36,082 bases of DNA, taken from positions 1-36,082 of the IMG/VR virus record IMGVR_UViG_3300003873_000031. The stretch is one strand, 5' to 3'. The translations under genes and the position numbers were made by a program. The notes beneath the pieces are model-generated. The model was not told the origin of the DNA, searched no databases, and was given only the letters and a program-made list of their open reading frames with translations. This document shows, piece after piece, positions 1 to 36,082 of the stretch (the first letter of the stretch is position 1; each line of letters starts with the position of its first letter). Source of the stretch: a virus.

Positions 1-78
1 CATGCTCACCATAAAACATATGATAGAGTAGGAGAAGAGTTACAAGAAGATTTAGAACGAAGGATAAATAATGTCTGA
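1..78 (+). CDS. 3' end of an unidentified gene (partial)
   Basis: An open frame enters from the left edge and ends at TGA 76-78. It gives 25 C-terminal residues ending in RRINNV, rich in His, Glu and Arg. It overlaps the start of the next gene by 8 bases (ATG at 71), a normal phage coupling arrangement that supports real coding. The visible tail is too short to assign a function. Confidence 0.6.
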   Translation, partial: HAHHKTYDRVGEELQEDLERRINNV

Positions 79-343
79 ACAGTACGACCCTACCGAAGAA
101 GAGATAGACAGAATGTACGATTATCTGTTCACACAACGAAATCAGTTCGTGCATAGAACAAACCCAGTTAAAAAACCCAAGCTAGACTATATAACACCAG
201 AGTTAGAATCCCGTAATGACTATTTCGGGTCTACAGCCTTATGGTATCGAGTAGAACTTATGCATAAAACCTCACTTGAATATGACCGTATTATACAAGA
301 AAAGCTAGATGAAAAATTAAAGGGTAGAAATAATGGGAACTAG
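71..343 (+). CDS. hypothetical protein, 90 aa
   Basis: A 90-residue soluble, highly charged protein rich in Asp, Glu, Lys and Arg. I recognise no domain, signal peptide or membrane segment. AAGGA lies 5 to 10 bases upstream of the ATG, and the start overlaps the preceding gene. It ends with a TAG codon. The same frame then stays open for another 41 codons (344-466), where a separate small gene is suspected. It belongs to the rightward cluster of small genes ahead of the DNA polymerase. Function unknown. Confidence 0.7.
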   Translation: MSEQYDPTEEEIDRMYDYLFTQRNQFVHRTNPVKKPKLDYITPELESRNDYFGSTALWYRVELMHKTSLEYDRIIQEKLDEKLKGRNNGN

Positions 344-469
344 ATATATAGTTACAACTGCCTAAATAAACCAGCAGAAAAAGAAAATTACCCTTACGAG
401 TGTGGTACATGTTCACGCTTCTACGCTGACGGATGGATACCTATAAATACTACAAAGGAAGAGTTATGA
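333..469 (+). pseudogene. small zinc-ribbon-like gene, apparently frameshifted
   Basis: ATG 333 follows an AAAGGG ribosome site, but its frame stops after 10 codons. In another frame, 344-469 is open and encodes a coding-looking segment with a CGTC (CxxC) pair followed by RFYADGWIPI. It ends in TGA that overlaps the next start as ATGA (466-469), a pattern typical of genuine coupled phage genes. No ATG, GTG or TTG lies in that frame after the TAG at 341-343. The simplest reading is a gene of about 45 codons starting at 333 and broken by one indel. Readthrough of the preceding TAG, or a frameshift, are alternatives. Confidence 0.4.
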
Positions 470-648
470 GTAATAAACAGATAGGTGTAACCGATATAAA
501 TACTTTATTAGACACCTTAGCACCAACAAGAGTTGAAGTTATAGGGTTAAAAGGTAGAGAATTTTCTAAATGGTTAATAAATAACAACTATAGAATTTCA
601 GTACAAGATGAAGGTAAAACTATTAAACTATTTGAACAAAAGGAATAA
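466..648 (+). CDS. hypothetical protein, 60 aa
   Basis: I start this at ATG 466 (MSNKQIG) rather than the in-frame ATG 433, because AAAGGAAG lies 6 bases before 466 and the start overlaps the preceding stop as ATGA. It is a small soluble protein with a mixed alpha/beta pattern, including VRVEVIGLKG-like hydrophobic alternation. No recognised family. The next gene begins 2 bases after its stop, so it is probably part of one transcript leading into the polymerase genes. Confidence 0.6.
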   Translation: MSNKQIGVTDINTLLDTLAPTRVEVIGLKGREFSKWLINNNYRISVQDEGKTIKLFEQKE

Positions 649-650
649 CA

Positions 651-848
651 ATGATAAATAGAAAACAGGTAACAGATAAGGTATATGCATACTCTGAACT
701 GGTCGTAGAACTACCAACAGTAACCCAGCTAGTAACCGAACTATTAGACACAATAGAAGAACTAGAAAATATTTGTGAAGAACTAGTAGCATTACCTAAA
801 GGGCAAGAAAGCCACTCTTGGAGTGATTATAAAATAACAAAGGAGTAA
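651..848 (+). CDS. hypothetical acidic protein, 65 aa
   Basis: A small acidic protein whose central part (about residues 20-50) is a Leu/Glu-rich predicted helix, possibly a short coiled coil. AAAGGAATAAC lies just upstream of the ATG, overlapping the previous gene's end. The stop lies 2 bases before the exonuclease start. Nothing identifies a function. Its place directly before the polymerase exonuclease may be only operon packing. Confidence 0.6.
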   Translation: MINRKQVTDKVYAYSELVVELPTVTQLVTELLDTIEELENICEELVALPKGQESHSWSDYKITKE

Positions 849-850
849 TC

Positions 851-1600
851 ATGAGCATAATACATGTCAACTATGAAGTGGCAGCAACTAGCTTTAACAT
901 TAGTAAAATACTAGCAAAGTTAGAAAATGAACCTTTATTAGCAGTAGATACTGAAGTAAGGAGTATCTATAACAATAAAGAGATTAAAGAAGCTAAAGAA
1001 CTACTAAAAGATACAGGCAATATGCCTATTGAGTTAATCAATGAATTAAAACTTATAGCAGGTAGTTCGGGTCTGAGTTACCCTAAAATATCTAAAGTAA
1101 CTCACTTCATACTATCTTATAATAAAACCTATAGCTATATCCTATTACCTAGTACCCCTAGAGAGGAGCTACGTATATGGGAATGGTTAGCTAAATTTAA
1201 AGGCAAAACACTAGTATGGAATAGTCTATTTGATATGAAGATTATGTATGAACGCATACAACAACTCCCAGTAGACTTAGAAGATCCTATGCTTATGCTT
1301 AGAACCTTAATTAATGATGTAGATAGTTGGAAGTGCAAGACAGGTTTAAAAGAATTTGTAGGTTCTTATTATGACCCTAAATGGGGTATGATGGAAGATT
1401 ACACTAATGAAAACTTTAAAGATGAGAAATTCCTACAATACTGTGCTAATGATACAAGCGCATTACTATTAGCTTATGAACTAATATGTGAAGAATCTAA
1501 TTATGATGGTATTAAATCAGATAAACGTCCTTGGGAATTATTAGGTACTTTACCTCCTGCAGCTGAATTTGATCCTTCAGAAGAAGAACCATTATACTAG
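851..1600 (+). CDS. DNA polymerase, 3'-5' exonuclease half (split family A polymerase)
   Basis: A 249-residue DnaQ-fold proofreading exonuclease. The three exonuclease motifs are visible: Exo I LLAVDTEV with D33 and E35, Exo II WNSLFDMK with D128, and Exo III YCANDTSALL with Y197 and D201 (YxxxD). Normally this domain is fused to the polymerase domain, as in T7 gp5 and N4-type DNA polymerases. Here it ends at TAG, and the polymerase domain is a separate gene starting at 2650, with a homing endonuclease gene between them. Its last 20 or so residues (RPWELLGTL, then EEEPLY) resemble residues about 21-45 of the polymerase half (RPWQILGIF, then EIDPLF), so the two proteins share a duplicated junction. 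The halves presumably assemble into one enzyme for phage DNA replication. That assembly is inference. Confidence 0.88.
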   Translation: MSIIHVNYEVAATSFNISKILAKLENEPLLAVDTEVRSIYNNKEIKEAKELLKDTGNMPIELINELKLIAGSSGLSYPKISKVTHFILSYNKTYSYILLPSTPREELRIWEWLAKFKGKTLVWNSLFDMKIMYERIQQLPVDLEDPMLMLRTLINDVDSWKCKTGLKEFVGSYYDPKWGMMEDYTNENFKDEKFLQYCANDTSALLLAYELICEESNYDGIKSDKRPWELLGTLPPAAEFDPSEEEPLY

Positions 1601-1636
1601 GTATTTATTTTATTTTAAGTGTAATACGCTAAAATT

Positions 1637-1673
1637 TATAATATTATAAAATTATTATACTAAAAGGATTTAC
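1637..1673 (+). promoter_or_regulatory. possible promoter -10 and RBS before the first homing endonuclease gene
   Basis: The 73-base gap after the exonuclease stop is almost pure A and T. It holds a perfect TATAAT (1637-1642), 31 bases before the ATG, and an AAAAGGA ribosome site. I see no convincing -35 box. TATAAT also occurs before the second HEG (6238-6243) and the third (10537-10542), so each may carry its own weak promoter. In AT-rich DNA such boxes also occur by chance. Confidence 0.25.
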
Positions 1674-2687
1674 ATGGTTAATACTTTAGGAATACACATA
1701 AAAGAAGGTATAAAACAAACAAAACGTACAAAACAAACAATAAATGCGCTTGAAGAAAGAATAAACAAAGTTCATGGTACTGCATACACATACCATAATT
1801 TTATATATGAAACATCAAAAGTTAAAAGCTATATCACATGCCCAATACATGGGGATTTTTTAATGAGTATGGATAAACATATATTTAGAAAACAAGGATG
1901 TCCAAAATGTGGAAAACTTAAAACAATAGCTGCACATAAGTATACAACAAAAGATTTTATAAAAAAAGCAAATAAAGTTCATAATAATAAATATACTTAT
2001 AATAACTGTAAATATACAAAATCTAATAGTTCTGTTATTATAACATGTCCTATTCATGGAGATTTTACACAGATAGCTACTACACACATACAAGGACACG
2101 GATGTAAAAAATGTGCAAATATAAAAACTAAAGAAAGTATATTAAAAACAACAGAAGATTTTTTAACGAAGGCCAAACAAATACATGGTGATACATATAA
2201 ATACGATTTAGTAAATTATGCTGGTGCTACAACTAAAGTAACTATTACCTGTAGAAAACATGGTAATTTTGAACAAACTCCTAATAACCATTTAAGTAAT
2301 AAACAAGGTTGTCCTTATTGTGCAGTTAAAGGGTTTAATCCTTTAAAACCAAGTATAGTATATTTTGTAAAAATAATTAGTATAAAAACAAATATAGAAG
2401 TTTTTAAAATTGGTGTTACCAACAATAATGTAAAAAAGAGATTTCGAAACGATAAAAACATTAAAGTAATATATATAGATAGCATATACTGTGAAAAAGG
2501 TTATGATGCATTAAAAATAGAAAGTATATTATTAACACGATTTAAACAAGATAAGTATAAAGGAGATAATTTTATGTTATCAGGAAACACAGAGTTAATA
2601 ACAAAAGATATAACAAGTATATTTAAAAAAATAAAGGAGGATTATAATAATGGATTTTTCCCAGTTAACAACGAAAGAGAAACTTGA
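1674..2687 (+). CDS. homing endonuclease: three zinc-ribbon modules plus degenerate GIY-YIG domain
   Basis: A 337-residue protein with three tandem modules of about 65 residues. Each has the pattern HG-x-Y-x-Y, then ITCPIHGDF, then GCPKC or similar (about residues 30-85, 97-150, 160-215). Each supplies paired Cys and His typical of zinc-binding DNA-recognition repeats. The C-terminal 110 residues look like a GIY-YIG/MUG113 nuclease: a YFVKI strand, FKIGVTNN, a conserved Arg in KKRFR, and a Glu in KIESILL. Such genes cut an allele lacking them and are copied in. This one sits between the exonuclease and polymerase halves of the DNA polymerase. Its 3' end overlaps the polymerase start by 38 bases and carries that gene's ribosome site. 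The third HEG (10559) has the same architecture. Confidence 0.8.
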   Translation: MVNTLGIHIKEGIKQTKRTKQTINALEERINKVHGTAYTYHNFIYETSKVKSYITCPIHGDFLMSMDKHIFRKQGCPKCGKLKTIAAHKYTTKDFIKKANKVHNNKYTYNNCKYTKSNSSVIITCPIHGDFTQIATTHIQGHGCKKCANIKTKESILKTTEDFLTKAKQIHGDTYKYDLVNYAGATTKVTITCRKHGNFEQTPNNHLSNKQGCPYCAVKGFNPLKPSIVYFVKIISIKTNIEVFKIGVTNNNVKKRFRNDKNIKVIYIDSIYCEKGYDALKIESILLTRFKQDKYKGDNFMLSGNTELITKDITSIFKKIKEDYNNGFFPVNNERET

Positions 2688-4515
2688 GTATATAGAAAAA
2701 CACAATTTAAGGCCTTGGCAAATATTAGGTATATTTGAGACACCTAGCAAAGAAGATGTCTCTGAAATCGACCCACTTTTTTTCTATAAACATTTTATTA
2801 GACCATTAATACCAGATATGATTAAACTTATGTGTAATGGTTTAACTATGGATCAAGAAGCTATACAAAACCTAGATAAGGTAATAATAAATGTATTAAA
2901 TTCAGTAAAAACTACATTAGATAACAATCCTATTATTAAAGAGTTTCAAGAATTACAATACAATAAAAATTATAAAGCATTAGAAGTAGAACAACGTGCT
3001 AAATTTAGAACATTAGATTACTATCTTAAACCTTATAAACAAGGTGATATGACTCATCGTACTAGATTAGTTAACTATCTATTAGACCAAGCTAACTTAC
3101 CTAGAGATAAACGTAGTAAATGGTCTGTAAACGACTTAAAGAAGTATAATCAAATAAACCCCTTAGCTATGTTTAAAGACATTATAGAGAAGACTGTAGA
3201 CCCTACTGACACTATAGTTTTAGATGCTATGAAATGTTTAGCACAAGAAAAACTAGACATATATAACAAATCTAAGCTTACTAAACTAGAAACTATCACG
3301 AAGGAAGAGTTAGTTCCTCCTTTCAACCCCGGTAGCTCTAAACAAAAAACAGAACTATTTAATTGGTTAGATATTAAACCTTTAAAACTCAGTAAAGATA
3401 CAGGTGAACCAAGCTGGGGTAGAGAGCAGATTGAAGAATTATTAAAAACTACTGGAGATGAAACATTAAGAGAAGTATTACAAGCTTTTATAGACTATAG
3501 TTATAGTGCTATTATCAAGAACAACTTCTTAGAGTCTTTTTCACGTTATACTATTGATGGTACATTACATGGAGGGGTGCGTTTATATGGGACTAAAACA
3601 TTCCGTCCAACAGGACAGAACCCTAACTTCCTTCAATTACCAAGTTCTGGATCCATATATGCTAAACCTTTAAAGAAATGTATAATAGCAGAACCGGGAT
3701 ACCTTGTATGGACAATAGACTACGACCAACTAGAAGATAGGGTATTAGCTAACTTGACTAAAGATGAGGGTAAATGTAATATATTCTTAAAAAATCTAGA
3801 TAGTCACTGCTATAATGCCTTAGGTTACTTTCCTGATAAAATTGCAGAGTATATGCCATTAACAGGAGACCTAATCACAGACACCCTAGAATTTAAACAT
3901 AGAATAGAAGAAGGGGATAAAGACCTAAAAGGTATTAGACAACAAGGTAAGAAGGTAACTTTTGGAATTTCTTACGGAGCATTTCCTCCCAAAATTGCAG
4001 ACTCAATTAAATGTTCTATAGAGGAAGCTACTGAAATATTTAACAACTACCATGGTAAACTCTATCCAGGTATTACTAAACTACGTGAAGAAATAATTAT
4101 ACCTCAAGTTAAGAAAGATGGGTACGTCCATATGGGATTAGGAGCTAGGATGTATACTAGTGATGTAAATAAAGATGCAAGAACTATATGGAACTCAATA
4201 TCACAATTCTGGTCAATACTTACCTTGATAGCTATGAATGAATTTAATCATAGGTTACAAGAAGTGTCGTATGACATATACGCTAATGCAACAATTTATG
4301 ATGCCTTATATGGTCAAATTGAAGATACACCAGAAGCTATTAAATGGTTAAATGATACCTTACCTGAAATAATGAGAAAAGACTTTATAGCTGATACTGT
4401 AGTACACAACAACGCAGCTATAAATATAGGAACTAGTTGGGCTAATACAGATGAAAATGAATTACCTAACAATGCTTCTTTAGAGCAGATAGAGCAAATT
4501 TTAAAGGATATATAA
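2650..4515 (+). CDS. DNA polymerase, family A polymerase half (split)
   Basis: A 621-residue family A (Pol I/T7-like) polymerase domain without a proofreading domain. Motif A is IDYDQLEDR (catalytic D357). Motif B is RQQGKKVTFGISYG (R430, K434, Y442). Motif C is IYDALYG with D551, where most family members have HDE, so the His and Glu are replaced by Tyr and Ala. The ATG lies inside the end of the homing endonuclease gene, with a strong AAAGGAGG 8 bases upstream. This gives the half its own translation start. Residues about 20-45 duplicate the end of the exonuclease protein, so the first 40 or so residues are extra relative to a simple cut. Together the two halves would make about 840 residues, close to N4 gp39 length. 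The next gene overlaps the stop by one base. Confidence 0.93.
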   Translation: MDFSQLTTKEKLEYIEKHNLRPWQILGIFETPSKEDVSEIDPLFFYKHFIRPLIPDMIKLMCNGLTMDQEAIQNLDKVIINVLNSVKTTLDNNPIIKEFQELQYNKNYKALEVEQRAKFRTLDYYLKPYKQGDMTHRTRLVNYLLDQANLPRDKRSKWSVNDLKKYNQINPLAMFKDIIEKTVDPTDTIVLDAMKCLAQEKLDIYNKSKLTKLETITKEELVPPFNPGSSKQKTELFNWLDIKPLKLSKDTGEPSWGREQIEELLKTTGDETLREVLQAFIDYSYSAIIKNNFLESFSRYTIDGTLHGGVRLYGTKTFRPTGQNPNFLQLPSSGSIYAKPLKKCIIAEPGYLVWTIDYDQLEDRVLANLTKDEGKCNIFLKNLDSHCYNALGYFPDKIAEYMPLTGDLITDTLEFKHRIEEGDKDLKGIRQQGKKVTFGISYGAFPPKIADSIKCSIEEATEIFNNYHGKLYPGITKLREEIIIPQVKKDGYVHMGLGARMYTSDVNKDARTIWNSISQFWSILTLIAMNEFNHRLQEVSYDIYANATIYDALYGQIEDTPEAIKWLNDTLPEIMRKDFIADTVVHNNAAINIGTSWANTDENELPNNASLEQIEQILKDI

Positions 4516-4694
4516 TGAAATTAGAAAATATGACAAAGGCAGCAAGAGTTTGTACTGTATTAAATAAATTAAATGAAATAGCAAATAAACCAGTATCTGC
4601 TACAACTCCAGATTGGTTAATAGAGTTTGGAAAAGCAGAACAAGCAGCACTAGAAAAAATGTATAATTTAATGACTTCTAAAAGGGAACTGTAA
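4515..4694 (+). CDS. hypothetical protein, 59 aa
   Basis: A short gene starting at the A of the polymerase stop codon (TAATG) and ending in TAATG shared with the next gene, so it is translationally coupled on both sides. The product is soluble and mostly helical, with Lys/Glu/Ala-rich segments and a TPDWLIEFG stretch near residue 32. No family recognised. The perfect two-sided coupling is the main evidence that it is real. Confidence 0.65.
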   Translation: MKLENMTKAARVCTVLNKLNEIANKPVSATTPDWLIEFGKAEQAALEKMYNLMTSKREL

Positions 4695-5026
4695 TGGGAT
4701 TCAGATCAGAAATATATATAAAATGTAAAATAGAGAAAGCATTTGAGTTTAAACACTTCTTACAAACATACAAAGAGAAGTTTAGTGAAGACTTACAACA
4801 AACAGAGGAATTTTATACGGACGATAATTATCTATACTTAGTTTTACACGATTGGAAATTTTATTCATGTTTCCCAGAAGTAGAATTTATTACTGATTTT
4901 GTAGAACAAGAAAGCTTAGAGGGGTACATAGGCATGTTAGCCGTACATGAAGACGACACAACGTCAGAATGGGGTGCTCCGTATGAAGTAGACTTATATA
5001 TATCAATAACCATAGGGGGAATGTAA
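4694..5026 (+). CDS. hypothetical protein, 110 aa
   Basis: A 110-residue acidic protein beginning GFRSEIYIKC and rich in aromatic residues (VLHDWKFYS, about 50-60). The alternating beta and alpha pattern suggests a small globular fold. No catalytic motif or membrane segment is seen. It is one-base coupled to the preceding small gene, and the next gene starts 1 base after its stop. Function unknown. Confidence 0.7.
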   Translation: MGFRSEIYIKCKIEKAFEFKHFLQTYKEKFSEDLQQTEEFYTDDNYLYLVLHDWKFYSCFPEVEFITDFVEQESLEGYIGMLAVHEDDTTSEWGAPYEVDLYISITIGGM

Positions 5027-5027
5027 T

Positions 5028-5216
5028 ATGACACTACAAATTAAGAATATACAATATTTTGAATGGGAAGTACCTGAGAAACTAACCAGAGAACTAACTA
5101 AATACGATTACAATAAATTACAGCAGTTAATTGATGAATACTTTATACCAGAGGATAACCCACTAGTAGAACAGATATCAGATGACTACTACGAATTGGA
5201 GCATACTAATGAGTAA
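5028..5216 (+). CDS. hypothetical protein, 62 aa
   Basis: A small acidic protein with aromatic residues at its N terminus (IQYFEWEVPEKL) and a helical middle. A GGGGGAATG-like purine run lies before the start, and the gap to the previous gene is 1 base. Its end overlaps the next gene by 8 bases. No function can be inferred. Confidence 0.6.
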   Translation: MTLQIKNIQYFEWEVPEKLTRELTKYDYNKLQQLIDEYFIPEDNPLVEQISDDYYELEHTNE

Positions 5217-5412
5217 AAAAGAACGCATAGACCAATGCACTAAAGGCCACTCTTTCTGGGTATGTGTAGATTGTGCAGACAAACACTCAACCAACCCAGC
5301 ATACGAATACCCTCTCACAGTACACAATGACATGTGCTACATATGTGAGCAACACGCTGTAGTAGGCCCATCTCGTAAACTATTCGGCCACTACAAATCA
5401 GACATACACTAA
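5209..5412 (+). CDS. small Cys-rich protein, 67 aa
   Basis: I start at ATG 5209 (MSKKERIDQC) instead of the in-frame ATG 5182: a GGAG lies 7 bases upstream of 5209, and the resulting 8-base overlap with the previous gene is normal here. The protein has CTKGH, CVDCADKH and CYICEQH, which give two CxxC pairs with nearby His. That pattern suits a small zinc-binding protein, perhaps regulatory or DNA-binding. Base composition is more GC-rich than its neighbours. No named family recognised. Confidence 0.6.
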   Translation: MSKKERIDQCTKGHSFWVCVDCADKHSTNPAYEYPLTVHNDMCYICEQHAVVGPSRKLFGHYKSDIH

Positions 5413-5422
5413 AGGAACAACA

Positions 5423-5626
5423 ATGAAAACATTAAAAATTAAAGTAAAGTATAAGAAAAAACCACGTTATTACACAAATGTAAAATTTTATAGTAAATCT
5501 AAATTTTTCTTAGAGATAACATTTGAAGGTAAACCAGACACTAATAATAGTACATTACCTATTAAAAAACGAACAGAAATAAAATTAACTGAAATATTAA
5601 GTATTGAAGAAAGCGTGGTAGTATAA
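5423..5626 (+). CDS. hypothetical basic protein, 67 aa
   Basis: A small Lys-rich protein (KIKVKYKKKPRYYTN) with beta-strand alternation, preceded by AAAGGAACAACA, a good ribosome site. The basic N-terminal half could bind nucleic acid, but nothing specific supports that. The TAA stop is followed at once by a degraded endonuclease remnant, so the downstream neighbourhood has been disturbed. Confidence 0.6.
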   Translation: MKTLKIKVKYKKKPRYYTNVKFYSKSKFFLEITFEGKPDTNNSTLPIKKRTEIKLTEILSIEESVVV

Positions 5627-5629
5627 TGA

Positions 5630-5767
5630 AAACTGTTAGGCTATTATGATGACGAAATAGAAGCGGCAAAAAGTTATGATAACTACTGTAAAAGTATCAA
5701 TTTTAAAGAAAAACTACTGAATGAAGATATTTATAAGGAATTAAAGAATGAACACATTAACGACTAA
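5630..5767 (+). pseudogene. AP2-domain homing endonuclease remnant
   Basis: An open frame without a start codon (the codon before it is TGA) encodes KLLGYYDDEIEAAKSYDNYC. The pattern G-(F/Y)-D-(D/T)-E-x-E-A-A-x-(A/S)-Y-D is characteristic of AP2 DNA-binding domains in phage HNH homing endonucleases. The rest of the endonuclease is missing, and the fragment runs into the start of the PD-(D/E)XK nuclease gene. I read it as the 3' stump of a former HEG next to a gene that now holds a different HEG. Confidence 0.4.
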
Positions 5768-6224
5768 AGACTACTTAACATACTATGATGGGAAAAATGA
5801 ACTACCAGAAAATGCTTTTCGTATTTCAGCTAGTTCGTTTAATACCTTTATATCACGTCCTTGGCAATACTACAAAGAGAAAGTACTAAATATAGGAGGA
5901 TTTGATGGAAACACGGCTAGTGTGATCGGAGACATAGTCCACGCAGTAGCCGCTATGAAGGCTCAAGGTAAAGAACCCGACATCAACGAAATCAATCAGT
6001 ACATAGAGAACCAATCAGATAACGTAGATGTAGACAAATACGTAGTAGCTGAGGCATGGAAACCTATGGCGATGGAACTAGTAAATTCATATATCATTCC
6101 AACACTTAATCAGTACACGTCAGTAGAAGAGTTTGTAACATATGATTTAGGTGACGGTATCTTTGCTGGCGGTTCAATAGATGCTATATCAGGAGAAAAG
6201 TTTAAATATTATAAGTATACTTAA
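5748..6224 (+). CDS. PD-(D/E)XK nuclease (RecB/Cas4-like), N-terminal fragment
   Basis: This 158-residue protein is the first half of a RecB/Cas4-type exonuclease. Residues 26-40 (ISASSFNTFISRPWQYYKEK) are the usual N-terminal helix. GDIVHAVAA (H65) is the RecB-family His motif, and GGSIDAISG (D145) is the first metal-binding Asp of the PD-(D/E)XK core. The frame then diverges (KFKYYKYT) and stops. The second Asp and Lys, and the QxxxY motif, lie in a separate gene at 7569. A GIY-YIG homing endonuclease gene occupies the gap. The start is supported by AAGGAA 7 bases upstream. The protein would be inactive alone. An active nuclease would need both fragments, acting with the Sak4-like ATPase and SSB downstream in recombination. 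Confidence 0.8.
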   Translation: MNTLTTKDYLTYYDGKNELPENAFRISASSFNTFISRPWQYYKEKVLNIGGFDGNTASVIGDIVHAVAAMKAQGKEPDINEINQYIENQSDNVDVDKYVVAEAWKPMAMELVNSYIIPTLNQYTSVEEFVTYDLGDGIFAGGSIDAISGEKFKYYKYT

Positions 6225-6328
6225 AGAATTGGTATTGTATAATACTTTTATAAGACCTTGTAAAGGCACAACTTCAAGATGCTGAAATTACGCATCTGCC
6301 TTGTATTTTCAGTACAGGAATACCTCTA
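6225..6328 (+). promoter_or_regulatory. leader of the GIY-YIG gene: TATAATAC box and long hairpin
   Basis: The gap holds TATAATAC (6238-6245), a possible -10 element. After it comes a two-part hairpin: AAGGC (6263-6267) pairs with GCCTT (6298-6302), and AGATGC (6277-6282) pairs with GCATCT (6292-6297), with a 9-base bulge and 9-base loop. Hairpins ahead of phage homing endonucleases often limit their translation. It could instead be a remnant of a group I intron, but I could not find the intron core. Confidence 0.35.
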
Positions 6329-7582
6329 ATGTTAACTTATACCGTGTACAAACATACAAATACCGTAACAGGAAAATCCTATGTAGGTGTTACAAAATAC
6401 TCTATGGAGTATAGATGGAAACAGCATTTACAAACAGTAAGACTAAAAACAAAGGACTTTAAAGCTTTTCATAATGCTATAGCTAAATACGGGGAATACT
6501 TATGGGAACATACCATAATAGTAGATAAAGTACCAAAAATGTTTATACAAGCTTTTGAAAAATACTGGATAGACTACTATGATAGTTTTTGTAATGGATA
6601 TAATTCAACTTTAGGTGGAGATTACTTTGATGGGTATAGTCCGCCTAAAGGAGAAAATCACCATTCAGCAGATTTAACTATATATATGTTCTTGCATAAA
6701 GATACTAAAAAGGTGTTTACAGGTACTCATATATCTTTTGCTAAAAAGTATAACATTAAAAATTCTACTGTAAATAAAATGTTAACAAAAACAAATGCAC
6801 AAGCTAAAGGATGGATACTTACTTCAAAAAGTACATTAGCATATGATATATTGTTTAAATGTGATGAAGTGGGTAAACAAAAAAGAGCATCAACTAACAG
6901 TTATAAACCATATCCACATAGTTCGTTAATATCCTTTTTAAACACTGAAATACATAAGTTATACGGAAAAATACCTATAGAAAAGTATAAAATGCTTATA
7001 AGATATAAATTTGTGTTTCCTTTTATTAACTATGAAAAAGTATATAAGTATAATGTAAATAGCAGTTTACGTTTAGATAAAAAAGCAGTAATTAGGTTAT
7101 TATATGAAAAAGCAAAACTATCTATTACACCTAAAGAAGATTTAATACTACCTAGAATGCAAGTATATCCTTCTTTAGGTGTAATAGGAACTTTTATTTT
7201 AAACGTATTAGATAAGTATGAGGAAGAAACATATAAGTCTCATATGATAAAAGCTACACCTTTAGAAACATTAATGTATAAAGAAGCTTGTAGTAGACGT
7301 TATAAAGGTAAAAATAACCCTATGTACGGAAAACCTAGGCCACAATACGTAAAAGATGCCGTTAGTAAACGAAGACGCAATGAGGCTGATAAAACTAAAC
7401 GCACTTGGATGCATGTACCGTCAAACAAAATTGAAAAGAACGTAACTTGTCTAGAACTTAGAGATAAATACCCAGAACTGCTTATAAGCAAATTAAATGC
7501 AGTAGCTAAAAAGCTAAAAAATAAAAAGGGTTACCTTATAGGCAAAACCCACAAAGGATGGAAATTATATGAAGAAAGTTAA
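6329..7582 (+). CDS. GIY-YIG homing endonuclease with NUMOD3-type DNA-binding region
   Basis: A 417-residue protein with an N-terminal GIY-YIG nuclease domain (about residues 1-95): YTVYKHTNTVTGKSYVGVTK holds the two Tyr-centred strands, followed by R29 in EYRWKQH and a Glu in AFEKYWIDYY. The C-terminal part contains GKNNPMYGKPRP (about 330-342), the signature of a NUMOD3 DNA-binding motif, and a helical end. It splits the PD-(D/E)XK nuclease gene between its metal-binding motifs. Its last 14 bases overlap the downstream nuclease fragment and include that gene's AAAGGA ribosome site. AGGAAT precedes its own ATG. It is unlike the other two rightward HEGs, so it arrived independently. Confidence 0.85.
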   Translation: MLTYTVYKHTNTVTGKSYVGVTKYSMEYRWKQHLQTVRLKTKDFKAFHNAIAKYGEYLWEHTIIVDKVPKMFIQAFEKYWIDYYDSFCNGYNSTLGGDYFDGYSPPKGENHHSADLTIYMFLHKDTKKVFTGTHISFAKKYNIKNSTVNKMLTKTNAQAKGWILTSKSTLAYDILFKCDEVGKQKRASTNSYKPYPHSSLISFLNTEIHKLYGKIPIEKYKMLIRYKFVFPFINYEKVYKYNVNSSLRLDKKAVIRLLYEKAKLSITPKEDLILPRMQVYPSLGVIGTFILNVLDKYEEETYKSHMIKATPLETLMYKEACSRRYKGKNNPMYGKPRPQYVKDAVSKRRRNEADKTKRTWMHVPSNKIEKNVTCLELRDKYPELLISKLNAVAKKLKNKKGYLIGKTHKGWKLYEES

Positions 7583-8027
7583 AATAACAAAAGAAGAATA
7601 TGAGAAATTGTTAAAAGAAGGAAAAGTAAAAGTAATGAGAGAGAGTAACTCATCCTCGATCCTAGTGGATTACAAGAGTTATAACTCGGCTACTAAACCA
7701 ACCAGTATTCCACCGTACTACAAACAGCAACTCCTAGTATATGCTTGGGTACTCAAGCAGCTTGGCAGGAGCATGGAGCGTATCCGCTTAGTCTACGTAA
7801 ACCGCCCAATAGACACTCGTCGTACCTCAGAGAAGACCGGCAAACCTATAGGTAAATACACACCACCAGAAGTAACCGTCCTAACTGAACTAATCACTCC
7901 AAAAGACATTAAGTGGATTGGGGATATGCTCACACTGGCTAAAGACAAACTCCTAGCTACCGAACAGCACCCAGAACTACGCAACTTAATCTGGCATTTT
8001 CCAGAATCTTACATAGAGGAACAGTAA
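7569..8027 (+). CDS. PD-(D/E)XK nuclease (RecB/Cas4-like), C-terminal fragment
   Basis: A 152-residue protein that completes the nuclease core begun at 5748. ILVDYKSYN (residues 31-39) supplies the D-x-K part of PD-(D/E)XK (D34, K36), and YYKQQLLVYAWVL (50-62) is the Q-x3-Y motif of RecB/Cas4 nucleases. The first 25 or so residues (KITKEEYEKLLKEGKVKV) do not look like nuclease sequence and were probably gained with the endonuclease insertion. The ATG lies inside the HEG 3' end, with AAAGGA 9 to 14 bases upstream. From about 7650 the base composition becomes more GC-rich than the HEG, marking the old exon boundary. The stop overlaps the next start by one base. Confidence 0.78.
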   Translation: MKKVKITKEEYEKLLKEGKVKVMRESNSSSILVDYKSYNSATKPTSIPPYYKQQLLVYAWVLKQLGRSMERIRLVYVNRPIDTRRTSEKTGKPIGKYTPPEVTVLTELITPKDIKWIGDMLTLAKDKLLATEQHPELRNLIWHFPESYIEEQ

Positions 8028-8224
8028 TGGAAGAGATAGTAGAATCGATACATAATGGACAACGTAGACAAGCACTAAAACAGATAGCAGCTAGTGATTA
8101 CATATTTGAAGATTGTTTAAAGTACATCGCAGAGGCTATTAGCTGTGAAGAAGCTATGGTTATGCTACATGTAGCTATTAACCAAAACTATATCTCTTTT
8201 AATTCAACAAATCTGAAGTATTAA
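8027..8224 (+). CDS. hypothetical protein, 65 aa
   Basis: A small helical protein beginning EEIVESIHNGQRRQALKQI. The NGQRRQAL-type N terminus resembles small conserved proteins seen beside phage replication genes, though I cannot name a family. The ATG overlaps the nuclease stop (TAATGG), so it is coupled to the nuclease fragment. Downstream lies the long gene-free, hairpin-rich stretch. Confidence 0.65.
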   Translation: MEEIVESIHNGQRRQALKQIAASDYIFEDCLKYIAEAISCEEAMVMLHVAINQNYISFNSTNLKY

Positions 8225-8755
8225 ACAAACCGGGTCAAATAAATGTCCCTCACGCTGACTGGTAATAAGTGGTTTGCCTTAAATTATAGCAGATTGTAAA
8301 ATAATGTGTCCAATACTCATACGGTTAGAGAAAACTTGGCAACTGGAGGAATCAGTTGTAAAAACCTTACCCAGTGTCAGTGCGCTGCTGCTGGAACCAT
8401 TGAGGAAAGGGTAATCCTCACAACCCCATGACTACATGCCATAGTTTATATGAAGGTGGCGGTACCCAGCCCGAAGGCATACATATCTGAGTTGATTACT
8501 TAGCACTTACTACGAGGTGGATTCGTAGAGTCTCTGGTTAAGTCACCCATGACAAAAATGAAAAGACTAGAAAGAACTAATCATTCTTTCGACACACCCT
8601 ACACGGTTAGATACAATAGATTAACTAATCTTTAAATCTGAATAGTTATCGATAAGTAAACTATGTGTAGTATTCATACACATACTTAGGCAGTTAGGAT
8701 CTCCTATTATGATCGCTCATACCTAACTGCCTAATTGTACGTATAAAGGCTGCCA
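8225..8755 (+). ncRNA. candidate large structured non-coding RNA (about 530 bases)
   Basis: No gene fits on either strand, and composition is more GC-balanced than the coding neighbours. Perfect hairpins with mostly 7-base loops follow one another: CAACTG/CAGTTG (8340-8358, loop GAGGAAT), TGAGGA/TCCTCA (8401-8420), GCC-CGAA-GGC (8469-8478) inside ATATG/CATAT (8448-8486), CTACGA/TCGTAG (8510-8528, loop GGTGGAT), GTCA-CCCA-TGAC (8542-8553), GAAAGAA/TTCTTTC (8570-8590), TATGTGTA/TACACATA (8662-8684), and a 13-base-pair stem at 8686-8734. ACGGTTAGA occurs twice (8321 and 8603). Loop GGTGGAT could kiss the nearby CACCC. Size and phage context recall the ornate phage RNAs GOLLD and ROOL, but I cannot match either. 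I found no tRNA, tmRNA or group I intron core. Strand is assumed from the neighbours. Confidence 0.5.
8686..8734. repeat. 13-bp perfect inverted repeat with 23-base spacer
   Basis: TTAGGCAGTTAGG (8686-8698) is the exact reverse complement of CCTAACTGCCTAA (8722-8734). It is the longest perfect stem in the gene-free region and lies just before the 8756 gene. There is no T-run after it, so it is not a typical intrinsic terminator. It may be the closing 3' stem of the structured RNA, or a protein-binding site. Confidence 0.7.
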
Positions 8756-8962
8756 ATGATTAAATGGCTAAAACACCTCTGGAACTCAGTATGGCAATAC
8801 CTTATTAAGAAAGACAGAGAACAAGTAATGAAACAAATGATTAGAGACCAGACAAAATCTGAACCCTCTAAACACAGGTGTCCTAGAACAGGACTAACAA
8901 TAGTTGATAAACTACCAGTGAGACGACTTAAAATAAAAAAGAAAAGGAAAGCTAATGAGTAA
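8756..8962 (+). CDS. small basic protein, 68 aa
   Basis: A small protein with an aromatic amphipathic N terminus (IKWLKHLWNSVWQYLIKK) and a very basic C terminus (RRLKIKKKRKANE). It could bind nucleic acid or associate with membrane. AAAGG lies 6 bases before the ATG. The end overlaps the Sak4-like gene by 8 bases, so it is coupled to it. No family recognised. Confidence 0.6.
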   Translation: MIKWLKHLWNSVWQYLIKKDREQVMKQMIRDQTKSEPSKHRCPRTGLTIVDKLPVRRLKIKKKRKANE

Positions 8963-9737
8963 AAAAGGAATTAAATTACTTATAAATGGTATAGCCGGAG
9001 CAGGTAAAACTGAGCTACTAAGACCATTTGGAAAAGAAACATTTGTAATTTCTAGAGATGCTAAAAACTTCTCACTACCAATTCCACATATGCTAGTAGA
9101 TACTTACTACGATATGGATACTTTCATCAATGGCGCAATAGAAAAAGATGAAGATGGCAATGATGTAAATATCTCAGGTGTCTTAGATAAGTTAGATGCA
9201 TACATAGAAAAATTTGGTAAACCACCAGAGAACGTAGTTATTGATTCAGTATCCCAAATATTCATGGATGTAATCGATGTAGCTTCACAAAAACCTAACG
9301 TATACGGAAGCCAAGGTGCAGAAGTAACTAAAGAAATGGCTAAACTAACTCAGTTTATTCATGAGGGTTTAGAACTACAAGGCATAAATGTTATACTAAT
9401 CAATCATGTAATCAAAGAAAAAGAGGATGGTAAGTTTACCAATTCTTATATTTCATTCGGTTCAGGTAAGTTTTTAGATAAAGGTGGTTTTTACAGTACA
9501 ACAAATGAGTCAATACTGTTAGCCTTAGAAAGCTCTAATCGAGTTATACATACACGCGGTACAGATAAACAAGCCCGTACAATGCTTACAGGCATACCTG
9601 ATAAGTACTATGTAGAAAACTTTGTACATCCAGAAAAGTCTAAAAAACTTAAAGAGGGTGAAGAGTATTTTAATCTTAAAAAGCATTTAGCTACATTAAC
9701 TGCAACACAAGTAGATGCTGAAAAATGGTCTATTTAA
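8955..9737 (+). CDS. Sak4-like RecA-fold ATPase (single-strand annealing/recombination)
   Basis: A 260-residue P-loop ATPase. Walker A is GIAGAGKT (residues 12-19) and Walker B is NVVIDSVSQ (about 94-102), followed by a sensor-like VILINHVIKE strand (about 150). Size and motif order match the phage Sak4 family, a minimal RecA-like core that works with a phage SSB in single-strand annealing and recombination-dependent replication. The SSB-like gene comes next and the RecB-like nuclease fragments lie upstream, which supports a recombination role. It overlaps the preceding small gene by 8 bases. A general AAA-type ATPase is the alternative label. Confidence 0.75.
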   Translation: MSKKGIKLLINGIAGAGKTELLRPFGKETFVISRDAKNFSLPIPHMLVDTYYDMDTFINGAIEKDEDGNDVNISGVLDKLDAYIEKFGKPPENVVIDSVSQIFMDVIDVASQKPNVYGSQGAEVTKEMAKLTQFIHEGLELQGINVILINHVIKEKEDGKFTNSYISFGSGKFLDKGGFYSTTNESILLALESSNRVIHTRGTDKQARTMLTGIPDKYYVENFVHPEKSKKLKEGEEYFNLKKHLATLTATQVDAEKWSI

Positions 9738-9821
9738 CAGCTTAGTTTAAGTATACATCAGTTATACTTTCCACCCAACATTGGATATTACCTATTAGAA
9801 CTAAAAACAAGGAAATAATAT
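9738..9821 (+). promoter_or_regulatory. intergenic hairpin and RBS before the SSB gene
   Basis: The 84-base gap contains a perfect hairpin, AAGTATA (9749-9755) with TATACTT (9763-9769), a 7-base loop and then TTT. It could be a weak attenuator or terminator separating the Sak4 and SSB messages, so that SSB can be made in larger amount. N4 vRNAP promoters are hairpins too, but with 3-base loops, so I do not equate them. AAGGAAAT before 9822 is the SSB ribosome site. Confidence 0.35.
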
Positions 9822-10517
9822 ATGAGTTTTTTTAAAACAAAAAAAGATGCGGAAAGCGTTAAAGAATCAACAGGCGGTAACTCAGCTTATTTGAATAAAC
9901 CGGGAATTTTTGACGTAAACGTAATTGCAGCATTTGCAAGTGAAGGTAAGGGGGGTTCAGTATCCGTAGATTTCTTCATCGAGAAAGATGAACAACCACA
10001 ACCACTTTATGGAAATTTAAGAATTACAAATAATTCAGGGGATGAAAATAAAATCGGTGCAGCAACGTTCAACAAACTTCTAGTAATCCTAGATGAAGAT
10101 GAAGCAGCAGATCCAGAGGAAGCAACACTACCTATGGGTAAAGATGGTGCAGAGAAAGACGCAGCAGTAATCCCTAACTTAACTGACTTTGACATCAAAG
10201 TATGGGTAGCTATCGAATACTCAGTGTACAACGGTTCAATAGGTGAGAAGAAAATTATCCGTAATTTCTACCGTGCAGCAGATGGTGCATCAGCAGAAGA
10301 AATCGTTAACGAAGTAGAACCAGGCGCACAGTACACTAAAGACTTAGAGTACCTAGAGAACTCTGAAAACAAAGGTGTAATCTACAAAGATGACCTCACT
10401 AAAGAGACTGTAGACCAGTGGATTAAAGATAAGCGCCCGAAACAGAGTATAGGAACTTCAGGAAGCAGTGCACAGCGTAAACCTTCTTTCGCAAAGAAAC
10501 GTTTTTCAGTTAAGTAA
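9822..10517 (+). CDS. probable single-stranded DNA-binding protein
   Basis: A 231-residue protein with a beta-rich middle (about residues 25-150, including VSVDFFIEKD and DIKVWVAIEYSV) and a flexible, charged C terminus rich in Ser, Lys and Arg (SGSSAQRKPSFAKKRFSVK). The shape and its place right after a Sak4-like ATPase fit phage OB-fold SSBs. In N4 the SSB (gp45) also lies between the polymerase region and the vRNAP gene, and it activates late transcription by host RNA polymerase. The C terminus here is basic rather than the acidic tail of bacterial SSB. Assignment rests on context and size more than on motifs. Confidence 0.6.
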   Translation: MSFFKTKKDAESVKESTGGNSAYLNKPGIFDVNVIAAFASEGKGGSVSVDFFIEKDEQPQPLYGNLRITNNSGDENKIGAATFNKLLVILDEDEAADPEEATLPMGKDGAEKDAAVIPNLTDFDIKVWVAIEYSVYNGSIGEKKIIRNFYRAADGASAEEIVNEVEPGAQYTKDLEYLENSENKGVIYKDDLTKETVDQWIKDKRPKQSIGTSGSSAQRKPSFAKKRFSVK

Positions 10518-10518
10518 C

Positions 10519-10528
10519 ATTTAAGGTT
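10519..10528 (+). repeat. 10-bp direct repeat, left copy, flanking a homing endonuclease gene
   Basis: ATTTAAGGTT at 10519-10528 recurs at 11585-11594, so the two copies bracket the third homing endonuclease gene. This could mark the insertion boundary (repair through short homology), or be a repeated regulatory word. A 10-base AT-rich match over 1 kb is suggestive, not proof. Confidence 0.4.
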
Positions 10529-10558
10529 GAGTATCATATAATATTGTAAAGGATTGGT

Positions 10559-11563
10559 ATGACACTCTCACCAGAAGTTACAAGTAAACGTATAATAAAG
10601 TTCTTTAAAACATTAGAAAAAAGATTCATTGAACTGCATGGAGGTAAGTACTCTTATGATAAGGCAGTATATATAAACAGTAGTACTAAGCTTACTATAA
10701 TCTGTCCTATTCATGGAGATTTTAAAATGTCTACTAATAAACACTTAGCAGGGCAAAATTGTACAAAGTGTTCTAATAGAATCGGAGATACTAAAGAATT
10801 TGTTAGACGTGCTAATTTAAGGCATAGTAACTACTATATGTACGAAAAAGCAGAGTATAAAAGTTCTAAAGAGCTAGTGACTATTACATGTCCAGTACAC
10901 GGAGATTTTGAGCATAAGGCCTATAACCATTTATACGGAAATGGGTGCAAAAAATGTGTACAAGAAAAACTAATAGACCCAATAGGCTCTAGAAGAAAGT
11001 ATGTACCAGATCAACATAATAGGGTAAATAGTACTGAACGCTTTATAAAAAAAGCAAAAGAGGTACATGGAGATACATATAGTTATAGTAAGTCAGTGTT
11101 TACTGATTCAGATACTAAGGTAATTATTACTTGTCATACTCATGGAGATTTTGAACAGTTACCAAGAAACCATTTTCATCTAGAGCAAGGATGTCCTATC
11201 TGTAAAAAAGCAGGTTATGACAATACTAAAAAACATGGATGGTTGTATATCTATAAAATATCATCTAGCGTATTAGGTTATGGTATAACTACACAACCTT
11301 ATGTACGTCATACAACACATACTAAAATGTTTAAAGAATATAAAATAAAAGATGTAAAATTGTTACACTTATATAAGTCTGACGCTAAAACAGTAGAACA
11401 AATAGAAAAAATACTTAAGCAACAATTTAGTAAAAAAGATGTAAACTTACCAGGTTTTATTACTGAAAACACTTGTATATCCAACTTAGGTACTATGTTG
11501 AAAATAATAGAAAGAAAATGTACTAAAGCCAATTTCTTTAAAAGTAAGTTAAATAAAGCATAG
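10559..11563 (+). CDS. homing endonuclease: zinc-ribbon modules plus degenerate GIY-YIG domain
   Basis: A 334-residue paralogue of the gene at 1674, with three tandem zinc-ribbon modules: TIICPIHGDF then CTKC; VTITCPVHGDF then GCKKC; VIITCHTHGDF then GCPIC. They span about residues 22-75, 85-140 and 160-215. The C-terminal domain reads WLYIYKIS, YGITTQPYVRH and EQIEKILKQQF. It follows the GIY-YIG pattern of strands, Arg and Glu but is more degenerate than its relative. The gene lies between the SSB and the 11616 gene, bracketed by a 10-base direct repeat, and does not obviously interrupt a coding sequence. TATAAT (10537-10542) and AAAGGA precede it. Confidence 0.75.
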   Translation: MTLSPEVTSKRIIKFFKTLEKRFIELHGGKYSYDKAVYINSSTKLTIICPIHGDFKMSTNKHLAGQNCTKCSNRIGDTKEFVRRANLRHSNYYMYEKAEYKSSKELVTITCPVHGDFEHKAYNHLYGNGCKKCVQEKLIDPIGSRRKYVPDQHNRVNSTERFIKKAKEVHGDTYSYSKSVFTDSDTKVIITCHTHGDFEQLPRNHFHLEQGCPICKKAGYDNTKKHGWLYIYKISSSVLGYGITTQPYVRHTTHTKMFKEYKIKDVKLLHLYKSDAKTVEQIEKILKQQFSKKDVNLPGFITENTCISNLGTMLKIIERKCTKANFFKSKLNKA

Positions 11564-11584
11564 TTTAACAGAAAGTTCAAAATA

Positions 11585-11594
11585 ATTTAAGGTT
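11585..11594 (+). repeat. 10-bp direct repeat, right copy, flanking a homing endonuclease gene
   Basis: This is the second copy of ATTTAAGGTT, 22 bases after the stop of the third homing endonuclease gene. Removing the DNA between the copies would leave a short, ordinary gap between the SSB gene and the gene at 11616. Confidence 0.4.
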
Positions 11595-11615
11595 ACCAAT
11601 GTAGGTTGTGTTACA

Positions 11616-11876
11616 GTGACACTTATAAATATTGAGGATTACAATTACCTACCATCTAGCGTACACAGAGATATAAACTTTTGTACCCCACGTCTAACAG
11701 CACGGAGGTTAGAAATTACTGTATCGCTACTACCGGGTGAAGCGACTTACCTAGGTATACGCCCATCCGGCCTTACGGTAGCGTGTCCTGCTCATGGGAC
11801 GTTAAAGAACATCCGGTTGGTGTGTAACGAGGAGAGATGTAACTTCCAACACCGTAAACTTAAACAAACAGTGTAG
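11616..11876 (+). CDS. hypothetical protein with Cys/His cluster, 86 aa
   Basis: An 86-residue protein from a GTG start (11616). The first ATG-type alternatives fall outside the frame, and the ribosome site is weak (AGGTTGTG), so the start is uncertain. The C-terminal half has VACPAHGTLKN then LVCNEERC, a four-ligand Cys/His arrangement like one zinc-ribbon module of the neighbouring endonucleases. It is more GC-rich than those genes. It could be a zinc-binding phage protein or a domain shared with the HEG family. It lies just upstream of the structured leader of the RNR operon. Confidence 0.5.
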   Translation: MTLINIEDYNYLPSSVHRDINFCTPRLTARRLEITVSLLPGEATYLGIRPSGLTVACPAHGTLKNIRLVCNEERCNFQHRKLKQTV

Positions 11877-11906
11877 TGAGCAAATACAACGGTACTACGC
11901 ACACTT

Positions 11907-12011
11907 GTTATCTAAGTTAAAAAGAAAGAGGTGCAATTCCTCGGGACTCAGAGATTACTTCAATGAGGCCAGGTTGGCATGCCACAGCAATAAAGCCATT
12001 ACTTAGATAAC
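11907..12011 (+). promoter_or_regulatory. structured leader resembling a cobalamin riboswitch, upstream of RNR genes
   Basis: An 11-base-pair perfect stem (GTTATCTAAGT 11907-11917 with ACTTAGATAAC 12001-12011) closes a roughly 105-base domain. Inside are a T-loop-type hairpin, GAGG-TGCAATT-CCTC (11928-11942); AGATTACTT (11952-11960); a short GGCC/TGGC-type hairpin; and ATGCCACAG (11979-11987). Hairpin with T-loop, then AGATTACTT, then a small hairpin, then ATGCCAC is the order of elements I recall in the short cobalamin riboswitch class represented by env8. A B12 sensor ahead of a class I, B12-independent RNR is biologically sensible. Against it, a canonical GGGAA junction and an obvious expression-platform hairpin are missing. 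ATTACTT occurs twice (11954, 11998), and both copies could pair with AAGT, allowing a switch. It could also be a riboswitch of another class. Confidence 0.45.
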
Positions 12012-12042
12012 TTAACTAAAACAAACAAACAAAGGAAACTAA

Positions 12043-12225
12043 ATGAACATCAACACACAACTAGAAGAATATAAGACAACACTATTACATACTATTGAAG
12101 AAATTGACGGATACATAGCTAAGCCTATGAAGTCCAAATCGTTACGTATTAGAAAACTATCTAACCAATTAGGCAAAGATGGTGTACATTTACGTAAAGA
12201 CTTACTAGCAGCTGACAAGGCTTAA
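12043..12225 (+). CDS. hypothetical protein, 60 aa
   Basis: A small, basic, helical protein (NTQLEEYKTTLLHTIEEIDG at the N terminus, then a Lys/Arg-rich middle). It is the first gene after the structured leader, and AAAGGAAACTAA gives a clear ribosome site, so its translation would be the direct target of any leader control. The next small gene starts 1 base after its stop. No family recognised. Confidence 0.6.
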   Translation: MNINTQLEEYKTTLLHTIEEIDGYIAKPMKSKSLRIRKLSNQLGKDGVHLRKDLLAADKA

Positions 12226-12226
12226 T

Positions 12227-12349
12227 ATGCCGTACTTCAATAATCTTAAAGATAAACTTAAAGAACAAATACCATGTACAGTAGGGTTTAAAGTGTTTGT
12301 GTACTTCTCCCTAGCCGCTATTTGGCTTAATCTAGCTATGGGTAATTAG
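12227..12349 (+). CDS. small single-pass membrane protein, 40 aa
   Basis: A 40-residue gene between 12227 and 12349, one base from each neighbour. The first 15 residues are charged (NLKDKLKEQIP), and a hydrophobic segment of about 18 residues follows (FKVFVYFSLAAIWLNLAMG), a clear membrane span. Tight spacing between the leader gene and nrdB supports its reality. Its role is unknown. Short phage membrane proteins of this kind often affect host entry or lysis, but nothing here shows it. Confidence 0.55.
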   Translation: MPYFNNLKDKLKEQIPCTVGFKVFVYFSLAAIWLNLAMGN

Positions 12350-12350
12350 T

Positions 12351-13373
12351 ATGCTACCTATTGAAACACCAAACAAGATGTTTGGTAGGTATCTATACCC
12401 ATTTGCTAATGAGTTTCGTGAAAAGCAACAAGATATATTTTGGACTGCTCAAGAAATACCTGTAAACAAAGATATTAATGATTACAGACAAAATATGGAT
12501 GAACATCAATACTCCTTAGTTACTCTTACCCTTCAACTATTTGTAGAAATAGAACAAAATGTAGGGGATATCTGGCAGCGTATTTCAGAGTGGTTTCCAC
12601 ATTCGGAAATAGAAGGTGCAGCAACCCAAATAGCAGCTATGGAAAAATCAGTACATGCTTTTTTCTACCAAAAGATGAATGATGAATTAGCTATTGAACC
12701 TGAAGATATAGCTGATAATCAAGAACGTATAGCAGTACTCAGAAATAAGCTTAGTTTATTACAAAATATAATGGATAATATCGATGATAATAAAGCTTTA
12801 TCCTTATTCACTGTAAGTATGATAGAGCAGGTACTACTATTTAGTAACTTTGCACTATTAAAATCATTTAAAGCTAATGGCCATAACCTAATACAAAATA
12901 CTTTGGTAGGTGTAGACTTTGTTATAAATGATGAAACTCTTCATGGACTATTTGCTAGCGCTCTGTATAAACAATATGTGTCAGAAATGAAAGAAGCATT
13001 ACCTAGTGATCAATTCAATGCATGGTATGAAAGTCTATTAGATGCACAAGAAACTGTACGTGATGAAATTATTCAACATGAAGATGCGATAATTAATTAT
13101 ACGTTTGAAAACACTGACAGTATTAATGACATTACAGCAGATCAAATGAAAGCATTTATACGTTCTAGATCAAACGAAGTAACACATAACCTAAGCCCAC
13201 AACTAGTTCTATATACTGTAGAATCGGATCCTATAGCAGAATGGTTCTACAAAGGTGCAACTAGCATAAAAATGCATGATTTTTTCATATCAGGTTCTAG
13301 TCAATATAGACGTAATTGGAAGACAGAAAATTTATCATTAAAGCCTTTTATAGAGGAGTTAGTATATGAATAA
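12351..13373 (+). CDS. nrdB: class I ribonucleotide reductase, radical (beta) subunit
   Basis: This 340-residue ferritin-fold beta subunit generates the radical used by NrdA to reduce NDPs to dNDPs. Visible landmarks are W31 (DIFW, equivalent to E. coli W48), a first carboxylate at E66 or E68, H102 and Y106 (SVHAFFY, equal to E. coli H118 and Y122), E159 (SMIEQV, equal to E204), and E195/H198 (DETLH, equal to E238/H241). The expected Glu three residues before H102 (E. coli E115) is K99, with a Glu one position earlier (E98). The metal site is therefore altered, which recalls but does not equal class Ie proteins with substituted ligands. It starts 1 base after a small membrane gene and overlaps nrdA by 8 bases. 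The order is nrdB-nrdA, the reverse of the usual order. Confidence 0.88.
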   Translation: MLPIETPNKMFGRYLYPFANEFREKQQDIFWTAQEIPVNKDINDYRQNMDEHQYSLVTLTLQLFVEIEQNVGDIWQRISEWFPHSEIEGAATQIAAMEKSVHAFFYQKMNDELAIEPEDIADNQERIAVLRNKLSLLQNIMDNIDDNKALSLFTVSMIEQVLLFSNFALLKSFKANGHNLIQNTLVGVDFVINDETLHGLFASALYKQYVSEMKEALPSDQFNAWYESLLDAQETVRDEIIQHEDAIINYTFENTDSINDITADQMKAFIRSRSNEVTHNLSPQLVLYTVESDPIAEWFYKGATSIKMHDFFISGSSQYRRNWKTENLSLKPFIEELVYE

Positions 13374-15108
13374 CATGACACAATATGAACGGTTTAGTGT
13401 TGAACGTAAACAGCTTCAACGTAATGAAAAAGCCCCTAATTGGTACACTACTTCCGGTTATCAGTTACTAAAACAGAAAAACTATTTGCTACCAGGTGAA
13501 ACGCCTGAGGGTATGTACATTCGTATAGCAGATAGAGCTTCACACATAGCAAATGAGATCCTAAGGATACCTCTACCTCCTACATGGGGTTATTCCTCTT
13601 GGAATGATGCCTTTTATTCAATAATGTGGAATGGTTGGATGTCACCATCAACACCAGTATTAACTAACATGGGTAACAATCGTGGACACCCTATAGCATG
13701 TTCAGGTGGTATAATTCCAGATTCGATTGCTGGTTTCTATAGATATTACAGAGAAGTAGCTCAATTGACCCAACGTGGTTATGGGACTTCTGCAGCTCTC
13801 GACTTAATTAGGCCTAGAGGTGAAAGTATTAGTAAGGGTGGTGAAGCTTCTGGGGTGCATCCAGTAATGGACGACTTAGTTACAGTATGCAAAAAAGTAT
13901 CTCAAGGCAATAGCCGTAGAGGTTCGATTGGTAAGTATTTAGACATACTATCTGCAGATTTTGATGAAGTTGCTGACCAAATTTTAGCTGACGATGATGG
14001 CTGGAATGTGGGCTGGAATATAACAGATGATTTCTTAGAACTTATTAAAAAAGATGTCGAAGAAGCTGATAGACGATGGAAAAAAGCATTACGTATAAAA
14101 CTTATTAAAGGTAAAGGTTATTTCCTATTCTTGGATAAAGTAAATCGTACAAATCCTAAGTGGTACACCGATAAAGGGTATAAGGTACACAGTTCAAATT
14201 TATGTTCTGAAATAGCCCTTACCGCCACAGAAGATCAATCCTTCACTTGTGTATTAGCTTCAATGAATGTAGCTAAATATGATGAATGGAAAGATACTAA
14301 AGCTACAGAAATAGCTACAGTATTTTTAGATACGGTAATAGAGGACATGCTTATTAAAGCTAAACAGGAAGTAGGTTTTGAAAAAGTGATAAAATTCACT
14401 GAAGGTTGGAGAGCCATAGGTTTAGGTTTAATGGGAGAGGCTACATACTTTCAAGAACACTCTCTAGTATTTGGAGATTTACAGACTGTTATGCTTAATA
14501 AGTTAATAGTTAAACAACTAAATGAACGTACTCATGAAGTGTCAAAATGGTTAGCTAACGAAATAGGTGAACCTGAATTTCTTAAAGGCTATGGAGAACG
14601 GTTCTCTCACCGTATAGCTATTGCACCTACTATGTCCACAGCTATTATTATGGGTGGAGTATCAGACGGTATAAATCCTATAATAGCTAACTCATATGAA
14701 CAAGACACTGCAGGAGGTACTGTATATCGTATTAACCCTACCTTATTAAATCTAATGAAAGAACGTGGAGTGTATAATAAAAATACCATGAAGCGTATTG
14801 CAGAAGATCAAGGTTCAGTGCAGGCAGAAGACTGGTTATCCCAGCATGAAAAAGATGTCTTTAGGACTGCTTTTGAGATAAATCAAGAGACTATTCTTAA
14901 ATTAGCGTCTGATAGACAACAGGAAATAGACCAATCACAATCTGTAAACTTATTTTTTACTCACGATGTTAAAGAAGAGTATGTATCAGAAATTCATATG
15001 AAAGCTTTGCTAGATCCATATATCAAAAGTTTATACTACATTCGTACACTAAATGGTGCAACTAAAGTTAAAGTAGAAGTTCCAGTATGTGAAGCCTGCA
15101 ATGGGTGA
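13366..15108 (+). CDS. nrdA: class I ribonucleotide reductase, catalytic (alpha) subunit
   Basis: A 580-residue catalytic subunit. Substrate-site residues are intact: C112 (IACSGG, E. coli C225), N278-C280-E282 (SNLCSEI, the N-x-C-x-E active site), C295 (TCVLAS, C462), the PTMST phosphate loop (about 422-426), and the radical-transfer pair Y557/Y558 (SLYYIRT). The C terminus PVCEACNG carries the CxxC pair re-reduced by thioredoxin or glutaredoxin. At 580 residues it is about 180 shorter than E. coli NrdA, and the N-terminal ATP cone is absent, so dATP feedback inhibition through that site should be missing, as in several phage enzymes. An alternative start is ATG 13375. It gives the phage its own dNTP supply. 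Confidence 0.94.
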   Translation: MNNMTQYERFSVERKQLQRNEKAPNWYTTSGYQLLKQKNYLLPGETPEGMYIRIADRASHIANEILRIPLPPTWGYSSWNDAFYSIMWNGWMSPSTPVLTNMGNNRGHPIACSGGIIPDSIAGFYRYYREVAQLTQRGYGTSAALDLIRPRGESISKGGEASGVHPVMDDLVTVCKKVSQGNSRRGSIGKYLDILSADFDEVADQILADDDGWNVGWNITDDFLELIKKDVEEADRRWKKALRIKLIKGKGYFLFLDKVNRTNPKWYTDKGYKVHSSNLCSEIALTATEDQSFTCVLASMNVAKYDEWKDTKATEIATVFLDTVIEDMLIKAKQEVGFEKVIKFTEGWRAIGLGLMGEATYFQEHSLVFGDLQTVMLNKLIVKQLNERTHEVSKWLANEIGEPEFLKGYGERFSHRIAIAPTMSTAIIMGGVSDGINPIIANSYEQDTAGGTVYRINPTLLNLMKERGVYNKNTMKRIAEDQGSVQAEDWLSQHEKDVFRTAFEINQETILKLASDRQQEIDQSQSVNLFFTHDVKEEYVSEIHMKALLDPYIKSLYYIRTLNGATKVKVEVPVCEACNG

Positions 15109-15112
15109 TAAT

Positions 15113-15289
15113 ATGACTAAACAGGAAATACACAGAAAGATTGAACAGTACCGAGTATCAGATGCTCCGGTACACATCAAAGAAGCCGCTATCAAAGCAT
15201 TAGAAGCTAAACTAGTACCTAATGACCAAGAAGCTCACAAACAGTATGTCGAAGGCCTATCAGACGTTTACGACATGCAACAAGATTAA
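15113..15289 (+). CDS. hypothetical protein, 58 aa
   Basis: I use ATG 15113 (MTKQEIHRKI), 4 bases after the nrdA stop. ATG 15101 and GTG 15089 in the same frame would overlap nrdA and lack ribosome sites. The product is soluble, helical and acidic towards its C terminus (GLSDVYDMQQD). Its link to nrdA suggests co-expression with the nucleotide genes, but no function is evident. Confidence 0.6.
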   Translation: MTKQEIHRKIEQYRVSDAPVHIKEAAIKALEAKLVPNDQEAHKQYVEGLSDVYDMQQD

Positions 15290-15298
15290 AGGACACAC

Positions 15299-15823
15299 AT
15301 GAAATTTAAGGAATTTATGGACGTGATTTATTCAATCCATTCACATTTACCAACCGATACGAAATTACCATCAGAAGATTGGTTTAAAACTAACATCCCT
15401 AAGAGTAGTAGAGAAGCCTATTTAGACGCAGCCTTTAGAGAGTTTATATCTATGGACTTAGAGGACTCATTAGATTTTGATATAAAAAGAGTTAAATCAG
15501 AAGTACCAACTGAAGGCATCTATGAAGATACATCTGATACCCTAGTAGGCATTGATGAAACACTAGCTGAAAGAGGCTCTAACTACGGTAAGTTTACCAC
15601 ACAAGCGGAATTATCACAGAAGCTCCAAGTAGCTTTTGATGATCATGTATGCCAGCATGGACAACCAGAAAAATATACTGACTCAATGAATGAAGCTATC
15701 CAACTTATAATACATAAGCTTAGTAGGATTGCTAATGGAAATCCAACATATGACGACTCATGGAGAGATCTAAGCGGATATTCAACTCTCATAGTTAAAG
15801 AATTAAATGGAGAGCTAATCTAA
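15299..15823 (+). CDS. DUF6378-like phage protein, 174 aa
   Basis: The C-terminal half (about residues 88-172) follows the pattern ERGSNYGKF, then a helical stretch, MNEAIQLIIHKLSRIANGNP, and DSWRDLSGYSTLI. I recognise this as the DUF6378 pattern (RG-x-x-Y-G-x-F, then K-x-x-R-I-x-N-G-x-P, then D-S-W-x-D-x-x-G-Y). It is common in phages beside nucleotide metabolism genes, and its helices recall MazG-type NTP pyrophosphohydrolases. The N-terminal 85 residues are unrelated and acidic. AAAGGACACAC precedes the ATG. Position after RNR fits a nucleotide-pool role, but no reaction is established. Confidence 0.6.
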   Translation: MKFKEFMDVIYSIHSHLPTDTKLPSEDWFKTNIPKSSREAYLDAAFREFISMDLEDSLDFDIKRVKSEVPTEGIYEDTSDTLVGIDETLAERGSNYGKFTTQAELSQKLQVAFDDHVCQHGQPEKYTDSMNEAIQLIIHKLSRIANGNPTYDDSWRDLSGYSTLIVKELNGELI

Positions 15824-16305
15824 TGAACATAAATCCAATTAAACAAATTTACCGCTTCAACAAGGAAGCAGGATTACTAAACAAAGGCTACGACGACAGA
15901 CGCGAATCTGCATATCCTATAGAAGAGATGTTAGAAACTTTCGTAGATAGTGAGGGGAAATTAAGTGAATTAGAAGATGATTTACCATCTGAGTTGAATG
16001 ACGTGTTAACAACCTTAACACCTAAACAAGCTTCTAGAATGATTATGGGTACAATAGCACAACCTAATAAACCAACTGAAGTAGACATACTAGATAAACA
16101 CCTAGACTCAATTATATTTAACTTTGGTTCTATTTTTAAACTAGGGCTTACACCTCAACAAGCTATGAGAGCACTAGAGCTAGTCATGAACGCAAATATG
16201 ACAAAACTAAAAGCAGGTCAAGACTCCGAAGGTAAACAAATGAAGCCCTCTAACTTTGTAGGCCCTGAAGAGAAACTACAACACCTCTTAAATGAGCGTA
16301 CATAA
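15823..16305 (+). CDS. hypothetical helical protein, possibly MazG-like, 160 aa
   Basis: A 160-residue helical protein. The N terminus IKQIYRFNKEAGLLNKGYDDRRESAYPIEEMLETF resembles, in segments, the first helices of phage MazG-like proteins (an acidic E-x-x-E spacing in a helix), but the full EExxE...EExD catalytic set is not visible. It overlaps the genes on both sides by one base (TAATG), so it is coupled to the DUF6378-like protein. I treat the MazG link as weak. Confidence 0.55.
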   Translation: MNINPIKQIYRFNKEAGLLNKGYDDRRESAYPIEEMLETFVDSEGKLSELEDDLPSELNDVLTTLTPKQASRMIMGTIAQPNKPTEVDILDKHLDSIIFNFGSIFKLGLTPQQAMRALELVMNANMTKLKAGQDSEGKQMKPSNFVGPEEKLQHLLNERT

Positions 16306-16466
16306 TGACTCTCTCAAATCTTCTACGCACCCTTAAATCACTTGAATCACTAAAAGGTTTAGGTGGTAAGAAATACACCCAAATAAGCATACTAATGGAG
16401 TCTGAAGCCACAGCGCACAATTGCAGTGAAGCCAGACTCCTATTAGCTAAATTAAAAGGAGATTAA
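16305..16466 (+). CDS. hypothetical protein, 53 aa
   Basis: A short gene coupled to the previous one through TAATG and ending directly before the next ATG. The product is helical with a Leu-rich N terminus (TLSNLLRTLKSLESLKGLG) and a C-terminal helix (EARLLLAKLKGD). It could be a small helix-turn-helix-like or adaptor protein. The spacing is the best evidence that it is expressed. Confidence 0.55.
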   Translation: MTLSNLLRTLKSLESLKGLGGKKYTQISILMESEATAHNCSEARLLLAKLKGD

Positions 16467-16694
16467 ATGGTAGAAATAATAATAATAGCAATAGCATTAG
16501 TATTTAATTTTATAATATTAAAAGTTAAAATGGAAAATGGTAATTATTTAAATGCAGTGATAGACGCTTTAGTTTTTATAGTAATTGCGGTTATTATGGG
16601 AGGAACCTTAGGAGGTATGGTAATAGCGGCAGTAGCGAGTGCTATATTTAGTATATACCTAATGTACTACCCAGTCGGTAAAAGGTACTATTGA
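16467..16694 (+). CDS. small membrane protein, 75 aa
   Basis: A very hydrophobic 75-residue protein with a likely membrane span at residues 2-20 (EIIIIAIALVFNFIILK), another at about 30-50 and a third to about 68 with Gly and Ala. It has a basic end (VGKRYY). AAAAGGAG precedes the ATG. It is coupled by ATGA-type overlap to a second membrane protein. Two adjacent small membrane genes at the end of a rightward phage operon could be a holin pair or other lysis factors. No lysin gene is nearby, so that is only a suggestion. Confidence 0.6.
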   Translation: MVEIIIIAIALVFNFIILKVKMENGNYLNAVIDALVFIVIAVIMGGTLGGMVIAAVASAIFSIYLMYYPVGKRYY

Positions 16695-16855
16695 TGTTAT
16701 TTGAAAAACTCTCTGCTCTTATTCAAACTTTAGTTATTGTTATGATGATAGGTGTAACACTTATTGTTACAGTTTACCTATCCTATATTTCAATTCCACT
16801 TATCATCTTATTTATTATAGGGGTATTAACATACACCTATTTTGTTAATAATTAA
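16694..16855 (+). CDS. small membrane protein, 53 aa
   Basis: A 53-residue protein with a short charged N terminus (LFEKLS) and two hydrophobic spans (about residues 9-29 and 33-50). It is the last rightward gene. Its start overlaps the previous stop (TTGATG). Its 3' end overlaps the 3' end of the leftward vRNAP gene by 11 bases, so the two transcription units run into each other with no space for a terminator. Confidence 0.55.
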   Translation: MLFEKLSALIQTLVIVMMIGVTLIVTVYLSYISIPLIILFIIGVLTYTYFVNN

Positions 16856-19800
16856 ATATATTATTTGGGTATATAAACCCACTTCCTACTGCATCTAATG
16901 GGCTACTTATTCTTGTTGGTCCTGTACCAATTATAGACTCAAGGTCAGTCCCTAATGCACTCTCTATGCCAAAGAAAGTTATTACACTTGCTGGTCTTTC
17001 TTTAAACATCATATACTGTGACAATACTGTTCTAAGGTTAAATGAGGGAAATGGTAAAATAAAATAATCACTTAACAATTTAACCATACTTGGCATATTT
17101 TCCTTATAATCAGGTATAGCTTTAACAACTTGTTTTATAGCATCTTCATGTGAATAGCCTTGTTCTTCTGTTAACCACACATAATAAGTATATTTAGATG
17201 TTGCATCTATAAGGTCATTTGTTTCAATACCCGCCTTAACAAACTCAGAGTTTGGAGATAATGTCCATTGTCTCATCATTCCTACTACATCTTCCTCATC
17301 CTTAATCTTTTCCATTTCATCTAATGCTTCATGTATACCTTTTAATTTATCTCCTACACCAGGTATAACCTCTATGTAATCTGCTAATCTATTTAATACT
17401 GCTGTTCCATCAAAACCTACTTTAGATAAAGCAACAATTCTTTTACCTATAGCATTAGTTTCCCCACCCTTATTTAATAAAACTTTTTCTAAAACCTTAT
17501 CAACATCAGCACTTAAACCATATCTAGTTTGTGAATTAGAGGATACAATATCTGAACTTAATGAGTTAACAAAACCAAGTTTTGCTGCCTTATTCATTTC
17601 ATTATCTTTGATACTATCTTCTAATTTGTCTAATTTAGCTTGTATAAGTTTATTATTTGGATTACCAAATAGTTTTAACTGTAATAACGCCATTTCTTTT
17701 TTAGTCTCTTTATACGTTTTAACATCGTCTAAAAAAGCTTTAGAGTGTTTAGCGTTATATGATAATGGTACACCCATTATTGTTAATTGATTGACCGATG
17801 AAGCAGCATCTAATGCTATCTTTTTAGGGTTAACAATTGCCATATTAATCTTAGCTAAAGATACAACGTTTTTAACAACTCTTGTCATCTTTTGTCCCAT
17901 TTTACTTTGAAATAATGGACCTTTATTATAACCTGTTAGCCAATGTGCTATATCTTTTCTAACCCAAGACACTTTCTTATTAAAGTCATTTACATCTGAT
18001 AGTTTTACTTGTATAGGTTTATATTTTGCTTTAATCTCTGCAGAAGCTTTAGAATAATCCATATCTTCTGGTACTTTTAAAAACCAAGGGTGATCAATTG
18101 TATCAGATTGTATAAGATCATTTAACTCTTTAAGTTGTTTAGAACTATCTGAAAAGTCATCAATCTTCATAGTGTATGCTTCTTGTACCACTAAATTTCT
18201 AATACCTTCGGTTTCTCTAAGATGTATCATATTAGTAGTTGAACGAACTAGACTTTCTCCTGGGTTTGTAATTTTACTCATAGTTGTATGTTGATCAGGT
18301 TTTAAAATAACTCTATATTCGTTACCGAACTTTACAATATTACTTTTATGTATATCTACACTGCCATCAGTAATGTAGCTAGAAGGCACGGTAAGATCTT
18401 GGGTAGGTAATTGAACATCGATACCTGCTCCTTGAGCTTGGTGCTTATCTATGAGCTCTCTATAAGCTATTCCTACTTTACCTTCTTTTGTAGCCTCTTG
18501 CAATATCTTCCATCCAGAACTATCTTCATATTGATATCTATTCCTGTTTTCCCACTTAAATATTCTTTTTTGTATCAACTTTTCATAATGAGGTGTTACT
18601 TGTATATCTTTAGCATATCTATCATTTGTAAGTTCTTTGTGCATAAGATGCAATGCCATACTATTATCTTTAATAATTGTGTATAATTCACTATTATGCA
18701 TTGCTAAGTTTTCCATATTTTTAAACTCTGGATCAACTTTTTCTAATGTTTTAAGAGCTAATATAGCTTTAAATTTACTTGTATCTGCACCCTTACCATA
18801 CTTATCATCAACTGATCCAAACCTACTATCTACTACTTCCCCCTCTACTAGCATTGTTGTTAAATCCTCTAAAAACTTTAAATCGCTTTTAGCTGTTGTT
18901 GCTTCTAACTCTGTTAATTTATCTTTAAATTCCTTAGCTTTACCGAGTTCTGGGTATGCTTCAAACATATACTGTAATGGTACAGTTGATGTAATGTCTG
19001 ATAGCGTCTTTTTACCTTCTTTAGTAAAGTCTTTAGTTAAATGATGTATTTGATTCAATGCTTCATTTGTTCTTTCTTGTGTTTCTTTACTAACTTTATC
19101 TGACATTGTTAACACATTTGCTTTTCTGTTAATAAGCTTATCAGGTGTTCTAACATATTCAGCAAGTTGTTGCAATGTATCTGAGCCGTTATATAAGTCT
19201 AATGCAGCACTTTTAGCTCTTAGATATGTTGGATAGCCTTCTAGCATAGTGTCAATATTTTTACTAATTATTTTAGCTTTATGCTCTAAAGGGTTAGTGA
19301 CAACTCTTTCACTAAAATGGTTTATATAATTCAACTTTCTATTTATTGCATTATCTAATCTAGGTAATAAACCTTGTGGAGCAATACTTGAATAACCTAA
19401 TGGTCCTAACTCTTTTTTACTCTTAATTGTATTATTTTTAAAAGATTTACTATCTTGTTTAATATCCACAATAGATTGATTAATTACAGCATTTACTGCA
19501 TTATTTAAATCTTCAATATTTAATCCATCTCTTTCTAACCTACTTACAGCTTTAAGGCTTAAATGAGTCATAATTTTTTTAACTGCTTTTACTATAATAT
19601 TTTTAAGTCTTGTAGAAAATCTAATATTATTTGAATTATCAATCATTTTATAAATTTCTTTAGCAGCTTTAGGTTCTGCTCCTAAAATACTTATTAGTTC
19701 TGCTACCCCTACTTTAGGGTTTTTATCAAACTCTTTAAACACATATGCCAATCTATCATAAGCATTTTCACCTACTGTCCCATCTCTAAAATTATCATTA

Positions 19801-22800
19801 ACAAGTTTTTGTAATTTTGGTATAGCCAATTTTAAATATTTATATTCTGTTGTGTTTTCAATACCATCTTTTGATAACCAAGCAGAAGTAAAACTATGTA
19901 AGATTTCATGACTTGCAAGTTCTTGTAACTCTGATTTATCTTTAATGTTTCCACCAGTCAATTCTGATTCTTTAGTATTTAACAGTATTTCACTACCTTT
20001 TTCATCTGCTACAAACTTATTACTTCCTTTATCTGATACAGTTACTTTTACATTCATGTCTTTTTGTAACTTTAAAAAAGCATTGATTATAGGAGTTTTT
20101 TCACCCTCATCTAATGTTTCAAGATGGATAATACCTTCTTCTGATTTAGTAGCATTTATGGAGTCATTATTACTTTTATTAGTATCAATAGTATCAGCAT
20201 TAACAGGTTTTTCACCGAATAGTACACCAGCATCAGTATTAATCTTTGCTTCTTTAAGTGCTGGAGCAAACTTTTCATTGAATACATCTTGTTGTTTTTG
20301 TATATCTGCTAAAGCTTTAGTATGTTCTTTAGAGCCTTTTTCATAGAATAGGTTAGCATACTCAGTGGCTGCGTGTAATAAAGCTTGTACCTTATTGTAC
20401 TCTTTCATATTCTTTGCCATCTTATCTGAATAAGCATCTATCTGATGTTCTGCATCTTTAGCATTAAGAAACTTTGCATCGTACAAGTTAAGATAATGTC
20501 CACCTGTTGTTATTTGATTATTAGAGTCAATCATATGTGTACCACTAACATCAAATACAGTAAATTGTGGAAGTTTTTTAACTGTTATAGTTCCTGTATC
20601 TTTGTTATATACATTAAACGCTTTTTCAAGTTTAAACCCTATTTTAGGATTAGCAAACATAGTCTTTGCATCAGTTTCCATATTATCAGATATTGGAGGA
20701 GCCATCATGAAATGGTCTTTTAACGTAACCATTCTTTGTAGCTCCTTTTTAGCCATATCAAGGTCTTCTTTAGCTTTAGTCTGTTCTGATACTAAATTAT
20801 CCCATATTTTCTTATTTACCTTTTTCTTTTGACTTTTAATAATCTTAAACTGATTATTTACATGGCTTAAATTAGCTTTTAATGTTTGAACTTTTGAATT
20901 TTGTTCATCAAGTTTTTTACTGAAATGTTCAGATTTGCTTCCTTCATTGAATATGTCTTCTGCTTTACTAAATACATTTTTTGATAATTCACTATAAGCT
21001 GTTAATGCTCCATCTGGCTTACTAAAAAACTCTTTTGCCATAAGACCATAGACTTTAGTAGCTATGCCAGTATTTTTTTTACTGAATAATTTAACAAGAT
21101 TTTCAACATCTTTAGATGTTATTCTATTAGGGTTAGTTTTATCTTTATCTTCACCTAATAGACCTAATACTTCTTTATGCCCATCAGTCAATTCATCAGC
21201 TTTTGAACCATTAAACTCAACACCAATTGCTTCAGCTATACCTTCTGCAATAGTTTTAATTGATGCTATTTTACCTTGACCATAAATCAATGGAATAGCA
21301 GGTAACTTAGCAAAGTTACGCATATTGCCTTTATATATCACCTTTTCCAGTAGTTCTATAGTCTTAACATCCTTGTCAGTTAAAGAAACTTCACCTTTTG
21401 GTATAATCTCTATCTTATTTTTAGTTTTAGTTTTTTGAGTAGTCTTATTAGTAGTAACTTCAATAGCAGGAGTGATGATCTTTTTATTGATATAATCATA
21501 AATACTGTTTAATTTATTTTCAGTATTTGCATCTTCAGCAACTCCAACTTGTTCTAATATTTCTTTAGCCTTAGGAGTTCCAATAGCTTCACCAAGTTTT
21601 AATGTTGCACCATTTGCGCTTGCATCAGGATCGACTAAAAAGTCTGTTGTAAGCATCCTATCTTTACTGTTAACTGCTGCTCTTATATTTTTAATTGCAG
21701 ATATAATTGAAGCATTATGCATAAATGAAGGATTCTTTATTTTCTTTTTTCCATTCATGTAATAGTTAATATTATACAAGGCAGTTAATCTTTCTTCAAT
21801 TGTTGTAGCAGGATTTTCTGAAGTAAGATTGTCAACATGATCTATTAACTGGGATATTGCATTACTTTCAGGAGTATCCTCATTACCAAGTATTGCTTTA
21901 ATCTTTTGTTCTTCAGTTAAAGATTCTGTATCTTTACCTTCTTCATTTATTTTACTAAAAGCTTCATCAGGCATTGCATCCACTAAATATGTTAACAAAT
22001 TAGTAAACGCCTTTTTATCCTCATCAATATTAAAAGTCTTTTCTTCTTTTTCTCCAACACCTACAATATCTCTTATAAGTTTGTTTGATTGTATACTCAT
22101 ATATGCAGCATCATAGTAATCACGTACATTAGCCCCGATATGAGACGAATTAAAGAATATCTTAGCTAAACCATTCTCATCCATTAAACTGCCCATATGC
22201 CCTAGTATATCCTCTAAAGGGGATAATATAGAGGTATTTTTACCGACAATAGACGCATCAGAATAAGATGTATCAATATCTTTACTATATAGACCGAACA
22301 TAGTGTTTAATAAGTCATCTGGATTAAGACTATCATCACTGCTGTTTGTAAAACTATTTTTAAAAAACCCTCTTAAAGGACGTTCTTCCTCTTGATACTT
22401 TTCAGCTAAATGTTTAAAGAAGTTTAAAAAAGGTTGTTTAATATGTTGTTTTGTTTCATTTAAACTCTTCATACCTTCTTTAAATTCTTCTGAATAAGGT
22501 TCACTTGTATTTCTTTTATTATCAATACTCTCAGAATCTAATTTAACATCAACAAATGTAGATGGGACAGCTATTCTTTTAATACCAGATAAAAATAACT
22601 GTAAAGCATCAAGATGTTTTAAGTTCTTGATATCCTCTTGTACTTCAGTTGCTTCTTCTGAAGTTGACCAATTTAACTTCTCTTGTAATCCTTCAGCATA
22701 ACTCATTTCAGTTGGATCAGTTTTACCTGCAGAATGTAAGAATTTAACAAAAGAGTCCACAGGACCTTTACCGTATTCTTTATATAAAGATCCCTCTGTG

Positions 22801-23519
22801 TCAAGATTTAATGATATGCTTTTCATTGCAATAGTTTGATCTTTTGCTTTACCCCTTGTATCAGAAGTTGTACTATCATCTTTTCTAAAATCATTTATGA
22901 CAGTACCTTTATCAGATATTTTAATATAGTTGTTATCTGCTAATGTTTGTAAGGCAGCTTCACCAATAGTTTGATATGCTTGTTCTATAGCCTCTCCAGA
23001 CATTTTAGATGAATCATTTATACCAAATATCATACCAGTACGACTAGCCATTATCTGTCTTCCAAGTGTTGCAGCCACTCTTGCAAAAGGTACCCTAACT
23101 TCTGCTAACTCATCTTTAGTTTTTGATGAAAATTTATCCATAGGGACATTAAGGTTTTCACCTTTAAATACTTCACCTCTTACAGCTTCAATAACTTCAG
23201 ATAATCCTAGCGATACTGCTATAGATTTATCATTATTACTTTTAAATAACTCTGGTATACTATTAAATGTGTCTGGATTAGATAGGGTATATCTTATACC
23301 TTTTAACTTATAAAACATATTAGTCATTCTATCTTTTACAGACTCTGTATCATTAAACTTACCTTCACCGTTTTGTAATACATCTAATATAGCTTTCATA
23401 GGAATATCAGATGTTTCAAATCTAATATCCTTATTAGCTATCTTACCCTCATTACTTTGTACAGTATACTTAATCTTTTCTAAACTCTGTGCCAAATCAT
23501 TTAAGTTAATACAACTCAT
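16845..23519 (-). CDS. N4-type virion RNA polymerase, catalytic and C-terminal parts, with HExxH motif
   Basis: A 2,224-residue single-subunit RNA polymerase of the N4 vRNAP branch. It is packaged in the virion and ejected to transcribe early genes. Motifs in order: T/DxxGR-like block SHIGANVRDYY (R466) followed by IQSNKLIRD, matching the N4 NPQSAKLVRE block; motif A VDPDASANG (D632); motif B RNFAKLPAIPLIYG (R734, K738, Y746, the same R-4-K-8-Y spacing as N4); motif C LNLYDAKFLN (D1014). Y746 to D1014 is 268 residues, against 273 that I recall for N4. Residue 466 is close to the position (424) of the equivalent Arg in the N4 mini-vRNAP, so this protein starts almost exactly at the catalytic domain and lacks the roughly 1,000-residue N-terminal domain. 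The C-terminal 1,160 residues include SHEILHSF (H1204-E1205-H1208), an HExxH metallopeptidase-like motif. It is the last gene of the late block, 9 bases after its upstream neighbour. Confidence 0.92.
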   Translation of the reverse strand: MSCINLNDLAQSLEKIKYTVQSNEGKIANKDIRFETSDIPMKAILDVLQNGEGKFNDTESVKDRMTNMFYKLKGIRYTLSNPDTFNSIPELFKSNNDKSIAVSLGLSEVIEAVRGEVFKGENLNVPMDKFSSKTKDELAEVRVPFARVAATLGRQIMASRTGMIFGINDSSKMSGEAIEQAYQTIGEAALQTLADNNYIKISDKGTVINDFRKDDSTTSDTRGKAKDQTIAMKSISLNLDTEGSLYKEYGKGPVDSFVKFLHSAGKTDPTEMSYAEGLQEKLNWSTSEEATEVQEDIKNLKHLDALQLFLSGIKRIAVPSTFVDVKLDSESIDNKRNTSEPYSEEFKEGMKSLNETKQHIKQPFLNFFKHLAEKYQEEERPLRGFFKNSFTNSSDDSLNPDDLLNTMFGLYSKDIDTSYSDASIVGKNTSILSPLEDILGHMGSLMDENGLAKIFFNSSHIGANVRDYYDAAYMSIQSNKLIRDIVGVGEKEEKTFNIDEDKKAFTNLLTYLVDAMPDEAFSKINEEGKDTESLTEEQKIKAILGNEDTPESNAISQLIDHVDNLTSENPATTIEERLTALYNINYYMNGKKKIKNPSFMHNASIISAIKNIRAAVNSKDRMLTTDFLVDPDASANGATLKLGEAIGTPKAKEILEQVGVAEDANTENKLNSIYDYINKKIITPAIEVTTNKTTQKTKTKNKIEIIPKGEVSLTDKDVKTIELLEKVIYKGNMRNFAKLPAIPLIYGQGKIASIKTIAEGIAEAIGVEFNGSKADELTDGHKEVLGLLGEDKDKTNPNRITSKDVENLVKLFSKKNTGIATKVYGLMAKEFFSKPDGALTAYSELSKNVFSKAEDIFNEGSKSEHFSKKLDEQNSKVQTLKANLSHVNNQFKIIKSQKKKVNKKIWDNLVSEQTKAKEDLDMAKKELQRMVTLKDHFMMAPPISDNMETDAKTMFANPKIGFKLEKAFNVYNKDTGTITVKKLPQFTVFDVSGTHMIDSNNQITTGGHYLNLYDAKFLNAKDAEHQIDAYSDKMAKNMKEYNKVQALLHAATEYANLFYEKGSKEHTKALADIQKQQDVFNEKFAPALKEAKINTDAGVLFGEKPVNADTIDTNKSNNDSINATKSEEGIIHLETLDEGEKTPIINAFLKLQKDMNVKVTVSDKGSNKFVADEKGSEILLNTKESELTGGNIKDKSELQELASHEILHSFTSAWLSKDGIENTTEYKYLKLAIPKLQKLVNDNFRDGTVGENAYDRLAYVFKEFDKNPKVGVAELISILGAEPKAAKEIYKMIDNSNNIRFSTRLKNIIVKAVKKIMTHLSLKAVSRLERDGLNIEDLNNAVNAVINQSIVDIKQDSKSFKNNTIKSKKELGPLGYSSIAPQGLLPRLDNAINRKLNYINHFSERVVTNPLEHKAKIISKNIDTMLEGYPTYLRAKSAALDLYNGSDTLQQLAEYVRTPDKLINRKANVLTMSDKVSKETQERTNEALNQIHHLTKDFTKEGKKTLSDITSTVPLQYMFEAYPELGKAKEFKDKLTELEATTAKSDLKFLEDLTTMLVEGEVVDSRFGSVDDKYGKGADTSKFKAILALKTLEKVDPEFKNMENLAMHNSELYTIIKDNSMALHLMHKELTNDRYAKDIQVTPHYEKLIQKRIFKWENRNRYQYEDSSGWKILQEATKEGKVGIAYRELIDKHQAQGAGIDVQLPTQDLTVPSSYITDGSVDIHKSNIVKFGNEYRVILKPDQHTTMSKITNPGESLVRSTTNMIHLRETEGIRNLVVQEAYTMKIDDFSDSSKQLKELNDLIQSDTIDHPWFLKVPEDMDYSKASAEIKAKYKPIQVKLSDVNDFNKKVSWVRKDIAHWLTGYNKGPLFQSKMGQKMTRVVKNVVSLAKINMAIVNPKKIALDAASSVNQLTIMGVPLSYNAKHSKAFLDDVKTYKETKKEMALLQLKLFGNPNNKLIQAKLDKLEDSIKDNEMNKAAKLGFVNSLSSDIVSSNSQTRYGLSADVDKVLEKVLLNKGGETNAIGKRIVALSKVGFDGTAVLNRLADYIEVIPGVGDKLKGIHEALDEMEKIKDEEDVVGMMRQWTLSPNSEFVKAGIETNDLIDATSKYTYYVWLTEEQGYSHEDAIKQVVKAIPDYKENMPSMVKLLSDYFILPFPSFNLRTVLSQYMMFKERPASVITFFGIESALGTDLESIIGTGPTRISSPLDAVGSGFIYPNNIFNY

Positions 23520-23528
23520 TTATATCCT

Positions 23529-26500
23529 TTATATACCACATATTTTTATACCAAGCTCATCAGCAAATTCTTTTAGTTTATTCTCTGCTTCTTTAACTTC
23601 TTTTTCTTTTAACCGTATTGTATCTATATTTTCTAAAGAAGTACCTTTATTGGCATTAGCTAAATTCTCTTTTTCTACTGAATCTATGCTTTTCTCTACT
23701 GTGTTTGCATAATTTAAAACACCATTTTTAGCAAGTAATGTACGTTCTTCTTTAGAGAGTTTTGAATGTTCTATAATACTGTCAGAAGCTTTTTTAATAC
23801 TATCTAATTGGTTTGCTGTTAAATGATTATTTTTATTATCCATAGCGTTGTCAAACGCTGGATGACCTAAACTAAGTATAGTGCCTATATCTTCTTTATT
23901 TAAATCATTAACATTTTTATCTGTAATAGTAAGTTCATTATTTAGTATTTTATTTACAGTGTCAGAAAATGAACTGTTAATTTTATTAGCTACTTTTTGT
24001 TCAGTACTATCACCACTATCTTTAGTTAATTCACTTTGTGCCTTTTTAGTTTCTTCCTCTAACACAACTTTAGCTTTTTCTACAGTATCCTTTAATTTCT
24101 GTAACTGCTTTTCTTGGTCTGGTGTAAGTTTTTTACCATCAGATTTCTTTAAATCTTTTTCTACTGAGTCAAGTACTTTTGAGACTTTATCAATTATTTT
24201 AGAATCTTTTAAGTCATTTAATTTAACGTGTAAAAGTCCTTGTGTTCTATAAGCTAATGGACTGTTTAATATACTTTTTGTAGTATTAGATAACCAACCT
24301 AGTAAACCATTAGATTTAGAATCTTCAGATAAACCCATAGCTTTTACTGCTTTTTGCTGATTCTTTTGAACCCTGTTAATAACATCTTGTGCTTTTTTGT
24401 TGTCTTTAAAAGATTTTTTAAGTTCCTCTAATTCGTTTTTAGAAAAATCATATAACCTCTTATTTACTTTACCTCTTGCAACATCATCAATCATAGCCCT
24501 AACAGTAGACTTATCAGCATCTTTTACAGTGTCTAATGTAGCTTTAGCTGCTGCAGAAGTTAGATCTGAGGTAGTTTTTGCTGCTTTTATTACTGCTGCA
24601 ACTGTCTCATCACTAAACTGTCCTGCAATATACTTGCCAATACCTTTTACACCTTCTTTGGCATTTTTATACAGCGCATAACTATAATCTTTAGCTCTTT
24701 CTGTTTCTAACTTAAGTTTTTTAGATGTTATAGCTTCATTATGTTGTGCTATTGCTGCATTTTTAATACTATCAATCTTGCTATTAACGTGCTCCATCAC
24801 TGGAGATTTTTTATTGTTTTGTATTGATTGCTTTAATTCAGTTTTAAAAGTATTAAATTGTTCATCTAATATTTTATTACTGTTACTATCCCCTTTAAAT
24901 GAATCAATTCTTCCTATAAGTTCATTAGGTAGTAGAGGGTTACCCTTAGAATCTTTTTCATTCATCATTTTAAATAGCTCTTCAGGAGTTTTAGCAGAAT
25001 CTATTTTATTAGATAATTCAGTATCGGCTTTACCTTCATTTGCCATATTCATAGCTCTATTAGAAGATATTATATCTTCTTTTATGGCTATTAGTTCTTG
25101 TGGAGTAATTTCATTAACAGGTTTATTTAATTTATCTACTTGCGTTTTAGCAAGTTTTGCTATTGTCCCAGATATACTCATTAAATCCTCTACTGATTTA
25201 GTATTTCTAACTTCATTATGAACTGTTGTTGAACCAAAGTTTGAGTCAATAATATGCTGTACTTCACTAGCTACTGCAGGATCATCAATATTGTTTAGTT
25301 CATCCAGAGATTTAGCATTTTTAATCTTATCTATAGCATCGTTATGGGCTTGTAATTCTGCATCAGCTGCTTGAACTCTTGCTTCATGTTTAGCGTTAAA
25401 TTCAGCTCGTTTATCTTTACTCAGCATAGCGTAGTTAAGGTTTGTTAAGTGATTCTGGCCTGCTTGAAATGTCTTAGTAGCTATGTTAGTTGCCGCAATA
25501 CCTGTAGCTTTTAAGGGAACTCCAACAGCCATAGGAGCCATTCTCATAGCTGCAGTCATACCTGCACCAGATGCACCTGCTAATGCTGCATTTTTTTGAT
25601 TAGCTTTATTAGCTATAACATCAGATAATGAACCATGTTTAGCAGTTCCTGCTTGTGCTCCAATAATACCAACCCATTGTTGTACATAGTTAGTAGCAGC
25701 ACCTGCACCTGCTACTTTAAGCACATCATAAGCACTATTTATAAGCATATCACCTATTAAATAAGATTTACCATGTTTAGTAGCTTTAACTATATTATCT
25801 TTAGCGCCTAAAAATATATTTTTAACTTTATCTGCTGTACTTTTTTTAACTGTATCAAGTCCCATACCCATTTTAATAGTAGACCAATCTGCACCCATCA
25901 TTAATGTTTGCGCAATTGTATCTAAGGCAACATGACCAATACTTGCTGCTTTACCGTTATTATCTTTTTTAAACTTTCTAGCATCATCTGCTGCAAATGA
26001 AGAACCAAGCGTAACAGAAGCTCTATTTATAGGCATTAAGTCATTAAACGCTTTTAGGCTTTTAGCTAATTTTTCTTTAGTTACAGTATTTAAAACACCT
26101 TCTCTTTTAAGTATACTAGCTTTATGAATTATAGCTTTTGCATTATCTTTTATTAGTATATTATCTACTTTAGGAGCAGTCCTAAAAAGGTTCAAATCTT
26201 GTGGTGTTGTAGTTTTAATTGGTTGTATTAAGCCTGTCATTGGAGCGATTATAGGCTCTTCAGCAGTACGAGCAGCTCTAAGATTCTTTACTTTAGTCAG
26301 TGCTTCTAATGACGTTCTTGCTACATTGGCTCTCTCTGCATCAGCAGCAATATTCAAGCCTTCAGCTACTTTTACAAATAACCCTTCACCACCTAAAGGC
26401 ATAGTTGCAATAATAGCAGATGAGTCAGCTAATGCTGTAGGAGCACTCTTTAGTGCATTTAAGACTACATCACCAAAACCGCCAAGTGAGGGATCTTTCA

Positions 26501-26972
26501 TAAGGGAATCATATGAATCACTTAACTGTTTCTGTCTATATTCTGCATTACTTGGGTTATAATCAACATACTTATTCACTTCAGCATCCGTCTTATAGTT
26601 AATGTCAGATAAACTTTTAGATAATCTACCATCTCCCATACTAGAAGTAGCCCACGCACCGATATCAGTAAGCATATGACCTACACCCTGCCCACCTTTG
26701 TATAATGCTGCTTGTACTTCATCAACTAAATCTGACTCAGGTACACCGTCTGTAGGGGTATTTTGACTATTAAGTAAATTAGTAAAATAGGTATTATAAT
26801 CTGCATCTGAAGTAGCAGGACTTAATTGCTGTAACTTATCTTGTTTTTGTTGTTGCAAATTATTTGTTTTTTGCTGTGATACACTAAGGACTTTAGTGAA
26901 ATCTGCGGTAGCAGTTTCAGGTAGAGCACTAATCCCTACGCCTGATAGGTCAAATGGGTTTGTATTATCCAA
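23529..26972 (-). CDS. large virion protein, candidate detached N-terminal domain of vRNAP
   Basis: A 1,147-residue protein directly upstream of the polymerase gene (9-base gap; AAAGGAT ribosome site spanning its stop). Residues 1-90 are Gln/Ser-rich. Residues about 95-260 contain Gly/Ala segments (GGQGVGHMLTDIGAW, SLGGFGDVVLNAL). Residues about 420-500 are Ala/Gly/Met-rich and weakly hydrophobic (ASGAGMTAAMRMAPMAVG). The second half is Lys/Asp/Asn-rich helical coiled coil. This composition and size resemble the first 1,000 or so residues of N4 vRNAP, which are needed for packaging and ejection. I infer that the N4 polyprotein is split here in two genes. The alternative is an unrelated internal or tail protein in the place of N4 gp51-gp52. 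No enzyme motif was seen. Confidence 0.6.
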   Translation of the reverse strand: MDNTNPFDLSGVGISALPETATADFTKVLSVSQQKTNNLQQQKQDKLQQLSPATSDADYNTYFTNLLNSQNTPTDGVPESDLVDEVQAALYKGGQGVGHMLTDIGAWATSSMGDGRLSKSLSDINYKTDAEVNKYVDYNPSNAEYRQKQLSDSYDSLMKDPSLGGFGDVVLNALKSAPTALADSSAIIATMPLGGEGLFVKVAEGLNIAADAERANVARTSLEALTKVKNLRAARTAEEPIIAPMTGLIQPIKTTTPQDLNLFRTAPKVDNILIKDNAKAIIHKASILKREGVLNTVTKEKLAKSLKAFNDLMPINRASVTLGSSFAADDARKFKKDNNGKAASIGHVALDTIAQTLMMGADWSTIKMGMGLDTVKKSTADKVKNIFLGAKDNIVKATKHGKSYLIGDMLINSAYDVLKVAGAGAATNYVQQWVGIIGAQAGTAKHGSLSDVIANKANQKNAALAGASGAGMTAAMRMAPMAVGVPLKATGIAATNIATKTFQAGQNHLTNLNYAMLSKDKRAEFNAKHEARVQAADAELQAHNDAIDKIKNAKSLDELNNIDDPAVASEVQHIIDSNFGSTTVHNEVRNTKSVEDLMSISGTIAKLAKTQVDKLNKPVNEITPQELIAIKEDIISSNRAMNMANEGKADTELSNKIDSAKTPEELFKMMNEKDSKGNPLLPNELIGRIDSFKGDSNSNKILDEQFNTFKTELKQSIQNNKKSPVMEHVNSKIDSIKNAAIAQHNEAITSKKLKLETERAKDYSYALYKNAKEGVKGIGKYIAGQFSDETVAAVIKAAKTTSDLTSAAAKATLDTVKDADKSTVRAMIDDVARGKVNKRLYDFSKNELEELKKSFKDNKKAQDVINRVQKNQQKAVKAMGLSEDSKSNGLLGWLSNTTKSILNSPLAYRTQGLLHVKLNDLKDSKIIDKVSKVLDSVEKDLKKSDGKKLTPDQEKQLQKLKDTVEKAKVVLEEETKKAQSELTKDSGDSTEQKVANKINSSFSDTVNKILNNELTITDKNVNDLNKEDIGTILSLGHPAFDNAMDNKNNHLTANQLDSIKKASDSIIEHSKLSKEERTLLAKNGVLNYANTVEKSIDSVEKENLANANKGTSLENIDTIRLKEKEVKEAENKLKEFADELGIKICGI

Positions 26973-26983
26973 AGTAGTATCCT

Positions 26984-29062
26984 TTATTTATTGTATAAGT
27001 CTTGATATTGTTTTTTATAACTATTGTATAATTTATCTACGTCTAAATACATGTTATATTTACTTAACTGTTTCTTGACATAAGACTCATTACTGGTACC
27101 AAATATATCAAATTGGGCTTTTAACTCATCAGTAAACCTTGTCTGTATACGCTTCACTCTCTCAGCGTGCTGTTTAGTGCTTTCTACCATTGGAGCCTCT
27201 AGTGGATGTGTTTTAAGATACATCGCCATTTTTATAGCTTCTGCCCTTTTTTTGGCTTCTGCTACTTTTTTTGAAGATTCAGAATTAATTTTACTAGTGG
27301 TAGGGTTATAAGAATCTACAGCAGGGTTATAAGTACTAGCAGTTGAAGCACTATAACTCCCTTTAGCAAGTGCTTTTGTAGTAGTATTACCTAAAGATAA
27401 CATATACATATCATACTTATATTCAGCAGACTTATGGTCTAATGTGCTTAATCTATCTACAATTGTTTGTACCCCTTTTGGAGTTTTACTTAATTCAATA
27501 AAGTTATTTACCCGTTTACTGTTATTTGTCTGTAGTGTCTTTATAATTGTGTTAGCAGATAAAGGATCTACACTTTGTATCTGTTTTATGTACTGTTTAA
27601 ACTTACCTGGATCTTGCATCTGTAAATTTATAATTTCATTCACGTTTTTAATAGTATGTAGAGGGTTACTTTTTAATACCCTGTTTAAATGAGAAGTATT
27701 ATAAGTTGATTCACCTGTTATACCGACATTAGCCCTTGTACCTACTAAAGAATCTAATAGGCTATTTTTAGCTTGTAGAGCTTTAATAGCCTTATTGCGT
27801 TGATTAAGCATTATTGTAGATTTACCGTTAGTACCATTTTGATTACCATATATTTTTTCACGTGAGTTACCTGTGTTATCTGAACCAAATTTATTTGCTG
27901 CTAGATTTATTGCAGCACCAAATTGTGTTAAGTTCTTAGAATTTTTAAATCCGTTGGATATGAACCAACGTTCATTTTTTGGCATAGCAGCCATTATCCT
28001 AACTGCGCTACTTGTATTTATGTTTGGAAGTCCCATCAATTTACGTTGTTTATTAGCTTCAGCAATACCCTGTTCCATGTATTTTATACTACTTGTAGGC
28101 GTATCTCCGACTATAGCTTTATGGGCAGAATTAAATAATTTGAAATCTGGGAATAAAGAACTTGTTCCCATATACTGTTTATAACTTTGCATTTGTTTAC
28201 TAAAATCCACAGGATCAAAATTATCATTATAACCAATAGTTTTATAATTTTTACCAGCTTTACTGTTGCTAGCAGATATAGTACCATCAGTGTTTATAGT
28301 AACATTATTTCCAGATTTAGCTGGGTATAATGCTTTAAACATTTTTAAATTATAATCTTTTTTAGCTTGTATATCTTTCTGAGTAATTTTTGCACCGTAT
28401 AAACTACCAATAATTGTATTAGCAGAAACTTCTGCTTCAGCAGGAGTTGCACCAGCATTTATAGCAATTTGTACGGCTTTTGATTTGCTATTAGTCAACT
28501 CTTGTGCAGTTATATGATCAGCATTAGCTGCATACAAAGCTTTAGATTCAGGAGTACTATTTCTTGCTTTTTCAAGTGTGTTAGTAAGTGTATTGGCAAG
28601 ATTAACGTTGCTATTAGCATTAGCTCCATTACGCGTAACTGCTGTTAGTGGAAATGAAGGAGCATTAGTACTGACAGTTTGGTTAGGTTTAGCACCAGGA
28701 ATTAATGAAAACTCGTTACTACTAGCTTGTGCATCCGCTTTATCTAATTGAGTAGGAATGTATTTTAAGTCTAATTGCCTAGTAATACCAGTACTATTAG
28801 GATTACTTAAAACATCTTGCATTTGTGTTTTAACATTCCTAACTCTTGTTAAACGATTAGCTTCATTTAATTTTATATTATTAATACTATTGGTAATTCT
28901 ACTAGAAGCTGCTTGCCTTTCATCTGCAGCCTTTGCTCTTTTGTTAGCTGCTACCGCCATAATATTGACAAAATTTTGCTGTTGTTGTGCTAGAGCATCC
29001 TTTCTTTCTTGATCTGCTCTACTTTGCTGGGTGCTCATAAACTTTAGGAATTCTGATTGCAT
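26984..29062 (-). CDS. large internal virion/ejection-type protein, 692 aa
   Basis: A 692-residue protein, 11 bases upstream of the 1,147-residue gene. The N-terminal 110 residues are a Gln/Ala/Lys-rich coiled coil (FMSTQQSRADQERKDALAQQ). The middle is Asn/Thr/Ala-rich, and the C terminus is again helical and basic. No signal peptide, membrane span or lysozyme motif is visible. Position between the smaller tail genes and vRNAP, and the low-complexity helical make-up, fit an ejected internal protein. The exact N4 counterpart (gp51-gp53 region) cannot be fixed from sequence alone. Confidence 0.65.
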   Translation of the reverse strand: MQSEFLKFMSTQQSRADQERKDALAQQQQNFVNIMAVAANKRAKAADERQAASSRITNSINNIKLNEANRLTRVRNVKTQMQDVLSNPNSTGITRQLDLKYIPTQLDKADAQASSNEFSLIPGAKPNQTVSTNAPSFPLTAVTRNGANANSNVNLANTLTNTLEKARNSTPESKALYAANADHITAQELTNSKSKAVQIAINAGATPAEAEVSANTIIGSLYGAKITQKDIQAKKDYNLKMFKALYPAKSGNNVTINTDGTISASNSKAGKNYKTIGYNDNFDPVDFSKQMQSYKQYMGTSSLFPDFKLFNSAHKAIVGDTPTSSIKYMEQGIAEANKQRKLMGLPNINTSSAVRIMAAMPKNERWFISNGFKNSKNLTQFGAAINLAANKFGSDNTGNSREKIYGNQNGTNGKSTIMLNQRNKAIKALQAKNSLLDSLVGTRANVGITGESTYNTSHLNRVLKSNPLHTIKNVNEIINLQMQDPGKFKQYIKQIQSVDPLSANTIIKTLQTNNSKRVNNFIELSKTPKGVQTIVDRLSTLDHKSAEYKYDMYMLSLGNTTTKALAKGSYSASTASTYNPAVDSYNPTTSKINSESSKKVAEAKKRAEAIKMAMYLKTHPLEAPMVESTKQHAERVKRIQTRFTDELKAQFDIFGTSNESYVKKQLSKYNMYLDVDKLYNSYKKQYQDLYNK

Positions 29063-29071
29063 GTATTTCCT

Positions 29072-29548
29072 TTACGATATCTTATATGATGTCTTATACA
29101 TAGGTGTATCACTAGGGCGCTTCTTAGCTAAACCCGCATCAACTAGTGTATTGTAATGTGCATTCTGAGCTGCCACATTATTACTAAATGCTGCATTTGA
29201 TAACCCATACTTTTTCAGCCCAAGGTCATACTGCTTATTCATCTGATCTTTAGCCATAGATAGTCTTTGGTTATCCATAAACGCATTACGCAAATCCATA
29301 CCAACACTATATAGACCTTGTGCACCTTTAGCGATATTTGAGTTGAAGAAACTGCCAGGAGTTGTGTTAGTACTCGTAGTACCGTCAGCGTTGGTTATAG
29401 TTGACACAGTGTCCTTACCTACTGAATTTCTATCAAACCAATTGCCCTTATTATTTGATGCATTATCCACTCTGGGTCCGTATAGCACACTAGGGTATTT
29501 TGTAAGGCTATCTACAAGGCTGTTTAAGTTAAGACTAAAGTCTGACAT
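29072..29548 (-). CDS. virion-associated protein, 158 aa (gp53-region)
   Basis: A 158-residue protein rich in Asn, Ser and Thr, with an N-terminal SDFSLNLNSLVDSLTKYPS segment and a helical C-terminal half (NQRLSMAKDQMNKQYDLGLKKYG). It lies 9 bases upstream of the 692-residue gene, with AGGAGAAAGAC before its ATG. Size and place between two giant structural genes suggest a small internal or tail protein of the N4 type. A candidate promoter motif lies in the gap before it. Confidence 0.65.
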   Translation of the reverse strand: MSDFSLNLNSLVDSLTKYPSVLYGPRVDNASNNKGNWFDRNSVGKDTVSTITNADGTTSTNTTPGSFFNSNIAKGAQGLYSVGMDLRNAFMDNQRLSMAKDQMNKQYDLGLKKYGLSNAAFSNNVAAQNAHYNTLVDAGLAKKRPSDTPMYKTSYKIS

Positions 29549-29569
29549 GTCTTTCTCCTGAATTTATTT

Positions 29570-29584
29570 AATTACTGTATTATA
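29570..29584 (-). promoter_or_regulatory. candidate late promoter motif (TATAATACAGTAATT)
   Basis: Read on the minus strand, this gap contains TATAATACAGTAATT, with a perfect -10-like TATAAT (29579-29584). The 12-base core AATACAGTAATT recurs exactly at 34721-34732 in another gap of the same block, and AATACAG occurs a third time at 34151-34157. Repetition in three of the few real gaps argues for a regulatory word: a late promoter or a processing site. I see no clear -35 box. N4 late promoters are weak host-type promoters helped by SSB, which would fit. Confidence 0.45.
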
Positions 29585-32500
29585 TCATAATATCGCTAAC
29601 TTGTTACTTACATTTAGTACTGGACTCATTTCATTACTAATTGTAGATGACATAGCTAGAGATTCTATACTAGCTAGATCCCTTTGGTAGTCTGTACTGG
29701 ACATATACGCAAGTAATCCTGGAGTAAACTGTGAGTTTGTTAACCAGTCAGGCAACCCTACTGGGTCATATGTCTCTAGCTCTACCTGTGTTCTTATATG
29801 ATCTGCGAACGCCTGAGTGATACCTCTACCTATATCTACCTTAAAATTAGCATCTACTAACTTAGCAGTTTTCTTTTGTATAGCCTTCATCTCACTACCG
29901 TACTTCTTCATCAAGCCTTTTATCTCTCTATTCACATATTCAGTATACCCCATGCTACCCACGTGTATCACATCCTTAAGTATTAGCAATGGGTTACTTT
30001 CTAGATATGTCTTAACTGTTGTAGTCACATAGGATACTGCCTTCTCCACTGTTATAGATGTTACCGCAGATCCACTAGCAGCAGTTTCAGCACCTATAGA
30101 TGAACCTACAGTACTAGCCCCATACGTAAGAGCTATAACAAGCACCATACGCATGTAGGGATTCATTTTTGGGAATAGTATATTGAGACTGTAACTTAGT
30201 GCCGTACCTCCGATTAACATACCAACAAACTGTAAGAATGTTAATGAAGCACCAGCAGTCTCAGGAGCACTTATAGCAATCAGTGTTAATGCAGCAGCAG
30301 CTAGTACAAACCCAAATAACCCACTCTGATACCAAGCTAACTTTACAGTTTTTCTAGCATATACAAACATGAATAAATTATCACTATACAGTATTGAGTA
30401 ATCTCTAAATGATATTCTACTATTTATGTAGTCAGGATACACCAGTATCAACTGATCTAAATTTTTAGCACCTTGTATAGCATTTACCCCAGTAGGTGTA
30501 GGATACATTCCTTCTTTAGTGCTAATAACATATGTACCATCATAACTAGTGGCTATCATAGCTATCTCAGAGTACTCATACCTAGTAGCACTACCATCAG
30601 CATTCATTTGATACACATAAACCACATACACATGAGCAGGGGCTGTCCATACAAATCCATCTGGGTCTGTGTATGTAACAAAGTCCCCTCTAGTCTCATA
30701 GGAAACTCTCATCAAATGTCTAAAGTCTTTACCACCATTCAGTGCTAATGTATACTCACCTGTGCTCTTAAACGCGGGTATCACCGTTCTAGTTATATCA
30801 AAGCTGTAACTCACATCCAAACTACTAGAATGTACATTCACAGTTTTCAGTACACCATCAACTAAACCACTACTTGTTAACATCTCAGCAAGTAGAAACA
30901 TAACTTTAGCACGAGCAGACGTACCATCCACCACTAGAGTAGCATCACTATTAAACAGCTGCAACCCTACCATTATCGCTGCTGTGTATACATCATCACT
31001 AGCTACTGAGTCCATCAACCCATCTAATGATGCAGGAGGTATCCCAAACGTTTTCATGACCTTTTCAATTTCTTTAGTTTTACTATCCGTCAGTGTACCT
31101 CCAAATGCCATTATAGTATCTGCCAGTATCTGTGTAGTGTTAACCACAGGACTCTCGTAAGTGTTTATCAAGTTAGTTAAATCAGCTGCTCTAGTTCCAT
31201 TTACTACATCAGCTATCTGAGCTAGTGTCGTGACAGGGTTAGTATCAGTACCCTCACATTCACTTTTTATTTGATCCCTTAACGCACGCTCAGGTTGATT
31301 GGCTATATAAGCGTAGACGCCTGCACCTTTTCCAAAGTGATATACATAACCTACCAAGTTATTCAGATAACCAGTAATAAATGCCTTAGCCTTATGTACA
31401 TCAGATTTTTTATACATATAGTTACCAGATATCTTTAAAGGTATTATCGGTGTAGTACTCTCCACAACCTTAGACGTATAAGTATCAGGTGTAGCAACTA
31501 CTGTTACTGTTATCACACTTCCATTTCCTGTTGTACATTTTGTTGATATAACAGGAGGTATCAGACTAGTCATACTACTAGTAGAAAACTTAGCTGTGTC
31601 TAGTATACTTAAATCACTAGCAACTTTGAACATTTCATAAGGTACACTTTTAGCACTAGGGCTCATTATCACACCCTGCACTGTAGCACCTGGAGCTGAC
31701 AGCACATAATCTCTATGTGAAGTAGATTGATCGTACACATACTTAAACATCCAATTAATGCTTGAGTCATACACGTAATTATCTAATGCTACATATCCTG
31801 CATATTTACTGTCAACTATAGGCACAACAGTAGTTATTACATCAGGTGTAAACGCCACATCTGCCACATCTAGCTGAACTGTAATAACATAGTTAACGCA
31901 TGTATATGTAGTAGTAGTAGTAGTAGTTATGAGTTCAGTACAGGTATTTATCACTGTACCATTAACGTCAGTTCTAGTGCCTGCAGTGTATGTAGTGGCA
32001 GTAGTAACTGTAACAGTCTCATCCATATCACCAACCGCAGTGTATGTTGCCGTACACCCTAAACCATTAGTACTACTCTCAGTTGCAGTCTTGTTATAAT
32101 ACCCGACTTTCGTAGTAACCACAGGTGTACCTACCACACTACTATTAGTACCAGTACATACACCATCCACAGTTGTACTACTAGTTGTAACTACATCTGG
32201 AACTCCTGTAGCCACTCCACTGATACTTTTAACAAGCTTGAACACATTTTTTGTACCAGCACTAATGTTAGCAGCCATAGAGTCCACAACATCAGTAGCC
32301 ACCAGTGTACCTACATCAACTGTACCTGCAAGTATATCTATATTATTTAACCACCAGTATACTCCAACTGTATTCGCTGCAAGATACTTAAGTACATCTG
32401 AGTAGTGCATCATACCTGTTACATTAGTAATACTTAACTGCGTATATGACGTAGGTATGGTGACTATTTTATCTCCCATAGATCTATCAGTCCACACATT

Positions 32501-33028
32501 AGACACAAGCCTAGAGGGTGTGACAGACACTTCTGTAACAGTTATACTATCAACACTAGAAGCCATAGACTCCTCTGTGAGTGTACTGTCAGTATACGAA
32601 AATGACGCAACAAACCCATCATAGGTCAATGTCCCTGCTACCTTTGTTAAATCTCCTATTACTCGTTGTACCTTACCATCTTTTGTTCCAACTTCTCCAA
32701 AACTACTAGGCTTACCTACCTCATCCACAACCAGTGCAGCATCCCCAGTAATGGTTCTTATCTTACTTTCAATAGCTGTAGTATCTAAATCATACACAGT
32801 TATACTATCACTAGTACTAGCACCAATCTTGTCCAGATACTTTGAGGAATACCTCTTACGTATTTGTCTTGACATACCCTGCTTCAACGCATTATAACTC
32901 TCTACACCCCCATCTAGGTATGCAAACCCTAGTTTTATCTTACTACGTTTCCATAGGTCATACGCAAATTTAGGGTCTGTCTTTAACCTAGTTGTACTGA
33001 AACTTTGGTATAGTGTAGTACTGCCCAT
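29585..33028 (-). CDS. giant virion protein with C-terminal membrane region, 1,147 aa (gp54-like by position)
   Basis: The 1,147-residue protein begins GSTTLYQSFSTTRLKTDPKF. Residues about 120-560 are rich in Thr, Ser and Val with several Cys. They are beta-rich and include a TTTTTT run from a GTA repeat at 31908-31926. A helical middle follows, and then three or four hydrophobic segments at about 903-985 (FGFVLAAAALTLIAIS, FLQFVGMLIGGTAL, MRMVLVIALTYGAS), clear membrane-spanning candidates. The end (about 1040-1147) is helical. In N4 the large structural gene gp54 occupies this place. Membrane segments in such a protein suggest it enters or crosses the host inner membrane during DNA ejection, forming part of the channel through which vRNAP passes. 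The function is inference. Confidence 0.7.
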   Translation of the reverse strand: MGSTTLYQSFSTTRLKTDPKFAYDLWKRSKIKLGFAYLDGGVESYNALKQGMSRQIRKRYSSKYLDKIGASTSDSITVYDLDTTAIESKIRTITGDAALVVDEVGKPSSFGEVGTKDGKVQRVIGDLTKVAGTLTYDGFVASFSYTDSTLTEESMASSVDSITVTEVSVTPSRLVSNVWTDRSMGDKIVTIPTSYTQLSITNVTGMMHYSDVLKYLAANTVGVYWWLNNIDILAGTVDVGTLVATDVVDSMAANISAGTKNVFKLVKSISGVATGVPDVVTTSSTTVDGVCTGTNSSVVGTPVVTTKVGYYNKTATESSTNGLGCTATYTAVGDMDETVTVTTATTYTAGTRTDVNGTVINTCTELITTTTTTTYTCVNYVITVQLDVADVAFTPDVITTVVPIVDSKYAGYVALDNYVYDSSINWMFKYVYDQSTSHRDYVLSAPGATVQGVIMSPSAKSVPYEMFKVASDLSILDTAKFSTSSMTSLIPPVISTKCTTGNGSVITVTVVATPDTYTSKVVESTTPIIPLKISGNYMYKKSDVHKAKAFITGYLNNLVGYVYHFGKGAGVYAYIANQPERALRDQIKSECEGTDTNPVTTLAQIADVVNGTRAADLTNLINTYESPVVNTTQILADTIMAFGGTLTDSKTKEIEKVMKTFGIPPASLDGLMDSVASDDVYTAAIMVGLQLFNSDATLVVDGTSARAKVMFLLAEMLTSSGLVDGVLKTVNVHSSSLDVSYSFDITRTVIPAFKSTGEYTLALNGGKDFRHLMRVSYETRGDFVTYTDPDGFVWTAPAHVYVVYVYQMNADGSATRYEYSEIAMIATSYDGTYVISTKEGMYPTPTGVNAIQGAKNLDQLILVYPDYINSRISFRDYSILYSDNLFMFVYARKTVKLAWYQSGLFGFVLAAAALTLIAISAPETAGASLTFLQFVGMLIGGTALSYSLNILFPKMNPYMRMVLVIALTYGASTVGSSIGAETAASGSAVTSITVEKAVSYVTTTVKTYLESNPLLILKDVIHVGSMGYTEYVNREIKGLMKKYGSEMKAIQKKTAKLVDANFKVDIGRGITQAFADHIRTQVELETYDPVGLPDWLTNSQFTPGLLAYMSSTDYQRDLASIESLAMSSTISNEMSPVLNVSNKLAIL

Positions 33029-33043
33029 TGTCCAGCACCTATC

Positions 33044-33778
33044 CTAAAGTGTTACTGCGTTCAGAGTAGGAGCACCTGCGTTAGTAAGTAGTTGATTTGC
33101 AATCTTATCCATATGTGACCAAGCAGCAGGTATTGCCACTGCTGAGGTTTTATCAGTATACACCATTGCATACCCACCAGACGCCTCTTTGAATAAATCT
33201 TTTAGTAAACTGTCATTTAATGCTTGTTGCTGTCTCACTAGTAAATCAGCTTGGTTTACTTTAATTAACTCATCCTTAGCTTTTACCTTTCTAGTAGCAA
33301 TACCATTTAACTTAGTTTCACTATCTTGAGTCTTCAGTATAGTCACTTCTTCTTGTAACTTAAGTAATTGTTCATCTTTTAGTAATCTATCTTTTACCCC
33401 ATTCGCCAATAATTCGTTATCTTGATCGACAGTTAACTGTGTTTTGGCTTCTATTTCACCTGCTTGTTTATCCTTTAATACTCTATCCTTAACCCCATTT
33501 AGCAGTAACTCACTATTCTGTGTAATTACTAAATCAGTTTGAGCCTCCACCTGTTTCTCTTGTAGTATGTACTGCATACTTTCTTGTATTACACTTTGCA
33601 TACCACCTAAGTATACAGTCGCATAGTCAGTAGCATTTATTCTACCTAGATTATACTGCCCCTCAATATTTTTATTGACAGCTTCTATTAGCTTGTCGAA
33701 TACGCCACTACCTGTCCACTCGTTAGTCGCATTAAGCGTACCGTTAGTCAAATCTGTTAATACTATATTTGTAGCCAT
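33044..33778 (-). CDS. coiled-coil virion protein with 32-33 residue repeats, 244 aa (gp55-like by position)
   Basis: A 244-residue protein. Residues about 75-175 are three imperfect copies of a 32 to 33 residue unit: ELLLNGVKDRVLKDKQ, ELLANGVKDRLLKDEQ and ETKLNGIATRKVKAKDE, each preceded by a Thr-Gln/Asp strand or helix. Such regular heptad-poor helical repeats suggest a fibrous or tube-lining structural protein. The C terminus (SAVAIPAAWSHMDKIANQLL) is conserved-looking. It lies 15 bases upstream of the 1,147-residue gene, in the place of N4 gp55, next to where the capsid genes should begin. Confidence 0.65.
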   Translation of the reverse strand: MATNIVLTDLTNGTLNATNEWTGSGVFDKLIEAVNKNIEGQYNLGRINATDYATVYLGGMQSVIQESMQYILQEKQVEAQTDLVITQNSELLLNGVKDRVLKDKQAGEIEAKTQLTVDQDNELLANGVKDRLLKDEQLLKLQEEVTILKTQDSETKLNGIATRKVKAKDELIKVNQADLLVRQQQALNDSLLKDLFKEASGGYAMVYTDKTSAVAIPAAWSHMDKIANQLLTNAGAPTLNAVTL

Positions 33779-33788
33779 TAGTTATCCT

Positions 33789-34106
33789 TTATATTACTAC
33801 CGAAGTTACAGGTGTAATCTTTATAGCTGAAGCTCTTGCTATCATGGTCAAAGAGACTCCAGAAATATTTAAGTCTGCATTAGACTCACTATTAAACACA
33901 AACTGATACACACCATCATTAGAAGTATCTACTGAAGTTACTGTTAGACTGCCTTCTGCTGCACTAGTAGCTGCAACCACAGTAGCTGCATATATAGTAG
34001 TAACACCATTATGTGTACTGTACAGGCTTACACTACCCGCTGCTAATCCTGTTGTACCTACTGGTAGCACGTGTGTTACTGTAGTTGAATTCGTTGTTAT
34101 AGTCAT
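33789..34106 (-). CDS. small beta-rich virion protein, 105 aa
   Basis: A 105-residue protein made almost wholly of short Val/Thr/Ser/Ala strands (TTNSTTVTHVLPVG, SLTVTSVDTSNDG). That composition suits an Ig-like or other beta-sandwich capsid decoration or tail protein. It starts after GGACACATA and is 10 bases upstream of the coiled-coil gene. No named family recognised. Confidence 0.6.
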   Translation of the reverse strand: MTITTNSTTVTHVLPVGTTGLAAGSVSLYSTHNGVTTIYAATVVAATSAAEGSLTVTSVDTSNDGVYQFVFNSESNADLNISGVSLTMIARASAIKITPVTSVVI

Positions 34107-34160
34107 TATGTGTCCTTATATTATACCTAACTACAACCCACCTAAGTGAGCTGTATTAGA
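34107..34160 (-). promoter_or_regulatory. intergenic gap with AATACAG motif and short hairpin
   Basis: On the minus strand the gap reads CTAATACAG followed by CTCAC-TTAG-GTGGG, which can fold with G-U pairs. Together with 29570-29581 and 34721-34732 it shares AATACAG (here 34151-34157). It may be a third, weaker copy of the late regulatory word. Confidence 0.3.
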
Positions 34161-34679
34161 CTAATCTTCGTTGTCTACTTTCATGTCATCTTCATAACTA
34201 ATAGAGTAACGATTTCTCATTGCCGTAGTCATACTTCCGTCCATACCTCTAACCGCTAATGGTATCTGAATCTCTTTAAGCACATTAATGAACCCTTGTT
34301 GTACCTCTACAGGGACATTCAGTGGAATACGTTGTGTACCTAACTCAAAATGATCATTACCACAAGTAACCGGTACGGTACTAGTGAAGTTATTCTCACG
34401 TTGGTCATTATCGGTAATCACAATGATATGTGTCTTTCGAGCCTCTTTCTCAGCTTCTACTGCCAGTTCACCCATAGTTTTAGCTATAGCCTTCTTCTTA
34501 GTTTTTGCTTGAGAAATCTCCTCATCTTCAGGTGCTACCTCAAGTATCGCTGGAGTTCCATCTTCTAAACTCTTATAGTGAGCCTCTACTTTTTCAGATA
34601 GTTTAGCTTCTCCGATGTTTGGACTATACTTAACTCCAAGCTCATCTGCTTCTATCTTTAATTCGTCTATCTTTGCCAT
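34161..34679 (-). CDS. virion-type protein with N-terminal HeH/LEM-like motif, 172 aa
   Basis: A 172-residue protein. Residues 1-38 (KIDELKIEADELGVKYSPNI, then KLSEKVEAHYKS) match the HeH/LEM-type helix-extension-helix pattern often found at the start of phage head proteins. An acidic and then a Lys-rich linker follow. The C-terminal 90 residues are beta-rich and end in an acidic tail (DDMKVDNED). A DNA- or protein-binding head-associated role is plausible. It lies just after an HNH endonuclease gene. Confidence 0.6.
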   Translation of the reverse strand: MAKIDELKIEADELGVKYSPNIGEAKLSEKVEAHYKSLEDGTPAILEVAPEDEEISQAKTKKKAIAKTMGELAVEAEKEARKTHIIVITDNDQRENNFTSTVPVTCGNDHFELGTQRIPLNVPVEVQQGFINVLKEIQIPLAVRGMDGSMTTAMRNRYSISYEDDMKVDNED

Positions 34680-34707
34680 GTGTAAATTCCTTACGGGTTG
34701 TTTATTT

Positions 34708-34735
34708 ATTGAGCAAACTCAATTACTGTATTTTA
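34708..34735 (-). promoter_or_regulatory. candidate late promoter motif with adjacent hairpin
   Basis: On the minus strand, AATACAGTAATT (34721-34732) is identical to the word at 29570-29581. It is preceded by a -10-like TAAAAT (34730-34735). It leads into a perfect hairpin, ATTGAG-TTTG-CTCAAT (34708-34723), and then an A/T run. It lies between the HNH gene and the 172-residue gene and could restart late transcription after the inserted endonuclease. The hairpin alone could also act as a weak terminator for the HNH transcript. Confidence 0.4.
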
Positions 34736-34758
34736 TCTAAGGTTTACTTAAGGGGAGG

Positions 34759-36069
34759 TTAACTATATCTTACTATAACCCCATTAGTAGTATAAGGTTT
34801 AACTAATGTACTATATTCCTTGTTAATAGTAATATCTTTATTTTTAGCTGCAGTATCACTAGTATAGCTTTTATCTATGTTGTACTTTTTTGTAGCATCA
34901 TTTATATGCATATTTGTATCAAGTACATGCTCTTTGCTGAGTACTTTATACACCCCTACTGATATTTCATTAGTTTTCACCCTACCGTAGTAAATGTTAT
35001 CTATTGAACAGTTTAATGGATTACTGTCTTTAAATAGTACTTGATCTTTACTTTCTCCTAACCATACTTTAGCAACTAGTTTAGCCCATCTATACCCTTT
35101 GTTTTTGCTACCTTCACGTAAAGTTATAGTCTTATACGGTATACCTGTTCGTTTATCATACACAACACTAACCTTTTTCCATCTACGTTTATCTAGGTCG
35201 AATAACCTACCGTCTTCAGTTATAGCAAATTTATTGTTATATACTTTATACTGTAATCCTTCAAAGTCTTCTTGCAGCTTTGGCTCAGTATACTCTACCA
35301 CAGTAGTTAGTTTTTCTACTTGTTTGAATACATAGCCATAGTCTATGAAGGGTGGTGTAGTATCATCGTCACTGAAGTCTTCGTTAGCTTTAACATTAGA
35401 AGCTACATTAGCTATTGCTCCACCAACGTATTCTGCTGCTTTAGTAACACTTTCAAAAGTACCCACTAGTTCTAATTTATAACTGTTATTACTAATTGTA
35501 TAACTATTGTATGTACCTGTATACAGACGTTCTTCCACTGCATGTGCAGTGTTTTCTGCTTTAGTGACCCATTCTAAGTTATCTACGGAGTTGTTACTAG
35601 GGTTACCATCTATGTGATTCACTTCAGGCTTATTATCTGGATTAGGTATAAACGCAATAGCTATTAGTCGGTGCATTAACATACTTCTAACCCTACCATT
35701 TATATCAGTCAGATCTACTTTTATGTCATATTTTTCTGTGGTATTTTGATTCCTTTTAGCTTTGTGAGTGGATAAAAATTTACTGTTTTTTAAGGAAAAT
35801 ACTTGACCATCTTTACATATTATATGATGTGGAAACTCTTTGGTAATTACGCCCTTAAGCTCTTTTAGTAATATATCTGTAAACGTGTAGTTGAATATAG
35901 CTTCTGCAGTATAGTTGTTACCTCTGCTATGGGTAGTCTTTAAGTAGTAGTACCCCTTACTACCAGACAGTACTTCTGTATTATTGGTAATATTTATTAT
36001 TCTATAATCTGTAGTGATTTTGTAGGTATTAGGAAGTATATCCTTATACTGTATTATTTTTTCTTGCAT
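34759..36069 (-). CDS. HNH homing endonuclease
   Basis: A 436-residue protein. Residues about 131-172 form an HNH nuclease core: MHRLIAIAFIPNP (H133), EVNHIDGNPSNNSVDNLEWV (N151, H152, D154, N157, N164), the HNH_3 type found in phage homing endonucleases. NLEWVTKAENTAHAV after it is the usual helical extension. Upstream are two repeated YKITTDYRI / GQVFSLKNS-like NUMOD4-type segments. Downstream are two more such segments (VFKQVEKL, then FAITEDGRLFDLDKRRW) that probably bind DNA. AAGGG lies 8 bases before the ATG. It sits in the structural block, in the same orientation as the virion genes, and belongs to a different family from the three rightward endonucleases. Confidence 0.82.
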   Translation of the reverse strand: MQEKIIQYKDILPNTYKITTDYRIINITNNTEVLSGSKGYYYLKTTHSRGNNYTAEAIFNYTFTDILLKELKGVITKEFPHHIICKDGQVFSLKNSKFLSTHKAKRNQNTTEKYDIKVDLTDINGRVRSMLMHRLIAIAFIPNPDNKPEVNHIDGNPSNNSVDNLEWVTKAENTAHAVEERLYTGTYNSYTISNNSYKLELVGTFESVTKAAEYVGGAIANVASNVKANEDFSDDDTTPPFIDYGYVFKQVEKLTTVVEYTEPKLQEDFEGLQYKVYNNKFAITEDGRLFDLDKRRWKKVSVVYDKRTGIPYKTITLREGSKNKGYRWAKLVAKVWLGESKDQVLFKDSNPLNCSIDNIYYGRVKTNEISVGVYKVLSKEHVLDTNMHINDATKKYNIDKSYTSDTAAKNKDITINKEYSTLVKPYTTNGVIVRYS

Positions 36070-36082
36070 AATAACCCTTTTT

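Follow-up and report, generated by a model that had tools for sequence, protein, structure and literature searches.

To our knowledge, lytic podophages have yielded few structured non-coding RNAs so far, and apart from tRNAs we know of none described in N4-like phages. Many GOLLD RNAs are longer than 800 bases and have a universally conserved 3' region. GOLLD contains pseudoknots and kissing loops and its linker sometimes holds tRNAs; the phage RNA ROOL, often located near tRNAs, likewise has several pseudoknots together with kissing loops (PMC12286853). The locus described here lies in a 36,082-base IMG/VR viral contig, the whole of which we analysed and refer to as the window. It is like GOLLD in being phage-encoded, in its predicted pseudoknots and kissing loops and, in the relative L034, in having a tRNA within the RNA. 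It differs from GOLLD in that it has no match in Rfam, its whole gap is 531 bases and its shared part ~170 bases as compared with >800 bases, its modules A and B are separable, and it sits in an early replication-gene operon. With ROOL it shares pseudoknots and kissing-type contacts, which in our case are predicted from sequence, but it has neither an Rfam match nor a tRNA in the window and is smaller and modular. The locus thus appears to resemble GOLLD and ROOL somewhat while being a member of neither, and we propose that it represents a new RNA family, so far seen in five contigs.

In phage T4, gp32 represses translation by way of a pseudoknot within the gene 32 mRNA, and the early mRNA of T7 contains RNase III processing hairpins that are long, imperfect and intergenic. 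The T4/RB69 gene 32 mRNA pseudoknot is the topic of PMC535899 and PMC3014915. Our locus is like the gene 32 operator in that an H-type pseudoknot lies upstream of phage recombination and SSB genes; it is unlike it in being outside the SSB leader itself and in having a long conserved loop and a second domain, B. By analogy, the gene 32 pseudoknot may be the nearest functional parallel for a control role. Hairpin D of the locus is like the T7 hairpins in being long, imperfect, between genes and just 5' of a ribosome-binding site, but D has a conserved CUCCUA loop, and A and B have no T7 counterpart.

A gene-free gap in an early operon

Alteromonas phages PT11-V19, R22Y and AD45 have the nearest counterparts to the DNA polymerase and SSB of the window, which also encodes a 2224-aa relative of a PT11-V19 protein annotated as RNA polymerase; from these affinities we conclude that the window belongs to an N4-like phage. 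In a plus-strand operon of this phage, a gap of 531 bases (8225-8755) separates an ORF at 8027-8224, which comes after the second half of a PD-(D/E)XK exonuclease, from a small conserved ORF of 68 aa at 8756-8962 directly 3' of the gap. A Sak4-like ATPase (8955-9737) and SSB (9822-10517) follow, also on the plus strand, as are all features of the gap named below. More than 500 bases without a gene had been called exceptional in the earlier note; the gap is indeed the longest between listed ORFs in the window, three times longer than the runner-up of 178 bases, and several of the smaller gaps contain ORFs of <60 aa. We also considered that the 531-base gap might be coding. Its own ORFs are 20-41 aa long and are not retained in relatives. 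A frame beginning MTKM shrinks from 28 aa in the window to 11 aa in L016 and 8 aa in L034, and changes in the open frame of module A are mostly replacements, and coding was therefore rejected.

Relatives were sought by means of the ATPase, SSB and exonuclease as well as DNA patterns, and a homologous gap turned up in four contigs: L016 (IMGVR_3300003873_000055), L034/L030 (3300006076_000002, 92.9 kb), L024 (3300023500_000044) and L002 (3300009408_000062). Modules A and D occur in all five phages, module B in three (the window, L016 and L034) and module C in three (the window, L002 and L024), while the first 200 bases of the gap are found in the window only. L016 packs A, B and D into ~245 bases. 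The shared A and B amount to ~170 bases, to which the separate hairpin D is added. In L034/L030 only, a tRNA-Lys(TTT) (L034 5993-6066) sits between modules A and B; ARAGORN found no tRNA or tmRNA in the window, and the remaining relatives likewise have no tRNA. With L034, a tRNA inside a phage RNA is seen in a second context in addition to GOLLD. Since A occurs without B in two of the five phages and a tRNA can be inserted between them, A and B behave as separate RNA domains.

In more distant relatives the exonuclease adjoins the ATPase without a gap, and a comparable RNA gap is likewise missing at the corresponding site of PT11-V19 and AD45-P1, two annotated Alteromonas phages, from which we take the RNA region to have been added in one clade. 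Among 50,697 phage and 72,556 plasmid records, none matched the region significantly at the DNA level, and neither the window nor the relatives' contigs hold a further copy of the locus. A loose core pattern run against genome contigs gave three matches that look like chance. A model of the RNA locus, R1, reached E 0.089 at L036, and against 274 genomes of L036's class it found nothing at E≤0.01, which by itself proves nothing.

At the gathering score no Rfam family, including GOLLD, ROOL, introns and RNase P, matched anywhere in the window. On 8100-8900, only chance-level matches appeared up to E≤10, with none to GOLLD or ROOL, neither of which the earlier note could match to the region. The four relatives searched at E≤1 gave only tRNA and, away from the locus, a group I intron, again without GOLLD or ROOL. 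Group I and II intron, HEARO, RNase P and small ribozyme models were unmatched at the locus; the earlier note had suggested a search with all but the last of these. In type III toxin-antitoxin systems, ToxI-like RNAs form tandem pseudoknot repeats that precede the gene for a ToxN-type nuclease. Such a tandem repeat family is absent from 8100-8900, and the flanking proteins are an exonuclease, the 68-aa protein and the Sak4-like ATPase as opposed to a ToxN-type nuclease.

These searches bear directly on the idea of a self-splicing intron or self-cleaving ribozyme of known class. Its appeal is that the relative L002 carries a group I intron at 8846-9050 and that module A matches small ribozymes in size, but with no family match to E=10 in the window or to E=1 at the relatives' locus, and with no exons to join because the locus lies between genes, we give this explanation scarcely any credence. 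The L002 match itself (39.4 bits, E 9.6e-7, below the Rfam gathering score) interrupts the ribonucleotide reductase small-subunit gene, off the RNA locus.

Candidate mobile elements are seen elsewhere in the window and its relatives. The PD-(D/E)XK exonuclease of the window is in two pieces, 5748-6224 and 7569-8027, with a GIY-YIG endonuclease ORF (6329-7582) between them; intron models did not match across this split exonuclease (5748-8027), and splicing or a split gene are both possible. A strong inverted repeat with arms of ~30 bases and a loop of 30 bases lies at 7109-7200, within the GIY-YIG ORF. Two similar zinc-finger ORFs, the first of which matches MUG113 and T5orf172, are located among the replication genes (1674-2684 and 10559-11563) and are probably free-standing homing endonucleases. 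In L034 5000-5990 (L030 3645-4600) an intact exonuclease is followed in turn by an endonuclease-like ORF, a second and decayed copy of the exonuclease C-terminus, and the RNA locus, an arrangement that looks like homing-endonuclease-driven exchange.

Predicted pseudoknots and a predicted loop-loop contact

Using 500 dinucleotide shuffles of the gap as a null, we counted perfect hairpins of at least 6 bp and found nine in the gap against 2.7 ± 1.6 in the shuffles, 2 of which reached nine. Hairpins with 7-base loops numbered four against 0.12 expected, and neither this number nor the 13-bp stem was reached in any of the 500 shuffles. The hairpin content described in the earlier note, with at least seven perfect hairpins and four 7-base loops, therefore stands. 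Folding energy is only mildly low for the whole region (z -1.7) and locally low only near 8565-8804; the energies of modules A and B are not unusual, and energy models leave pseudoknots out. The repeat ACGGTTAGA, which had also been singled out, does exist in exactly two copies (8321 and 8603), but by our own estimate one repeated 9-mer within 531 bases is about chance level and the repeat is unremarkable. As a part of a group I or II intron, suggested by its resemblance to the end of domain V, ACGGTTAGA was rejected, having neither a partner strand nor a model match.

Module A (8430-8480), present in all five phages, is predicted to fold as an H-type pseudoknot. Its stem 1 pairs GACTA 8430-8434 with TAGTT 8442-8446, and four of these pairs are changed on both sides among the phages, which have either GACTA:TAGTY or GCTAT:ATAGC. 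Stem 2 pairs ATGCC 8436-8440, in the loop of stem 1, with GGCAT 8476-8480, a partner ~30 bases downstream; it reads ATGCC:GGCAT or TAGTC:GACTA across the five phages, with 2-3 pairs double-changed, and shows no covariation inside the three-sequence set of the window, L016 and L034. The loop between the stems is 29 bases long and conserved (TATGAAGGYRRYGGTAMCC..AGYCCGWA). Stems 1 and 2 are the sole covarying helices in A, with a column-shuffle null of 0.1 per alignment of the five phages, and the covariation spans three lineages. Since the alignment of the five phages was made by hand, this score is somewhat favourable to pseudoknot A.

Module B (8487-8590), shared by three phages, is predicted to combine hairpins with a pseudoknot, the whole domain being closed by a loop-loop contact. 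Hairpin B1 (8487-8503; CTGAGT/ACTTAG, loop TGATT 8493-8497) is 100% paired in the three phages and its stem varies by G-U changes only. An H-type pseudoknot follows at 8504-8528, in which CACTT 8504-8508 pairs with AGGTG 8515-8519 and is crossed by CTACG 8510-8514 pairing with CGTAG 8524-8528. In the first of these helices one A-U pair is G-C in L016, a double change found next to two wobble changes, and the crossing stem is invariant, without covariation in the three-sequence set. Hairpin B3 (8541-8568) encloses the invariant ACCCATGACAAAAATGAA, with an inner CAT/ATG and a 7-base loop, in a stem that is AGTC/GACT, AGGT/ACCT or AGCT/GGCT in the three phages, two of its pairs being double-changed. 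Hairpin B4 (8570-8590; GAAAGAA/TTCTTTC, loop CTAATCA) has three double-changed pairs, as seen in GAAAG/CTTTC, GAGGG/CCCTC and GAGTA/TACTC. The loops of B1 and B4 are complementary to each other (8493-8583): TGATT 8493-8497 faces AATCA 8579-8583 in the window and L034, and these become TAGTT and AACTA in L016. From this covariation we predict a kissing contact, which may form within or between molecules.

The earlier note had proposed tertiary contacts and had named GGTGGAT with CACCC. Tertiary contacts in general are supported by the covarying pseudoknots and loop-loop contact. The specific pair, complementary in the window, is not: L016 has GGCGGTT and TACCC, the relatives favour CACTT:AGGTG as part of the pseudoknot instead, and GGTGGAT:CACCC was rejected as a conserved contact.

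Statistics for A and B together come from a MAFFT alignment (A4) of the window, L016 and L034 with the L034 tRNA cut out, and comparative support as a whole rests on five sequences from approximately three lineages. The proposed A-B structure has 34 pairs, and 98% of its cells are paired in the three phages, a figure that drops to 31-46% when the structure is slid by 1-3 columns. Eight of the 34 pairs are double-changed compared with 3.0 in shuffles, none of which reached eight in 500 trials; the compensatory changes in relatives that the earlier note had asked for are thus found in the pseudoknots and the loop-loop contact. Among 15,225 column pairs scanned, B4 and the B1:B4 loops are the sole 5-bp matches with at least two double changes. 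B3 is a third helix with at least two, at 4 bp, and column shuffles give ~0.08 such helices against these three. RNAalifold, without being supplied the structure, recovers B1, CACYU:AGGUG, B3 and B4.

Identity between the phages is 81-92% in A and 79-85% in B compared with 56-62% at 4-fold sites of SSB, from which we conclude that the region is under selection without coding for a protein. This level of conservation has already counted against the locus being a decaying tRNA and insertion hot spot made of functionless leftovers of tRNA genes and homing-endonuclease exchange. Such decay could be read from the intact tRNA-Lys, endonuclease-like ORF and duplicated exonuclease fragment that adjoin the L034 locus, from the gain and loss of modules and from the splitting of the window exonuclease by the GIY-YIG ORF, but A and B are conserved above synonymous sites and double changes preserve their stems, making this origin extremely improbable.

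Proposed helices contain 13 G-U cells versus 5 A-C cells. This excess and the flanking plus-strand genes lean toward the plus strand, the bias being weak. The same count bears on the locus acting as DNA through a single-stranded form, as an origin, a recombination site or an N4-type virion RNA polymerase hairpin promoter. N4-like phages do use hairpin promoters, and those of N4 have short loops. The window encodes a homologue of the PT11-V19 protein annotated as RNA polymerase and hairpins can form in DNA too, but G-U is tolerated above A-C (13:5), crossing pseudoknots and 7-base loops are unlike the short-looped N4 promoters, and the skew is unchanged at the locus; we regard a DNA element as very doubtful.

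Collectively, base pairs of A, B and D are kept by compensatory change, with A and B separable. Matching mutations in four relatives preserve hairpins, a pseudoknot and a loop-loop contact, so that a structured RNA from a family absent from databases is very probably encoded in the gap. As to the new large phage RNA suspected in the earlier note, its structure, covariation and lack of an Rfam match hold up, and a single 530-base RNA does not, as A and B make up ~170 bases and the region is modular. A GOLLD- or ROOL-like cage is unsupported given that modules come and go, that the first 200 bases are window-only and that neither family matches. A smaller version of the idea would be a miniature ornate RNA of the GOLLD/ROOL kind, homo-oligomeric through intermolecular B1:B4 kissing and with tRNA cargo in the linker of some members. 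Pseudoknots and kissing loops are present, a tRNA-Lys lies inside the L034 RNA, and GOLLD itself is held together by kissing loops and sometimes has tRNAs in its linker (PMC12286853). Even so, Rfam is unmatched for both families, in the window even at E≤10, the shared part is ~170 bases against >800 in many GOLLD RNAs, and A occurs without B in two phages, so that this version is improbable. The covarying pseudoknot, the second pseudoknot domain and the loop-loop contact of the structured RNA are concrete, testable base pairs, and A plus B is a defined 170-base construct for structure work.

Hairpin D and its possible control of the next gene

Module D is a long imperfect hairpin with arms at 8673-8698 and 8722-8747, present in all five phages. 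It has 20-odd imperfect pairs and a loop A(C/T)CTCCTA, which starts with ATCTCCTA (8699-8706) in the window and ACCTCCTA in the four relatives, and at its 3' foot GTATAAAG stands right before the start codon. The stem sequences are almost unrelated among the five phages, and the hairpin is kept with z -3.8 to -6.3 relative to mononucleotide shuffles. D is the top-scoring hairpin in the loci of three of the four relatives and the second-best in the window. Its foot, where GTATAAAGG is invariant in 5 of 5 phages as aligned, holds the probable ribosome-binding site AAAGG (8745-8749) of ORF 8756-8962, beside which D carries its conserved CUCCUA loop; in L016 AAAGG itself is paired. A SNORA23 match (E 0.058) was dismissed as merely hairpin D by chance, and a conserved contact of the D loop with A or B was not supported. 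No intrinsic terminator (a G+C-rich hairpin plus T run) was found on the plus strand at 7900-9000.

Module C (8597-8688), with the hairpin TATGTGTA/TACACATA at 8662-8684, is conserved in sequence among the three phages that have it and shows no covariation. Competing stems exist, such as 8662-8684 versus hairpin D. In the window-specific 5' stretch (8225-8420), a possible pseudoknot pairs TTACCC 8367-8372 with GGGTAA 8409-8414, crossed by TGAGGA 8401-8406 with TCCTCA 8415-8420; no relative of this stretch was found and it therefore offers no covariation.

We favour, as probable, a modular structured-RNA locus on the plus strand of an early operon in a small N4-like clade, with D gating or processing the next gene. 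The operon transcript would run through the gap, and module A would fold as an H-type pseudoknot with its conserved 29-base loop and module B as a compact domain in which hairpins and a second pseudoknot are held closed by the loop-loop contact. D would expose its CUCCUA loop, and its foot would lie where ribosomes bind for ORF 8756. In other phages, RNase III sites and translational operators act as such hairpins, and by analogy D probably sets the processing of, or ribosome access to, ORF 8756. A and B, for their part, would probably be left over from processing as stable RNA that resists nucleases, or else be protein-bound; we infer this split of roles between D and A/B.

The position of D at the ribosome-binding site also speaks for the whole region being a cis-acting control leader, in which a phage protein such as SSB binds the A/B pseudoknots and represses the genes below. 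The small ORF, the Sak4-like ATPase and SSB are indeed all downstream of the pseudoknots, and the gene 32 pseudoknot of T4/RB69 offers a precedent (PMC535899, PMC3014915). The start of SSB, however, is 1.3 kb below A with two genes intervening, B and C are absent from some phages, maturation of the L034 tRNA between A and B should cut the leader, and other clades with the same genes do not have the region. We therefore judge a control leader covering the whole region unlikely compared with the modular locus. More speculatively, the modular locus might stand for a new class of phage RNA whose interchangeable pseudoknot modules, namely A, B, C and the 5' part specific to the window, can have a tRNA placed between them, assemble by the loop-loop contact and act early and in trans as a stable RNA, for example a counter-defence or translation-control particle, which we consider quite unlikely.

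Further structured stretches were noted. L024 has an additional 80-base insert between C and D (5899-5983) that by eye forms a four-way junction, and in the D loop of L034 (6230-6260) TGCGGATTTGAACCTCG resembles the opposite-strand T-arm of a tRNA. A second gene-free structured stretch of the window, at 11905-12015 and apparently missing from L002, has an 11-bp closing stem GTTATCTAAGT...ACTTAGATAAC that encloses several hairpins.
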